Of a DNA stretch of 40,830 nucleotides, positions 1 to 40,830 are shown piece after piece. Each line of letters begins with the position of its first letter. The stretch's first letter is position 1. The notes beneath the pieces were generated by a model that saw only the letters and a program-made list of their open reading frames with translations, was not told where the DNA came from and searched no databases. Source of the DNA: Candidatus Limivivens merdigallinarum (GTDB taxonomy: Bacteria; Bacillota; Clostridia; Lachnospirales; Lachnospiraceae); assembly GCA_018713105.1 (NCBI GenBank), contig DVFT01000042.1, positions 1 to 40,830 on the forward strand. Reading direction: 5' to 3'. The translations under genes and the position numbers were made by a program.

Positions 1-2712
1 ATCGCTATATTGACTTCCATCTTTCAATGTGAACTGCAATGTATATACATTTAAATCATAATACACATTAATTGACGTACTTCCATCACCTGCTACGGTT
101 ACAGTATCAGCTCCTTTAAAATGATAGTAAGGAAATTTTCTAGCTGGTGCATTCTCTGAACCTTCCGTTACTGTAACTTCTGTTCCGGCGATTGCAGATA
201 AACCAGTCTTTGTTTCAACTGCCTTATAAGAACCATCATTTTGCTCCTGGAAGTATACAATTTGATAATTTACTCTCTCACCGATCCACCTTGCAGTCAG
301 GGTTTTATTCCCTGTAAGTTCCAGTTTACTACCTATTTCTACTTTTTGGTTATTCTCATCATACCAACCGCCAAACCTATATCCATCCTTTCTAGTTTCT
401 TGACTGGAAACCGTTACTTCTTGACCATAAAGAGCAAATTGTCTGTTTACATAGGTACCACCATCTGAATCGTAACTTAAAGAAACTTGATTACGGTTAT
501 ATTTAATTTCTACGACTGTAGAACCATCCCCAGCAATCGTTGTTGGTATATATGCCTGTGGGGTAAAACCTGGAATCTCTTTTATTTCAACAGAAGTCTC
601 ACTATCTGTAAGTCCCTGTTTAACCTCATAATACTCGCTTCCCTTTTCTGGATCTGCATAAGTTATTCCATCAAGATTCTGCAGTCTATGTTTTACAACA
701 TAATTCACAGTATCTGCTGTCAATGTCATGAAAATTTGAATATCTCCAGTTACTTCCCCAGTAACATATCCATTTACTGGCAAAATCGGATTACCTTCAG
801 CATCCTGCGGTTCAACGATATAACCCGGTACTGATAAAACCTCTATTCGATACTGGTCACCTTCTTCATACTGAGTGGAAGAGATCCTTGTTGTACTATT
901 TCCCTCTCGACGGTAAACCGTTACCGTATATATTGCTTTTTCAGTTTCTTCATCTGTTTCCTCATTAAGTATACTAATGTCATCTTTTGTTGATACAATT
1001 CCTATCTTTGCATATGTGGAAAAGTTTCCAGCCTGAAACGTAACCTCCGTATCCTCTGGTACAGCCTCTGTTATTACTTCTGCATTTGCCGTCTCATCGA
1101 TGTGATAAATCACTGCTTCTTCAGCCTCTGCACTAAGTGCTGCATTACCAAAAGTAACTTCAACATCTGCTTCCGGTTGAATTTCTTTTCCTTCTTTGTC
1201 ATAGAAAGTGATATCTACTGCTACAACATCTACTATTTCCTTACCATCTGCCGCAATCTGATCTTCCACCGCTGCTATAACTGTATCTGCTGTAACCGGG
1301 ACTGCACTCATTGTTGTTCCTTCTGGAAGAGCTCCTTCCGGTACATTTACCGTTACAGCAGTATCACCAGCAATCTGGGAAAAGGTCTGTGCAGGCATTA
1401 CCTCTTCGGTTTCCGTCTCCGGAACCTCAGTCTCACTCTCCACAACCTCAGACTCCGTCTCCGCTACTTCCGTCTCCACCGCCTGCGTCGCAATGCTCAC
1501 AACCGTAGCGTCCGTCTGAATCCCTTCAATAATATACTCATTGGGATTTCCGGTAGTTCTTGCCGGGATGTTTCCGTCCACCAGCACTTCCGTTACAGCA
1601 AACCCTTCTGCCGGAACAATCGTGAACACGATTTTCCCATCCAGTGCCATTGCAGTCCCGTCTGTCACTGCTGTGCCGTTTGCGGTAATGGTTACATTCT
1701 CACCTGTAAAGGTTACCAGATTCTGTACAGCTGTTTCAGATTCTGCGGGCTCGCTTTCACTTTCCGCCGTCTCTTCAGATGTATCGCTGCCTTCTGCTTC
1801 AGACTGCGGCACTTCCTTATAAGAAACCACCACCTGGCTGTCCTTGGTCACATTCGGAATCTGATACTCGTTTGGATTTTCAGTCTTTGGCAGGTCTACA
1901 TTATCCAGGCGGACGAACTCTACCTCATAGCCTTCGCTGGCTGTGACTGTGAACCTGAAAGCCTGATTCTGCTCTACCTCTTTATAATAGGCAGAAACAT
2001 CTACAGCTGCATTGTCCACTGAGATCGTACCATGCAGAGCAGCGTTCTGCTCGAAGGTAACCTTATAGGTAACCGGCGCGGTTTCACTCTCTGCCGGCTT
2101 TGTGGCCTCGCTCTCTGCGGGAGCTGGGGTTTCGCTCTCTTTTTCGGTCTCCTTCTCTGTAGGAGCCTCGGTTTCTTTTTCCGTAGGAGCAGTCGTCTCG
2201 CTCTCTTCTGGTTTTGTAGTTTCCGTTTCTTTTGCCTGAGATTCACTTTCTGCCTTTGCTGCTTCACTCTCGGCTGCTGCCTGAGATTCACTTTCGGCTT
2301 TCGCTTTGGCTTCACTCTCGGCTGCTGCCTTTGCGGCTGCTTCGCTTTCGGCTTTTGCCTGAGCCTCGCTCTCGGCTGCTGCCTGGGCGGCCGCTTCACT
2401 TTCTGCCTTTGCTGCTGCTTCGCTCTCGGCTTTTGCCTGGGCTTCACTTTCGGCTGCTGCTTTTGCGGCTGCTTCGCTCTCGGCTTTCGCCTGGGCTTCG
2501 CTTTCAGCTGCTGCCTGTGCCGCTGCTTCGCTCTCGGCTTTTGCTTTCGCTTCGCTCTCAGCTGCTGCCTGCGCCGCTGCTTCACTCTCTACATTGGTTT
2601 CAGGAACCATATGCAGATCGCCAGATGCTGTTACACTGGCACCATTCTGGAAAATCATTGTCACTGTCAGCAGAATCGCTATGACACGTTTCCATTTTCT
2701 CGCCTTTTCCAT
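1..2712 (-). CDS. Large repeat-rich surface/adhesin-like protein, partial (3' end beyond window start)
   Basis: Minus frame from ATG at 2712 (MEKARKWKRVIAILLTVTMIFQNGASVTASGDLHMVPETNVESEAAAQ...) reaches position 1 with no stop found in the lines I translated (904 codons). RBS AGAGGAGG upstream, signal-peptide-like N-terminus, Ala/Glu/Ser repeats, InlB/Listeria-Bacteroides-like repeat (VSLSYDSDGGTYVNRQFALYGQEV...GYRFGGWYDENQ...LTARW) and MucBP-like segments. Not in the ORF track because it is open-ended. Confidence 0.85.
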   Translation of the reverse strand, partial: MEKARKWKRVIAILLTVTMIFQNGASVTASGDLHMVPETNVESEAAAQAAAESEAKAKAESEAAAQAAAESEAQAKAESEAAAKAAAESEAQAKAESEAAAKAESEAAAQAAAESEAQAKAESEAAAKAAAESEAKAKAESESQAAAESEAAKAESESQAKETETTKPEESETTAPTEKETEAPTEKETEKESETPAPAESEATKPAESETAPVTYKVTFEQNAALHGTISVDNAAVDVSAYYKEVEQNQAFRFTVTASEGYEVEFVRLDNVDLPKTENPNEYQIPNVTKDSQVVVSYKEVPQSEAEGSDTSEETAESESEPAESETAVQNLVTFTGENVTITANGTAVTDGTAMALDGKIVFTIVPAEGFAVTEVLVDGNIPARTTGNPNEYIIEGIQTDATVVSIATQAVETEVAETESEVVESETEVPETETEEVMPAQTFSQIAGDTAVTVNVPEGALPEGTTMSAVPVTADTVIAAVEDQIAADGKEIVDVVAVDITFYDKEGKEIQPEADVEVTFGNAALSAEAEEAVIYHIDETANAEVITEAVPEDTEVTFQAGNFSTYAKIGIVSTKDDISILNEETDEETEKAIYTVTVYRREGNSTTRISSTQYEEGDQYRIEVLSVPGYIVEPQDAEGNPILPVNGYVTGEVTGDIQIFMTLTADTVNYVVKHRLQNLDGITYADPEKGSEYYEVKQGLTDSETSVEIKEIPGFTPQAYIPTTIAGDGSTVVEIKYNRNQVSLSYDSDGGTYVNRQFALYGQEVTVSSQETRKDGYRFGGWYDENNQKVEIGSKLELTGNKTLTARWIGERVNYQIVYFQEQNDGSYKAVETKTGLSAIAGTEVTVTEGSENAPARKFPYYHFKGADTVTVAGDGSTSINVYYDLNVYTLQFTLKDGSQYSD
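2230..2592 (-). repeat. Low-complexity tandem repeat coding for Ala/Glu/Ser/Lys-rich SEAAAQAAAESEAQAKAESEA-type sequence
   Basis: Recurrent gctgctgcctgggcttcgctctcggctttcgc-like units on the plus strand; in the 2712 frame they read (A/K/Q)AESEA repeats. Confidence 0.85.
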
Positions 2713-2740
2713 GTGATATCCTCCTCTTTGATATACTGAT

Positions 2741-2980
2741 TTATAGTGATCGGCTTTCGCCGTTGAAAATTTGAGGCAGGCCTGCGCCTTCCTCGTTCAG
2801 TGGATGTGTCATTTCATTCTTTCTGTCGACAATAATTGCGGAGTCCAACAATGTGATCAACTCCAGAACGCTTCGAAAATACTCCTCTTTCTGTCCCTCA
2901 ATCCACTTAATCTTCCCTTGCCAGCTATGGGCTTGGGTATCTTTGACTTCCAATGTAAAGGTATATCCTTTTTTTCTCAT
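2741..2980 (-). CDS. Small conserved-looking hypothetical protein (79 aa)
   Basis: MRKKGYTFTLEVKDTQAHSWQGKIKWIEGQKEEYFRSVLELITLLDSAI...; purine-rich sequence upstream of ATG; same strand and just upstream of the surface protein. Confidence 0.6.
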   Translation of the reverse strand: MRKKGYTFTLEVKDTQAHSWQGKIKWIEGQKEEYFRSVLELITLLDSAIIVDRKNEMTHPLNEEGAGLPQIFNGESRSL

Positions 2981-3120
2981 CCTTTTTCCCTTCGCCCACC
3001 TTTCTTTTAAATTTAGAGTTCTGGATACATCTTCAATTTAGAACATGGCGGTCACAATTTGGTCACAAATCTTAACTTTTCTAAACTTTTTTCAAAAATA
3101 TTTATCTTCGCTTTCTCCAT

Positions 3121-3177
3121 AAAAAAACTCCCCCACCCATCAGCCATCTCATCCCGATGCTGATGCTGTGGAGGAGT
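3121..3177 (-). terminator. Rho-independent terminator of the GH operon
   Basis: Minus strand: ACTCCTCCAC...GTGGGGGAGT stem, with nested CATCAGC/GCTGATG, followed by a run of T (plus-strand aaaaaaa 3121-3127). Confidence 0.7.
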
Positions 3178-3219
3178 CGTTTCCTCAATCATTCTGCTAT
3201 TTATTCCCGCGAGCAACGA

Positions 3220-3251
3220 GCCAAGCGGACATGCTTGCATGTCCATTTGGC
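3220..3251. repeat. Short palindromic hairpin GCCAAgcGGACATGC-tt-GCATGTCCatTTGGC
   Basis: 15-nt arms with two mismatched positions, read directly. Confidence 0.75.
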
Positions 3252-3264
3252 GACTGCCGCGAGG

Positions 3265-3332
3265 GTCAAAAACCCCGCAGCTCTGCTGCGCTACAAGTTT
3301 GATGCCCCGTAGCTTGCTGCGGGGTTTTTGAC
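3265..3332. repeat. 16-bp perfect inverted repeat GTCAAAAACCCCGCAG / CTGCGGGGTTTTTGAC (terminator-like on both strands)
   Basis: Arms 3265-3280 and 3317-3332 are exact reverse complements, 36-nt loop. Confidence 0.85.
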
Positions 3333-3364
3333 TTCATCTCCTGCAGATCATATTCTTACAGATC

Positions 3365-4729
3365 TTACAGATTTTCCCCGTTGCTTCTGATAATTTCCCT
3401 AAAATCATACGCCGAATCCTTCAGGATCCTCTCCTGTGTCCGGTAATCCACATAGATCAGCCCGAACCGTTCGGAGTAACCGTAAGCCCACTCGAAATTG
3501 TCCATAACGGACCATGCGAAGTAACCCGCCAGATCCACGCCGTCCTCAGCGGCTTTTTTCAGCTCTTTGAGGTAACGGTGGTTGAAATCAATCCGGTTCG
3601 GGTCGTGCACCTCGCCGTCCAGGCTCACCCAGTCGTGGGCGGACATGCCGTTTTCTGTGATGTAGACGGGCTTTTGGTAACGCTCGTAGAGGAACTTGGG
3701 CGCCCAGTACAGGCATTCCGGGGTGACGGGCCACTGGATTGCCGTCTTGGGGAAGCCATCATACCTTGAGACACGGACGGGGGATCCGTCCTCACCTGCA
3801 CGGACGGGAACGGCGTTGTACATGTTCTGGCCGTAGAAATCCAGCGGTCTTTTGATCTGGTCCATATCCTGGTCTGTGAACTTCGGGAAATACGGACCGA
3901 ATTTCTGAAGGACATCCTCCGGATACTGACCTAAGAATACCGGATCCATGCAGAATCCCACATCCCAGCTCACATCGGAGATCTGATCTCCCATCAGATG
4001 GAAGGTCGCCCAGTTTGCCGCTTTGATGTCTTCCGGTTTCTCCGAAGCCGGGAGATACAAGGCTCCGCAGGGCGCTATGCCTACCTTCACAGGTTTCACA
4101 GAATGCTCCCGCAGGGCGTCCACTCCCCGTCCATGAGCCAGGAGTACATTATGCCAAATCTGGAAATAGTCGTAGGGTCCCACCTTCAGCCCCGGGGCAT
4201 GCTCTCCGGTCTGATAGCCCAAACCTACGGTGCACTGGGGCTCATTCAAGGTAAAGAAATATTTCACACGGTCGGAGAAATGACGTGCCACGATGCTGGC
4301 GTACTCGTAAAACCAATCCGGGGACTTGGGATTCAGCCAGCCGCCCTGTTTGTGAAGCTCATAGGGCAGATCCCAGTGATACAGCGTCACATAGGGCTCT
4401 ATGCCATTCTCCAGCAAAGCATCGATCAGCCGGTCATAAAAATCCAGCCCCTTTTCATTCACCTTTCCGGTTCCGTCCGGAAGGATCCTCGCCCAGCTTA
4501 AGGAAAACCGGTAAGCCTGAAGCCCCATCTCCTTCATCAGGGCAATGTCCTCCTGGTATCTGTGGTAATGGTCGCAGGCAACGTCGCCGGTATGCCCTTC
4601 ATAGACATGCCCCGGCTCCTTGCAGAATACATCCCAGATGTTCAGTCCCTTGCCGTCCTCGTAAGCGGCTCCTTCCACCTGGTAGGAAGCGGTCGCGCCT
4701 CCCCATACGAACTCTTTTTTAAATCCCAT
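3365..4729 (-). CDS. GH1 family beta-glucosidase / 6-phospho-beta-glucosidase-like
   Basis: MGFKKEFVWGGATASYQVEG...; GH1 catalytic motifs TLNEP and ITENG; AAAGGAGGAACT RBS before ATG at 4729. The ORF-track start at 4822 overlaps the upstream gene and is unlikely. Confidence 0.92.
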   Translation of the reverse strand: MGFKKEFVWGGATASYQVEGAAYEDGKGLNIWDVFCKEPGHVYEGHTGDVACDHYHRYQEDIALMKEMGLQAYRFSLSWARILPDGTGKVNEKGLDFYDRLIDALLENGIEPYVTLYHWDLPYELHKQGGWLNPKSPDWFYEYASIVARHFSDRVKYFFTLNEPQCTVGLGYQTGEHAPGLKVGPYDYFQIWHNVLLAHGRGVDALREHSVKPVKVGIAPCGALYLPASEKPEDIKAANWATFHLMGDQISDVSWDVGFCMDPVFLGQYPEDVLQKFGPYFPKFTDQDMDQIKRPLDFYGQNMYNAVPVRAGEDGSPVRVSRYDGFPKTAIQWPVTPECLYWAPKFLYERYQKPVYITENGMSAHDWVSLDGEVHDPNRIDFNHRYLKELKKAAEDGVDLAGYFAWSVMDNFEWAYGYSERFGLIYVDYRTQERILKDSAYDFREIIRSNGENL

Positions 4730-4745
4730 AGTTCCTCCTTTCTCC

Positions 4746-7199
4746 TTACCCTGCATAGGTATGGTATACATCATAGATCTTGCAGCTGGGCTTCCGTCCA
4801 GAGCCAGAGTCCGGGACGGCACAATTCCGTCCGCGAACAGGTCTTAAAATCACAGGCTCCGGACCTGTAATGGAGACCACATTCTCCTCCCAGATGCGGT
4901 CTTCGCCGAGACTCTCCGCCATACAGTAGGGGACGAAGCTTTTTGCCTGGATCTTAAGGCTTCCGTCCGAATATTCCGTGATCTCAAAACAGGGATCCCA
5001 AAGCTCCACATATTTCATGGGCACGAAGGTCTCAAATTCCTTCCGGGAGACCGTCTCTCCCTTTTCTTCATATTGGTAAATCATCTCCACGAACAGGTTG
5101 TCCGCTTCCAGGGGATGAAATCTTTCGTAATCCTCACTATCTGCGCGGATCGCTGACAGCGCCGGCACGCTCACTTCAAACTGCCGTTCCTCCAGAACCT
5201 GGAAATCCAGTGTTTTCAGCCGGATAGTTCCCGTTACCTGCTTCTCCTTAAGACCTTCGTTGGAGATCCAGAACTCCATCCTGCTGCCGTCCTTTGCAAT
5301 GCTGCCGGCAAGCGGCGCATAGAAACTTTGCGCTATGTAATGCAGCGCCTTATATCTGCCATAATAATCCATGCTGGACCAGGATGCAACCGGCCAGTTG
5401 TCGTTGAACTGCCAGTAGATACTGCCCATGCAGCGGCCTCTGTTCCTGCGGAAATGCTCTACGGCTTCCTTCATGGCATAGCCCTGGAGCACCTGGCTTA
5501 AGAACACCAGGCTTTCCAGATCCTTGGGATACCGGAAAGTCTCGGAGAGATAATACAGGATCTTTCCGTTGGCAGCGGGATTTTTCTGGTGGCTTTCCAT
5601 CACCCGGGAGAACAGATTCCGGTCCCGTTCTTCCGTAAAAGACTCAATCGTCTTCATGGAGGGCAGGGACTGGAAGCCAAATTCCGAGCAGAAGCGGAAA
5701 TAATGGTTCCGGTATTCTGAGAACGGCTTCTGACCGTGCCATACATCCCAGTAATGGCTATCCCCTCTGTTCTCGTCCCCTGGGTCGTCGAAGCTCCCTC
5801 CTGAGGAAGGGGAAGACGGCCAGTAAAAGGTGTCCGGCGCTGTCTCCTGGACGGTTTTTTTCAGGAAATACTCGAACTGGAGGAGATAGTCCCTCTTCAG
5901 GGACGGCGCATGGCCCTGCATATCCTTCCAGTCTATCCAGGCAGTCTCCATCTCATTGTTGCCGCAGATCAGGGCAAGACAGGCGTGGTTCCGGAAACGC
6001 GCCACATTGTCCCGCGCTTCTGCCACGATATTTTCCGTAAATTCTTCCGTCAGATCGTAGATATTGCAGGCGTACATCAGATCCTGCCAGAGCAGGATGC
6101 CGTATTCGTCGCAGAGATCATAGAACTCATCGGAAGGGTAGTATCCGCCGCCCCAGATCCGAAGGCAGTTGAAATTGGCAAACACTGCCGCCTCCACGTC
6201 CCGCTTTAAGACCTCCCCGGTAATACGGGGATAAAAGCAATCGTCTGGTATATAGTCCGCTCCCTTGGCAAACATCTTTTTGCCGTTGACCTTGAAGGCA
6301 AATTCCGTCCCCCACTGATCCTCCTCCTGGGAGATCTCCATGGTCCGGAGACCGATCCGGTATTCCTTGGTCTCACGCCCGTCCCGTTCGCTTTCCAGGA
6401 TCACGCTCACCCGGTACAGAGGCTGATCCCCCAATCCGTTTGGCCACCAAAGCTTTGGCTCCTCAATGGCCGCAGATGGCTCCTCTCCTTCATAGAGCAG
6501 CTCTCCTGTGGGGTCATACACCTGATAGGACAGCTTCACCGGATCCTCTTTGGGATTTTTCACTTCCGTCTCAAAGGTAAGGCTGACCCTTCCGTCCTGA
6601 TGGTTCTGTCGGATATAGGTATCCAACAGCCTCGCTCCATCGTAAGCGAACAGCTCAATCTTTCGGAAAATCCCCGCATCGGGAAGCTTCGGCCCCCAGT
6701 CCCAGCCGAACATACAGTGGGGTTTCCGGATATACTGGCTTCCCAGCGTGGTTCCTGTGTTCGCCATATGGATCTCCCGCCCCTTTTCCGGACGGTAGGA
6801 GCGGATGAACTTAAGGGGTGAGGTGATCTGGATGCGAAGCCCGTTCTCCCCCTCCCTGGCACATTCCCGGATGGAGAACGTGTAGATCCGGTGCATATTC
6901 TCCACATGCCCCAGGAAAACGTCATTGAGATACAGATCTGCCACCGTGTCAATGCCATAGAACACCAGCTCCAGATTTTCCTTGCCGTACTCCTCCCCGG
7001 TCAGGCAAAAGCTGCCTTGGATTTCAAAGTCGTGTTCAAAGAAACGGTTCACTTCATATTCATTGGTACCGTAATACGGGTCAGGCAGGATCCCTTCCGC
7101 GCAGTATGTCGTCATAGCGGATCCCGGCACATCAAATGTGTGCCAGGATTCTTCTCCCACTGTCCGGATTTTAAATCCCTCTTTGATTTCTCTTTTCAT
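4746..7199 (-). CDS. GH2 family beta-mannosidase-like glycoside hydrolase
   Basis: MKREIKEGFKIRTVGEESWHTFDVPGSAMTTYC...; motifs ICGNNE and SEFGFQS; GAAAGGGG RBS before ATG at 7199. Confidence 0.9.
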   Translation of the reverse strand: MKREIKEGFKIRTVGEESWHTFDVPGSAMTTYCAEGILPDPYYGTNEYEVNRFFEHDFEIQGSFCLTGEEYGKENLELVFYGIDTVADLYLNDVFLGHVENMHRIYTFSIRECAREGENGLRIQITSPLKFIRSYRPEKGREIHMANTGTTLGSQYIRKPHCMFGWDWGPKLPDAGIFRKIELFAYDGARLLDTYIRQNHQDGRVSLTFETEVKNPKEDPVKLSYQVYDPTGELLYEGEEPSAAIEEPKLWWPNGLGDQPLYRVSVILESERDGRETKEYRIGLRTMEISQEEDQWGTEFAFKVNGKKMFAKGADYIPDDCFYPRITGEVLKRDVEAAVFANFNCLRIWGGGYYPSDEFYDLCDEYGILLWQDLMYACNIYDLTEEFTENIVAEARDNVARFRNHACLALICGNNEMETAWIDWKDMQGHAPSLKRDYLLQFEYFLKKTVQETAPDTFYWPSSPSSGGSFDDPGDENRGDSHYWDVWHGQKPFSEYRNHYFRFCSEFGFQSLPSMKTIESFTEERDRNLFSRVMESHQKNPAANGKILYYLSETFRYPKDLESLVFLSQVLQGYAMKEAVEHFRRNRGRCMGSIYWQFNDNWPVASWSSMDYYGRYKALHYIAQSFYAPLAGSIAKDGSRMEFWISNEGLKEKQVTGTIRLKTLDFQVLEERQFEVSVPALSAIRADSEDYERFHPLEADNLFVEMIYQYEEKGETVSRKEFETFVPMKYVELWDPCFEITEYSDGSLKIQAKSFVPYCMAESLGEDRIWEENVVSITGPEPVILRPVRGRNCAVPDSGSGRKPSCKIYDVYHTYAG

Positions 7200-7247
7200 A
7201 AAACGAACCCCTTTCCTGCCGTGGTACTCCGGCATGTTACCTTTATC

Positions 7248-8870
7248 TTACATCACTTCATAAGTAAAGGAAAGAAAATCTGCGTAATTGTTCCTTCCTT
7301 CCATATCCTGTACGCACATCCCGACAAAGCTTCCGGTAAAACCATCGGCAAAGTCATCGGACAGGCAGGTCACCGGCAGACGTTCTCCAATCCTGTGCCT
7401 TACCCCTTCCGCCTCATAGAAAAATTCCGCCAAGTCATTCTGTACCGTAAGTCCTAAAAGATAACGCGGTCCGTCAAGCCTGACTTCCGGATACAGCGTT
7501 GCCTTGCCTCCCATGACTGCCATCAAGCCTGCCACAGTCCCCTGGAGCTGTTCGTTATAGCTGATATAAGCATAATATTGGTTCTTCTCGTCATAACGGT
7601 AGATCAGTCCTGCCCCGTGACGATACGTCCTCGGAACAAATTCAAACTCCGTCCTGGCACAGAAGGAAAAATCAGTCTGCCTCCTGGCAATGAGAGCCTG
7701 GTCAAATCTGGAAAAAATGGATTCTCCTCCGTAAATTCGAAGGGCACCCTTCCTCTCCGTGACCGTCATGCCCGCCGCCTCATAGAAAACCCGAAGCGTC
7801 AGGAAATCCTTTCGGAAGTCTTCCTTGTCAAAGGTATAGCGGACTGCCTTGGAGACGGCCGCTTCCTTGGCTGGCAGCTCCTCATTCTCTACATGGAAGG
7901 AGGATTTCGGGAGCCTTCCTCCACCTTTCAGATATGGCCAGCCTTCCCTCCACTCTATCTCCTGGATGGCGGTCTCCCGCCCCATGGGACAGAATTCCGT
8001 ACCCGGTATCGTCCGGGCGCAGAGATGCGCCAGATACCAGTTTCCTCTGCCATCCTCCACCAGGCTTGCATGGCCTGCTTTTTTCAACAAACTGCTGCCG
8101 GGACCTAAGCGCGGGAACTCCTCCGCTGCCTTCGTGCCATCAAAGCTTCCCTCATAGGAGGAAAGGATCGGGTTGCCCGGATGGACTTCATAGGGTCCCA
8201 AAAGGCATTTGCTCCTGGCGACGGTCACGGCGTGGAACCATCCGGTTCCGCCCTCCGCTGTGAAGAGATAATAATAATCTCCAATCCGGTACAGGTTCGG
8301 TCCCTCTGTGCTGCCGATCCTGGTTCCCTTGAAAATCGTGACTGGCTCCCCAACCAGCCTTTTTTCCTCCGGATCGTACTCCTGAATGCGGATCCCTGCA
8401 AACGGATTGCCGCCAAAGGTTCCCCGATGATCCCATTCCATGTTCAGGATCCATTTCCTTCCATCCCGGTCATGGAAAATGGACGGGTCAAAGCCGCTGG
8501 AATTCAGGTAGACCGGATCCGACCAGGGACCTTCGATCTGTTTCGCCGTGATCAGATAATTGTGGGTATCCATAGGCGGGAATTCCCTGGCGCTGTGAAC
8601 CACGGTATAGATCAGATAAAAAAGCTCCCCGTCATAACTCAGACAGGGAGCCCAGATACCGTCACTTGCCCTGCATCCCCTCAAGTCTGCCTTTTCCTTG
8701 TTGTCGATTGGGGAGCTTATGTATTCCCACTCAGCCAGATTCCTTGAATGGTACACGGCAACTCCCGGAAGCCATTCGAAGGTAGAAACCGCCAGGTAAT
8801 AATCATCTTCCACCCTGATCAGCGATGGATCCGGATGAAAGCCTCTTAATACGGGATTTTCTGCTTGCAA
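7248..8870 (-). CDS. GH43 family beta-xylosidase-like
   Basis: NPVLRGFHPDPSLIRVEDDYYLAVSTFEWLPGVAVYHS...STEGPNLYR; probable TTG start at 8870 preceded by AAAAGGAGAATCAAC. The 19 codons before it in the ORF track contain a hairpin. Confidence 0.88.
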   Translation of the reverse strand: MQAENPVLRGFHPDPSLIRVEDDYYLAVSTFEWLPGVAVYHSRNLAEWEYISSPIDNKEKADLRGCRASDGIWAPCLSYDGELFYLIYTVVHSAREFPPMDTHNYLITAKQIEGPWSDPVYLNSSGFDPSIFHDRDGRKWILNMEWDHRGTFGGNPFAGIRIQEYDPEEKRLVGEPVTIFKGTRIGSTEGPNLYRIGDYYYLFTAEGGTGWFHAVTVARSKCLLGPYEVHPGNPILSSYEGSFDGTKAAEEFPRLGPGSSLLKKAGHASLVEDGRGNWYLAHLCARTIPGTEFCPMGRETAIQEIEWREGWPYLKGGGRLPKSSFHVENEELPAKEAAVSKAVRYTFDKEDFRKDFLTLRVFYEAAGMTVTERKGALRIYGGESIFSRFDQALIARRQTDFSFCARTEFEFVPRTYRHGAGLIYRYDEKNQYYAYISYNEQLQGTVAGLMAVMGGKATLYPEVRLDGPRYLLGLTVQNDLAEFFYEAEGVRHRIGERLPVTCLSDDFADGFTGSFVGMCVQDMEGRNNYADFLSFTYEVM

Positions 8871-8893
8871 GTTGATTCTCCTTTTTATGCGGG

Positions 8894-8915
8894 AGGCGGT
8901 CCGCCAGACCGCCTT
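8894..8915. repeat. Intergenic hairpin AGGCGGTC-cgcca-GACCGCCT
   Basis: 8-bp perfect stem between the MBL gene and the GH43 RBS. Confidence 0.65.
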
Positions 8916-8923
8916 CTCCAGTA

Positions 8924-9736
8924 TCAATTTCGGTAAACATGGGATTCCACATAGGAGATCCCGATCGTCTTATAGGTATACAAAAGCTTGTATCCCAAAT
9001 CCAGATTTACTTTTTCCCCGATATTGGGGTTTTCCAAAATCTGATCTGCTGCATGGATATAATCCCTGAGGATTGACCTATCCAGCGGGCACTCGTGGTG
9101 CCCCGGCCAGATTTCGCAGTATTCCTTTTCCAGGGACAGCAGCCTCTCATCTGACGCTTTCACATCCTCCACCGCAGCGGAATGGTCAAAATACACCAGA
9201 ATTTCCCGGTTGCAGACCGTATCCCCGGAGAAGAGGTACCCTCTGGCGGTATCCAGAAAGCACACGCTTCCTCTCGTATGGCCGGGAGTGGAAATAACGC
9301 AGAGCTTCCTTCCGCCCAGATCCAGGATCTCACCGTCCGTCAGATAGGTGAGTTTGTCCGGCATGGTTCTGGTCACCAGGTAATTCTCCTCCTCACGGGA
9401 AAGGGGATAGTCATAGATCTGGCTGAAATGTGCCATCTGCCTCTGCCTTCCGGTACGTTCAAAGCCGGATTTCAGCACCATTTCATCTTCCGGATGGATC
9501 CGGCAGTTTGAAAATTCCCCGCTGCATCCCGTATGGTCGAAGTGCCCATGGGTGAGGATCACCTCCACGGGCTTATCGGTAAGGGAAGCGATCACTTCCC
9601 TTAACCCGGAAAACCCGTTGCCTGCATCCAAAAGGACTGCCCGGTCTTTCCCTTCAATGAGATACAGATAGGTACGGAAAGGATCCAGAAGCTGCCAGGT
9701 GCCGTTGTCGATTTCCATAACCTGATAGTTTTCCAT
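8924..9736 (-). CDS. MBL-fold metallo-hydrolase
   Basis: Metal-binding motif LTHGHFDHTG, followed by STPGHTRGS, FSGDTV and WPGHHE; start overlaps the stop of the upstream permease (TGATG). Confidence 0.9.
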   Translation of the reverse strand: MENYQVMEIDNGTWQLLDPFRTYLYLIEGKDRAVLLDAGNGFSGLREVIASLTDKPVEVILTHGHFDHTGCSGEFSNCRIHPEDEMVLKSGFERTGRQRQMAHFSQIYDYPLSREEENYLVTRTMPDKLTYLTDGEILDLGGRKLCVISTPGHTRGSVCFLDTARGYLFSGDTVCNREILVYFDHSAAVEDVKASDERLLSLEKEYCEIWPGHHECPLDRSILRDYIHAADQILENPNIGEKVNLDLGYKLLYTYKTIGISYVESHVYRN

Positions 9737-10569
9737 CAGCCCTTCACACTTCCTGCCACGATACCTTCAATAATATATCTCTGTCCCACTGCATACAGGA
9801 TCAGCACCGGCAGCATGGTCAGCACCAGACCAGCCATCATAGGCGCATAGTCTGCGGAGTGGGATGCCAGGAACGCATAGGTCATCAGAGGCAGTGTCTT
9901 AACCTCTTTCAGAGACAGGAAGGTACTTGCCAGAATATAGTCGTTCCAGATAGAAAGCGCGGTGAATACGACTGCTGTGATGGTAATCGGCTTCAGCAGC
10001 GGCAGAATGATCTGAAAGAAGGTCTTCTCCTGGGACGCGCCGTCGATCAGGGCTGCCTCGTCCAATTCTACCGGAATTCCGCCCATGAATCCGCAGTACA
10101 GGAAGGTTGGGAACGGAATATTCAGTGCGATATGGATATAGGTTACCATCCAGATGTTATTGGTAAATCCCAGACGGGATCCATAAATGTTAACCAACGG
10201 AATCATAATTACCTGGAACGGAACAACCATAGCCGCTACCAAAAGCATATACACTGCTTTTGTCAATTTCCATTTCTTTCTGGAAATCACATACGCGTTC
10301 ATAGCGCTCAGAAGTGAACTGACTAACGTGGCAATCACACAGATAATCAAAGAATTCTTAAAAGAATTCAAAAAATTCATGGTTTCAAAGGCATTTCCGT
10401 AGTTCTCAAACTTAAAGCTCGCCGGCCAGCTAAATGGATTCGCTACGAACTCCGAGGATTCTTTAAAGCTGTTCAGGATTACCAGGAAGAACGGCATAAC
10501 GAACAGTACCGCCAACACCAGTACTACAAGAAAAATCACTGCGGTCATTTTTGTCTTTTTCTCTTTCAT
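9736..10569 (-). CDS. Carbohydrate ABC transporter permease (MalG/UgpE-type)
   Basis: Multi-TM protein; EAA-loop-like PVELDEAALIDGASQEKTFFQIILPLLKP. Confidence 0.92.
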   Translation of the reverse strand: MKEKKTKMTAVIFLVVLVLAVLFVMPFFLVILNSFKESSEFVANPFSWPASFKFENYGNAFETMNFLNSFKNSLIICVIATLVSSLLSAMNAYVISRKKWKLTKAVYMLLVAAMVVPFQVIMIPLVNIYGSRLGFTNNIWMVTYIHIALNIPFPTFLYCGFMGGIPVELDEAALIDGASQEKTFFQIILPLLKPITITAVVFTALSIWNDYILASTFLSLKEVKTLPLMTYAFLASHSADYAPMMAGLVLTMLPVLILYAVGQRYIIEGIVAGSVKG

Positions 10570-11444
10570 TATGCGTTAACCTCCTTTCTTCTGGAAACGG
10601 TTACCTGTACCAGAGAAATAATCGCTACGATAATAAACAGTACCACGGCTTCTGCCTGTCCTTTGCCATATTCAAAATTACTGAACGCCGTCTGGTAAAT
10701 CTTAAACGCCAGAAGTTCTGTAGATTTGAACGGACCTCCTGCTGTCAGGGACAGGTTCACATCGAAGGACATGAATGCCTTGGAGATTGCCATGAACGTA
10801 CAAATCGTAATAGAGGAACGGATCATCGGAATCTTGATGAACCGGAGCAGCTGGAATCCAGTGGCGCCATCAATCTCTGCTGCCTCCAGCATTTCCTTGG
10901 AAATGCTCGTAAGACCTGCTACATAAATAACCATCAGATAGCCGCCAAGCTGCCATACCGTTACCACAATCAAGGCTGCCATGGCCGTTCCCGGGCTGGT
11001 AAGCCAGGAAGTCTCAAACAGCCCTATTCCTGTAGCCTCTCCCACTTTCGTCAGGGCGAAGGAGAAGATGTAATTCCAGATATAACCCATTACAATACCG
11101 CCAATCATGTTGGCCGCAAAGAAACAGGTTCTGAAAAGCCCCTGAAGCTTGATCCCATAAGTTAAAAGCAATGCCAGACCGATACCGATCAGGTTACTGA
11201 ACACAACGGTGAAAAATACATAAATAAAGGTTTTCCCGAGAGACGTCAAGAACGACTGGTCTGTGATCAGAGACGCATAGTTCGCTAATCCCACCATGTT
11301 ATAATCCGGAGAGAGTCCGTTCCAGTCTGAAAATGTAAGGTAGATACCATAGATCAGAGGTATCACCACAACGGACGCCCAAATCAGCATGGGCGGAACC
11401 ACAAATTCACAAAAGAGCCTTCTATCCCTACTTTTCTTGTTCAT
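10569..11444 (-). CDS. Carbohydrate ABC transporter permease (MalF/UgpA-type)
   Basis: MNKKSRDRRLFCEFVVPPMLIWASVVVIPLIYGIYLTFSDW...; EAAEIDGATGFQLLRFIKIPMI; AGGAGGTGGGAGCTCT RBS before ATG at 11444. Confidence 0.92.
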   Translation of the reverse strand: MNKKSRDRRLFCEFVVPPMLIWASVVVIPLIYGIYLTFSDWNGLSPDYNMVGLANYASLITDQSFLTSLGKTFIYVFFTVVFSNLIGIGLALLLTYGIKLQGLFRTCFFAANMIGGIVMGYIWNYIFSFALTKVGEATGIGLFETSWLTSPGTAMAALIVVTVWQLGGYLMVIYVAGLTSISKEMLEAAEIDGATGFQLLRFIKIPMIRSSITICTFMAISKAFMSFDVNLSLTAGGPFKSTELLAFKIYQTAFSNFEYGKGQAEAVVLFIIVAIISLVQVTVSRRKEVNA

Positions 11445-11521
11445 AGAGCTCCCACCTCCTATTTTCATTTACATCTTGCCTGCTATTCCATCCGCAGCCC
11501 TTCCGTCTGCGGGAAGCAAGA

Positions 11522-11548
11522 ATGGAGATGGCCAGGGGCCATCTCCAT
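11522..11548 (-). promoter_or_regulatory. Strong intercistronic hairpin downstream of solute-binding protein gene
   Basis: Perfect 12-bp stem ATGGAGATGGCC-agg-GGCCATCTCCAT, no clear T-run. Confidence 0.75.
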
Positions 11549-11593
11549 ATAGATCTTCCCTTTTACAGAGAACTGTCTGCAAATTTTATCTGA

Positions 11594-12907
11594 TTACTGT
11601 GCCTGCCAGTAAGCCTGAATTGCATCTGCTGCCGCATCTCTGTCCATCTGTCCTGCCAGATACTGCTGCATAACAGCGCCGTTCTCTGACCAGAAGTCGG
11701 ACGGCAGAAGCATGCTGAATGCATAGGTGCTTCCAACCTTGCCGTCTGCGATATAGGACATGGTAGAGGTTGCCAGCGGGCTTGAATAGGTGATATCGTC
11801 TGCTGCATACGGAAGAGCGATCTGCAGAGAGTCAACCATTTCCTGAGCCTTGTCCATGAGCAGGTACTCAACAAGCAGTTTTCCTGCTGCCTGCTGTGCT
11901 TCGTCGTTCTGGCTTGCATCGATGCAGTATCCCTTTGCCGGGAATACGCCCAACAGAGAATTGATCTCGTTAGACTCGCTGGTCAGCGGGCAGGGCATAA
12001 TGCCGTATTCATCATCCGGATTTGCAACGTCTTCCAGGTAAGACCATCCCCAGTCTCCCATGAACCACATCGCAACATCACCGTTTGCCATAGCCTGAGC
12101 ATCCATATCGGTATTTCCTACCAGAGGATCGTTTGCGTTATAGTTGTATTTTGCGATAATATCGAAGGTGTCCATGACGCCATTCCAACCATCATTGGTC
12201 TTCAGTTCGGCGCTTCCGTCTTTCAGGCTCTCAATGAATGCCTTCTGAGCATCCGCATCGCCCTGGATTCCGCTGAATACCTGGCTTAAGTAGTGGCTTC
12301 CCAGAGACCAGTCAACACCGGTCAACATGATCGGGCTTACGCCGCCTGCCTGGATCTTCTCACACAGAGCTTCCAGATCTGCAGAAGAGGTGATGGTGGA
12401 AGGATCGAATTCCTCTCCGGTTGCCTTTTCAATCGTTGTTTTGTTGTAGATAATACCCATAGCCTGTACAGAGTTTGGAACACCGTAGAGCTGTCCGTCT
12501 TCTGATCTGAAACAATCCAGATAAGCGTCCTCCAGCTGATCGATCCAGGTCTCTGTGGAGGGATCGTATGCTGCCATGTTTGCAATGTTTTCCTGAATAT
12601 CGATCGGGTCCATCAAAGAAACTGTGGGAGCCTCACCGCTGGCATACAGGGTCATCCATTTCTGTTTCTCACTGCTGTCGTATGCGATGTAGTTTACCGT
12701 GATGTTCGGGTGCTCCTCCATAAAGTCTGCACACATCTTCTCGAAATCTGCATCGTGATCCGGAACGGTGGTGTAGAATGAGATGGTAACCGGTTCGTCG
12801 GAAGCTGCAGCATCCTCGCTTGCAGATACCGTCATGGGAGCGATTGCAGAGATTACCAGCGCTCCAGCCAAAATCTGAGACATCCATTTCTTTCTCATTG
12901 TTGTCAT
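11594..12907 (-). CDS. Extracellular carbohydrate-binding protein (ABC transporter)
   Basis: N-terminal signal peptide followed by VTISFYTTVPDHDADFEKMCADFMEEHPNITVNYIAYDSSEKQKWMT..., SBP family 1-like; AAGGAGGATG RBS. Confidence 0.9.
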   Translation of the reverse strand: MTTMRKKWMSQILAGALVISAIAPMTVSASEDAAASDEPVTISFYTTVPDHDADFEKMCADFMEEHPNITVNYIAYDSSEKQKWMTLYASGEAPTVSLMDPIDIQENIANMAAYDPSTETWIDQLEDAYLDCFRSEDGQLYGVPNSVQAMGIIYNKTTIEKATGEEFDPSTITSSADLEALCEKIQAGGVSPIMLTGVDWSLGSHYLSQVFSGIQGDADAQKAFIESLKDGSAELKTNDGWNGVMDTFDIIAKYNYNANDPLVGNTDMDAQAMANGDVAMWFMGDWGWSYLEDVANPDDEYGIMPCPLTSESNEINSLLGVFPAKGYCIDASQNDEAQQAAGKLLVEYLLMDKAQEMVDSLQIALPYAADDITYSSPLATSTMSYIADGKVGSTYAFSMLLPSDFWSENGAVMQQYLAGQMDRDAAADAIQAYWQAQ

Positions 12908-12966
12908 CCTCCTTAAACTTTTAGGTGATATAGTGTTGGGTATATTTGAAGCTTTTCAGCCAAATA

Positions 12967-13977
12967 TCAAGTTCCATTCAGCTTGCGTGTGGAGTTCCTC
13001 CTCAGCAGCTTATATGGAAAATAGGTACGGGAGTTTCTTTCCCCTTCCTCGTCAAACAGCGCCTGATACAAGATCTCTCCTTGCCGGTACATCTTAACGG
13101 TGGACAGCGGCGGGTCGTAAATATTTTCCACAGAATCATCGAACCCGAATACCGAAATATCATCGGGAACCTTCAGCTTTACATATTTCAGGAACCGGAT
13201 CACTCCGATGGCGATGATATCGGATCCACAGATAACAGCGGTGGGAAGAAAGCGGCTGTTCTCATAGATTTTCTTCATTCCCTGATATCCGCTCTCTGTC
13301 GAAAATTCGCCCTGGATCACATAAGAATCCGGAATTTCAAGCCGTTTCTCTTCCATCACATCCTGGAAGCCTTTCAGCCTCAAGGTTCCGTTGGTATAGT
13401 CCTCGCGGCTGCCTCCTATGTAAGCGATCCGTTCATGTCCTTCCTCGATCAGGAATCTGGTGACATCCATTGCTGTATGATAGCTGTCTACTGTCACAGT
13501 TCGGAATTCGTATCCTTTGATCTCCGGCGGAAGTCCCTGGTTTGCCAGGACAACCGGACAAGTAAACTGTGCGAGTTTTTCCAAAATATCCTCTCTCAAC
13601 TGGATTCCCATAAAGATCAGTCCATCAACCGCCCGTTCCAGCATCTTATCCAGCACAGCTACCGCTTTGTCAGTATCCATGTCATACCCACAGCAGATCA
13701 TGATCTTATCATGTTCCATGCAAACCTCGCTGATCTGCTTTAAGTGAATGGCCGTGATGGGGTTCGTCAGATCCGCCACCACTACGGCAACCAGACCTGT
13801 TTTCTTCGTGATCAGGCTTCTCGCAGCCACATTGGGTTTGTAGCCGTATTTCTCAATGCTGCGCATCACCTGTCTCTGCAGATCGCCGCTCACCTTCTTA
13901 GAGCCGTTTAAAACCCTGGAAACCGTCGAGACAGAAACCTTTGCATCTGTTGCAATATCTTTAATCGTTACTGTCAT
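12967..13977 (-). CDS. LacI-family transcriptional regulator
   Basis: MTVTIKDIATDAKVSVSTVSRVLNGSKKVS HTH plus periplasmic-binding-like domain. Confidence 0.95.
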   Translation of the reverse strand: MTVTIKDIATDAKVSVSTVSRVLNGSKKVSGDLQRQVMRSIEKYGYKPNVAARSLITKKTGLVAVVVADLTNPITAIHLKQISEVCMEHDKIMICCGYDMDTDKAVAVLDKMLERAVDGLIFMGIQLREDILEKLAQFTCPVVLANQGLPPEIKGYEFRTVTVDSYHTAMDVTRFLIEEGHERIAYIGGSREDYTNGTLRLKGFQDVMEEKRLEIPDSYVIQGEFSTESGYQGMKKIYENSRFLPTAVICGSDIIAIGVIRFLKYVKLKVPDDISVFGFDDSVENIYDPPLSTVKMYRQGEILYQALFDEEGERNSRTYFPYKLLRRNSTRKLNGT

Positions 13978-14233
13978 AATCTCTATCTCTCTTATCTGTG
14001 GTATCGTTTTCCCTGTCGACCAGTATTTTAGGTCTTTTGCCCTGCTTTGTCAACTGTTTTGGCTTAAAAAAAGTTATTTTATTTAAAATTTACAATTTTA
14101 TCCTGTCTGTTTTATGCACATTTACAGGTAAAATCAGGAAAACCTTTTCCCAGCAGTCGTGTAACATTCCGGTCAGGAGCAAAATTCTTTCATTTTTCCA
14201 TGCCTAGGACACCTTTTCTGCCTGTTTTTGGCA

Positions 14234-14283
14234 TAAAAAAAGACATGTTTCCGAATGAAATTTCTTTCTTCGTGAAACATGTC
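14234..14283 (-). terminator. Rho-independent terminator downstream of the C39-like membrane protein gene
   Basis: Minus strand GACATGTTTC...GAAACATGTC stem followed by TTTTTTT. Confidence 0.8.
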
Positions 14284-14300
14284 CCAATTTTCCCAGCCTG

Positions 14301-16769
14301 TCAGGAAATCGGATCCCAATAGGTCATGAAAATATTTCCTGCCTCTTCGAACAAGGCTGTGCTGTCATTTATCCCATAATAGAAGAACTCACTCTCCCCA
14401 GGATTTACAAGCAGCGTATTGTATTCATCATAACCGATGATCAGCACGACTCCCTGCGGTGTCTGGTCTGTCACCGGAGTCTTTGCCACTACAGGGGTTC
14501 CCTGGCTCACATAATACAGGACGGAATCCAGCGTACAGCCGCTTAAGTCCAGCGCCGTGCATCCGGTGCCCTCTTCAATGGCTGCCGGATCCAGGCTGCA
14601 CTCCTTCATGATATCCGGAATCGTACTGATATCCAGGGTAATCTTGGTTTCCTTGTTTCCTCTCTCCCAAACATTCTGCATACTGCCATCCACCACGACG
14701 CCCAGATTCTCATCCGCATCCTTCACCGCAGCGCCGATCGAAGTGTAGACGCTCTTAAGCCTGCCTTTGGCATAGACGTAGTAGACATCCTCCTTCTCCG
14801 ACGTCTCCAGGATGATCGTCCGTGAACCCTCCTGGATCACCTCGCTGCATCGGATAATCTGGGGCGTATCCGAACTGGCGAGAGATCCGTTCACATTGAG
14901 AACCGTCTCTGTCTGCTTCCTGGTGGTGGTGTAAGTGGAAATCCCGTAATCCCGGCTCTCTTCCTCAGCGCTGTTGACGATATGGTCCTCATCCGCATCC
15001 ACGAATTCTCCATTCTCTTTGGTCGCACGCGCCATGGTGATCATCTTGTCGTCCAGCGTCACGCCCATCACATAGTAACCGGACTGACTGTAATCCAGCT
15101 GCACTTCTCCTGCCGCATTTGCAATGACGATCTCCTTCATGGGGAACTGTTCCATGCCCTCATGCTCTGTATTGACATCTGCCGCATCCGCGATGCCGTA
15201 GATCACATCCTCACCCATGAACCCGAGAAGACGGATATACTCCATGTCCTCACAGGAAATCTCCGTCATTTCCCTGGTATCCAGATCCATAACCACGATC
15301 GTCCTGGAGCCATAGGCTTCATTTTCTTTCAGCCATGCGGCATGGGCTCCCGTATCCGAACTCACAAAGCAGTCCGGCGCGATACCGGAAGAGAGGATCT
15401 CCGTCTGACGTGTCTCCAGATTAATGGCATAGATGCTGCCGTCCACCAGGATGAAAAATTCTGTCCTGTCCTGGGAAATGTATGCCAGGGAATTCACATC
15501 ACGCACCAGAAGCTCGTAGTTCCGTTTTGTATCCACGAACAGGCACTCCCGGATCGTATAGGTGGCAGCATCATAGTAGTAGACCGCAACGCCGGATTCT
15601 CCCTCATGCTCTCCCCGGTTCATATAGCCGCTTACCAGGAAATACATATTGCCTCCGTCGTCAATATCCACAATGGTGATTTCATTCTGGTCGTAGGTAT
15701 CCCTGGCATCAGAGCCGCTCTCCTGCGGGAAACTGAATACCTGAACCAGCTCATTCTCCGGCATCCGGTACATCCAGAGCGCCCCTGCCTGGACAAAAGC
15801 ATAGTAGGAGCCGCTGGAATCACTTTTGTAGTTGATATCCCTTCCCGCAATCCCCAGGTTGATCCCGCCGTCCATCAGGACGTCTTCTTTTTCGGGATCA
15901 AAGATTTCCTGCATGGTCCGCTCAAAATCCAGCAGCCGGATACGTTCCTCCGTATAGAGCATCCTATAATATTCCGACACATAATAAAGCTCCGTCTCCC
16001 CTGAATCCGACTGGGCAGAAACCATATAATCCATCACGATCGTCGCCGTCGTCTCATTGATCTCCTTAAGGCTGGGAATTGGTTTGTAGTAAGCCGTAGG
16101 CGAAAGAGACGCAAAACTCAGCTGATCCATGGTGGAATGAATATTCGTAAACGCCAGGGTCGTATTATCCCCGGTCTCATCAGGCTCAATGTAGGCGGAA
16201 ATCTCATCCAGGCCGTTCTTGTTCACACATCGTTCGTAAAATCCTGTAGCAAAATCCAGATAGTCCTTTGTGTGCAGGTTGCTCTCATAAATCAGCCTAG
16301 TATAATAGTAAAGCGTTTTCTCCCCCACAGAGACATTCAGCTTCAGCACATACTCTGTGTTGATCAAAAGCTGGGTCTGAATATCCAGCACCGCGTTGAT
16401 ATACTCTCCGCTCTGCTCCGTCTGGTTGACTTTGGTCCGTTCCAGGACCTCTGTCCCGTCAGAGCTCATGACTTCGAAGGTAAGATCTCCAATCTTGTTA
16501 TCAAAGGTCTCAATTTGGATACTTAAGCTGCGGTCATCCTCCAGAGGCGTCAATGTATCCCTCATCGCAGTGACGTCCATCTCTTTGACATAGCCGTGCA
16601 GACAATTAAGCTGGCTCCCTCCATTGTTCATATAGACCAGCGGAAAACTGGCGGCCTTCATAGTCTGCGTCGTGCTGACGGTATCCTGATTCAGATAGAA
16701 GGACACTCCCACCGCTGTTCCCACGAACACAACCAGTAAGATTGCAATACGAATGATGATTCTCTTCAT
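14301..16769 (-). CDS. Membrane-anchored hypothetical protein; propeller-like middle, C39-peptidase-like C-terminus
   Basis: One N-terminal TM (IIIRIAILLVVFVGTAVGVSFYL); C-terminus LDSVLYYVSQGTPVVAKTPVTDQTPQGVVLIIGYDEYNTLLVNPGES resembles C39-like domains; AGGAGG RBS overlaps end of upstream gene. Confidence 0.75.
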   Translation of the reverse strand: MKRIIIRIAILLVVFVGTAVGVSFYLNQDTVSTTQTMKAASFPLVYMNNGGSQLNCLHGYVKEMDVTAMRDTLTPLEDDRSLSIQIETFDNKIGDLTFEVMSSDGTEVLERTKVNQTEQSGEYINAVLDIQTQLLINTEYVLKLNVSVGEKTLYYYTRLIYESNLHTKDYLDFATGFYERCVNKNGLDEISAYIEPDETGDNTTLAFTNIHSTMDQLSFASLSPTAYYKPIPSLKEINETTATIVMDYMVSAQSDSGETELYYVSEYYRMLYTEERIRLLDFERTMQEIFDPEKEDVLMDGGINLGIAGRDINYKSDSSGSYYAFVQAGALWMYRMPENELVQVFSFPQESGSDARDTYDQNEITIVDIDDGGNMYFLVSGYMNRGEHEGESGVAVYYYDAATYTIRECLFVDTKRNYELLVRDVNSLAYISQDRTEFFILVDGSIYAINLETRQTEILSSGIAPDCFVSSDTGAHAAWLKENEAYGSRTIVVMDLDTREMTEISCEDMEYIRLLGFMGEDVIYGIADAADVNTEHEGMEQFPMKEIVIANAAGEVQLDYSQSGYYVMGVTLDDKMITMARATKENGEFVDADEDHIVNSAEEESRDYGISTYTTTRKQTETVLNVNGSLASSDTPQIIRCSEVIQEGSRTIILETSEKEDVYYVYAKGRLKSVYTSIGAAVKDADENLGVVVDGSMQNVWERGNKETKITLDISTIPDIMKECSLDPAAIEEGTGCTALDLSGCTLDSVLYYVSQGTPVVAKTPVTDQTPQGVVLIIGYDEYNTLLVNPGESEFFYYGINDSTALFEEAGNIFMTYWDPIS

Positions 16770-16775
16770 GTTTCT

Positions 16776-17939
16776 TTATTTTCCTCCCCGTTTCGCATCC
16801 AAAAGCTCCTTCAATGTGGGATGCACTCCTAAAAATTCCATGCAGTGTCCGAGCTCTTCATTTGTTTTCCCCTTATTGTCCTTCACCGCACGGATCAATA
16901 TGTTCTTCGGTGTATGTTCCATGTCGATAAATTCCAAAATCTGTACCTGATATCCTGCTTCCTCCAAAAGCCCGGCACGGATTGCGTCTGTGAACAACGC
17001 TGCCATGCGTTCCCTGATCAGCCCGTATTTCAGCACAGGGGACAGCATCTCGCAGGAAATCTGGCTGTTCAGCTCATGCTGGCAGCAAGGCACGGACAAT
17101 ATAACCTTTGCATTCCATCGCACCGCCTTCTCCAAGGCAAAATCCGTAGCAGTATCGCAGGCATGGAGCGTCACCACCATATCCACCGAATCCCTACCCG
17201 TGTAATCGGCGATATTTCCGGTGAGAAAGCTGAGCTTATCATAGCTGTATTCCCGCGCCAGCTCATTGCAGTGCCGGATGACCTCCTCCTTCAGATCCAA
17301 GCCGATGATCCGGATGTCCAGTCCCAAAAGCACCTTCAGGTAGTAGTACATCGCAAAGGTCAGGTAGGATTTGACGCATCCGAAATCCAGAATGACTGCC
17401 TCCCTGCCGCGGGGCAGTTCGTCCTGGATATCCCGGATAAACTCCAAAAACCGGTTGATCTGGCGGAATTTGTCGTATTTGGCATGGATGACCTTCCCTT
17501 CTTTGGTCATCACTCCCAAGTCCACCAGGAACGGAACCGGCTTTCCCTCCTCCAGGATATACTGCTTTTTCCGGTTATGGGAAAGATCCTGAGCCGGTTT
17601 CGGGAGCGCTTCTTTCGTCTCCTTCTTCTCTTTCACCGTCACCTTTCCTTTTTTGCTGACCAGCACGTTCACTGTCCTGTCTGCAAGAAAGAGCTGCATC
17701 TGCATAAATTCCGTCTCCATCAGCCCGCCGAGGCGTTCCACTGCCTCCCCCGCAGAAAGATTCTCATGAAATTCCTGTTTCCCCACCTGAAGAGCAAGCT
17801 GAAATTTCCGCTCTCCCCGGTGCAGCACCGGTCGGATCCTCGCCCGAATGGGACCATCCTTTCCCCGGCTCTTGCTCAAGGTTCCATGAAGCAGCCGGTC
17901 ATCCAAACATTGTTCCAATAATAACCTGATTTCGTTCAT
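16776..17939 (-). CDS. SAM-dependent methyltransferase (Methyltransf_32/GSTCD-like)
   Basis: AVILDFGCVKSYLTFAMYYYL...IIGLDLKEEVI...VVTLHACDTATDFAL...VPCCQHELNSQI. Confidence 0.85.
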   Translation of the reverse strand: MNEIRLLLEQCLDDRLLHGTLSKSRGKDGPIRARIRPVLHRGERKFQLALQVGKQEFHENLSAGEAVERLGGLMETEFMQMQLFLADRTVNVLVSKKGKVTVKEKKETKEALPKPAQDLSHNRKKQYILEEGKPVPFLVDLGVMTKEGKVIHAKYDKFRQINRFLEFIRDIQDELPRGREAVILDFGCVKSYLTFAMYYYLKVLLGLDIRIIGLDLKEEVIRHCNELAREYSYDKLSFLTGNIADYTGRDSVDMVVTLHACDTATDFALEKAVRWNAKVILSVPCCQHELNSQISCEMLSPVLKYGLIRERMAALFTDAIRAGLLEEAGYQVQILEFIDMEHTPKNILIRAVKDNKGKTNEELGHCMEFLGVHPTLKELLDAKRGGK

Positions 17940-18010
17940 CCGTCTTCCTCTTTATCTATATTAAAAACCGGATATAGGAAACGATCCTCCCATATCAGGG
18001 CTTCCCGTGT

Positions 18011-18041
18011 AAAAAGAGCCATGGTCTCAAACCATGACTCT
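18011..18041 (-). terminator. Rho-independent terminator
   Basis: Minus strand AGAGTCATGGT-ttgag-ACCATGGCTCTTTTT. Confidence 0.75.
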
Positions 18042-18093
18042 ATTGTAAAGGCTTTTCCCTAAAACCTCAACATAAATTTTCTTAACCTTTTCC

Positions 18094-18765
18094 CTACCAG
18101 CGGCGTCCGCATCTTCTCCGCCGGCAGCGGCGGCGGTAGATTTCCTCATAAAGCATGACGTCCACCAGATCCCTGAGCCAGTTTTTTCCCGGCGGATAAC
18201 GGCGGCGTGTTTCCACATTCATCGCCATTGCCTCGTCCTGGTCACTTCCTTCCACGATCTCATAGTTCTCCTTGACCTGATCGAAAATGCGGGCGGATAC
18301 TCTTGAAAGCATACGTTTATCCGGATACTCGTCAAACATCATACTGCCTTCATACTCCATCCGGTCACATTCTTCTTCCACAAAAGGCATAATTTCCCGT
18401 GCGTTCTCCGGATACATGCTTTTCAGCCTTTCACGATCCCGTTCATTCTCCCGGTCCTCCTCATAGTAGCTTCCAAAATTCGGGTCTGCATTGGCAGCCG
18501 CTTTTTCCTCTGCCTCTTCTTCTGCCCTTCCTCGGAGAGTCCGCACCATCTCCTGGTTCTGGAGCTGCTGCTGTTTCCGAATTCCATAAGGCATTCTGTC
18601 TTCCTGATATCCGGCATAGGAATCCTGTCTCATTCCGCAGTATGGACAGGTCTGCCCCCACTCCTCTTCATAACCGTTCTCTCCTTCTCCCACATTCGTC
18701 CCGCGTGATTCATAGCGATACCCGCCGCGGGAAACTCCTCCGCAGCAATTCCGGTTCCAATCCAT
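18094..18765 (-). CDS. Hypothetical protein with CPYC motif and Arg/Cys-rich C-terminus
   Basis: Complete ORF, 223 aa, TCPYCGMRQ...LRDLVDVMLYEEIYRRRCRRRRCGRRW; followed by a terminator on the same strand. Confidence 0.65.
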   Translation of the reverse strand: MDWNRNCCGGVSRGGYRYESRGTNVGEGENGYEEEWGQTCPYCGMRQDSYAGYQEDRMPYGIRKQQQLQNQEMVRTLRGRAEEEAEEKAAANADPNFGSYYEEDRENERDRERLKSMYPENAREIMPFVEEECDRMEYEGSMMFDEYPDKRMLSRVSARIFDQVKENYEIVEGSDQDEAMAMNVETRRRYPPGKNWLRDLVDVMLYEEIYRRRCRRRRCGRRW

Positions 18766-18840
18766 GCTTCTCTCCTTGCATGTTCTTCACTATAAGCTAT
18801 GTGTTTTTCGGAAAAATGCCACTTTGGGCGTTTGGATCCT

Positions 18841-19569
18841 TTAATAATCCAAAGACAGGATCGGGACTGCCGCATAGATGTAGGTTCTGTCCTCTTCCTC
18901 ATTGTAATTCATCGCCAGGTTAAGGTTGATGGGACTCCCTTGCTGCATCACACGTTCCTCCAAAAGCGGCGTATATCCGCAGATAGTATACAGATCCATC
19001 GAACGTTTTTCCTCTACCACGGTCACATCCATCCGTTCCAGCAGCTCGTCCGCAGCCCGGTTCCGCTCCTGGAGGCTTAATTTGCCTTCATAGCTTCCGA
19101 TGATATTGGTGGTGCTGTGTACGTCTTCCATTTTTCCGCTAAGCAGATCATCCAGTGCCTCCCTCCATTCAAAGGTTTTTACCGGCTCGCCGTCCGCCGT
19201 GAGGGACAGCAGGAAATACTGCTCTTCTTGGCCTTCTTCTGTCAGGGTAACGATCCTCATATCCAGGCTGTCTTTGCCCTTGGAGGAGGAAAGCCTCTCT
19301 TCCTTTCTGTCTTCTTCCTCTGCCCGGCTCAAAGTCAGCTTCTCCTCCATGCCGAGGGCCTCCGCCACCTCTTTCAGAAAGGAGGCCGGGCTTTTCTCTT
19401 TTTCTCCGAAAACACCATAATATTCTACCGAAGCGCTCTGCTCCATGGTTCCCACATCTGCCAGAACCTGCATGATCTTCTCCTTCTCTTCCTGCCGCGT
19501 AATTCCTAAAGCCTGCACCGCCGCCAACCCCCACAGGATGACAACCAGGACTGCCCATATTTTTTTCAT
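18841..19569 (-). CDS. YwmB/TATA-box-binding-like family secreted protein
   Basis: MKKIWAVLVVILWGLAAVQALG signal-like N-terminus; domain organisation resembles YwmB (family assignment by recognition); SD GGAGG 8 nt before ATG at 19569. Confidence 0.65.
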   Translation of the reverse strand: MKKIWAVLVVILWGLAAVQALGITRQEEKEKIMQVLADVGTMEQSASVEYYGVFGEKEKSPASFLKEVAEALGMEEKLTLSRAEEEDRKEERLSSSKGKDSLDMRIVTLTEEGQEEQYFLLSLTADGEPVKTFEWREALDDLLSGKMEDVHSTTNIIGSYEGKLSLQERNRAADELLERMDVTVVEEKRSMDLYTICGYTPLLEERVMQQGSPINLNLAMNYNEEEDRTYIYAAVPILSLDY

Positions 19570-19613
19570 AAAAAATTCCTCCATTTGGCTTTATTCTTGC
19601 CAAATGGAGGAAT
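19570..19613 (-). terminator. 15-bp perfect hairpin plus T-run; overlaps the RBS of the YwmB-like gene
   Basis: Minus: ATTCCTCCATTTGGC-aagaataaa-GCCAAATGGAGGAAT followed by TTTTT then ATG. Confidence 0.8.
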
Positions 19614-19639
19614 CCTATGCACTGACATATTCCGGTCTG

Positions 19640-20080
19640 TCAGTCTGTCACAACACCCTTCTGCAGCATAATATTCGCATACAGAGCGCTTTCCCCGGTA
19701 GCGATGATTGCATATACCTTTTTCGCTTCTTCATAAAATGCAAATCGTTCGATATTTCCTACTGCTTTCTCGCCTCTCTCATCGTACTTGCTGATGATTT
19801 CCTTGTAGGTATCCCAGATCGGGGTCTCCACATTGTCACCCGGCATAACTTCCATCAGGTTGACCGGGTGCTCCACATAGGTATCCAGCGGGAATACCTG
19901 GAGGATGGCATCCAAAAGCTCCGGTACGCCGTGTCCGTCGCAGCGGATCACAATAGCATCCTTGCCCATGGACTCTGCCGGAAAGTTGCCGTCTGAGATT
20001 ACCAGCCTGTCGCTGTGTCCCATCTCAGCAAGAACCTTTAATAATTCTGGGGATAAAATTTTTGGAATTCCTTTTAACAT
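19640..20080 (-). CDS. fucU: RbsD/FucU family sugar mutarotase
   Basis: MLKGIPKILSPELLKVLAEMGHSDRLVISDGNFPAES... characteristic RbsD/FucU N-terminus; AAGGAGACAAAACA RBS. Confidence 0.92.
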   Translation of the reverse strand: MLKGIPKILSPELLKVLAEMGHSDRLVISDGNFPAESMGKDAIVIRCDGHGVPELLDAILQVFPLDTYVEHPVNLMEVMPGDNVETPIWDTYKEIISKYDERGEKAVGNIERFAFYEEAKKVYAIIATGESALYANIMLQKGVVTD

Positions 20081-20122
20081 TGTTTTGTCTCCTTTTTCTT
20101 TTTATTGTATCCTTCCGGATAA

Positions 20123-20152
20123 AAGAAGGAACCGGTCTCCCGGTTCCTTCTT
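20123..20152 (-). promoter_or_regulatory. Strong intercistronic hairpin after sugar-binding protein gene
   Basis: 13-bp perfect stem AAGAAGGAACCGG-tctc-CCGGTTCCTTCTT; on the minus strand followed by TTTTATCC. Confidence 0.75.
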
Positions 20153-20176
20153 GGTTCACTTCAGAAAGTCCGTATA

Positions 20177-21391
20177 TTAGTCATACAGGTTCGGAGCGAT
20201 TTCCGGATCTTCCATGTTGGTGGTGTCATACCAGTATCCATCGGTCGGGATATCGGTAACTTCTTCGCCGTTAGCGATCATGGTCAGAACATCAACGGTT
20301 CTCTGACCCATAACCATCGGAGACTGAGTTACAGCGCCGAGCATGGTTCCGTCGGTGATAGCGCCTTTGATGGTTGCGCCTGCATCGAAGCCTACTGCCA
20401 GGATGTTAGCTTCCGGATCAGTTCCCAGAACGCTCAGATTGCTGTTTGCGGTCAGGATACCTTCTGCAGATACCTGGTTAGAACCAAACATACCGATGGT
20501 GTCAGCTTTGTTCATGATATTAGAAGCCTCAGTTGCACACAGCTCAACAGTACTCTGTGCCGGAACAGCTACTTCGATGATCACATCTGCAGAAGCCTCG
20601 TCTCCCTTGTCTGCACAGTTGTCTACATAGTAATCATTACCAGTTACAGCAACGGTCTTTCCATCAGCGCTTACCAGCTCGATCATCTTGTCGATGAAAC
20701 CAAGTCCACGCTGGATAATAGATTCAGAAGTTGCTTCCTGGTTTACTTCACCGATTCTTACCGGCTCGGTAGCGTTTGCGATCTTGTCTTTCAGTGCGTC
20801 ATAGAGATGCTCTGCTGCAATCTCGCCTGCTGCATAGTTGTTGGTAGCGATCGTGGAGTATACGCTTCCTTCCGGAGCATCCGGTACGCCTGCGTCGAAG
20901 CATACTACCGGAATTCCGTTGTCTGCTGCGGTCTGCAGGGATTCCAGAACTGCCTGCTGATCGTTGGGGGCAAGACCGATTCCATCCGGAGCGCTGTTAA
21001 TTGCGTTGTTCAGCATGTTTACCTGGTCAGCGATATCTGTCTCCAGGTTCGGGCCAGTGCAGTTTACAGTTACGCCGAGTTTTTCAGCTTCCTGCTCAAT
21101 ACCCTGAACAGCTGCCTGCCAGTAGGAAGACTGATAGCTCTTAACCAGAATTTCGAAAGTATACGGCTCATTTGCGGTTACGTTGGAGAAATCCACGGTT
21201 TCTCCCGCTGCCTCGGTCTCGCCTTCTGCCGCTTCTGTTTCTCCCTCTGCTGCCTCAGTAGCTGCTTCCGTAGCTGCCTCGGTAGCTGCTTCCGTAGCTG
21301 CCTCAGTTTCTTCTGCCGCAAATACGCTGGTTCCCATCATGGACACAACCATAGCTGCTCCAAGAACTGCTGCTAAAACTTTTCTTTTCAT
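20177..21391 (-). CDS. RbsB-type sugar ABC transporter substrate-binding protein
   Basis: Signal peptide, EAATEAATEAA linker, then periplasmic-binding fold (EPYTFEILVKSYQSSYWQAAVQGIEQEAEKLGV...). Confidence 0.92.
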   Translation of the reverse strand: MKRKVLAAVLGAAMVVSMMGTSVFAAEETEAATEAATEAATEAATEAAEGETEAAEGETEAAGETVDFSNVTANEPYTFEILVKSYQSSYWQAAVQGIEQEAEKLGVTVNCTGPNLETDIADQVNMLNNAINSAPDGIGLAPNDQQAVLESLQTAADNGIPVVCFDAGVPDAPEGSVYSTIATNNYAAGEIAAEHLYDALKDKIANATEPVRIGEVNQEATSESIIQRGLGFIDKMIELVSADGKTVAVTGNDYYVDNCADKGDEASADVIIEVAVPAQSTVELCATEASNIMNKADTIGMFGSNQVSAEGILTANSNLSVLGTDPEANILAVGFDAGATIKGAITDGTMLGAVTQSPMVMGQRTVDVLTMIANGEEVTDIPTDGYWYDTTNMEDPEIAPNLYD

Positions 21392-21472
21392 TGTTGTTCT
21401 ACCTCCTGTTTTAAGTTCGTTTTTCTCTATATGAAGTCTCTTAGGACTTACATATCTGATAATACTTGCAGA

Positions 21473-22477
21473 TTAGTTTCTTTCACGTTTCTTCTTGATG
21501 ATATCCACCATTACAGCTCCAATCAGGACAAGACCTGTAATAATCTGCTGCCAGTTTGCCTGCAGCCCAATGAATGGAAGCCCTGTCTTCAGAAGACAGA
21601 TAACGAAAACACCTAAGAGGGAGCCGGTTACCGTTCCCACGCCGCCGGATGCAGATACACCGCCGATGATCGCACCGCCAATCGCCTCCAACTCAAATCC
21701 TGCGCCAGAACCCGGCTGAACAGTAGAAAATACTGCTGAGTATGCGATTGCTGCCAGACCTGCAAAACCACCGCAGATCACATAAGCTATGATGTGATAA
21801 AACTTTACGTTAACACCTGAAAGACGGGTTGCTTCCTTATTGCTTCCGATTGCAATCGTATAACGTCCAACTCTGGTATGATTCAGTACATACGCCATCA
21901 CGATTACTAAGAGGATAATCCAGATGATTCCGATGGGAACATTCATTGTCCCTACTTTCACCTTGAAAATGTTGCGGAACCAGCCGCCTGGCTGTGCCAA
22001 TGTCGGCCAGGAAATACCGAATCCTCCTACAATAATGGAACCAAGTCCACGGGTCATCATACAGGTACACAGGGTTACCAAGAACGGGGGCATGTCTGCC
22101 ACCGCTACCAGCGCTCCGTTCAGCACGCCAACCGCCATACCAAATACGATTGTCACAATGATCCCCACCCAAACTGGCATGTGGTGCAGAGATACCAGAT
22201 AACCTCCTACCAGGGAGTAGCAGATCAGCCCCGTACCGATCGAAAGATCCACGCCTCCCGTAATCAGCGGGAAGGTGACACCAATTGCCATGAGGGCAAT
22301 GTAATAGGAATAATCCAAAATACTGATAAATGTTGTATATCTCCTGAAGTTAGGACTCATGACACTGAATAACAGGATCAGCGCAACGATTACAATCAGG
22401 ACGATGAATTTCTGTCCGCCCAGTTTGTCCAGTGTTGACTTGCCCTTAACCTGAGATACTGCCGTTTGATTTGACAT
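21473..22477 (-). CDS. Sugar ABC transporter permease (RbsC family)
   Basis: Multi-TM RbsC-like; VDLSIGTGLICYSLVGGYLV; EAIGGAIIGGVSASGGVGTVTGSLLG. Confidence 0.93.
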   Translation of the reverse strand: MSNQTAVSQVKGKSTLDKLGGQKFIVLIVIVALILLFSVMSPNFRRYTTFISILDYSYYIALMAIGVTFPLITGGVDLSIGTGLICYSLVGGYLVSLHHMPVWVGIIVTIVFGMAVGVLNGALVAVADMPPFLVTLCTCMMTRGLGSIIVGGFGISWPTLAQPGGWFRNIFKVKVGTMNVPIGIIWIILLVIVMAYVLNHTRVGRYTIAIGSNKEATRLSGVNVKFYHIIAYVICGGFAGLAAIAYSAVFSTVQPGSGAGFELEAIGGAIIGGVSASGGVGTVTGSLLGVFVICLLKTGLPFIGLQANWQQIITGLVLIGAVMVDIIKKKRERN

Positions 22478-22492
22478 AATACTTTCTCCTTC

Positions 22493-23989
22493 CTAACCTA
22501 TCTCTCGTGTTGCCAGATTCATGATATTCTCCTGGGTAGCCTCGGAAATATCAAGTTCTCCGGTAATCTTGCCTTCACACATGATCACGATTCGATCGCT
22601 CATACGCAGGATTTCCGTCATCTCAGAGGAGATCATGATGATTGCCTTTCCTTCTGCGGCAAGTCTGTTCATCAATTTGTAGATCTCGTTCTTTGCTCCG
22701 ACATCGATACCTCTTGTAGGCTCATCGAAGATCAGGATGTCACAGTTTCTCGTCAGCCACTTCGCGATAACGACTTTCTGCTGATTACCTCCGGAAAGGT
22801 TCACAACCAGCTGGTCTACGCTTGGCGTCTTGGTGGCAAGGGACTCCACATATTTCTGTGCGACTTCGTTTTCTTTCTTCTTGTTGATGAAGATACCGTT
22901 GGTAAATTCATCCAGATCCGCCATGGTAGTGTTCTCCGCCACCGTCTTTTGTACAACGATTCCATAGCGCTTACGGTCCTCAGAAAGATATCCAATTCCG
23001 TGCTTTACAGCATCCTGGGGATTGTTAATGATGACTTTCTGGCCATTGATATAAATATCTCCGCTTTCCTTCGGGTCTGCGCCAAACAGCGCCCTCGCCG
23101 TCTCGGTACGTCCCGCGCCCATCAGTCCTGAGAATCCTAAGATTTCTCCTTTGCGGAGCTCAAAGCTTACATTCTGAACCATCTTGCCTGCGTTGAGGTT
23201 TTCCACCTTCAGCACCACAGGCGCTCCTTTCGGTACCGTACTCTCTGTCTTCGGATCTTCGTAGATGACACGGCCAACCATCATGTTGATGATATCTTCT
23301 TTCGTACATTCCTTGGTGATCAGAGTACCGACATAGGTACCGTCTCTCATGACCGTGACACGGTCCGTAATGACCTTGATCTCATCCATACGGTGGGAGA
23401 TATATACGATTCCCAACTGCTGATCCCGAAGGTCACGGATGATCTTAAACAGCTCCTCGATCTCTGACTCTGTCAATGCAGCGGACGGCTCATCAAAGAT
23501 GATGACCTTCGCCTGATGGGAAATCGCTTTGGCGATCTCACACATCTGCTGCTTTCCTACCGTCAGGTTTCCCATGGTCTCCGTGGGGTCAATGTCAATA
23601 TTCAGCCTCTGGAACAGTTTCCTGGATTCCTCCACCATCTTCTTATCGTCAATGCCGAAGCCTTTCTTCGGTTCACGGCCAATGAAGATATTCTGTGCAA
23701 CGGTCAGATGGCTTAACATATTCAATTCCTGATGCACGATTACGATACCGGCATCCTGTGCTTCTCTTGTATTATGGAACTCTACTTCTTTCCCCTCATA
23801 GGTAATGGTGCCTGAATCCTTGGTATAAATTCCGGTCAGCACCTTCATCAGCGTGGATTTACCCGCTCCATTCTCACCCATCAGAGCGAGAACCTCACCC
23901 TTACGGATTTCCAGGTCTACATGATCCAGAGCATGGACACCGGGGAACGATTTATCGATTCCTTTCATTGTTAAAATTACATCGCCCAT
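22493..23989 (-). CDS. Sugar ABC transporter ATP-binding protein, two ABC domains (RbsA family)
   Basis: GENGAGKSTLMKVLTGIY, VGKQQMCEIAKAI, LSGGNQQKVVIAKWL, IFDEPTRGIDVGAK. Confidence 0.95.
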   Translation of the reverse strand: MGDVILTMKGIDKSFPGVHALDHVDLEIRKGEVLALMGENGAGKSTLMKVLTGIYTKDSGTITYEGKEVEFHNTREAQDAGIVIVHQELNMLSHLTVAQNIFIGREPKKGFGIDDKKMVEESRKLFQRLNIDIDPTETMGNLTVGKQQMCEIAKAISHQAKVIIFDEPSAALTESEIEELFKIIRDLRDQQLGIVYISHRMDEIKVITDRVTVMRDGTYVGTLITKECTKEDIINMMVGRVIYEDPKTESTVPKGAPVVLKVENLNAGKMVQNVSFELRKGEILGFSGLMGAGRTETARALFGADPKESGDIYINGQKVIINNPQDAVKHGIGYLSEDRKRYGIVVQKTVAENTTMADLDEFTNGIFINKKKENEVAQKYVESLATKTPSVDQLVVNLSGGNQQKVVIAKWLTRNCDILIFDEPTRGIDVGAKNEIYKLMNRLAAEGKAIIMISSEMTEILRMSDRIVIMCEGKITGELDISEATQENIMNLATREIG

Positions 23990-24047
23990 ATTTTTACCTC
24001 AGCCTTTCTGCTTTCTCACATTTCTCTTGATCTGTTTTTCGCATTCC

Positions 24048-25019
24048 TTAGTTCTTGCGGCGTCTGCCCATTACGTCAAAGTAAACCGCCACGATAACGA
24101 TGATACCTGTGATGATAAGCTGGTAGTTCTTGTCAATACCCAAGGCAAGGATGCCTTCCTGAAGCAATGCAATGATAAGAACACCGATGACTGTACCGCT
24201 GATGGAAGCAAGCCCGCCTGCCATGGAAGTACCACCCATTACGCATCCGGCGATTGCTTCGTTGTTATACTGGTCACCATACCCAGGCTGCACTGTGGTA
24301 TATGCCGCAACGAAGAAGATTGCTGCGATACCTACCAGGGTTCCACAGATCACATAGGCAATCATTTCCCATTTCTTTACATTTACACCAGAGAGCCTTA
24401 CGGCTTCCTTGTTGCTTCCAAGACTCAATATGTAACGTCCGATCTTCGTCTTATTCAGGATCACCGCACAGATCACGGCAAATGCCAGGAAGATCACAAG
24501 TCCTACCGGGAAATTTCCAACCTTTACGAGACTCCTGTACCAGCCTCCTTCTGCGGTGGCCTGCGGCCAGCTCACAGACTGCATACGGGTGAACACAGAA
24601 GCTGCGCCTTTCGCGATGTACATACTCGCCATAGAAATGATAAACGGAGGTACTGACCAATAGGCTACCATATAACCATTGAAACATCCGAATACAAATC
24701 CCACCAGGATACTGATGAGGATACTTAGTGGCATCGGCACACCGTAGCTATTCAGGCTGAAGCCTGCAATCAGCGCACAGCAGAACATCACCGGGCCGAT
24801 GGAGAAATCAATTCCTCCTGTTGCAATTACAAAGGTAACTCCCAAAGACAAGAACCCTAAGAAATAAACGTAGTTCAGGGCGCTTAGGATACGGGAATAG
24901 TTCAGGAAACTCGGGCTAATGATGGCGAACACCACGTACATCAGGATTAGTACTAAGGCCAACAATATCCTGTTGAATCCTATCTTTTTTACTATAGGGC
25001 TGTTTTTAAAATTTTCCAT
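24048..25019 (-). CDS. Sugar ABC transporter permease (second RbsC-type)
   Basis: GIDFSIGPVMFCCALIAGFSL..., EAIAGCVMGGTSMAGGLASISGTVIG. Confidence 0.93.
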   Translation of the reverse strand: MENFKNSPIVKKIGFNRILLALVLILMYVVFAIISPSFLNYSRILSALNYVYFLGFLSLGVTFVIATGGIDFSIGPVMFCCALIAGFSLNSYGVPMPLSILISILVGFVFGCFNGYMVAYWSVPPFIISMASMYIAKGAASVFTRMQSVSWPQATAEGGWYRSLVKVGNFPVGLVIFLAFAVICAVILNKTKIGRYILSLGSNKEAVRLSGVNVKKWEMIAYVICGTLVGIAAIFFVAAYTTVQPGYGDQYNNEAIAGCVMGGTSMAGGLASISGTVIGVLIIALLQEGILALGIDKNYQLIITGIIVIVAVYFDVMGRRRKN

Positions 25020-25118
25020 TTCTTTTCCTCCTAATTTCTTAGTGTAGCCGTATGTATGCGTAGCCCTTGGTACATACTTTTTTCGGCAAAATGCCTGTTT
25101 TGCCTTGAAACTATGTCC

Positions 25119-25124
25119 ATTATA
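25119..25124 (-). promoter_or_regulatory. Candidate -10 box (TATAAT) of the Rbs-type operon
   Basis: Minus TTCACT-N17-TATAAT about 100 nt upstream of ATG 25019. Confidence 0.45.
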
Positions 25125-25163
25125 TGTCTATTCTGTGAATAAGTGAATGGAATATCTTCTAAG

Positions 25164-25207
25164 AAAAGGGGAATATTTTACTTTTCCAGGTAAAATATTC
25201 CCCTTTT
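25164..25207 (-). terminator. Terminator of the sensor operon
   Basis: 18-bp perfect stem AAAAGGGGAATATTTTAC...GTAAAATATTCCCCTTTT just after stop of the sugar-binding protein gene. Confidence 0.85.
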
Positions 25208-25210
25208 TCC

Positions 25211-26191
25211 TTATTCCGCAAATGGGAACAAGAGCTTTTGATTTTCTTCCACATACATGTTGTCCTTGGTGATAAGCTTGGATCCGGAATCCACAATAGT
25301 AGGTTCCAGCTCCCCGTGAAGGATCTCCACCGTCCGCTCTACACCCAGATATCCCATATTGAAAGGCTTCTGGATCACAATGGCGTCAAAGACGCCCGCC
25401 TCCAGCAGCTGCACCTCTTCCTGTGAGCTGTCAAAACCGATCATGCGGATGGTATCGGAAAGCCCCAGATCCCTCACCGCCCTTGCAGCGCCTACCGCAG
25501 AGTATTCATTGAGTCCTGCCAGCATGTTGATCTCCGGGTGTTGTTCGATCATCTCCTTGGTGAGGCGGTAGGCTTTGTCATAATCAGAATCACAGAAGAC
25601 CGTCTCCACAATACAGTCCTCATATTCGCCCAAACCTTCCCGAAAACCCGCTTCCCTCTCTATAGCAGTGGAAGATCCCTCCACATGTGCCACAATGCCG
25701 ATGACAGGATCTTCCGGCAGATGGGATTTGGCGTAATCCCCCATCTTTCTTCCCGCTTCATAGTTGTCTGTGGACACCAGGGCTGACTGAAGATTTTCAT
25801 CCAACTCAGAATCTATGAGCACCAGCTTGATCTCCGCTGACACCACGTCGTTGGCTGCATCTGTGATTTCCGTCATGCTGCTGGGGGAAAGCAGGATAGC
25901 ATCCGGATTCATCCCGATCGCTTCCTCCACGCATCGTATCTGTCCCTCATAATCATCCTCGGAAGCCGGAGCCAAGACCGTCAGGTCCACATCGTACTCT
26001 TCCGCCGCCATCCTTGCCCCCTCCAGAAGGGAAATCCAGAAATCGTTGGCGCTGTCCTCCACCTTGGGGACATAGACAATACGGAGCTTTCTTCCCTGAT
26101 AGTGTTCCCACTGGATCGCCGCCGCTATGAAGACCGTGATGACCGCTGCCAGAGTGACCGCAAAGGCGACATATCTACGGCTGCTTTTCAT
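25211..26191 (-). CDS. Membrane-anchored sugar-binding (periplasmic-binding-like) protein, probable sensory partner
   Basis: MKSSRRYVAFAVTLAAVITVFIAAAIQWEHYQGRKLRIVYVPKVEDSANDFW...; ATG at 26191 with GGGGGAGGAG RBS; overlaps 3' end of kinase gene. Confidence 0.85.
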   Translation of the reverse strand: MKSSRRYVAFAVTLAAVITVFIAAAIQWEHYQGRKLRIVYVPKVEDSANDFWISLLEGARMAAEEYDVDLTVLAPASEDDYEGQIRCVEEAIGMNPDAILLSPSSMTEITDAANDVVSAEIKLVLIDSELDENLQSALVSTDNYEAGRKMGDYAKSHLPEDPVIGIVAHVEGSSTAIEREAGFREGLGEYEDCIVETVFCDSDYDKAYRLTKEMIEQHPEINMLAGLNEYSAVGAARAVRDLGLSDTIRMIGFDSSQEEVQLLEAGVFDAIVIQKPFNMGYLGVERTVEILHGELEPTIVDSGSKLITKDNMYVEENQKLLFPFAE

Positions 26192-27977
26192 CTGCTCCTC
26201 CCCCTTTCTCCGTAGCCGGTATGGTAATGTATACACAGGTTCCCATTCCCGGAGCGCTCTCATAGGAAAGCCCGTATTCCTTGCCATAGTATAGCTGGAT
26301 GCGGTTGTGCACATTGTAAACCCCCACATGTCCGCTTTTCTTTGCTTTCCCGGCGGGAGCTTCTTTTTTCTCCAAGATATGCTTCAGAGTTTCCTGATCC
26401 ATGCCCGGACCGTTGTCCTGAATGCTTAAGACTACCTTCCCGCCCCTCATGCTGCCAAGGATGATCAGCATCCCTTTGCCTTCCACATATTTAATACCAT
26501 GATAAATTGCATTCTCCACCAGAGGCTGGATCACCAGCTTGACGATCTCCTGATCCAGAATTTCCTCGTCTACATCTATGATATATTCCAACTGATCCCG
26601 ATAGCGCATTTTTTGGATCGCAAGATAATTGCTGGTGTATTCCATTTCCTTTCGAATGGTGACAATCTCATCTTCATTGCCGATACTCTGCCTCAGAAGC
26701 TTAGACAACGCGGAGGTCATTTTCACCACCTCCTGATTCTTTCCGCTTTCTGCCATCCAAATAATGGAATCCAGCGTATTGTAGAGAAAATGAGGATTGA
26801 TCTGAGCCTGAAGGGCTTTCAGCTCGCTCTTTCGCTTCGCCCTCTGCTCCCGGACGTTCTCATCCATGAGCTGGCCGATCTTCTCCGTCATGATCCCGAA
26901 AGAACGTCCAAGGCTTGCAATCTCATTATTTCCTTCCATACTTGCATTCACCGGACGGAAATTGCCCTTCTGAACCTCCTTCATGGATTTCTCCAGATCC
27001 TTCACCGGCTTTGTAATCTCACCAGAAAGCCACAGGGCAAGAAGCATGGAAAATACAATGATGCCCGCCGCAATCAGCATGTAGGTGAGCTGGATCTCCG
27101 TGCGGTTCTTCATAAACTCTGCCACACTGGACACACCTACTACAGACCATCCGGTTTTGGCAGACTTGAAAATCGAATAGAGCTGCTTATTTTCCCCTTC
27201 TGTAAGGAAGCTTCCCGTTCCCGTGGCAAGCACCTGGTCGATTTCCTCATTTTTCACTCCACTGTACAGAAGCTGCTGTTTCGGATGATAGATGATCTTT
27301 CCGTTGCGGTCCACAATGAATAGATAACCTTTGTTTCCCAGCTCAATATCCTCACAAAGCGTATTAATGGAGCTATAGTTCAAATCCACAAAAAAGACTC
27401 CTTCCAGCTCTCCGGTTTCGGGGTTCCTGAGCGCTTTGCTTAAGGTTACCACCCAGCTATAGGTCTTATCCACAATATTCTGGACGTGAGATGGGGTAAT
27501 GACCTGGTTTCCTCCTGCTGCCATGGTAGTTTGATACCACTCCATTTCTTCCATATTCGCATAGGGATTCACCGGATCCTCCCCGCGGTTCAGAATATAC
27601 CGGCCATTGTCAGCAAAAGCAGCGAGATTCAGGATATCGGAACGGCTGTCCATTACCGTCTCAAACTGAGACTGGAGACGTTCTCCTGCTTCCCGGTAGC
27701 CTTCTTTGCCGAACAGGTAGTCTGTCAAATCTTTATTTCCAATGACCATCTGGGCTATATTTTCCATATAAGTGATGTATGAGTCAATATCTCCATTCAC
27801 CTGCTCTACCAGCTGCAGCGTATAGTCCCTGGAGTTAGAAATCACTGTCTGCTCCGTATAATTAAGAGAAAAAAGCAGAAAAATCACCAACGACAATACC
27901 GCTATGATCCCGAAGGAAAATACGATAGCCCCGCGTACGCTCTTGAAACGGGCAAGGAGATGGAACCCCCTCCTCAT
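26175..27977 (-). CDS. Sensor histidine kinase (YesM-type, HAMP + HisKA_6TM-like/His_kinase)
   Basis: Extracellular sensor region between two TMs, ALQAQINPHFLYNTLDSI H-box, QDNGPGMD N-box. Confidence 0.92.
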   Translation of the reverse strand: MRRGFHLLARFKSVRGAIVFSFGIIAVLSLVIFLLFSLNYTEQTVISNSRDYTLQLVEQVNGDIDSYITYMENIAQMVIGNKDLTDYLFGKEGYREAGERLQSQFETVMDSRSDILNLAAFADNGRYILNRGEDPVNPYANMEEMEWYQTTMAAGGNQVITPSHVQNIVDKTYSWVVTLSKALRNPETGELEGVFFVDLNYSSINTLCEDIELGNKGYLFIVDRNGKIIYHPKQQLLYSGVKNEEIDQVLATGTGSFLTEGENKQLYSIFKSAKTGWSVVGVSSVAEFMKNRTEIQLTYMLIAAGIIVFSMLLALWLSGEITKPVKDLEKSMKEVQKGNFRPVNASMEGNNEIASLGRSFGIMTEKIGQLMDENVREQRAKRKSELKALQAQINPHFLYNTLDSIIWMAESGKNQEVVKMTSALSKLLRQSIGNEDEIVTIRKEMEYTSNYLAIQKMRYRDQLEYIIDVDEEILDQEIVKLVIQPLVENAIYHGIKYVEGKGMLIILGSMRGGKVVLSIQDNGPGMDQETLKHILEKKEAPAGKAKKSGHVGVYNVHNRIQLYYGKEYGLSYESAPGMGTCVYITIPATEKGGGADEKQP

Positions 27978-29584
27978 GACATCCTCTCCTTCCGGCTGTA
28001 CTCCGTAGGCGTCATTCCTGTAAATTTCTTAAAGGTACTGGAAAAATAATGGGGGTCCGCATATCCTACCTCTTCCGCGATCTCATAGGTCTTCTTGGAA
28101 GAGCTAAGGAGCAGCGCCTTGGCCTTTTCCATCCGTTTCTTGGTCAGCGCCTCAATAAAGGTCTCACCAGTATAGTTTTTGAAGATTGAGCTGAAATAGC
28201 TGGTACTCATGGCAAGATAGCTGCATACGGAGTTTAAGGACACTTCCGAATCTCCATAGTTCTTTTCAATATACTCTAACGCCCGCAGCGCCTGCCTCTT
28301 GCAGTAATTACTCTTCTCATCCCGAAAACTATCTGCCATCTCCAGGCAAAACTCCTTCAGCTTCTCCTCAATCTCAGACAAGTGCTCGCTGGTATAGACC
28401 TCATTCAGAAAATCTTTCTCCTTTTTGATCACCTCACCTTCTGCCAAATTACCCACATCCAGTTCATTGACAATACTTAAGATCAGATTTTGGATATAAA
28501 ACACACTGCGGCTTCGGGTCAGATAAGCATTCTTCAATGCTTGGATAAACAAGGATACTTGCTGCCTGACCTCGTTCTCCCTGCCGCTTCGGATGGCTTC
28601 CACCACATTGTCCACAAGCCGTCCCATATTCTCAATGAGGTTTTCTTTCTTCTCCACCAGGTCTTTGGCATAAATGATCTGATTTCCTCCCAAAAGAAAT
28701 TTGAACTCCATTGCCTTCTTGGAATCATGGAAGGAACTGGATACCTCCAGGATATTCTCCACCACCCGGCCGACACTGATGGTACTTTCAATCTTCAGGA
28801 ATTTCTTGAGGCATTCCTGGATCTCCTCTGAGACTGCCAGAACCGTATCTTCCAAATTCTCATCTCCTGCAAACAGCAGTACCGTCTTCTCATCGCCGTC
28901 CTGGAACGTAATTCCGCACTGGTAGAAATTCATAATCTCATCTGCAATATTATAAATAACAAAATATGCCAGATCTGTCTTGAACTCTTCCGACTGCTGC
29001 AAAAAAGGCTCAAGGTCATCCCCCGCTACCAGCGCAGTCACAAATCTGCTTCCCTTCAAGTTTAATTTATAGTCCTTCAGACGCTCCCGCACCTCTTCTG
29101 CCGACAGATTTCCCGCAAGAAGGCTGTTCAGGAACCTTCCCTTGAGAATCGGAAGATTCCTGATATAAGCTCCCTTAATCTTCTGGATATCGGATTTTTG
29201 GAACCGTTCTTTATCCAGCTTTTCTTTGATCGTCGTCAATGTCTCCGCCAGCTCCGTCGCCGTGATTGGCTTCAGGATATAATCCATTACCTGATACTTC
29301 ACCGCTGTTTGAGCGTATTCAAAATCGTCATACCCGCTGATGATGACTACCTTCGTTTCCCGAAAATGCTCGTAGGTATACTTAGTCAGCTCAATCCCAT
29401 CCACATAGGGCATACAGATATCGGTAAGCAGAAGATCCGCCGGATCCTGTTCCATTTTCGCAATAGCTTCCCGCCCATTCTTGCAGGTCCCAATCAGTTC
29501 GTATCCCAGCTCTTCCCACTTTGTATTTTCACTGATCGCCTCCCGGATCAGCGCTTCGTCGTCCACTAACAATACTTTATACAC
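27974..29584 (-). CDS. Response regulator, AraC-type (YesN-like)
   Basis: YKVLLVDDEALIREAI receiver and C-terminal AraC HTH (IAEEVGYADPHYFSSTFKKFTGMTPTEYS). GTG start at 29584 with GGGAGGG RBS preferred over ATG 29611. Confidence 0.9.
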   Translation of the reverse strand: MYKVLLVDDEALIREAISENTKWEELGYELIGTCKNGREAIAKMEQDPADLLLTDICMPYVDGIELTKYTYEHFRETKVVIISGYDDFEYAQTAVKYQVMDYILKPITATELAETLTTIKEKLDKERFQKSDIQKIKGAYIRNLPILKGRFLNSLLAGNLSAEEVRERLKDYKLNLKGSRFVTALVAGDDLEPFLQQSEEFKTDLAYFVIYNIADEIMNFYQCGITFQDGDEKTVLLFAGDENLEDTVLAVSEEIQECLKKFLKIESTISVGRVVENILEVSSSFHDSKKAMEFKFLLGGNQIIYAKDLVEKKENLIENMGRLVDNVVEAIRSGRENEVRQQVSLFIQALKNAYLTRSRSVFYIQNLILSIVNELDVGNLAEGEVIKKEKDFLNEVYTSEHLSEIEEKLKEFCLEMADSFRDEKSNYCKRQALRALEYIEKNYGDSEVSLNSVCSYLAMSTSYFSSIFKNYTGETFIEALTKKRMEKAKALLLSSSKKTYEIAEEVGYADPHYFSSTFKKFTGMTPTEYSRKERMS

Positions 29585-29794
29585 GCAAAAGCCCTCCCTG
29601 CATTCACACACTTTAAAGATATTTTACCTGATTTGCAGGACAATTACAACAAGAGAAAAAACAGTGGAATCCAGTTGACAATTCCTGTAAAATAATGATA
29701 TGCCAAACATCCCGGGGCAGCCGCCAAACAGACATAACGCCATGTCCGCTTAGCTCACTGCTCACGGGAATCAGAAAAAGAAAGGATTCAGATT

Positions 29795-30448
29795 ATGATA
29801 ATATTATATGAAGACCAGGAAATCCTCGTGGTGGAAAAACCAGCCAGCATGGCAGTGGAAAGCCGAAAACTTTCTTCTCCGGACCTGATCAGCCAGATAC
29901 GGAACCATCTTGCCCTTCCCGGGCAAGGAATTCCCTATGTGGGCATGGTTCACCGTCTGGATCAGCCGGTACAAGGAATCCTGGTATTCGCAAAAACCAA
30001 GAAGGCAGCCTCCATCTTAAGCGCCCAGGTTCAGGACGGACGAATGGAAAAACTCTATCTGGCGGTCACTACCGGCATACCCTCTCCAAAAACAGGTCAT
30101 CTGCGGCATTATCTGCTGAAAGATGGGCAGACCAACACCTCAAAGGCAGTCCCTGAAGGAACTAAGGGCGCCAAGCTGTCACGCCTAGACTATGAAGTCC
30201 TTCAGGAATCAGAAGGTACTGCGCTGGTTAAAATCCACCTTCTGACCGGACGGCATCATCAGATCCGCGTACAGTTTTCTGCCATCGGATGTCCTCTGTG
30301 GGGAGACGGAAAATACGGAGCCGCCCCGGATGGGAACGGCATAGCCCTCTGTGCCGCTTCTTTATCTTTCCTGCACCCTTCCAGCAAGAAACGGCTGACT
30401 TTTGCTGCTGCGCCCGCACATACCGCTTTTCGCAAATTTTCCTTTTAA
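29795..30448 (+). CDS. RluA/RluD-family pseudouridine synthase
   Basis: MVHRLDQPVQGILVFAKT and LLTGRHHQIRVQFSAIGCPLWGDGKYG. Confidence 0.92.
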   Translation: MIILYEDQEILVVEKPASMAVESRKLSSPDLISQIRNHLALPGQGIPYVGMVHRLDQPVQGILVFAKTKKAASILSAQVQDGRMEKLYLAVTTGIPSPKTGHLRHYLLKDGQTNTSKAVPEGTKGAKLSRLDYEVLQESEGTALVKIHLLTGRHHQIRVQFSAIGCPLWGDGKYGAAPDGNGIALCAASLSFLHPSSKKRLTFAAAPAHTAFRKFSF

Positions 30449-30494
30449 TCCTCTTATTTGGATGAAATCGCTTCTTCTTGGCATACTATATGCG

Positions 30495-30658
30495 ACTATA
30501 GCAATTCAAGAAAATATTACAGCAAAGACTGTGTAGCAGAACGTGAAAGACAAGGAAGGCAGCTGATGGCGTGCCGGGGCACGTCGAAGCTGTCTGACGC
30601 TGGATTTCGCGTTCTGATGCACTGGATTTGATGCGATATTTCCTTAGATTGCTATAGT
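30495..30658. repeat. Palindromic element A (164 bp), long imperfect inverted repeat with CGTGC-CGGG-GCACG tip
   Basis: actatagcaattcaagaaaatat... mirrors ...atatttccttagattgctatagt; inner arms gcagaacgtgaaa / tttcgcgttctg. Confidence 0.85.
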
Positions 30659-30818
30659 ACAGCGTTCGACAAATAACTGGACCAATCGTGCAGAATGCTT
30701 TTTCGAGTGTGCGGGTCAAAAAACGCAGGCGTAGCGGGCTACGTCGAGGCTTTTTGACCCGTGCAATCGGGAAATCAGGCAAGTGATTTGGTGTAGTTAT
30801 TTGCGAAACGCTGTACTA
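30655..30818. repeat. Palindromic element B (164 bp), abutting A, with CGTAG-CGGG-CTACG tip
   Basis: tagtacagcgttcgacaaataact...agttatttgcgaaacgctgtacta; inner GGGTCAAAAA/TTTTTGACCC. Confidence 0.87.
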
Positions 30819-30996
30819 GCTCTACTGTCTATCACTGCCAGCGGAAGAATTGCTACCCTTTCAGGAAAGCTGTACACTTCCCTTAACAAATCCTGCTTGT
30901 GGGAATTACTGTACTTACCTGGGATCTGACACTTTATCTGAAGTTTGGTAGGTAATGAAAGAGGGCTGGCATTTCGGTGTTCCGTTCTCTGGTTTG

Positions 30997-31310
30997 ATCG
31001 TAAGTATCAACCTATACGATTCCAGCACTCATTTCCCTGATTTCAATCGTAGTAGCTGTCTAGCCTATACCATTCCAGAATCCACTTTCCAGATTTAGAT
31101 CGTAGTAGATGCCTCATCTATACGATTCCTAAATCCACTTTCTCGATTTAGATCGTAGTAGACACCGCATCTATACGATTCCTAAACCTACTTTCTCGAT
31201 TTAGATCGTAGTAGACTCCTCTCCTATACGATTCCTAAATACACTTTCCTGATTTAGATCGTAGTAGGCGCCTCACCTATACCATTCCTGAATCCCCTTC
31301 CCCGCACCAC
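30997..31310. repeat. Tandem array, 53-bp period: 44-bp palindromic repeats with 9-bp variable spacers
   Basis: Full palindromes at 31012-31055, 31065-31108, 31118-31161, 31171-31214, 31224-31267; half repeats at both ends. Consensus CTATACGATTCCTAAATCCACTTTCTCGATTTAGATCGTAGTAG. Confidence 0.92.
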
Positions 31311-31314
31311 AATT

Positions 31315-32355
31315 CTATTCCATATAACTGATAGAAACCTCATCTTCAAAATTCTCACTGAAATGCAGTTCCCCATCTTCCGTAATAAAAATCGCCTGCA
31401 CATCCGGAAGGCTGTTGATCAGCTCCAGCCCTTTTTCCAGCCCCAGGGCGAATGCCGTCGTGCTGAGTCCGTCTCCGTCCACAGACTGCTCCGAAATGAT
31501 CGTTACGGAGGTCAGTCCGTTGTCATAGGGATAGCCGGTCTTGGGATTCAGGATATGGTGGTAGAGAACGCCATCCTGTTCAAAATACCGTTCATAAATA
31601 CCCGAAGACACCACGGACTTTCCGCTGATCTCCACAGCTGCCAGCGTTTCATTCCGATCTGCAAAGGGTCTTTGGATTCCGATCCGGAAGGGCGTGCCGT
31701 CTGGTCTCTCTCCCACGCAGAGCACATTTCCTCCCAGGTCAATGATCGCGCTTTCTACTCCTCTGGAAACCAGGAATTCCTTAAGCCGGTCTGCAATATA
31801 TCCCTTTGCCACGGCTCCTAAATCCAGTTCCATCCCATCCATTCCAAAATGAATCTGATTTCCATCCTGGAATACCTGGCGATAGTCCACCAGCTCCACT
31901 GCCGCTTCCACCTCTTCCTGATCCGGAACCGTTCCTTCGCCGGACGTGAAATCCCACAGGGAAGAAACCGGAGCAATAGAAATGTCAAAAGCGCCTTCTG
32001 ACAGGGCTGCATATGAAAGCCCTGTGGCTATCAGATCGGACAGCGAGTCCGATACTGTGCTGATTCCATCCGCATCCGCCAATTCTCCGGCATTGAGCTG
32101 ATACAGTTCACTGTCTTCGCTTGTACGGCTGAAAATCTGCTCATACTCATCACACAGAGCCATTGCATCATCCAAGATAGATTGATCCTGGGAATCGTAG
32201 ATGGTGATGGTGATCACAGTGTTCAGCTTTAAAGCTGTAGCGGTAATCGGATCCTGCTCCTGGGGCTGCCGCCTGAAATAGACCACACCGAAAACAACTG
32301 CAGCCACTGCTACTGCAAGGACAGAAAAAAGAATATATCGTTTTGATTTGATCAT
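31315..32355 (-). CDS. apbE: FAD:protein FMN transferase (ApbE family)
   Basis: ELDLGAVAKGYIADRLKEFLVSRGVESAIIDLGGNVLCVG...HHILNPKTGYPYDNGLTSVTII; ATG at 32355 with AAAGGAGACTTC RBS. Confidence 0.93.
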   Translation of the reverse strand: MIKSKRYILFSVLAVAVAAVVFGVVYFRRQPQEQDPITATALKLNTVITITIYDSQDQSILDDAMALCDEYEQIFSRTSEDSELYQLNAGELADADGISTVSDSLSDLIATGLSYAALSEGAFDISIAPVSSLWDFTSGEGTVPDQEEVEAAVELVDYRQVFQDGNQIHFGMDGMELDLGAVAKGYIADRLKEFLVSRGVESAIIDLGGNVLCVGERPDGTPFRIGIQRPFADRNETLAAVEISGKSVVSSGIYERYFEQDGVLYHHILNPKTGYPYDNGLTSVTIISEQSVDGDGLSTTAFALGLEKGLELINSLPDVQAIFITEDGELHFSENFEDEVSISYME

Positions 32356-32519
32356 GAAGTCTCCTTTTCGCAAAATGCTGTCTGTTTTGATAAGTTTCAT
32401 CAAAATGATGATCCTCATGCTATTATAGCAGGTTTCTGCCTGATCACAATCTTTTTCTGTCTGTTCCAGTATGATTTTCAAATACAGCCGCTTAAGCCCG
32501 CTGCCTGGGAAATCAAAAT

Positions 32520-33041
32520 TCACAGATACCGGCGCACTGTCTTCCTATACTGCTCATAGTCTTCCCCGAATTTCTGCAGACACCACCGTTCTTCTGCCAG
32601 GATGATCCAATGGGCGGAAACTTGAAAAATCAAAACAAGCACCGCCAGACCTTTCGACCTGGTCAGGAGAGCCATCCCCATGAAACACACAAAATACGCC
32701 ACATACATCGGATTGCGGGAATATTGGTAAATCCCGTTTTTATTCATCCCCGCCCCATCCGGATGGGAAAAATTTACAATAGAAATAGCACACAGGACAA
32801 GCCCCGAAAGATAAGCAGATGCTCCTACATAAAAGAGCCACGAAATGTCTGTCTGTATTTTCAGGAAGAATAAGGATAGAAAAATCTCGATATTTGAAAG
32901 CTGATAAATCCAATATGCAATTTTTTCCTTTCCCTGAACCGGCGCAAAGAAGGCGGCACGCTGCAGTGCATCCTTAGCCAGCAGGGACGGCAGTATCATC
33001 CGTATCCCCAAAAAAGGAATCAGCAGCAAGCCGCCATTCAT
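32520..33041 (-). CDS. Isoprenylcysteine carboxyl methyltransferase-like membrane protein
   Basis: Multi-TM; NGIYQYSRNPMYVAYFVCFMGMALL...EERWCLQKFGEDYEQYRKTVRRYL. Confidence 0.85.
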   Translation of the reverse strand: MNGGLLLIPFLGIRMILPSLLAKDALQRAAFFAPVQGKEKIAYWIYQLSNIEIFLSLFFLKIQTDISWLFYVGASAYLSGLVLCAISIVNFSHPDGAGMNKNGIYQYSRNPMYVAYFVCFMGMALLTRSKGLAVLVLIFQVSAHWIILAEERWCLQKFGEDYEQYRKTVRRYL

Positions 33042-33073
33042 TTATTTTTACACCTCCGTCTATTCAAGAACCT

Positions 33074-34276
33074 TTAATCTGTCTGCCATGGTTTGCTCAC
33101 GGCATTCCGGCACAGCAAAATTCCGACCAAAAGCAGCACCGGAAAGATGACTCCCGCGAGAATTCCCATTTTCAAATTGTCCCCAAAGGCGCTGGATACC
33201 ATTCCAACCAGAGTAGGACCTCCAGAACATCCCACGTCGCCGCCCAATGCCAGCAGTGCAAACATGGCTGTCCCCCCTCGCGGCAGGGCTGCAGACGCCT
33301 TGCTGAAGCTTCCCGGCCACATGATTCCCACGGACAGACCGCACAGGGCGCAGGCGATCAGGCTAAGCTCCGGATAGGGCAGCAAAGAAATTCCCAAATA
33401 AGACAAAATACACAGGATACAGCTGAAAATCATATAATGGTTCAGGTTGATCCGGTCGCCATATTTTCCGTAGAAGGCTCTGGAAGCCCCCATCAGGATG
33501 GCAAACGCCATCGGCCCTGCCAGATCTCCCGCCGTCTTTGAGATTCCAAGCCCCTTTTCCGCAAAGGTGGACGCCCACTGGCTGACTGCCTGCTCGCTGG
33601 CGCCTGCGCAAATCATCATGATTAGCAAAATCCAAAACAGCTTATTTCGGAACAGTTCTGCAAGGCTTAAGCCCCTCTCTCCCTCTTCCATCAAAGTTGC
33701 CATGGGAACTTTTTTGAAGGCAATGGCATTGCAGACAGGAACAATTGCCCAGATCAGGGCGAGGATCTTCCAGTTACTGATGCCAAACAGCCCGAAAAAC
33801 GCAGTTGAGATCAGCACCACACCCACATGCCCCCAGCAGTAAAAGGAATGGAGCATACTCATGGCTTTCTCCTTATTATCGGAAGGACATGCCTCCACCA
33901 CGGGGCTTACCAGCACTTCCAAAAGCCCGCCTCCAATGGCGTATACCATGACCGCAATGAGGATCCCCGCAAAGGCAGAAGGCAGAATTTCCGGCAGGAT
34001 CGTCAGAAGGAGCAGCCCGGCTGCCGCCATCACATGGGCGAGGATCATGGAGGCCCGGTATCCGATCCGGTCCACAAATCCCACCGACAGCAAATCTACC
34101 AAAAGCTGGATCCCGAAATTAAAGGTAACCAGCAGCGTAATCTGTGAAAGCGGAATCCCATAGGTTGACTGAAACGTCAGAAATAACAGTGGGACAAAAT
34201 TATTTACGATCGCCTGGACAATATATCCCACGAAACAGGCTGTAATCGTCTTGTTGTATTGATTCTTAATTTTCAT
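33074..34276 (-). CDS. MFS transporter
   Basis: 12-TM-like protein beginning MKIKNQYNKTITACFVGYIVQAIVNNFVPLLFL; AAAGGAGAGG RBS before ATG at 34276. Confidence 0.9.
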   Translation of the reverse strand: MKIKNQYNKTITACFVGYIVQAIVNNFVPLLFLTFQSTYGIPLSQITLLVTFNFGIQLLVDLLSVGFVDRIGYRASMILAHVMAAAGLLLLTILPEILPSAFAGILIAVMVYAIGGGLLEVLVSPVVEACPSDNKEKAMSMLHSFYCWGHVGVVLISTAFFGLFGISNWKILALIWAIVPVCNAIAFKKVPMATLMEEGERGLSLAELFRNKLFWILLIMMICAGASEQAVSQWASTFAEKGLGISKTAGDLAGPMAFAILMGASRAFYGKYGDRINLNHYMIFSCILCILSYLGISLLPYPELSLIACALCGLSVGIMWPGSFSKASAALPRGGTAMFALLALGGDVGCSGGPTLVGMVSSAFGDNLKMGILAGVIFPVLLLVGILLCRNAVSKPWQTD

Positions 34277-34386
34277 CCTCTCCTTTCCGATGGGATTATA
34301 TCGTATTTTTACCGCGAAATCATTGAACATAATCGCAGAATTATGGTACAATATCGCAAAAATCTGGCACAAAGGAGGGAACCATC

Positions 34387-35268
34387 ATGAATACCTTTTC
34401 CACATCCACCGACGATACCTTACGTGAAACCATTCAGCACGGCGACAGCCGTTATCCATTTGCTTATTACCTGGAAGATATCTGGCAGTACGACTTTCAC
34501 TGTGTTGACTGGCACTGGCATCATGAGCTGGAGTTTATGACAGTCCGGGAAGGGACGGTTCTCTGCCTGATTGGCTCCGAGAAATTGACTTTGCCAAAAG
34601 GATCCGGCATTTTCATCAACAGTGGAGTGCTCCATCGCTTTGAAAGCCGAAGCAGCGCCATCATCCCCAACATTGTATTTTCTCCGGTCCTGCTGTCGCC
34701 GGAAAAAAGCCTGATTTATGAAAAATACGTACGCCCTGTCATCAGCTCCTCCTTAAACTTTCAGGTCTTAGACCTCCAGATTCCCTGGCAGAGCAAGATT
34801 CTCTCAATCCTGGAAGAAATCTATGGACTGCAAAACCAGAAAGGTCCTATAGAGCTGCAGACCGTGCAGTCCCTCCTGGAAATGTGGAAGATTCTGTTCC
34901 AGAACTTTGACATTTCCCCTAATTCCCCGGATCTCAAGCTCCTGAACCCAAAGCAGGCACGACTGTTGATCATGATGCAGTATATCCACGACCACTATCA
35001 GGAGGAACTCTCCCTGTCTCAAATCGCCGCTTCGGCTTCTGTCAGCAAAAGCGGAGCTTTGCAGCTCTTTCAATCGGGAATCCAGCTGTCACCTGTGGCA
35101 TATCTGATCCAATACCGGCTTTCCCAAGCCGCAGAGCTTCTGCATACAACGGCAAAATCCATCTCTGCCATTGCCGAAGAAACCGGCTTTTCCAGCGCGG
35201 GATATTTTTGCCGCAGATTTAAGGAACGGTATCAGATGACCCCCAATGAATATCGGAACAAAGAATAA
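34387..35268 (+). CDS. AraC-family transcriptional regulator (cupin + AraC HTH)
   Basis: N-terminal cupin-like HWHHELEFMTVREG; C-terminal SISAIAEETGFSSAGYFCRRFKERYQMTPNEYR; AAAGGAGGGAACC RBS. Confidence 0.93.
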   Translation: MNTFSTSTDDTLRETIQHGDSRYPFAYYLEDIWQYDFHCVDWHWHHELEFMTVREGTVLCLIGSEKLTLPKGSGIFINSGVLHRFESRSSAIIPNIVFSPVLLSPEKSLIYEKYVRPVISSSLNFQVLDLQIPWQSKILSILEEIYGLQNQKGPIELQTVQSLLEMWKILFQNFDISPNSPDLKLLNPKQARLLIMMQYIHDHYQEELSLSQIAASASVSKSGALQLFQSGIQLSPVAYLIQYRLSQAAELLHTTAKSISAIAEETGFSSAGYFCRRFKERYQMTPNEYRNKE

Positions 35269-35313
35269 TTTTTGTTATATTTGTGAAAAATTTGTTAATT
35301 ATCAGAAAATATG

Positions 35314-35342
35314 TTGACATTCAAAAACATAAGTGTTATAGT
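35314..35342 (+). promoter_or_regulatory. SigA-type promoter for hsp20: TTGACA-N17-TATAGT
   Basis: Read directly at 35314-35319 and 35337-35342. Confidence 0.8.
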
Positions 35343-35406
35343 ACATATAGAACAAAAGAAAGGGAACAAAAAGAAAAGCTTTGAGAGCTGAAAGGAGATA
35401 TGACTT

Positions 35407-35862
35407 ATGTTGATGCCTAGTATTTTTGTAGAAAACTTATTTGATGATTGGATGGATTTCCCGTTTACAAACAATTTCTTCAGCGTCAAAAATCCGCTAT
35501 ACGGGAAACACGCAAAAAATATGATGAAGACCGATATCAAAGAAACGGACAAAGACTATGAGGTGATCATTGACCTGCCGGGCTTCAAGAAAAATGAAGT
35601 CCATGCCTCTCTGGAAAATGGCTATCTAACCATTTCCGCAGAGAAAGGGCTGAATCAGAATGAGAAGGAAAAGAAATCCGGTCGCTATATCCGCAAGGAA
35701 CGTTACGCCGGCGCCTGCCAGAGAAGCTTCTATGTGGGCGATCAGCTGACAGAGGAAGATATCAAGGGCGAATTCAAACACGGGATCCTGAAACTGACCA
35801 TCCCAAAGAAAGAAGCAAAGCCTGCTGTAGATGATAAGAAATACATTTCCATCGAGGGCTGA
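35407..35862 (+). CDS. Hsp20/alpha-crystallin family small heat-shock protein
   Basis: MKTDIKETDKDYEVIIDLPGFKKNEVHASLENGYLTISAEK...FKHGILKLTIPKKE. Confidence 0.94.
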   Translation: MLMPSIFVENLFDDWMDFPFTNNFFSVKNPLYGKHAKNMMKTDIKETDKDYEVIIDLPGFKKNEVHASLENGYLTISAEKGLNQNEKEKKSGRYIRKERYAGACQRSFYVGDQLTEEDIKGEFKHGILKLTIPKKEAKPAVDDKKYISIEG

Positions 35863-35887
35863 AATTCATAAGTAATACTTCCATAAA

Positions 35888-35918
35888 AAGAGTCTGCCGA
35901 TCTTGGCAGGCTCTTTTT
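35888..35918 (+). terminator. Terminator downstream of hsp20 (possibly bidirectional)
   Basis: AAGAGTCTGCC-gatctt-GGCAGGCTCTTTTTT. Confidence 0.85.
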
Positions 35919-35929
35919 TCAAGTGCTCC

Positions 35930-37276
35930 TTATTTTCTGAAATTATAATAGCTTTTTCCGCTCTTCAGCGTCGTCTTCCCTCTGTATTTCGCCAGCTGGC
36001 TGACCGTCACCATCTGGAATCCCCGCTTTTTCAGCGCAGGAATGATCGTCTCCGCTGCAGTGACGGTGGAGCTGTGGAGATCATGCATCAAAACGATGTC
36101 TCCGTCCTTTACATTGTTCAAGACCTCGTTGACCGTATGCTGAGGATTCCCTGTATTTGCCCAGTCCCGTGTATCCAGAGACCAGCAAATGGATGGCAGC
36201 CCCAGAGCGGACAGCACACTCGCATTCGATGCTCCGTCGCCATAGGGCAATCGAAACACGGTAGGATATACCCCTGCCGCGTCATGGATAACCTGATTAG
36301 TCCGTGTAACCTGGGAACGTATCCCGCTGTAGGAAAGCTTTGAAAACGCCGGATGGTCGTAGGAATGGCTGCCCAGCTCGCATCCCAGCTTTGCCATGCG
36401 CTTCACGGTTTCTTTATAGTTGGGCACGCTGTAGCCTACCATAAAGAAGGTTGCCTTGGCTCCATATTTTTCCAGACAGTTGAGAAGCCTCGATGTATGG
36501 GGGCTTGGACCGTCGTCGAAGGTCAGCGCCACCATCGGCTTTGAGGCATCCACCTCCGGCTTTACCTTGACGGACGCATCATAAACCCCGTTTTTTCTGA
36601 AATAATATCCCTTATTTCCCAGATAGACCTTGCCGGTCACCCGCATACCATTTTCATCCACATAATATCTTTTTCCATCCAGCGTCAGCCAGCGGGAAGT
36701 CTGCTTTCTCCCATTGGCTCCCACATAGCAGTATCCCCGTCCTTTCCGCACCCAGCGGGAGGTCTGCATAACGCCTGTTTTCCAGTGAAAGAAATACTGG
36801 TATTTCCCGATCTTTACCCACCCGGTCTTTCTTATGCCTGTGGCTGTGCTGAAATAGTATTTTTTCCCCTGAATCCTGCGAAGCCCCTTTGCCATCGTCC
36901 CGTTTCTGCGGAAATAATAGACGTTATCCTTAAGCGTCAGCCAGCCGGTATGGAGTTTGCCTGAGCTGTCCATATAATACCGGTCGTCCCGGTAGTTTAC
37001 CCAGCCCTTTGCACGATATCCTCTGCTGTCCATGTAGTAAATGGATCCGCCGGTCTGAATCCACAAGTTCTTTACTTTATTTCCCCTGATGGTTCGAAAC
37101 TGGACTCCTGACGGTTTCCTGATCCATTCTCCCCGGAGCTTTCGCGCCTTCCTCACATCCGTAAGGCTGTATTTCTTTGCGTTTACTGTCTTTGCTTTTG
37201 CTGGCTGTACGAACAGAACAGACAACATCACCATCATAATCGCGATAATCATTCGTTTTTTTATTTTTTCTCTCAT
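35930..37276 (-). CDS. Polysaccharide deacetylase (NodB) with N-terminal cell-wall-binding repeats
   Basis: CW-binding-like repeats (GWVNYRDDRYYMDSSGKLHTGWLTLKDNVYYFRRNG...) and NodB motifs TFDDGPSP, GSHSYDHP. Confidence 0.93.
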   Translation of the reverse strand: MREKIKKRMIIAIMMVMLSVLFVQPAKAKTVNAKKYSLTDVRKARKLRGEWIRKPSGVQFRTIRGNKVKNLWIQTGGSIYYMDSRGYRAKGWVNYRDDRYYMDSSGKLHTGWLTLKDNVYYFRRNGTMAKGLRRIQGKKYYFSTATGIRKTGWVKIGKYQYFFHWKTGVMQTSRWVRKGRGYCYVGANGRKQTSRWLTLDGKRYYVDENGMRVTGKVYLGNKGYYFRKNGVYDASVKVKPEVDASKPMVALTFDDGPSPHTSRLLNCLEKYGAKATFFMVGYSVPNYKETVKRMAKLGCELGSHSYDHPAFSKLSYSGIRSQVTRTNQVIHDAAGVYPTVFRLPYGDGASNASVLSALGLPSICWSLDTRDWANTGNPQHTVNEVLNNVKDGDIVLMHDLHSSTVTAAETIIPALKKRGFQMVTVSQLAKYRGKTTLKSGKSYYNFRK

Positions 37277-37328
37277 CTCTTCCTCACTCTTTTCCCTCTG
37301 TCATTTAGAATTTTTCTAAAGGAAACGA

Positions 37329-38588
37329 TTACTTTTCAAACCAGAATCTTCCCACATCCATTAACCGGTTTTCGTCTCCCCTGAATTTCAGGTACAACGC
37401 CCGTTTTCCTTCCACTTGCCGAACCGGACAGGTGAAAACCTCGTGTTGGTTCCAGCCTCCGGTGGCACCGATTTTTACAGTTCCAATCATCAAACCGTCC
37501 GGGGAATCCAGGTGAAGCTCCACAGTCCCGCCATAGGTCCAGCTTCCCGCTTCTATACAGAAGAGGGTCTCTCCCTGAAAATCCAGGTACCGGTATTCCG
37601 CCCAGTCCTGGTCGTGAATTCCTGTCAGAAATTCCTGGTAGGTTCCGTTTTGCACACTGGCTTCCACATACACAGAGCCATCCAGCCTGCTTGCCCTGGA
37701 TGCCTCCAGCTTCCTGGTGCTCTCGATCCTTTCCTCCTGCCCGTTCACCGTCATCTCTACTTCCCGGATGCTTCCGTCTTCCTCAAAAAAGATCGGTTCC
37801 ACGCACACTCTCCGGCTGAATTTGGAATTATGGGTGGAGCGGTGATAAAAAACATACCACTGTCCCTGGATTTCACATAAGGAACCGTGATTGTTCCAGC
37901 TCTCCGGGTCACAGCCTGTATTGTCTATGACGACTCCGCCCTTTTGGAATGGACCGAGAGGGGATCTGGAAGTGGCGTAGGACAGACAGGTCGCCCTTCC
38001 TCTGCTGATATCCGTATACAGAAGATAATAAATGCCGTTTCTCTTGCAGATGGACGCCCCTTCGTGGAATCCATGTTCCTCCTCTGTAAGGATCTGATCC
38101 TGATAGGTGTCCATCTCCAATTCATGGAGATTTTCCTTCAGCCTTGCCCCCTTTAATGCAAACTGCCCCCAATAATAGTAGGCAGCCCCGTCGTCATCCA
38201 CAAAGACTGTGGGATCGATCTGGGAAGGATGTGCTCCGGCTACAGGAAAGGGATTTCGGAAAGGTCCCATGGCACACAAGCTTTCCGCTACTCCTTCTCC
38301 CCCGTCTGAGGTACAAAAATAGAGATAATACCTGCCGTCCTTTTCCACGCAGTCCGGCGCATACAGCGCTCCGACAGCAAACGGGATTTCTCCTCCTCTG
38401 GTGGTAAGCGCCAGCTCAGATTTCTCAAAGTGCAGGAAATCTTCCGAAGAAAACACATAATAATCCTGGCTGCAGTATTCTGTATTTCCGGTGAGATCAA
38501 AGGAACCGTAGAGGTAAACCTTTCCATCGGAAAATACCTTTGCTTCCACGTCCGGAACGTGGTCTTTTAATGGCAATATGGGATTCAT
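37329..38588 (-). CDS. GH43 glycoside hydrolase with C-terminal CBM6-like module
   Basis: PDVEAKVFSDGKVYLYGSFD, QIDPTVFVDDDG, FHEGASICKR; C-terminal YVEASVQNGTYQEFLTGIHDQDWAEYRYLDF...VKIGATGGWNQHEVFTCPV. Confidence 0.88.
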   Translation of the reverse strand: MNPILPLKDHVPDVEAKVFSDGKVYLYGSFDLTGNTEYCSQDYYVFSSEDFLHFEKSELALTTRGGEIPFAVGALYAPDCVEKDGRYYLYFCTSDGGEGVAESLCAMGPFRNPFPVAGAHPSQIDPTVFVDDDGAAYYYWGQFALKGARLKENLHELEMDTYQDQILTEEEHGFHEGASICKRNGIYYLLYTDISRGRATCLSYATSRSPLGPFQKGGVVIDNTGCDPESWNNHGSLCEIQGQWYVFYHRSTHNSKFSRRVCVEPIFFEEDGSIREVEMTVNGQEERIESTRKLEASRASRLDGSVYVEASVQNGTYQEFLTGIHDQDWAEYRYLDFQGETLFCIEAGSWTYGGTVELHLDSPDGLMIGTVKIGATGGWNQHEVFTCPVRQVEGKRALYLKFRGDENRLMDVGRFWFEK

Positions 38589-38613
38589 CGTTCCTCCTTT
38601 TCACCGCACAAGG

Positions 38614-40545
38614 TCAGTCCGCCCGTCTCCTCCTGTCATGCCCTTCCTGTGCGTAATATTCTTTTTTGGCAAGATACATTTTCTTTTCCGCGCCTTTGAC
38701 CAGGTCGTTCATCGTGGAAATCTTTGCCTCCCACTGGACTCCCACAGAAATGTGGAAATTCTTTTCTGCCAGCGCCTGCTCAAGCTCACGGCCAAGAAGT
38801 TCTGCTTGCTCCTTCTCCATGTCCACCACAAAAGCCAAAAATTCATCTCCGCCGATGCGGTATGTGTATTCCGTGCCGAATTTGGAACGGATCTGCCCTG
38901 CCACTGCTTTCAGCATCGCGTCCCCGGCATCATGCCCCTTACTGTTGTTCAGTTCATGCAGTTCATTGGCATCTATATAAGCACAGGCAAGGGATTTCCG
39001 GTAAATCTCCGGCAGCTTGGGCAGGTCTGTCTCATACCGGTTCCGGTTATACATCCCTGTCAAAAAATCCTTCTCTCCCCTTGCTTTGATCTCAGAATAA
39101 CCTTTCATGTTATGGCAGAACATACTGAAACTGAAGTTCACGTTTTTCAGCAAATTCGGATTCGCAGGACGCTGGGAAAGATTAAGCGCTGACAAGATAC
39201 CACAAATCTCCCCGCTGAACCCTTCCACGGGAATTGCCATCATACTGGTCACTGAGCGCTGCCTGCACTCGGGGAAAAACGGCTTCAGGCTTTTCTCATC
39301 CAGCGCCAAAAACTGACTGTTCCCCTCCTGAAAATAGTTCAGCAGACGTTCCTTTGTCCCTTTCATCCAGGGAGTCTCTTCTTTATAAATCTGCTTTTTA
39401 CTGCCGTCCCACAGAAAAGAAATATCCTCCACAGCTTTTTCCGTGATTTGGAAGCAGACCTTTTCCGCCGCTGTGATGTCCGCAATCTTTGCCAGTGCAT
39501 CTCCCATGTTTTCCTGCTTCTCATGGGCGTTAAAGAGCAGTTTCTCGATTTCATTAATGTAATGGATCGTGTCCAGCTGCTTCTGCTTCTCGTTCGTCTC
39601 CCGCCAGACATCGCATGCCATCCAAAGAAAATACCCCAGAAAACACAGAGCCTCGAATGCCAGGAACAAATTCAGCGCTTTTTTTATCTCGCGCACATTG
39701 GAGAACACCACATCTTCCGGCACTGACAAAGCGACACGCCACTCATTGACCCCCATAGGCTCATAGTAAAAATACAGGTTGCTTCCTGTGGTTTCGGATA
39801 CGAATACCACGTACCCTTCCTCGCCTTTGTTAAAATCCTGCCTGATCTGGTCCGTATCATATCCGGGAGCCATCTTTCGTTCTCCAAGCGCCCACAGATT
39901 TCCCAGCTCCTCATGCCAAGTATCCACGAGAAAATCCCCGTTATTTCCGTCAACAAGGTAAATGGCTGCCTGCCCTCCATACGGCTGCATTTCCATTCCT
40001 TCCGGCAGATTTCCCAGTACCCCAATCCCATAGAGCATCGCAATCGTCTCATTATCTTTGACAATCGGAACATAATGTCTGAGGATACACTGGCTGGTAT
40101 CTGTCAAATCGGTTTCCCGGTCACTAATGTGCGCTCCTAATGCCGCCTCCCTCTCAAACGACAGCTGCCCCTGGACATCCAGACGTTTCCCGCCACTGGT
40201 GATCACAGTATCATCCGGCATCAAAATCTCTACCCGCGACATCATGCCTATTTCTCCATAGGAGTCCAAAATCTCCCAAAGAGCCTGACACTCCAAATTT
40301 TCATACCCCACTGCTAAAGCCGCCAACATCTCCAACTGCTCCCGGTCACTGCGTATCTGAGCCTCAATATCCCTGCATAGATTACCGGTCTCCTCATCCA
40401 ATCGTTCAAAACATCTCTGTTCTTCGACCTGGCTCATCCAACCGGTTACCCCATAGGTGCCCACAGCCATCAGGAGAATAAACGCCAGTGTCACTCCCAT
40501 CGTTTTTTTCCAATGTATCCTCTGATTCTTCTTTGCAGCTTTCAT
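38614..40545 (-). CDS. Membrane GGDEF-domain diguanylate cyclase-like protein with extracellular sensor region
   Basis: N-terminal TM, large extracytoplasmic region, second TM, then DFLTGMYNRNRYE...RIGGDEFLAFVVD. Confidence 0.9.
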   Translation of the reverse strand: MKAAKKNQRIHWKKTMGVTLAFILLMAVGTYGVTGWMSQVEEQRCFERLDEETGNLCRDIEAQIRSDREQLEMLAALAVGYENLECQALWEILDSYGEIGMMSRVEILMPDDTVITSGGKRLDVQGQLSFEREAALGAHISDRETDLTDTSQCILRHYVPIVKDNETIAMLYGIGVLGNLPEGMEMQPYGGQAAIYLVDGNNGDFLVDTWHEELGNLWALGERKMAPGYDTDQIRQDFNKGEEGYVVFVSETTGSNLYFYYEPMGVNEWRVALSVPEDVVFSNVREIKKALNLFLAFEALCFLGYFLWMACDVWRETNEKQKQLDTIHYINEIEKLLFNAHEKQENMGDALAKIADITAAEKVCFQITEKAVEDISFLWDGSKKQIYKEETPWMKGTKERLLNYFQEGNSQFLALDEKSLKPFFPECRQRSVTSMMAIPVEGFSGEICGILSALNLSQRPANPNLLKNVNFSFSMFCHNMKGYSEIKARGEKDFLTGMYNRNRYETDLPKLPEIYRKSLACAYIDANELHELNNSKGHDAGDAMLKAVAGQIRSKFGTEYTYRIGGDEFLAFVVDMEKEQAELLGRELEQALAEKNFHISVGVQWEAKISTMNDLVKGAEKKMYLAKKEYYAQEGHDRRRRAD

Positions 40546-40830
40546 TTTAAAATGTACAACTTCCTTCCCTTATCCTATTTTTCCTGCTGCCGTCTAGGAT
40601 CGAGAACACATCTTGCTCTACTAACCCCCAAAAACAGTCCCCTGTATCATTGTGGGCTTATTATAGCATTTTTTCTGCACAAATTCCTTAACAAATTAAA
40701 ATTTGAATATCAGTAAATTATGACCTCTCAACAGAGGTTACAGTGTTTTAATAAAATCCTCCAAAAGCCTTGAAAATAAAGGATTTATCGCAATGTGTCT
40801 GCCTTATCTCTTTATACGGTTACACACAAG

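Follow-up and report, generated by a model that had tools for sequence, protein, structure and literature searches.

RUP of Streptococcus pneumoniae is an element of ~100-200 bp with terminal inverted repeats (TIRs), a TA target and a stem-loop transcript, for which mobilisation in trans by an IS630 transposase has been inferred (PMC2229807). Correia/NEMIS and ERIC elements also present TA at their termini, TIRs and a stem-loop formed by the whole element (PMC2229807). REPs are marked by GTAG or CGTC tags, the GTAG ones being associated with tyrosine transposases of the RAYT type (PMC3733652). Here we describe two adjoining palindromes, A and B, found in a window of 40,830 nucleotides (the whole stretch analysed, contig DVFT01000042.1 of Candidatus Limivivens merdigallinarum, Lachnospiraceae).

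Both palindromes lie at 30495-30818, where the first-pass annotation had placed them, and were found again in the inverted-repeat listing (I1-I3). Their limits were set by comparison between copies: the length of 156 bp was exact in five A copies, and 159-161 bp was the B-type length across Lachnospiraceae genera, nearly all complete B-type elements being flanked by TA on both sides. In the window, A is thus 156 bp long and B 160 bp, and the 164 bp previously assigned to both resulted from tracing the arms on into the flanks. The TAGT described as a 4-bp overlap is present, and is reread as one TA common to A and B plus two bases. Since other A copies in the genome read TA-GT or TA-GC past the same end, the TA duplication bordering A is most likely where B entered (Table 1). 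The tips CGTGC-CGGG-GCACG and CGTAG-CGGG-CTACG with the flank GTCGA(A/G)GC were as described before; the A/G position is able to pair, as T-A in A and as C-G in B and in most of the Bacteroidales copies (see below). Coding capacity was not evident in A or B, both too short for a transposase, and their neighbours are an RluA-type pseudouridine synthase gene on one side and a convergent ApbE-type gene on the other. Directly downstream of B, at window positions 31009-31302, a 53-bp unit (CTATACGATTCCTAAAT..GATTTAGATCGTAGTAG) with a small inverted repeat of its own is arrayed ~5.5 times, and imperfect 24- and 54-bp repeats (TTCGCTCTCGGCTGCTGCC..) are densely packed at 2080-2589, overlapping open frames of both strands.

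Table 1 Parts of elements A and B in the window
Feature	Position	Strand	Basis
Left TA of element A (target duplication)	30497..30498		TA on both sides in 5/5 complete A copies compared
Element A, 156-bp MITE	30499..30654	+ (CGGG-loop strand)	terminal repeats TAGCAATYC..GRATTGCTA
Tip of A, GGCGTGC-CGGG-GCACGTC + GAAGC	30568..30590	+	core pattern, 17 places in genome
TA common to A and B, apparent insertion point of B	30655..30656		A-TA-B-TA order
Element B, 160-bp MITE, IS630-type	30657..30816	+	terminal repeats GTACAGCGTT..AACGCTGTAC
Tip of B, GGCGTAG-CGGG-CTACGTC + GAGGC	30728..30750	+	core pattern; identical tip in Bacteroidales elements
Right TA of element B	30817..30818		copy comparison

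A search of the 3.47-Mb draft genome of the window's organism with the core pattern GGCGTNNCGGGNNACGTCGARGC, allowing ≤2 mismatches, gave 17 places and none in the reversed control. Element A was represented by ~12 copies plus fragments, 87-99% identical and with unrelated flanks, and B by about five to six copies, five of them 96-100% identical, plus divergent ones and fragments. Several contigs break off inside A, as repeats are expected to interrupt assembly. Another repeat, with ends TAGTACAGTGAAAAAYAAATG, adjoins A and B copies at three loci of the same genome. Beyond this genome, the core was present in 11 of 397 genomes of Lachnospiraceae, and scans of genome contigs revealed it in exact form in many Lachnospiraceae, including [Ruminococcus] faecis and [Eubacterium] cellulosolvens, and also in Bacteroidales, including Phocaeicola coprophilus An818; in those genomes it tips a hairpin of ~160-240 nt. 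The absence of further copies, which would have told against an element family, was therefore not what we found. In a single Bacteroidales genome of 2.8 Mb, 196 and 201 terminal half-sites correspond to ~200 element copies, so that the element can be very successful. Exact pattern matches in Streptomyces and other GC-rich genomes had short or irregular folds and were taken as chance. Scanned plasmid records gave no match to the element, and phage records gave two partial ones, both in unannotated records; three IMG/VR matches were set aside, with only 37 nt aligned at the tip (E 0.05).

The B-type elements of Lachnospiraceae start with GTACA or a close variant. One Lachnospiraceae genome with a B-type element also contains a complete IS630-family element of 1288 bp, with TA on both sides. 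Its transposase (412 aa) scored 229 bits with the NCBIfam IS630 model (cut-off 100), and its ends matched the B-type TIR with identity up to 19/24 (shuffled mean 6.1, maximum 15); the B-type ends thus match those of an IS630 element in a related genome, as expected of an IS630-mobilised MITE. In E. cellulosolvens, IS630 fragments adjoin CTAGTACA-type ends. The window's own genome, searched for IS630, gave only one fragment, interrupted by a stop. No IS630 or other transposon with A-type ends was found, A showing TA flanks only. IS1380 was considered as the Lachnospiraceae mobiliser and rejected: it is absent from most of these genomes, and where present its ends do not match. A B-like element with the variant tip loop CGGTGT occurs at L319:2782-2948, with an IS630 gene nearby in the genome.

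The Bacteroidales elements, ~190 bp long, have the same tip and hairpin and start with CCCAAATCGGTCATTAG, and their ends are unrelated to those of A and B. A 5-bp target duplication flanked 84 of 98 copies, compared with 15% when the flanks were re-paired by shuffling. One truncated IS1380-family transposase gene in Bacteroidales has the element's terminal sequence ACCCAAATCGGTCATTAGGA beside it, the match expected of IS1380-mobilised MITEs. Two other candidates were discarded: G397:C1:100827-103147, examined as an autonomous element, consists merely of host genes flanked by two partial copies, and at a DDE_Tnp_1 locus encoding an IS5-family transposase the element end lies inside the transposase's own frame. 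At L228:411-2760 a Bacteroidales element begins exactly at the stop codon of a gene, the TAA being within the target duplication. Three further Bacteroidales loci hold hairpins with the CGGG loop and different arms and ends (e.g., GATAG-CGGG-CTATC).

Folded as RNA, each element gave a single hairpin spanning its whole length. The + strand had an MFE of -82.3 kcal/mol in A and -83.9 kcal/mol in B (z ~ -11; 0/200 shuffles as good), and the minus strand was weaker in both (-59.8 and -68.2 kcal/mol). Covariation was analysed in 19 B-type elements drawn from different genomes, with shuffles and slid alignments as controls: 95.3% of the cells were paired, double changes occurred in 37 of 62 pairs (19.3±2.4 shuffled), and the covariation score was 0.418 against 0.163 shuffled and ≤0.101 slid. 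The proposal of the first-pass annotation that the family is under selection for secondary structure therefore gained support, its covariation standing well above both controls. The tip hairpin is nearly invariant within B and covaries between A and B (UGC/GCA vs UAG/CUA); the helices change, whereas the tip is conserved together with its G-U pair, and so are sequences of the internal loops, for example CGCAGAATG and CAGGCAAG. G-U cells numbered 107 and A-C cells 11, or 90 and 11 when the tip G-U was excluded (p ~1e-16 assuming independent cells, which they are not fully). The CGGG strand was the more stable one in 8/8 A, 21/21 B and 44/48 Bacteroidales elements, 73/77 overall. Given this excess of G-U over A-C and the better folding of the CGGG strand, the fold of one strand is what is selected, either as RNA, the other reading offered by the first-pass annotation, or as single-stranded DNA.

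The same paired arms could be read in another way. Template switching perfects long quasi-palindromes, and A and B could be ordinary MITEs whose arms pair only through such self-correction between arms, the structure being functionless and the tip conservation possibly due in part to recent common descent. Such a process does not predict the strand bias among the cells outside the tip, nor that internal loops and tip be kept in two phyla while the helices change, and we hold it to be improbable, though it fares best among the alternatives. A little less probable still is that the elements, while spreading as MITEs, benefit the host as cis-acting RNA, whether by stabilising mRNA, as a processing site or as a terminator. 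The elements are mostly intergenic, ERIC and Correia hairpins act on mRNA (PMC2229807), and there is a terminator-like match at the tip of B (30728-30745); this match, however, sits within the longer hairpin with its T run itself paired, and a similar one occurs on both strands. The orientation of the elements relative to tandem neighbouring genes, taken as simple long ORFs, showed no bias (17 same, 20 opposite), which speaks against a cis role on mRNA. That these are independent small-RNA genes turned repetitive is highly improbable: strong covariation and conserved loops would suit them, but not terminal repeats that match each other, duplicated targets and transposons with corresponding ends, and neither a sigma-70-like promoter nor an Rfam match (A and B fell below the gathering threshold) was found.

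Weaker evidence supports selection acting on the element's propagation and not on a benefit to the host. Among 72 young Bacteroidales copies, variants present in at least 3 copies fell at unpaired sites in 17 of 28 cases, compared with 7 of 30 singletons (Fisher p = 0.007, indicative only, as the numbers are small and shared variants partly mark subfamilies); this is the pattern that selection at the copying step predicts. The account we consider likely is that A and B are related MITEs moved in trans, whose one-strand hairpin is kept for their own propagation. B would be cut and pasted by an IS630 (Tc1/mariner-like) transposase that reads GTACA-type ends and duplicates TA, and would have landed at the TA duplication bordering A; A, TA-flanked and with different ends, would most likely depend on another such enzyme. 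Selection for propagation would hold the one-strand hairpin, including the tip capped by CGGG and the 5'GNW/3'GA internal loop next to it, and the folded RNA or single-stranded DNA would probably be bound by some putative factor. What the data show directly is the TA on either side, the number of copies, the agreement between transposon ends, the covariation and the strand bias; transposition in trans is inferred from these observations, as are, less directly, the bound factor and any choice between RNA and single-stranded DNA.

A joint MAFFT alignment of all classes gave a poor common structure outside the tip, and separate covariance models were therefore built. With the model from Lachnospiraceae B-type elements only, E-values were 6e-6 to 9e-11 for the Bacteroidales elements and 2e-4 for A; with the Bacteroidales model they were mostly 1e-6 to 1e-9 for the B-type and 1e-4 for A (best overall ~1e-10 across models). 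The tool itself describes its E-values as rough, but both search directions agree. That elements with unrelated transposon ends share this tip in two phyla suggests a portable structural module. Wider scans revealed that other Bacillota families, and likewise other Bacteroidales, contain related hairpins whose tips vary. At six loci of other Bacillota there were long hairpins with tips GGCGTAC-TGG..-GTACGTC and GGCGTAG-TGGTG-CTACGCC, in which the internal motifs CAAGGCG / CAACGCAG recur. We tentatively extend the portable module to propagation, at somewhat less than even chances: a folded RNA or single-stranded DNA with a putative widespread recognising factor would have moved from phylum to phylum and from MITEs of one transposase to those of an unrelated one (IS630, duplicating TA, and IS1380, duplicating 5 bp), swapping ends and keeping tip and internal loops, and the variant-tip hairpins of other Bacillota and Bacteroidales would form one superfamily with it.

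The first-pass annotation had left the elements as MITE- or REP-like. They are short, multi-copy at unrelated sites and without a transposase of their own, and have TIRs, target duplications of TA or of 5 bp, and IS630/IS1380 transposases that match; of the two labels only the first holds. REPs and REPINs are likewise many short extragenic hairpins, but they are tagged hairpins without TIRs or target duplications, and the A/B family has both, with DDE-type transposases. By the features tested, A and B are bacterial MITEs, B of IS630 type like RUP, and not REPs. BrickBuilt/MITE239 of P. gingivalis are also Bacteroidales MITEs, and their listed TIRs (IS5 type, PMC4596501) do not match CCCAAATCGG. 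Correia/NEMIS and ERIC resemble A and B in architecture, with TA termini, TIRs and the whole-element stem-loop. The TATAGC end of A presumably resembles Correia ends, and we know of no comparable cross-phylum core in Correia/NEMIS or ERIC. No published description of the element was found in the open-access literature, by motif or by sequence. MITEs are expected to be little beyond transposase-binding ends; here it is the interior rather than the ends that two phyla and two unrelated transposase families have in common, and its covariation is strand-specific. Whether the spread of some MITEs is aided by a nucleic-acid structure that they carry, and by what such a structure is bound, thus becomes open to testing. 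RUP, proposed as a MITE of IS630-Spn1, is like B in size, TIRs, TA target and IS630 type, and was described for pneumococcus (PMC2229807), whereas the structured core of the A/B family, with its tip and loops, recurs in several genera, in both phyla and with either type of transposase. As a kind, MITEs are thus already known in bacteria, RUP among them, and the part that looks new is a conserved, covarying hairpin interior common to MITEs of two unrelated transposase families in two phyla.
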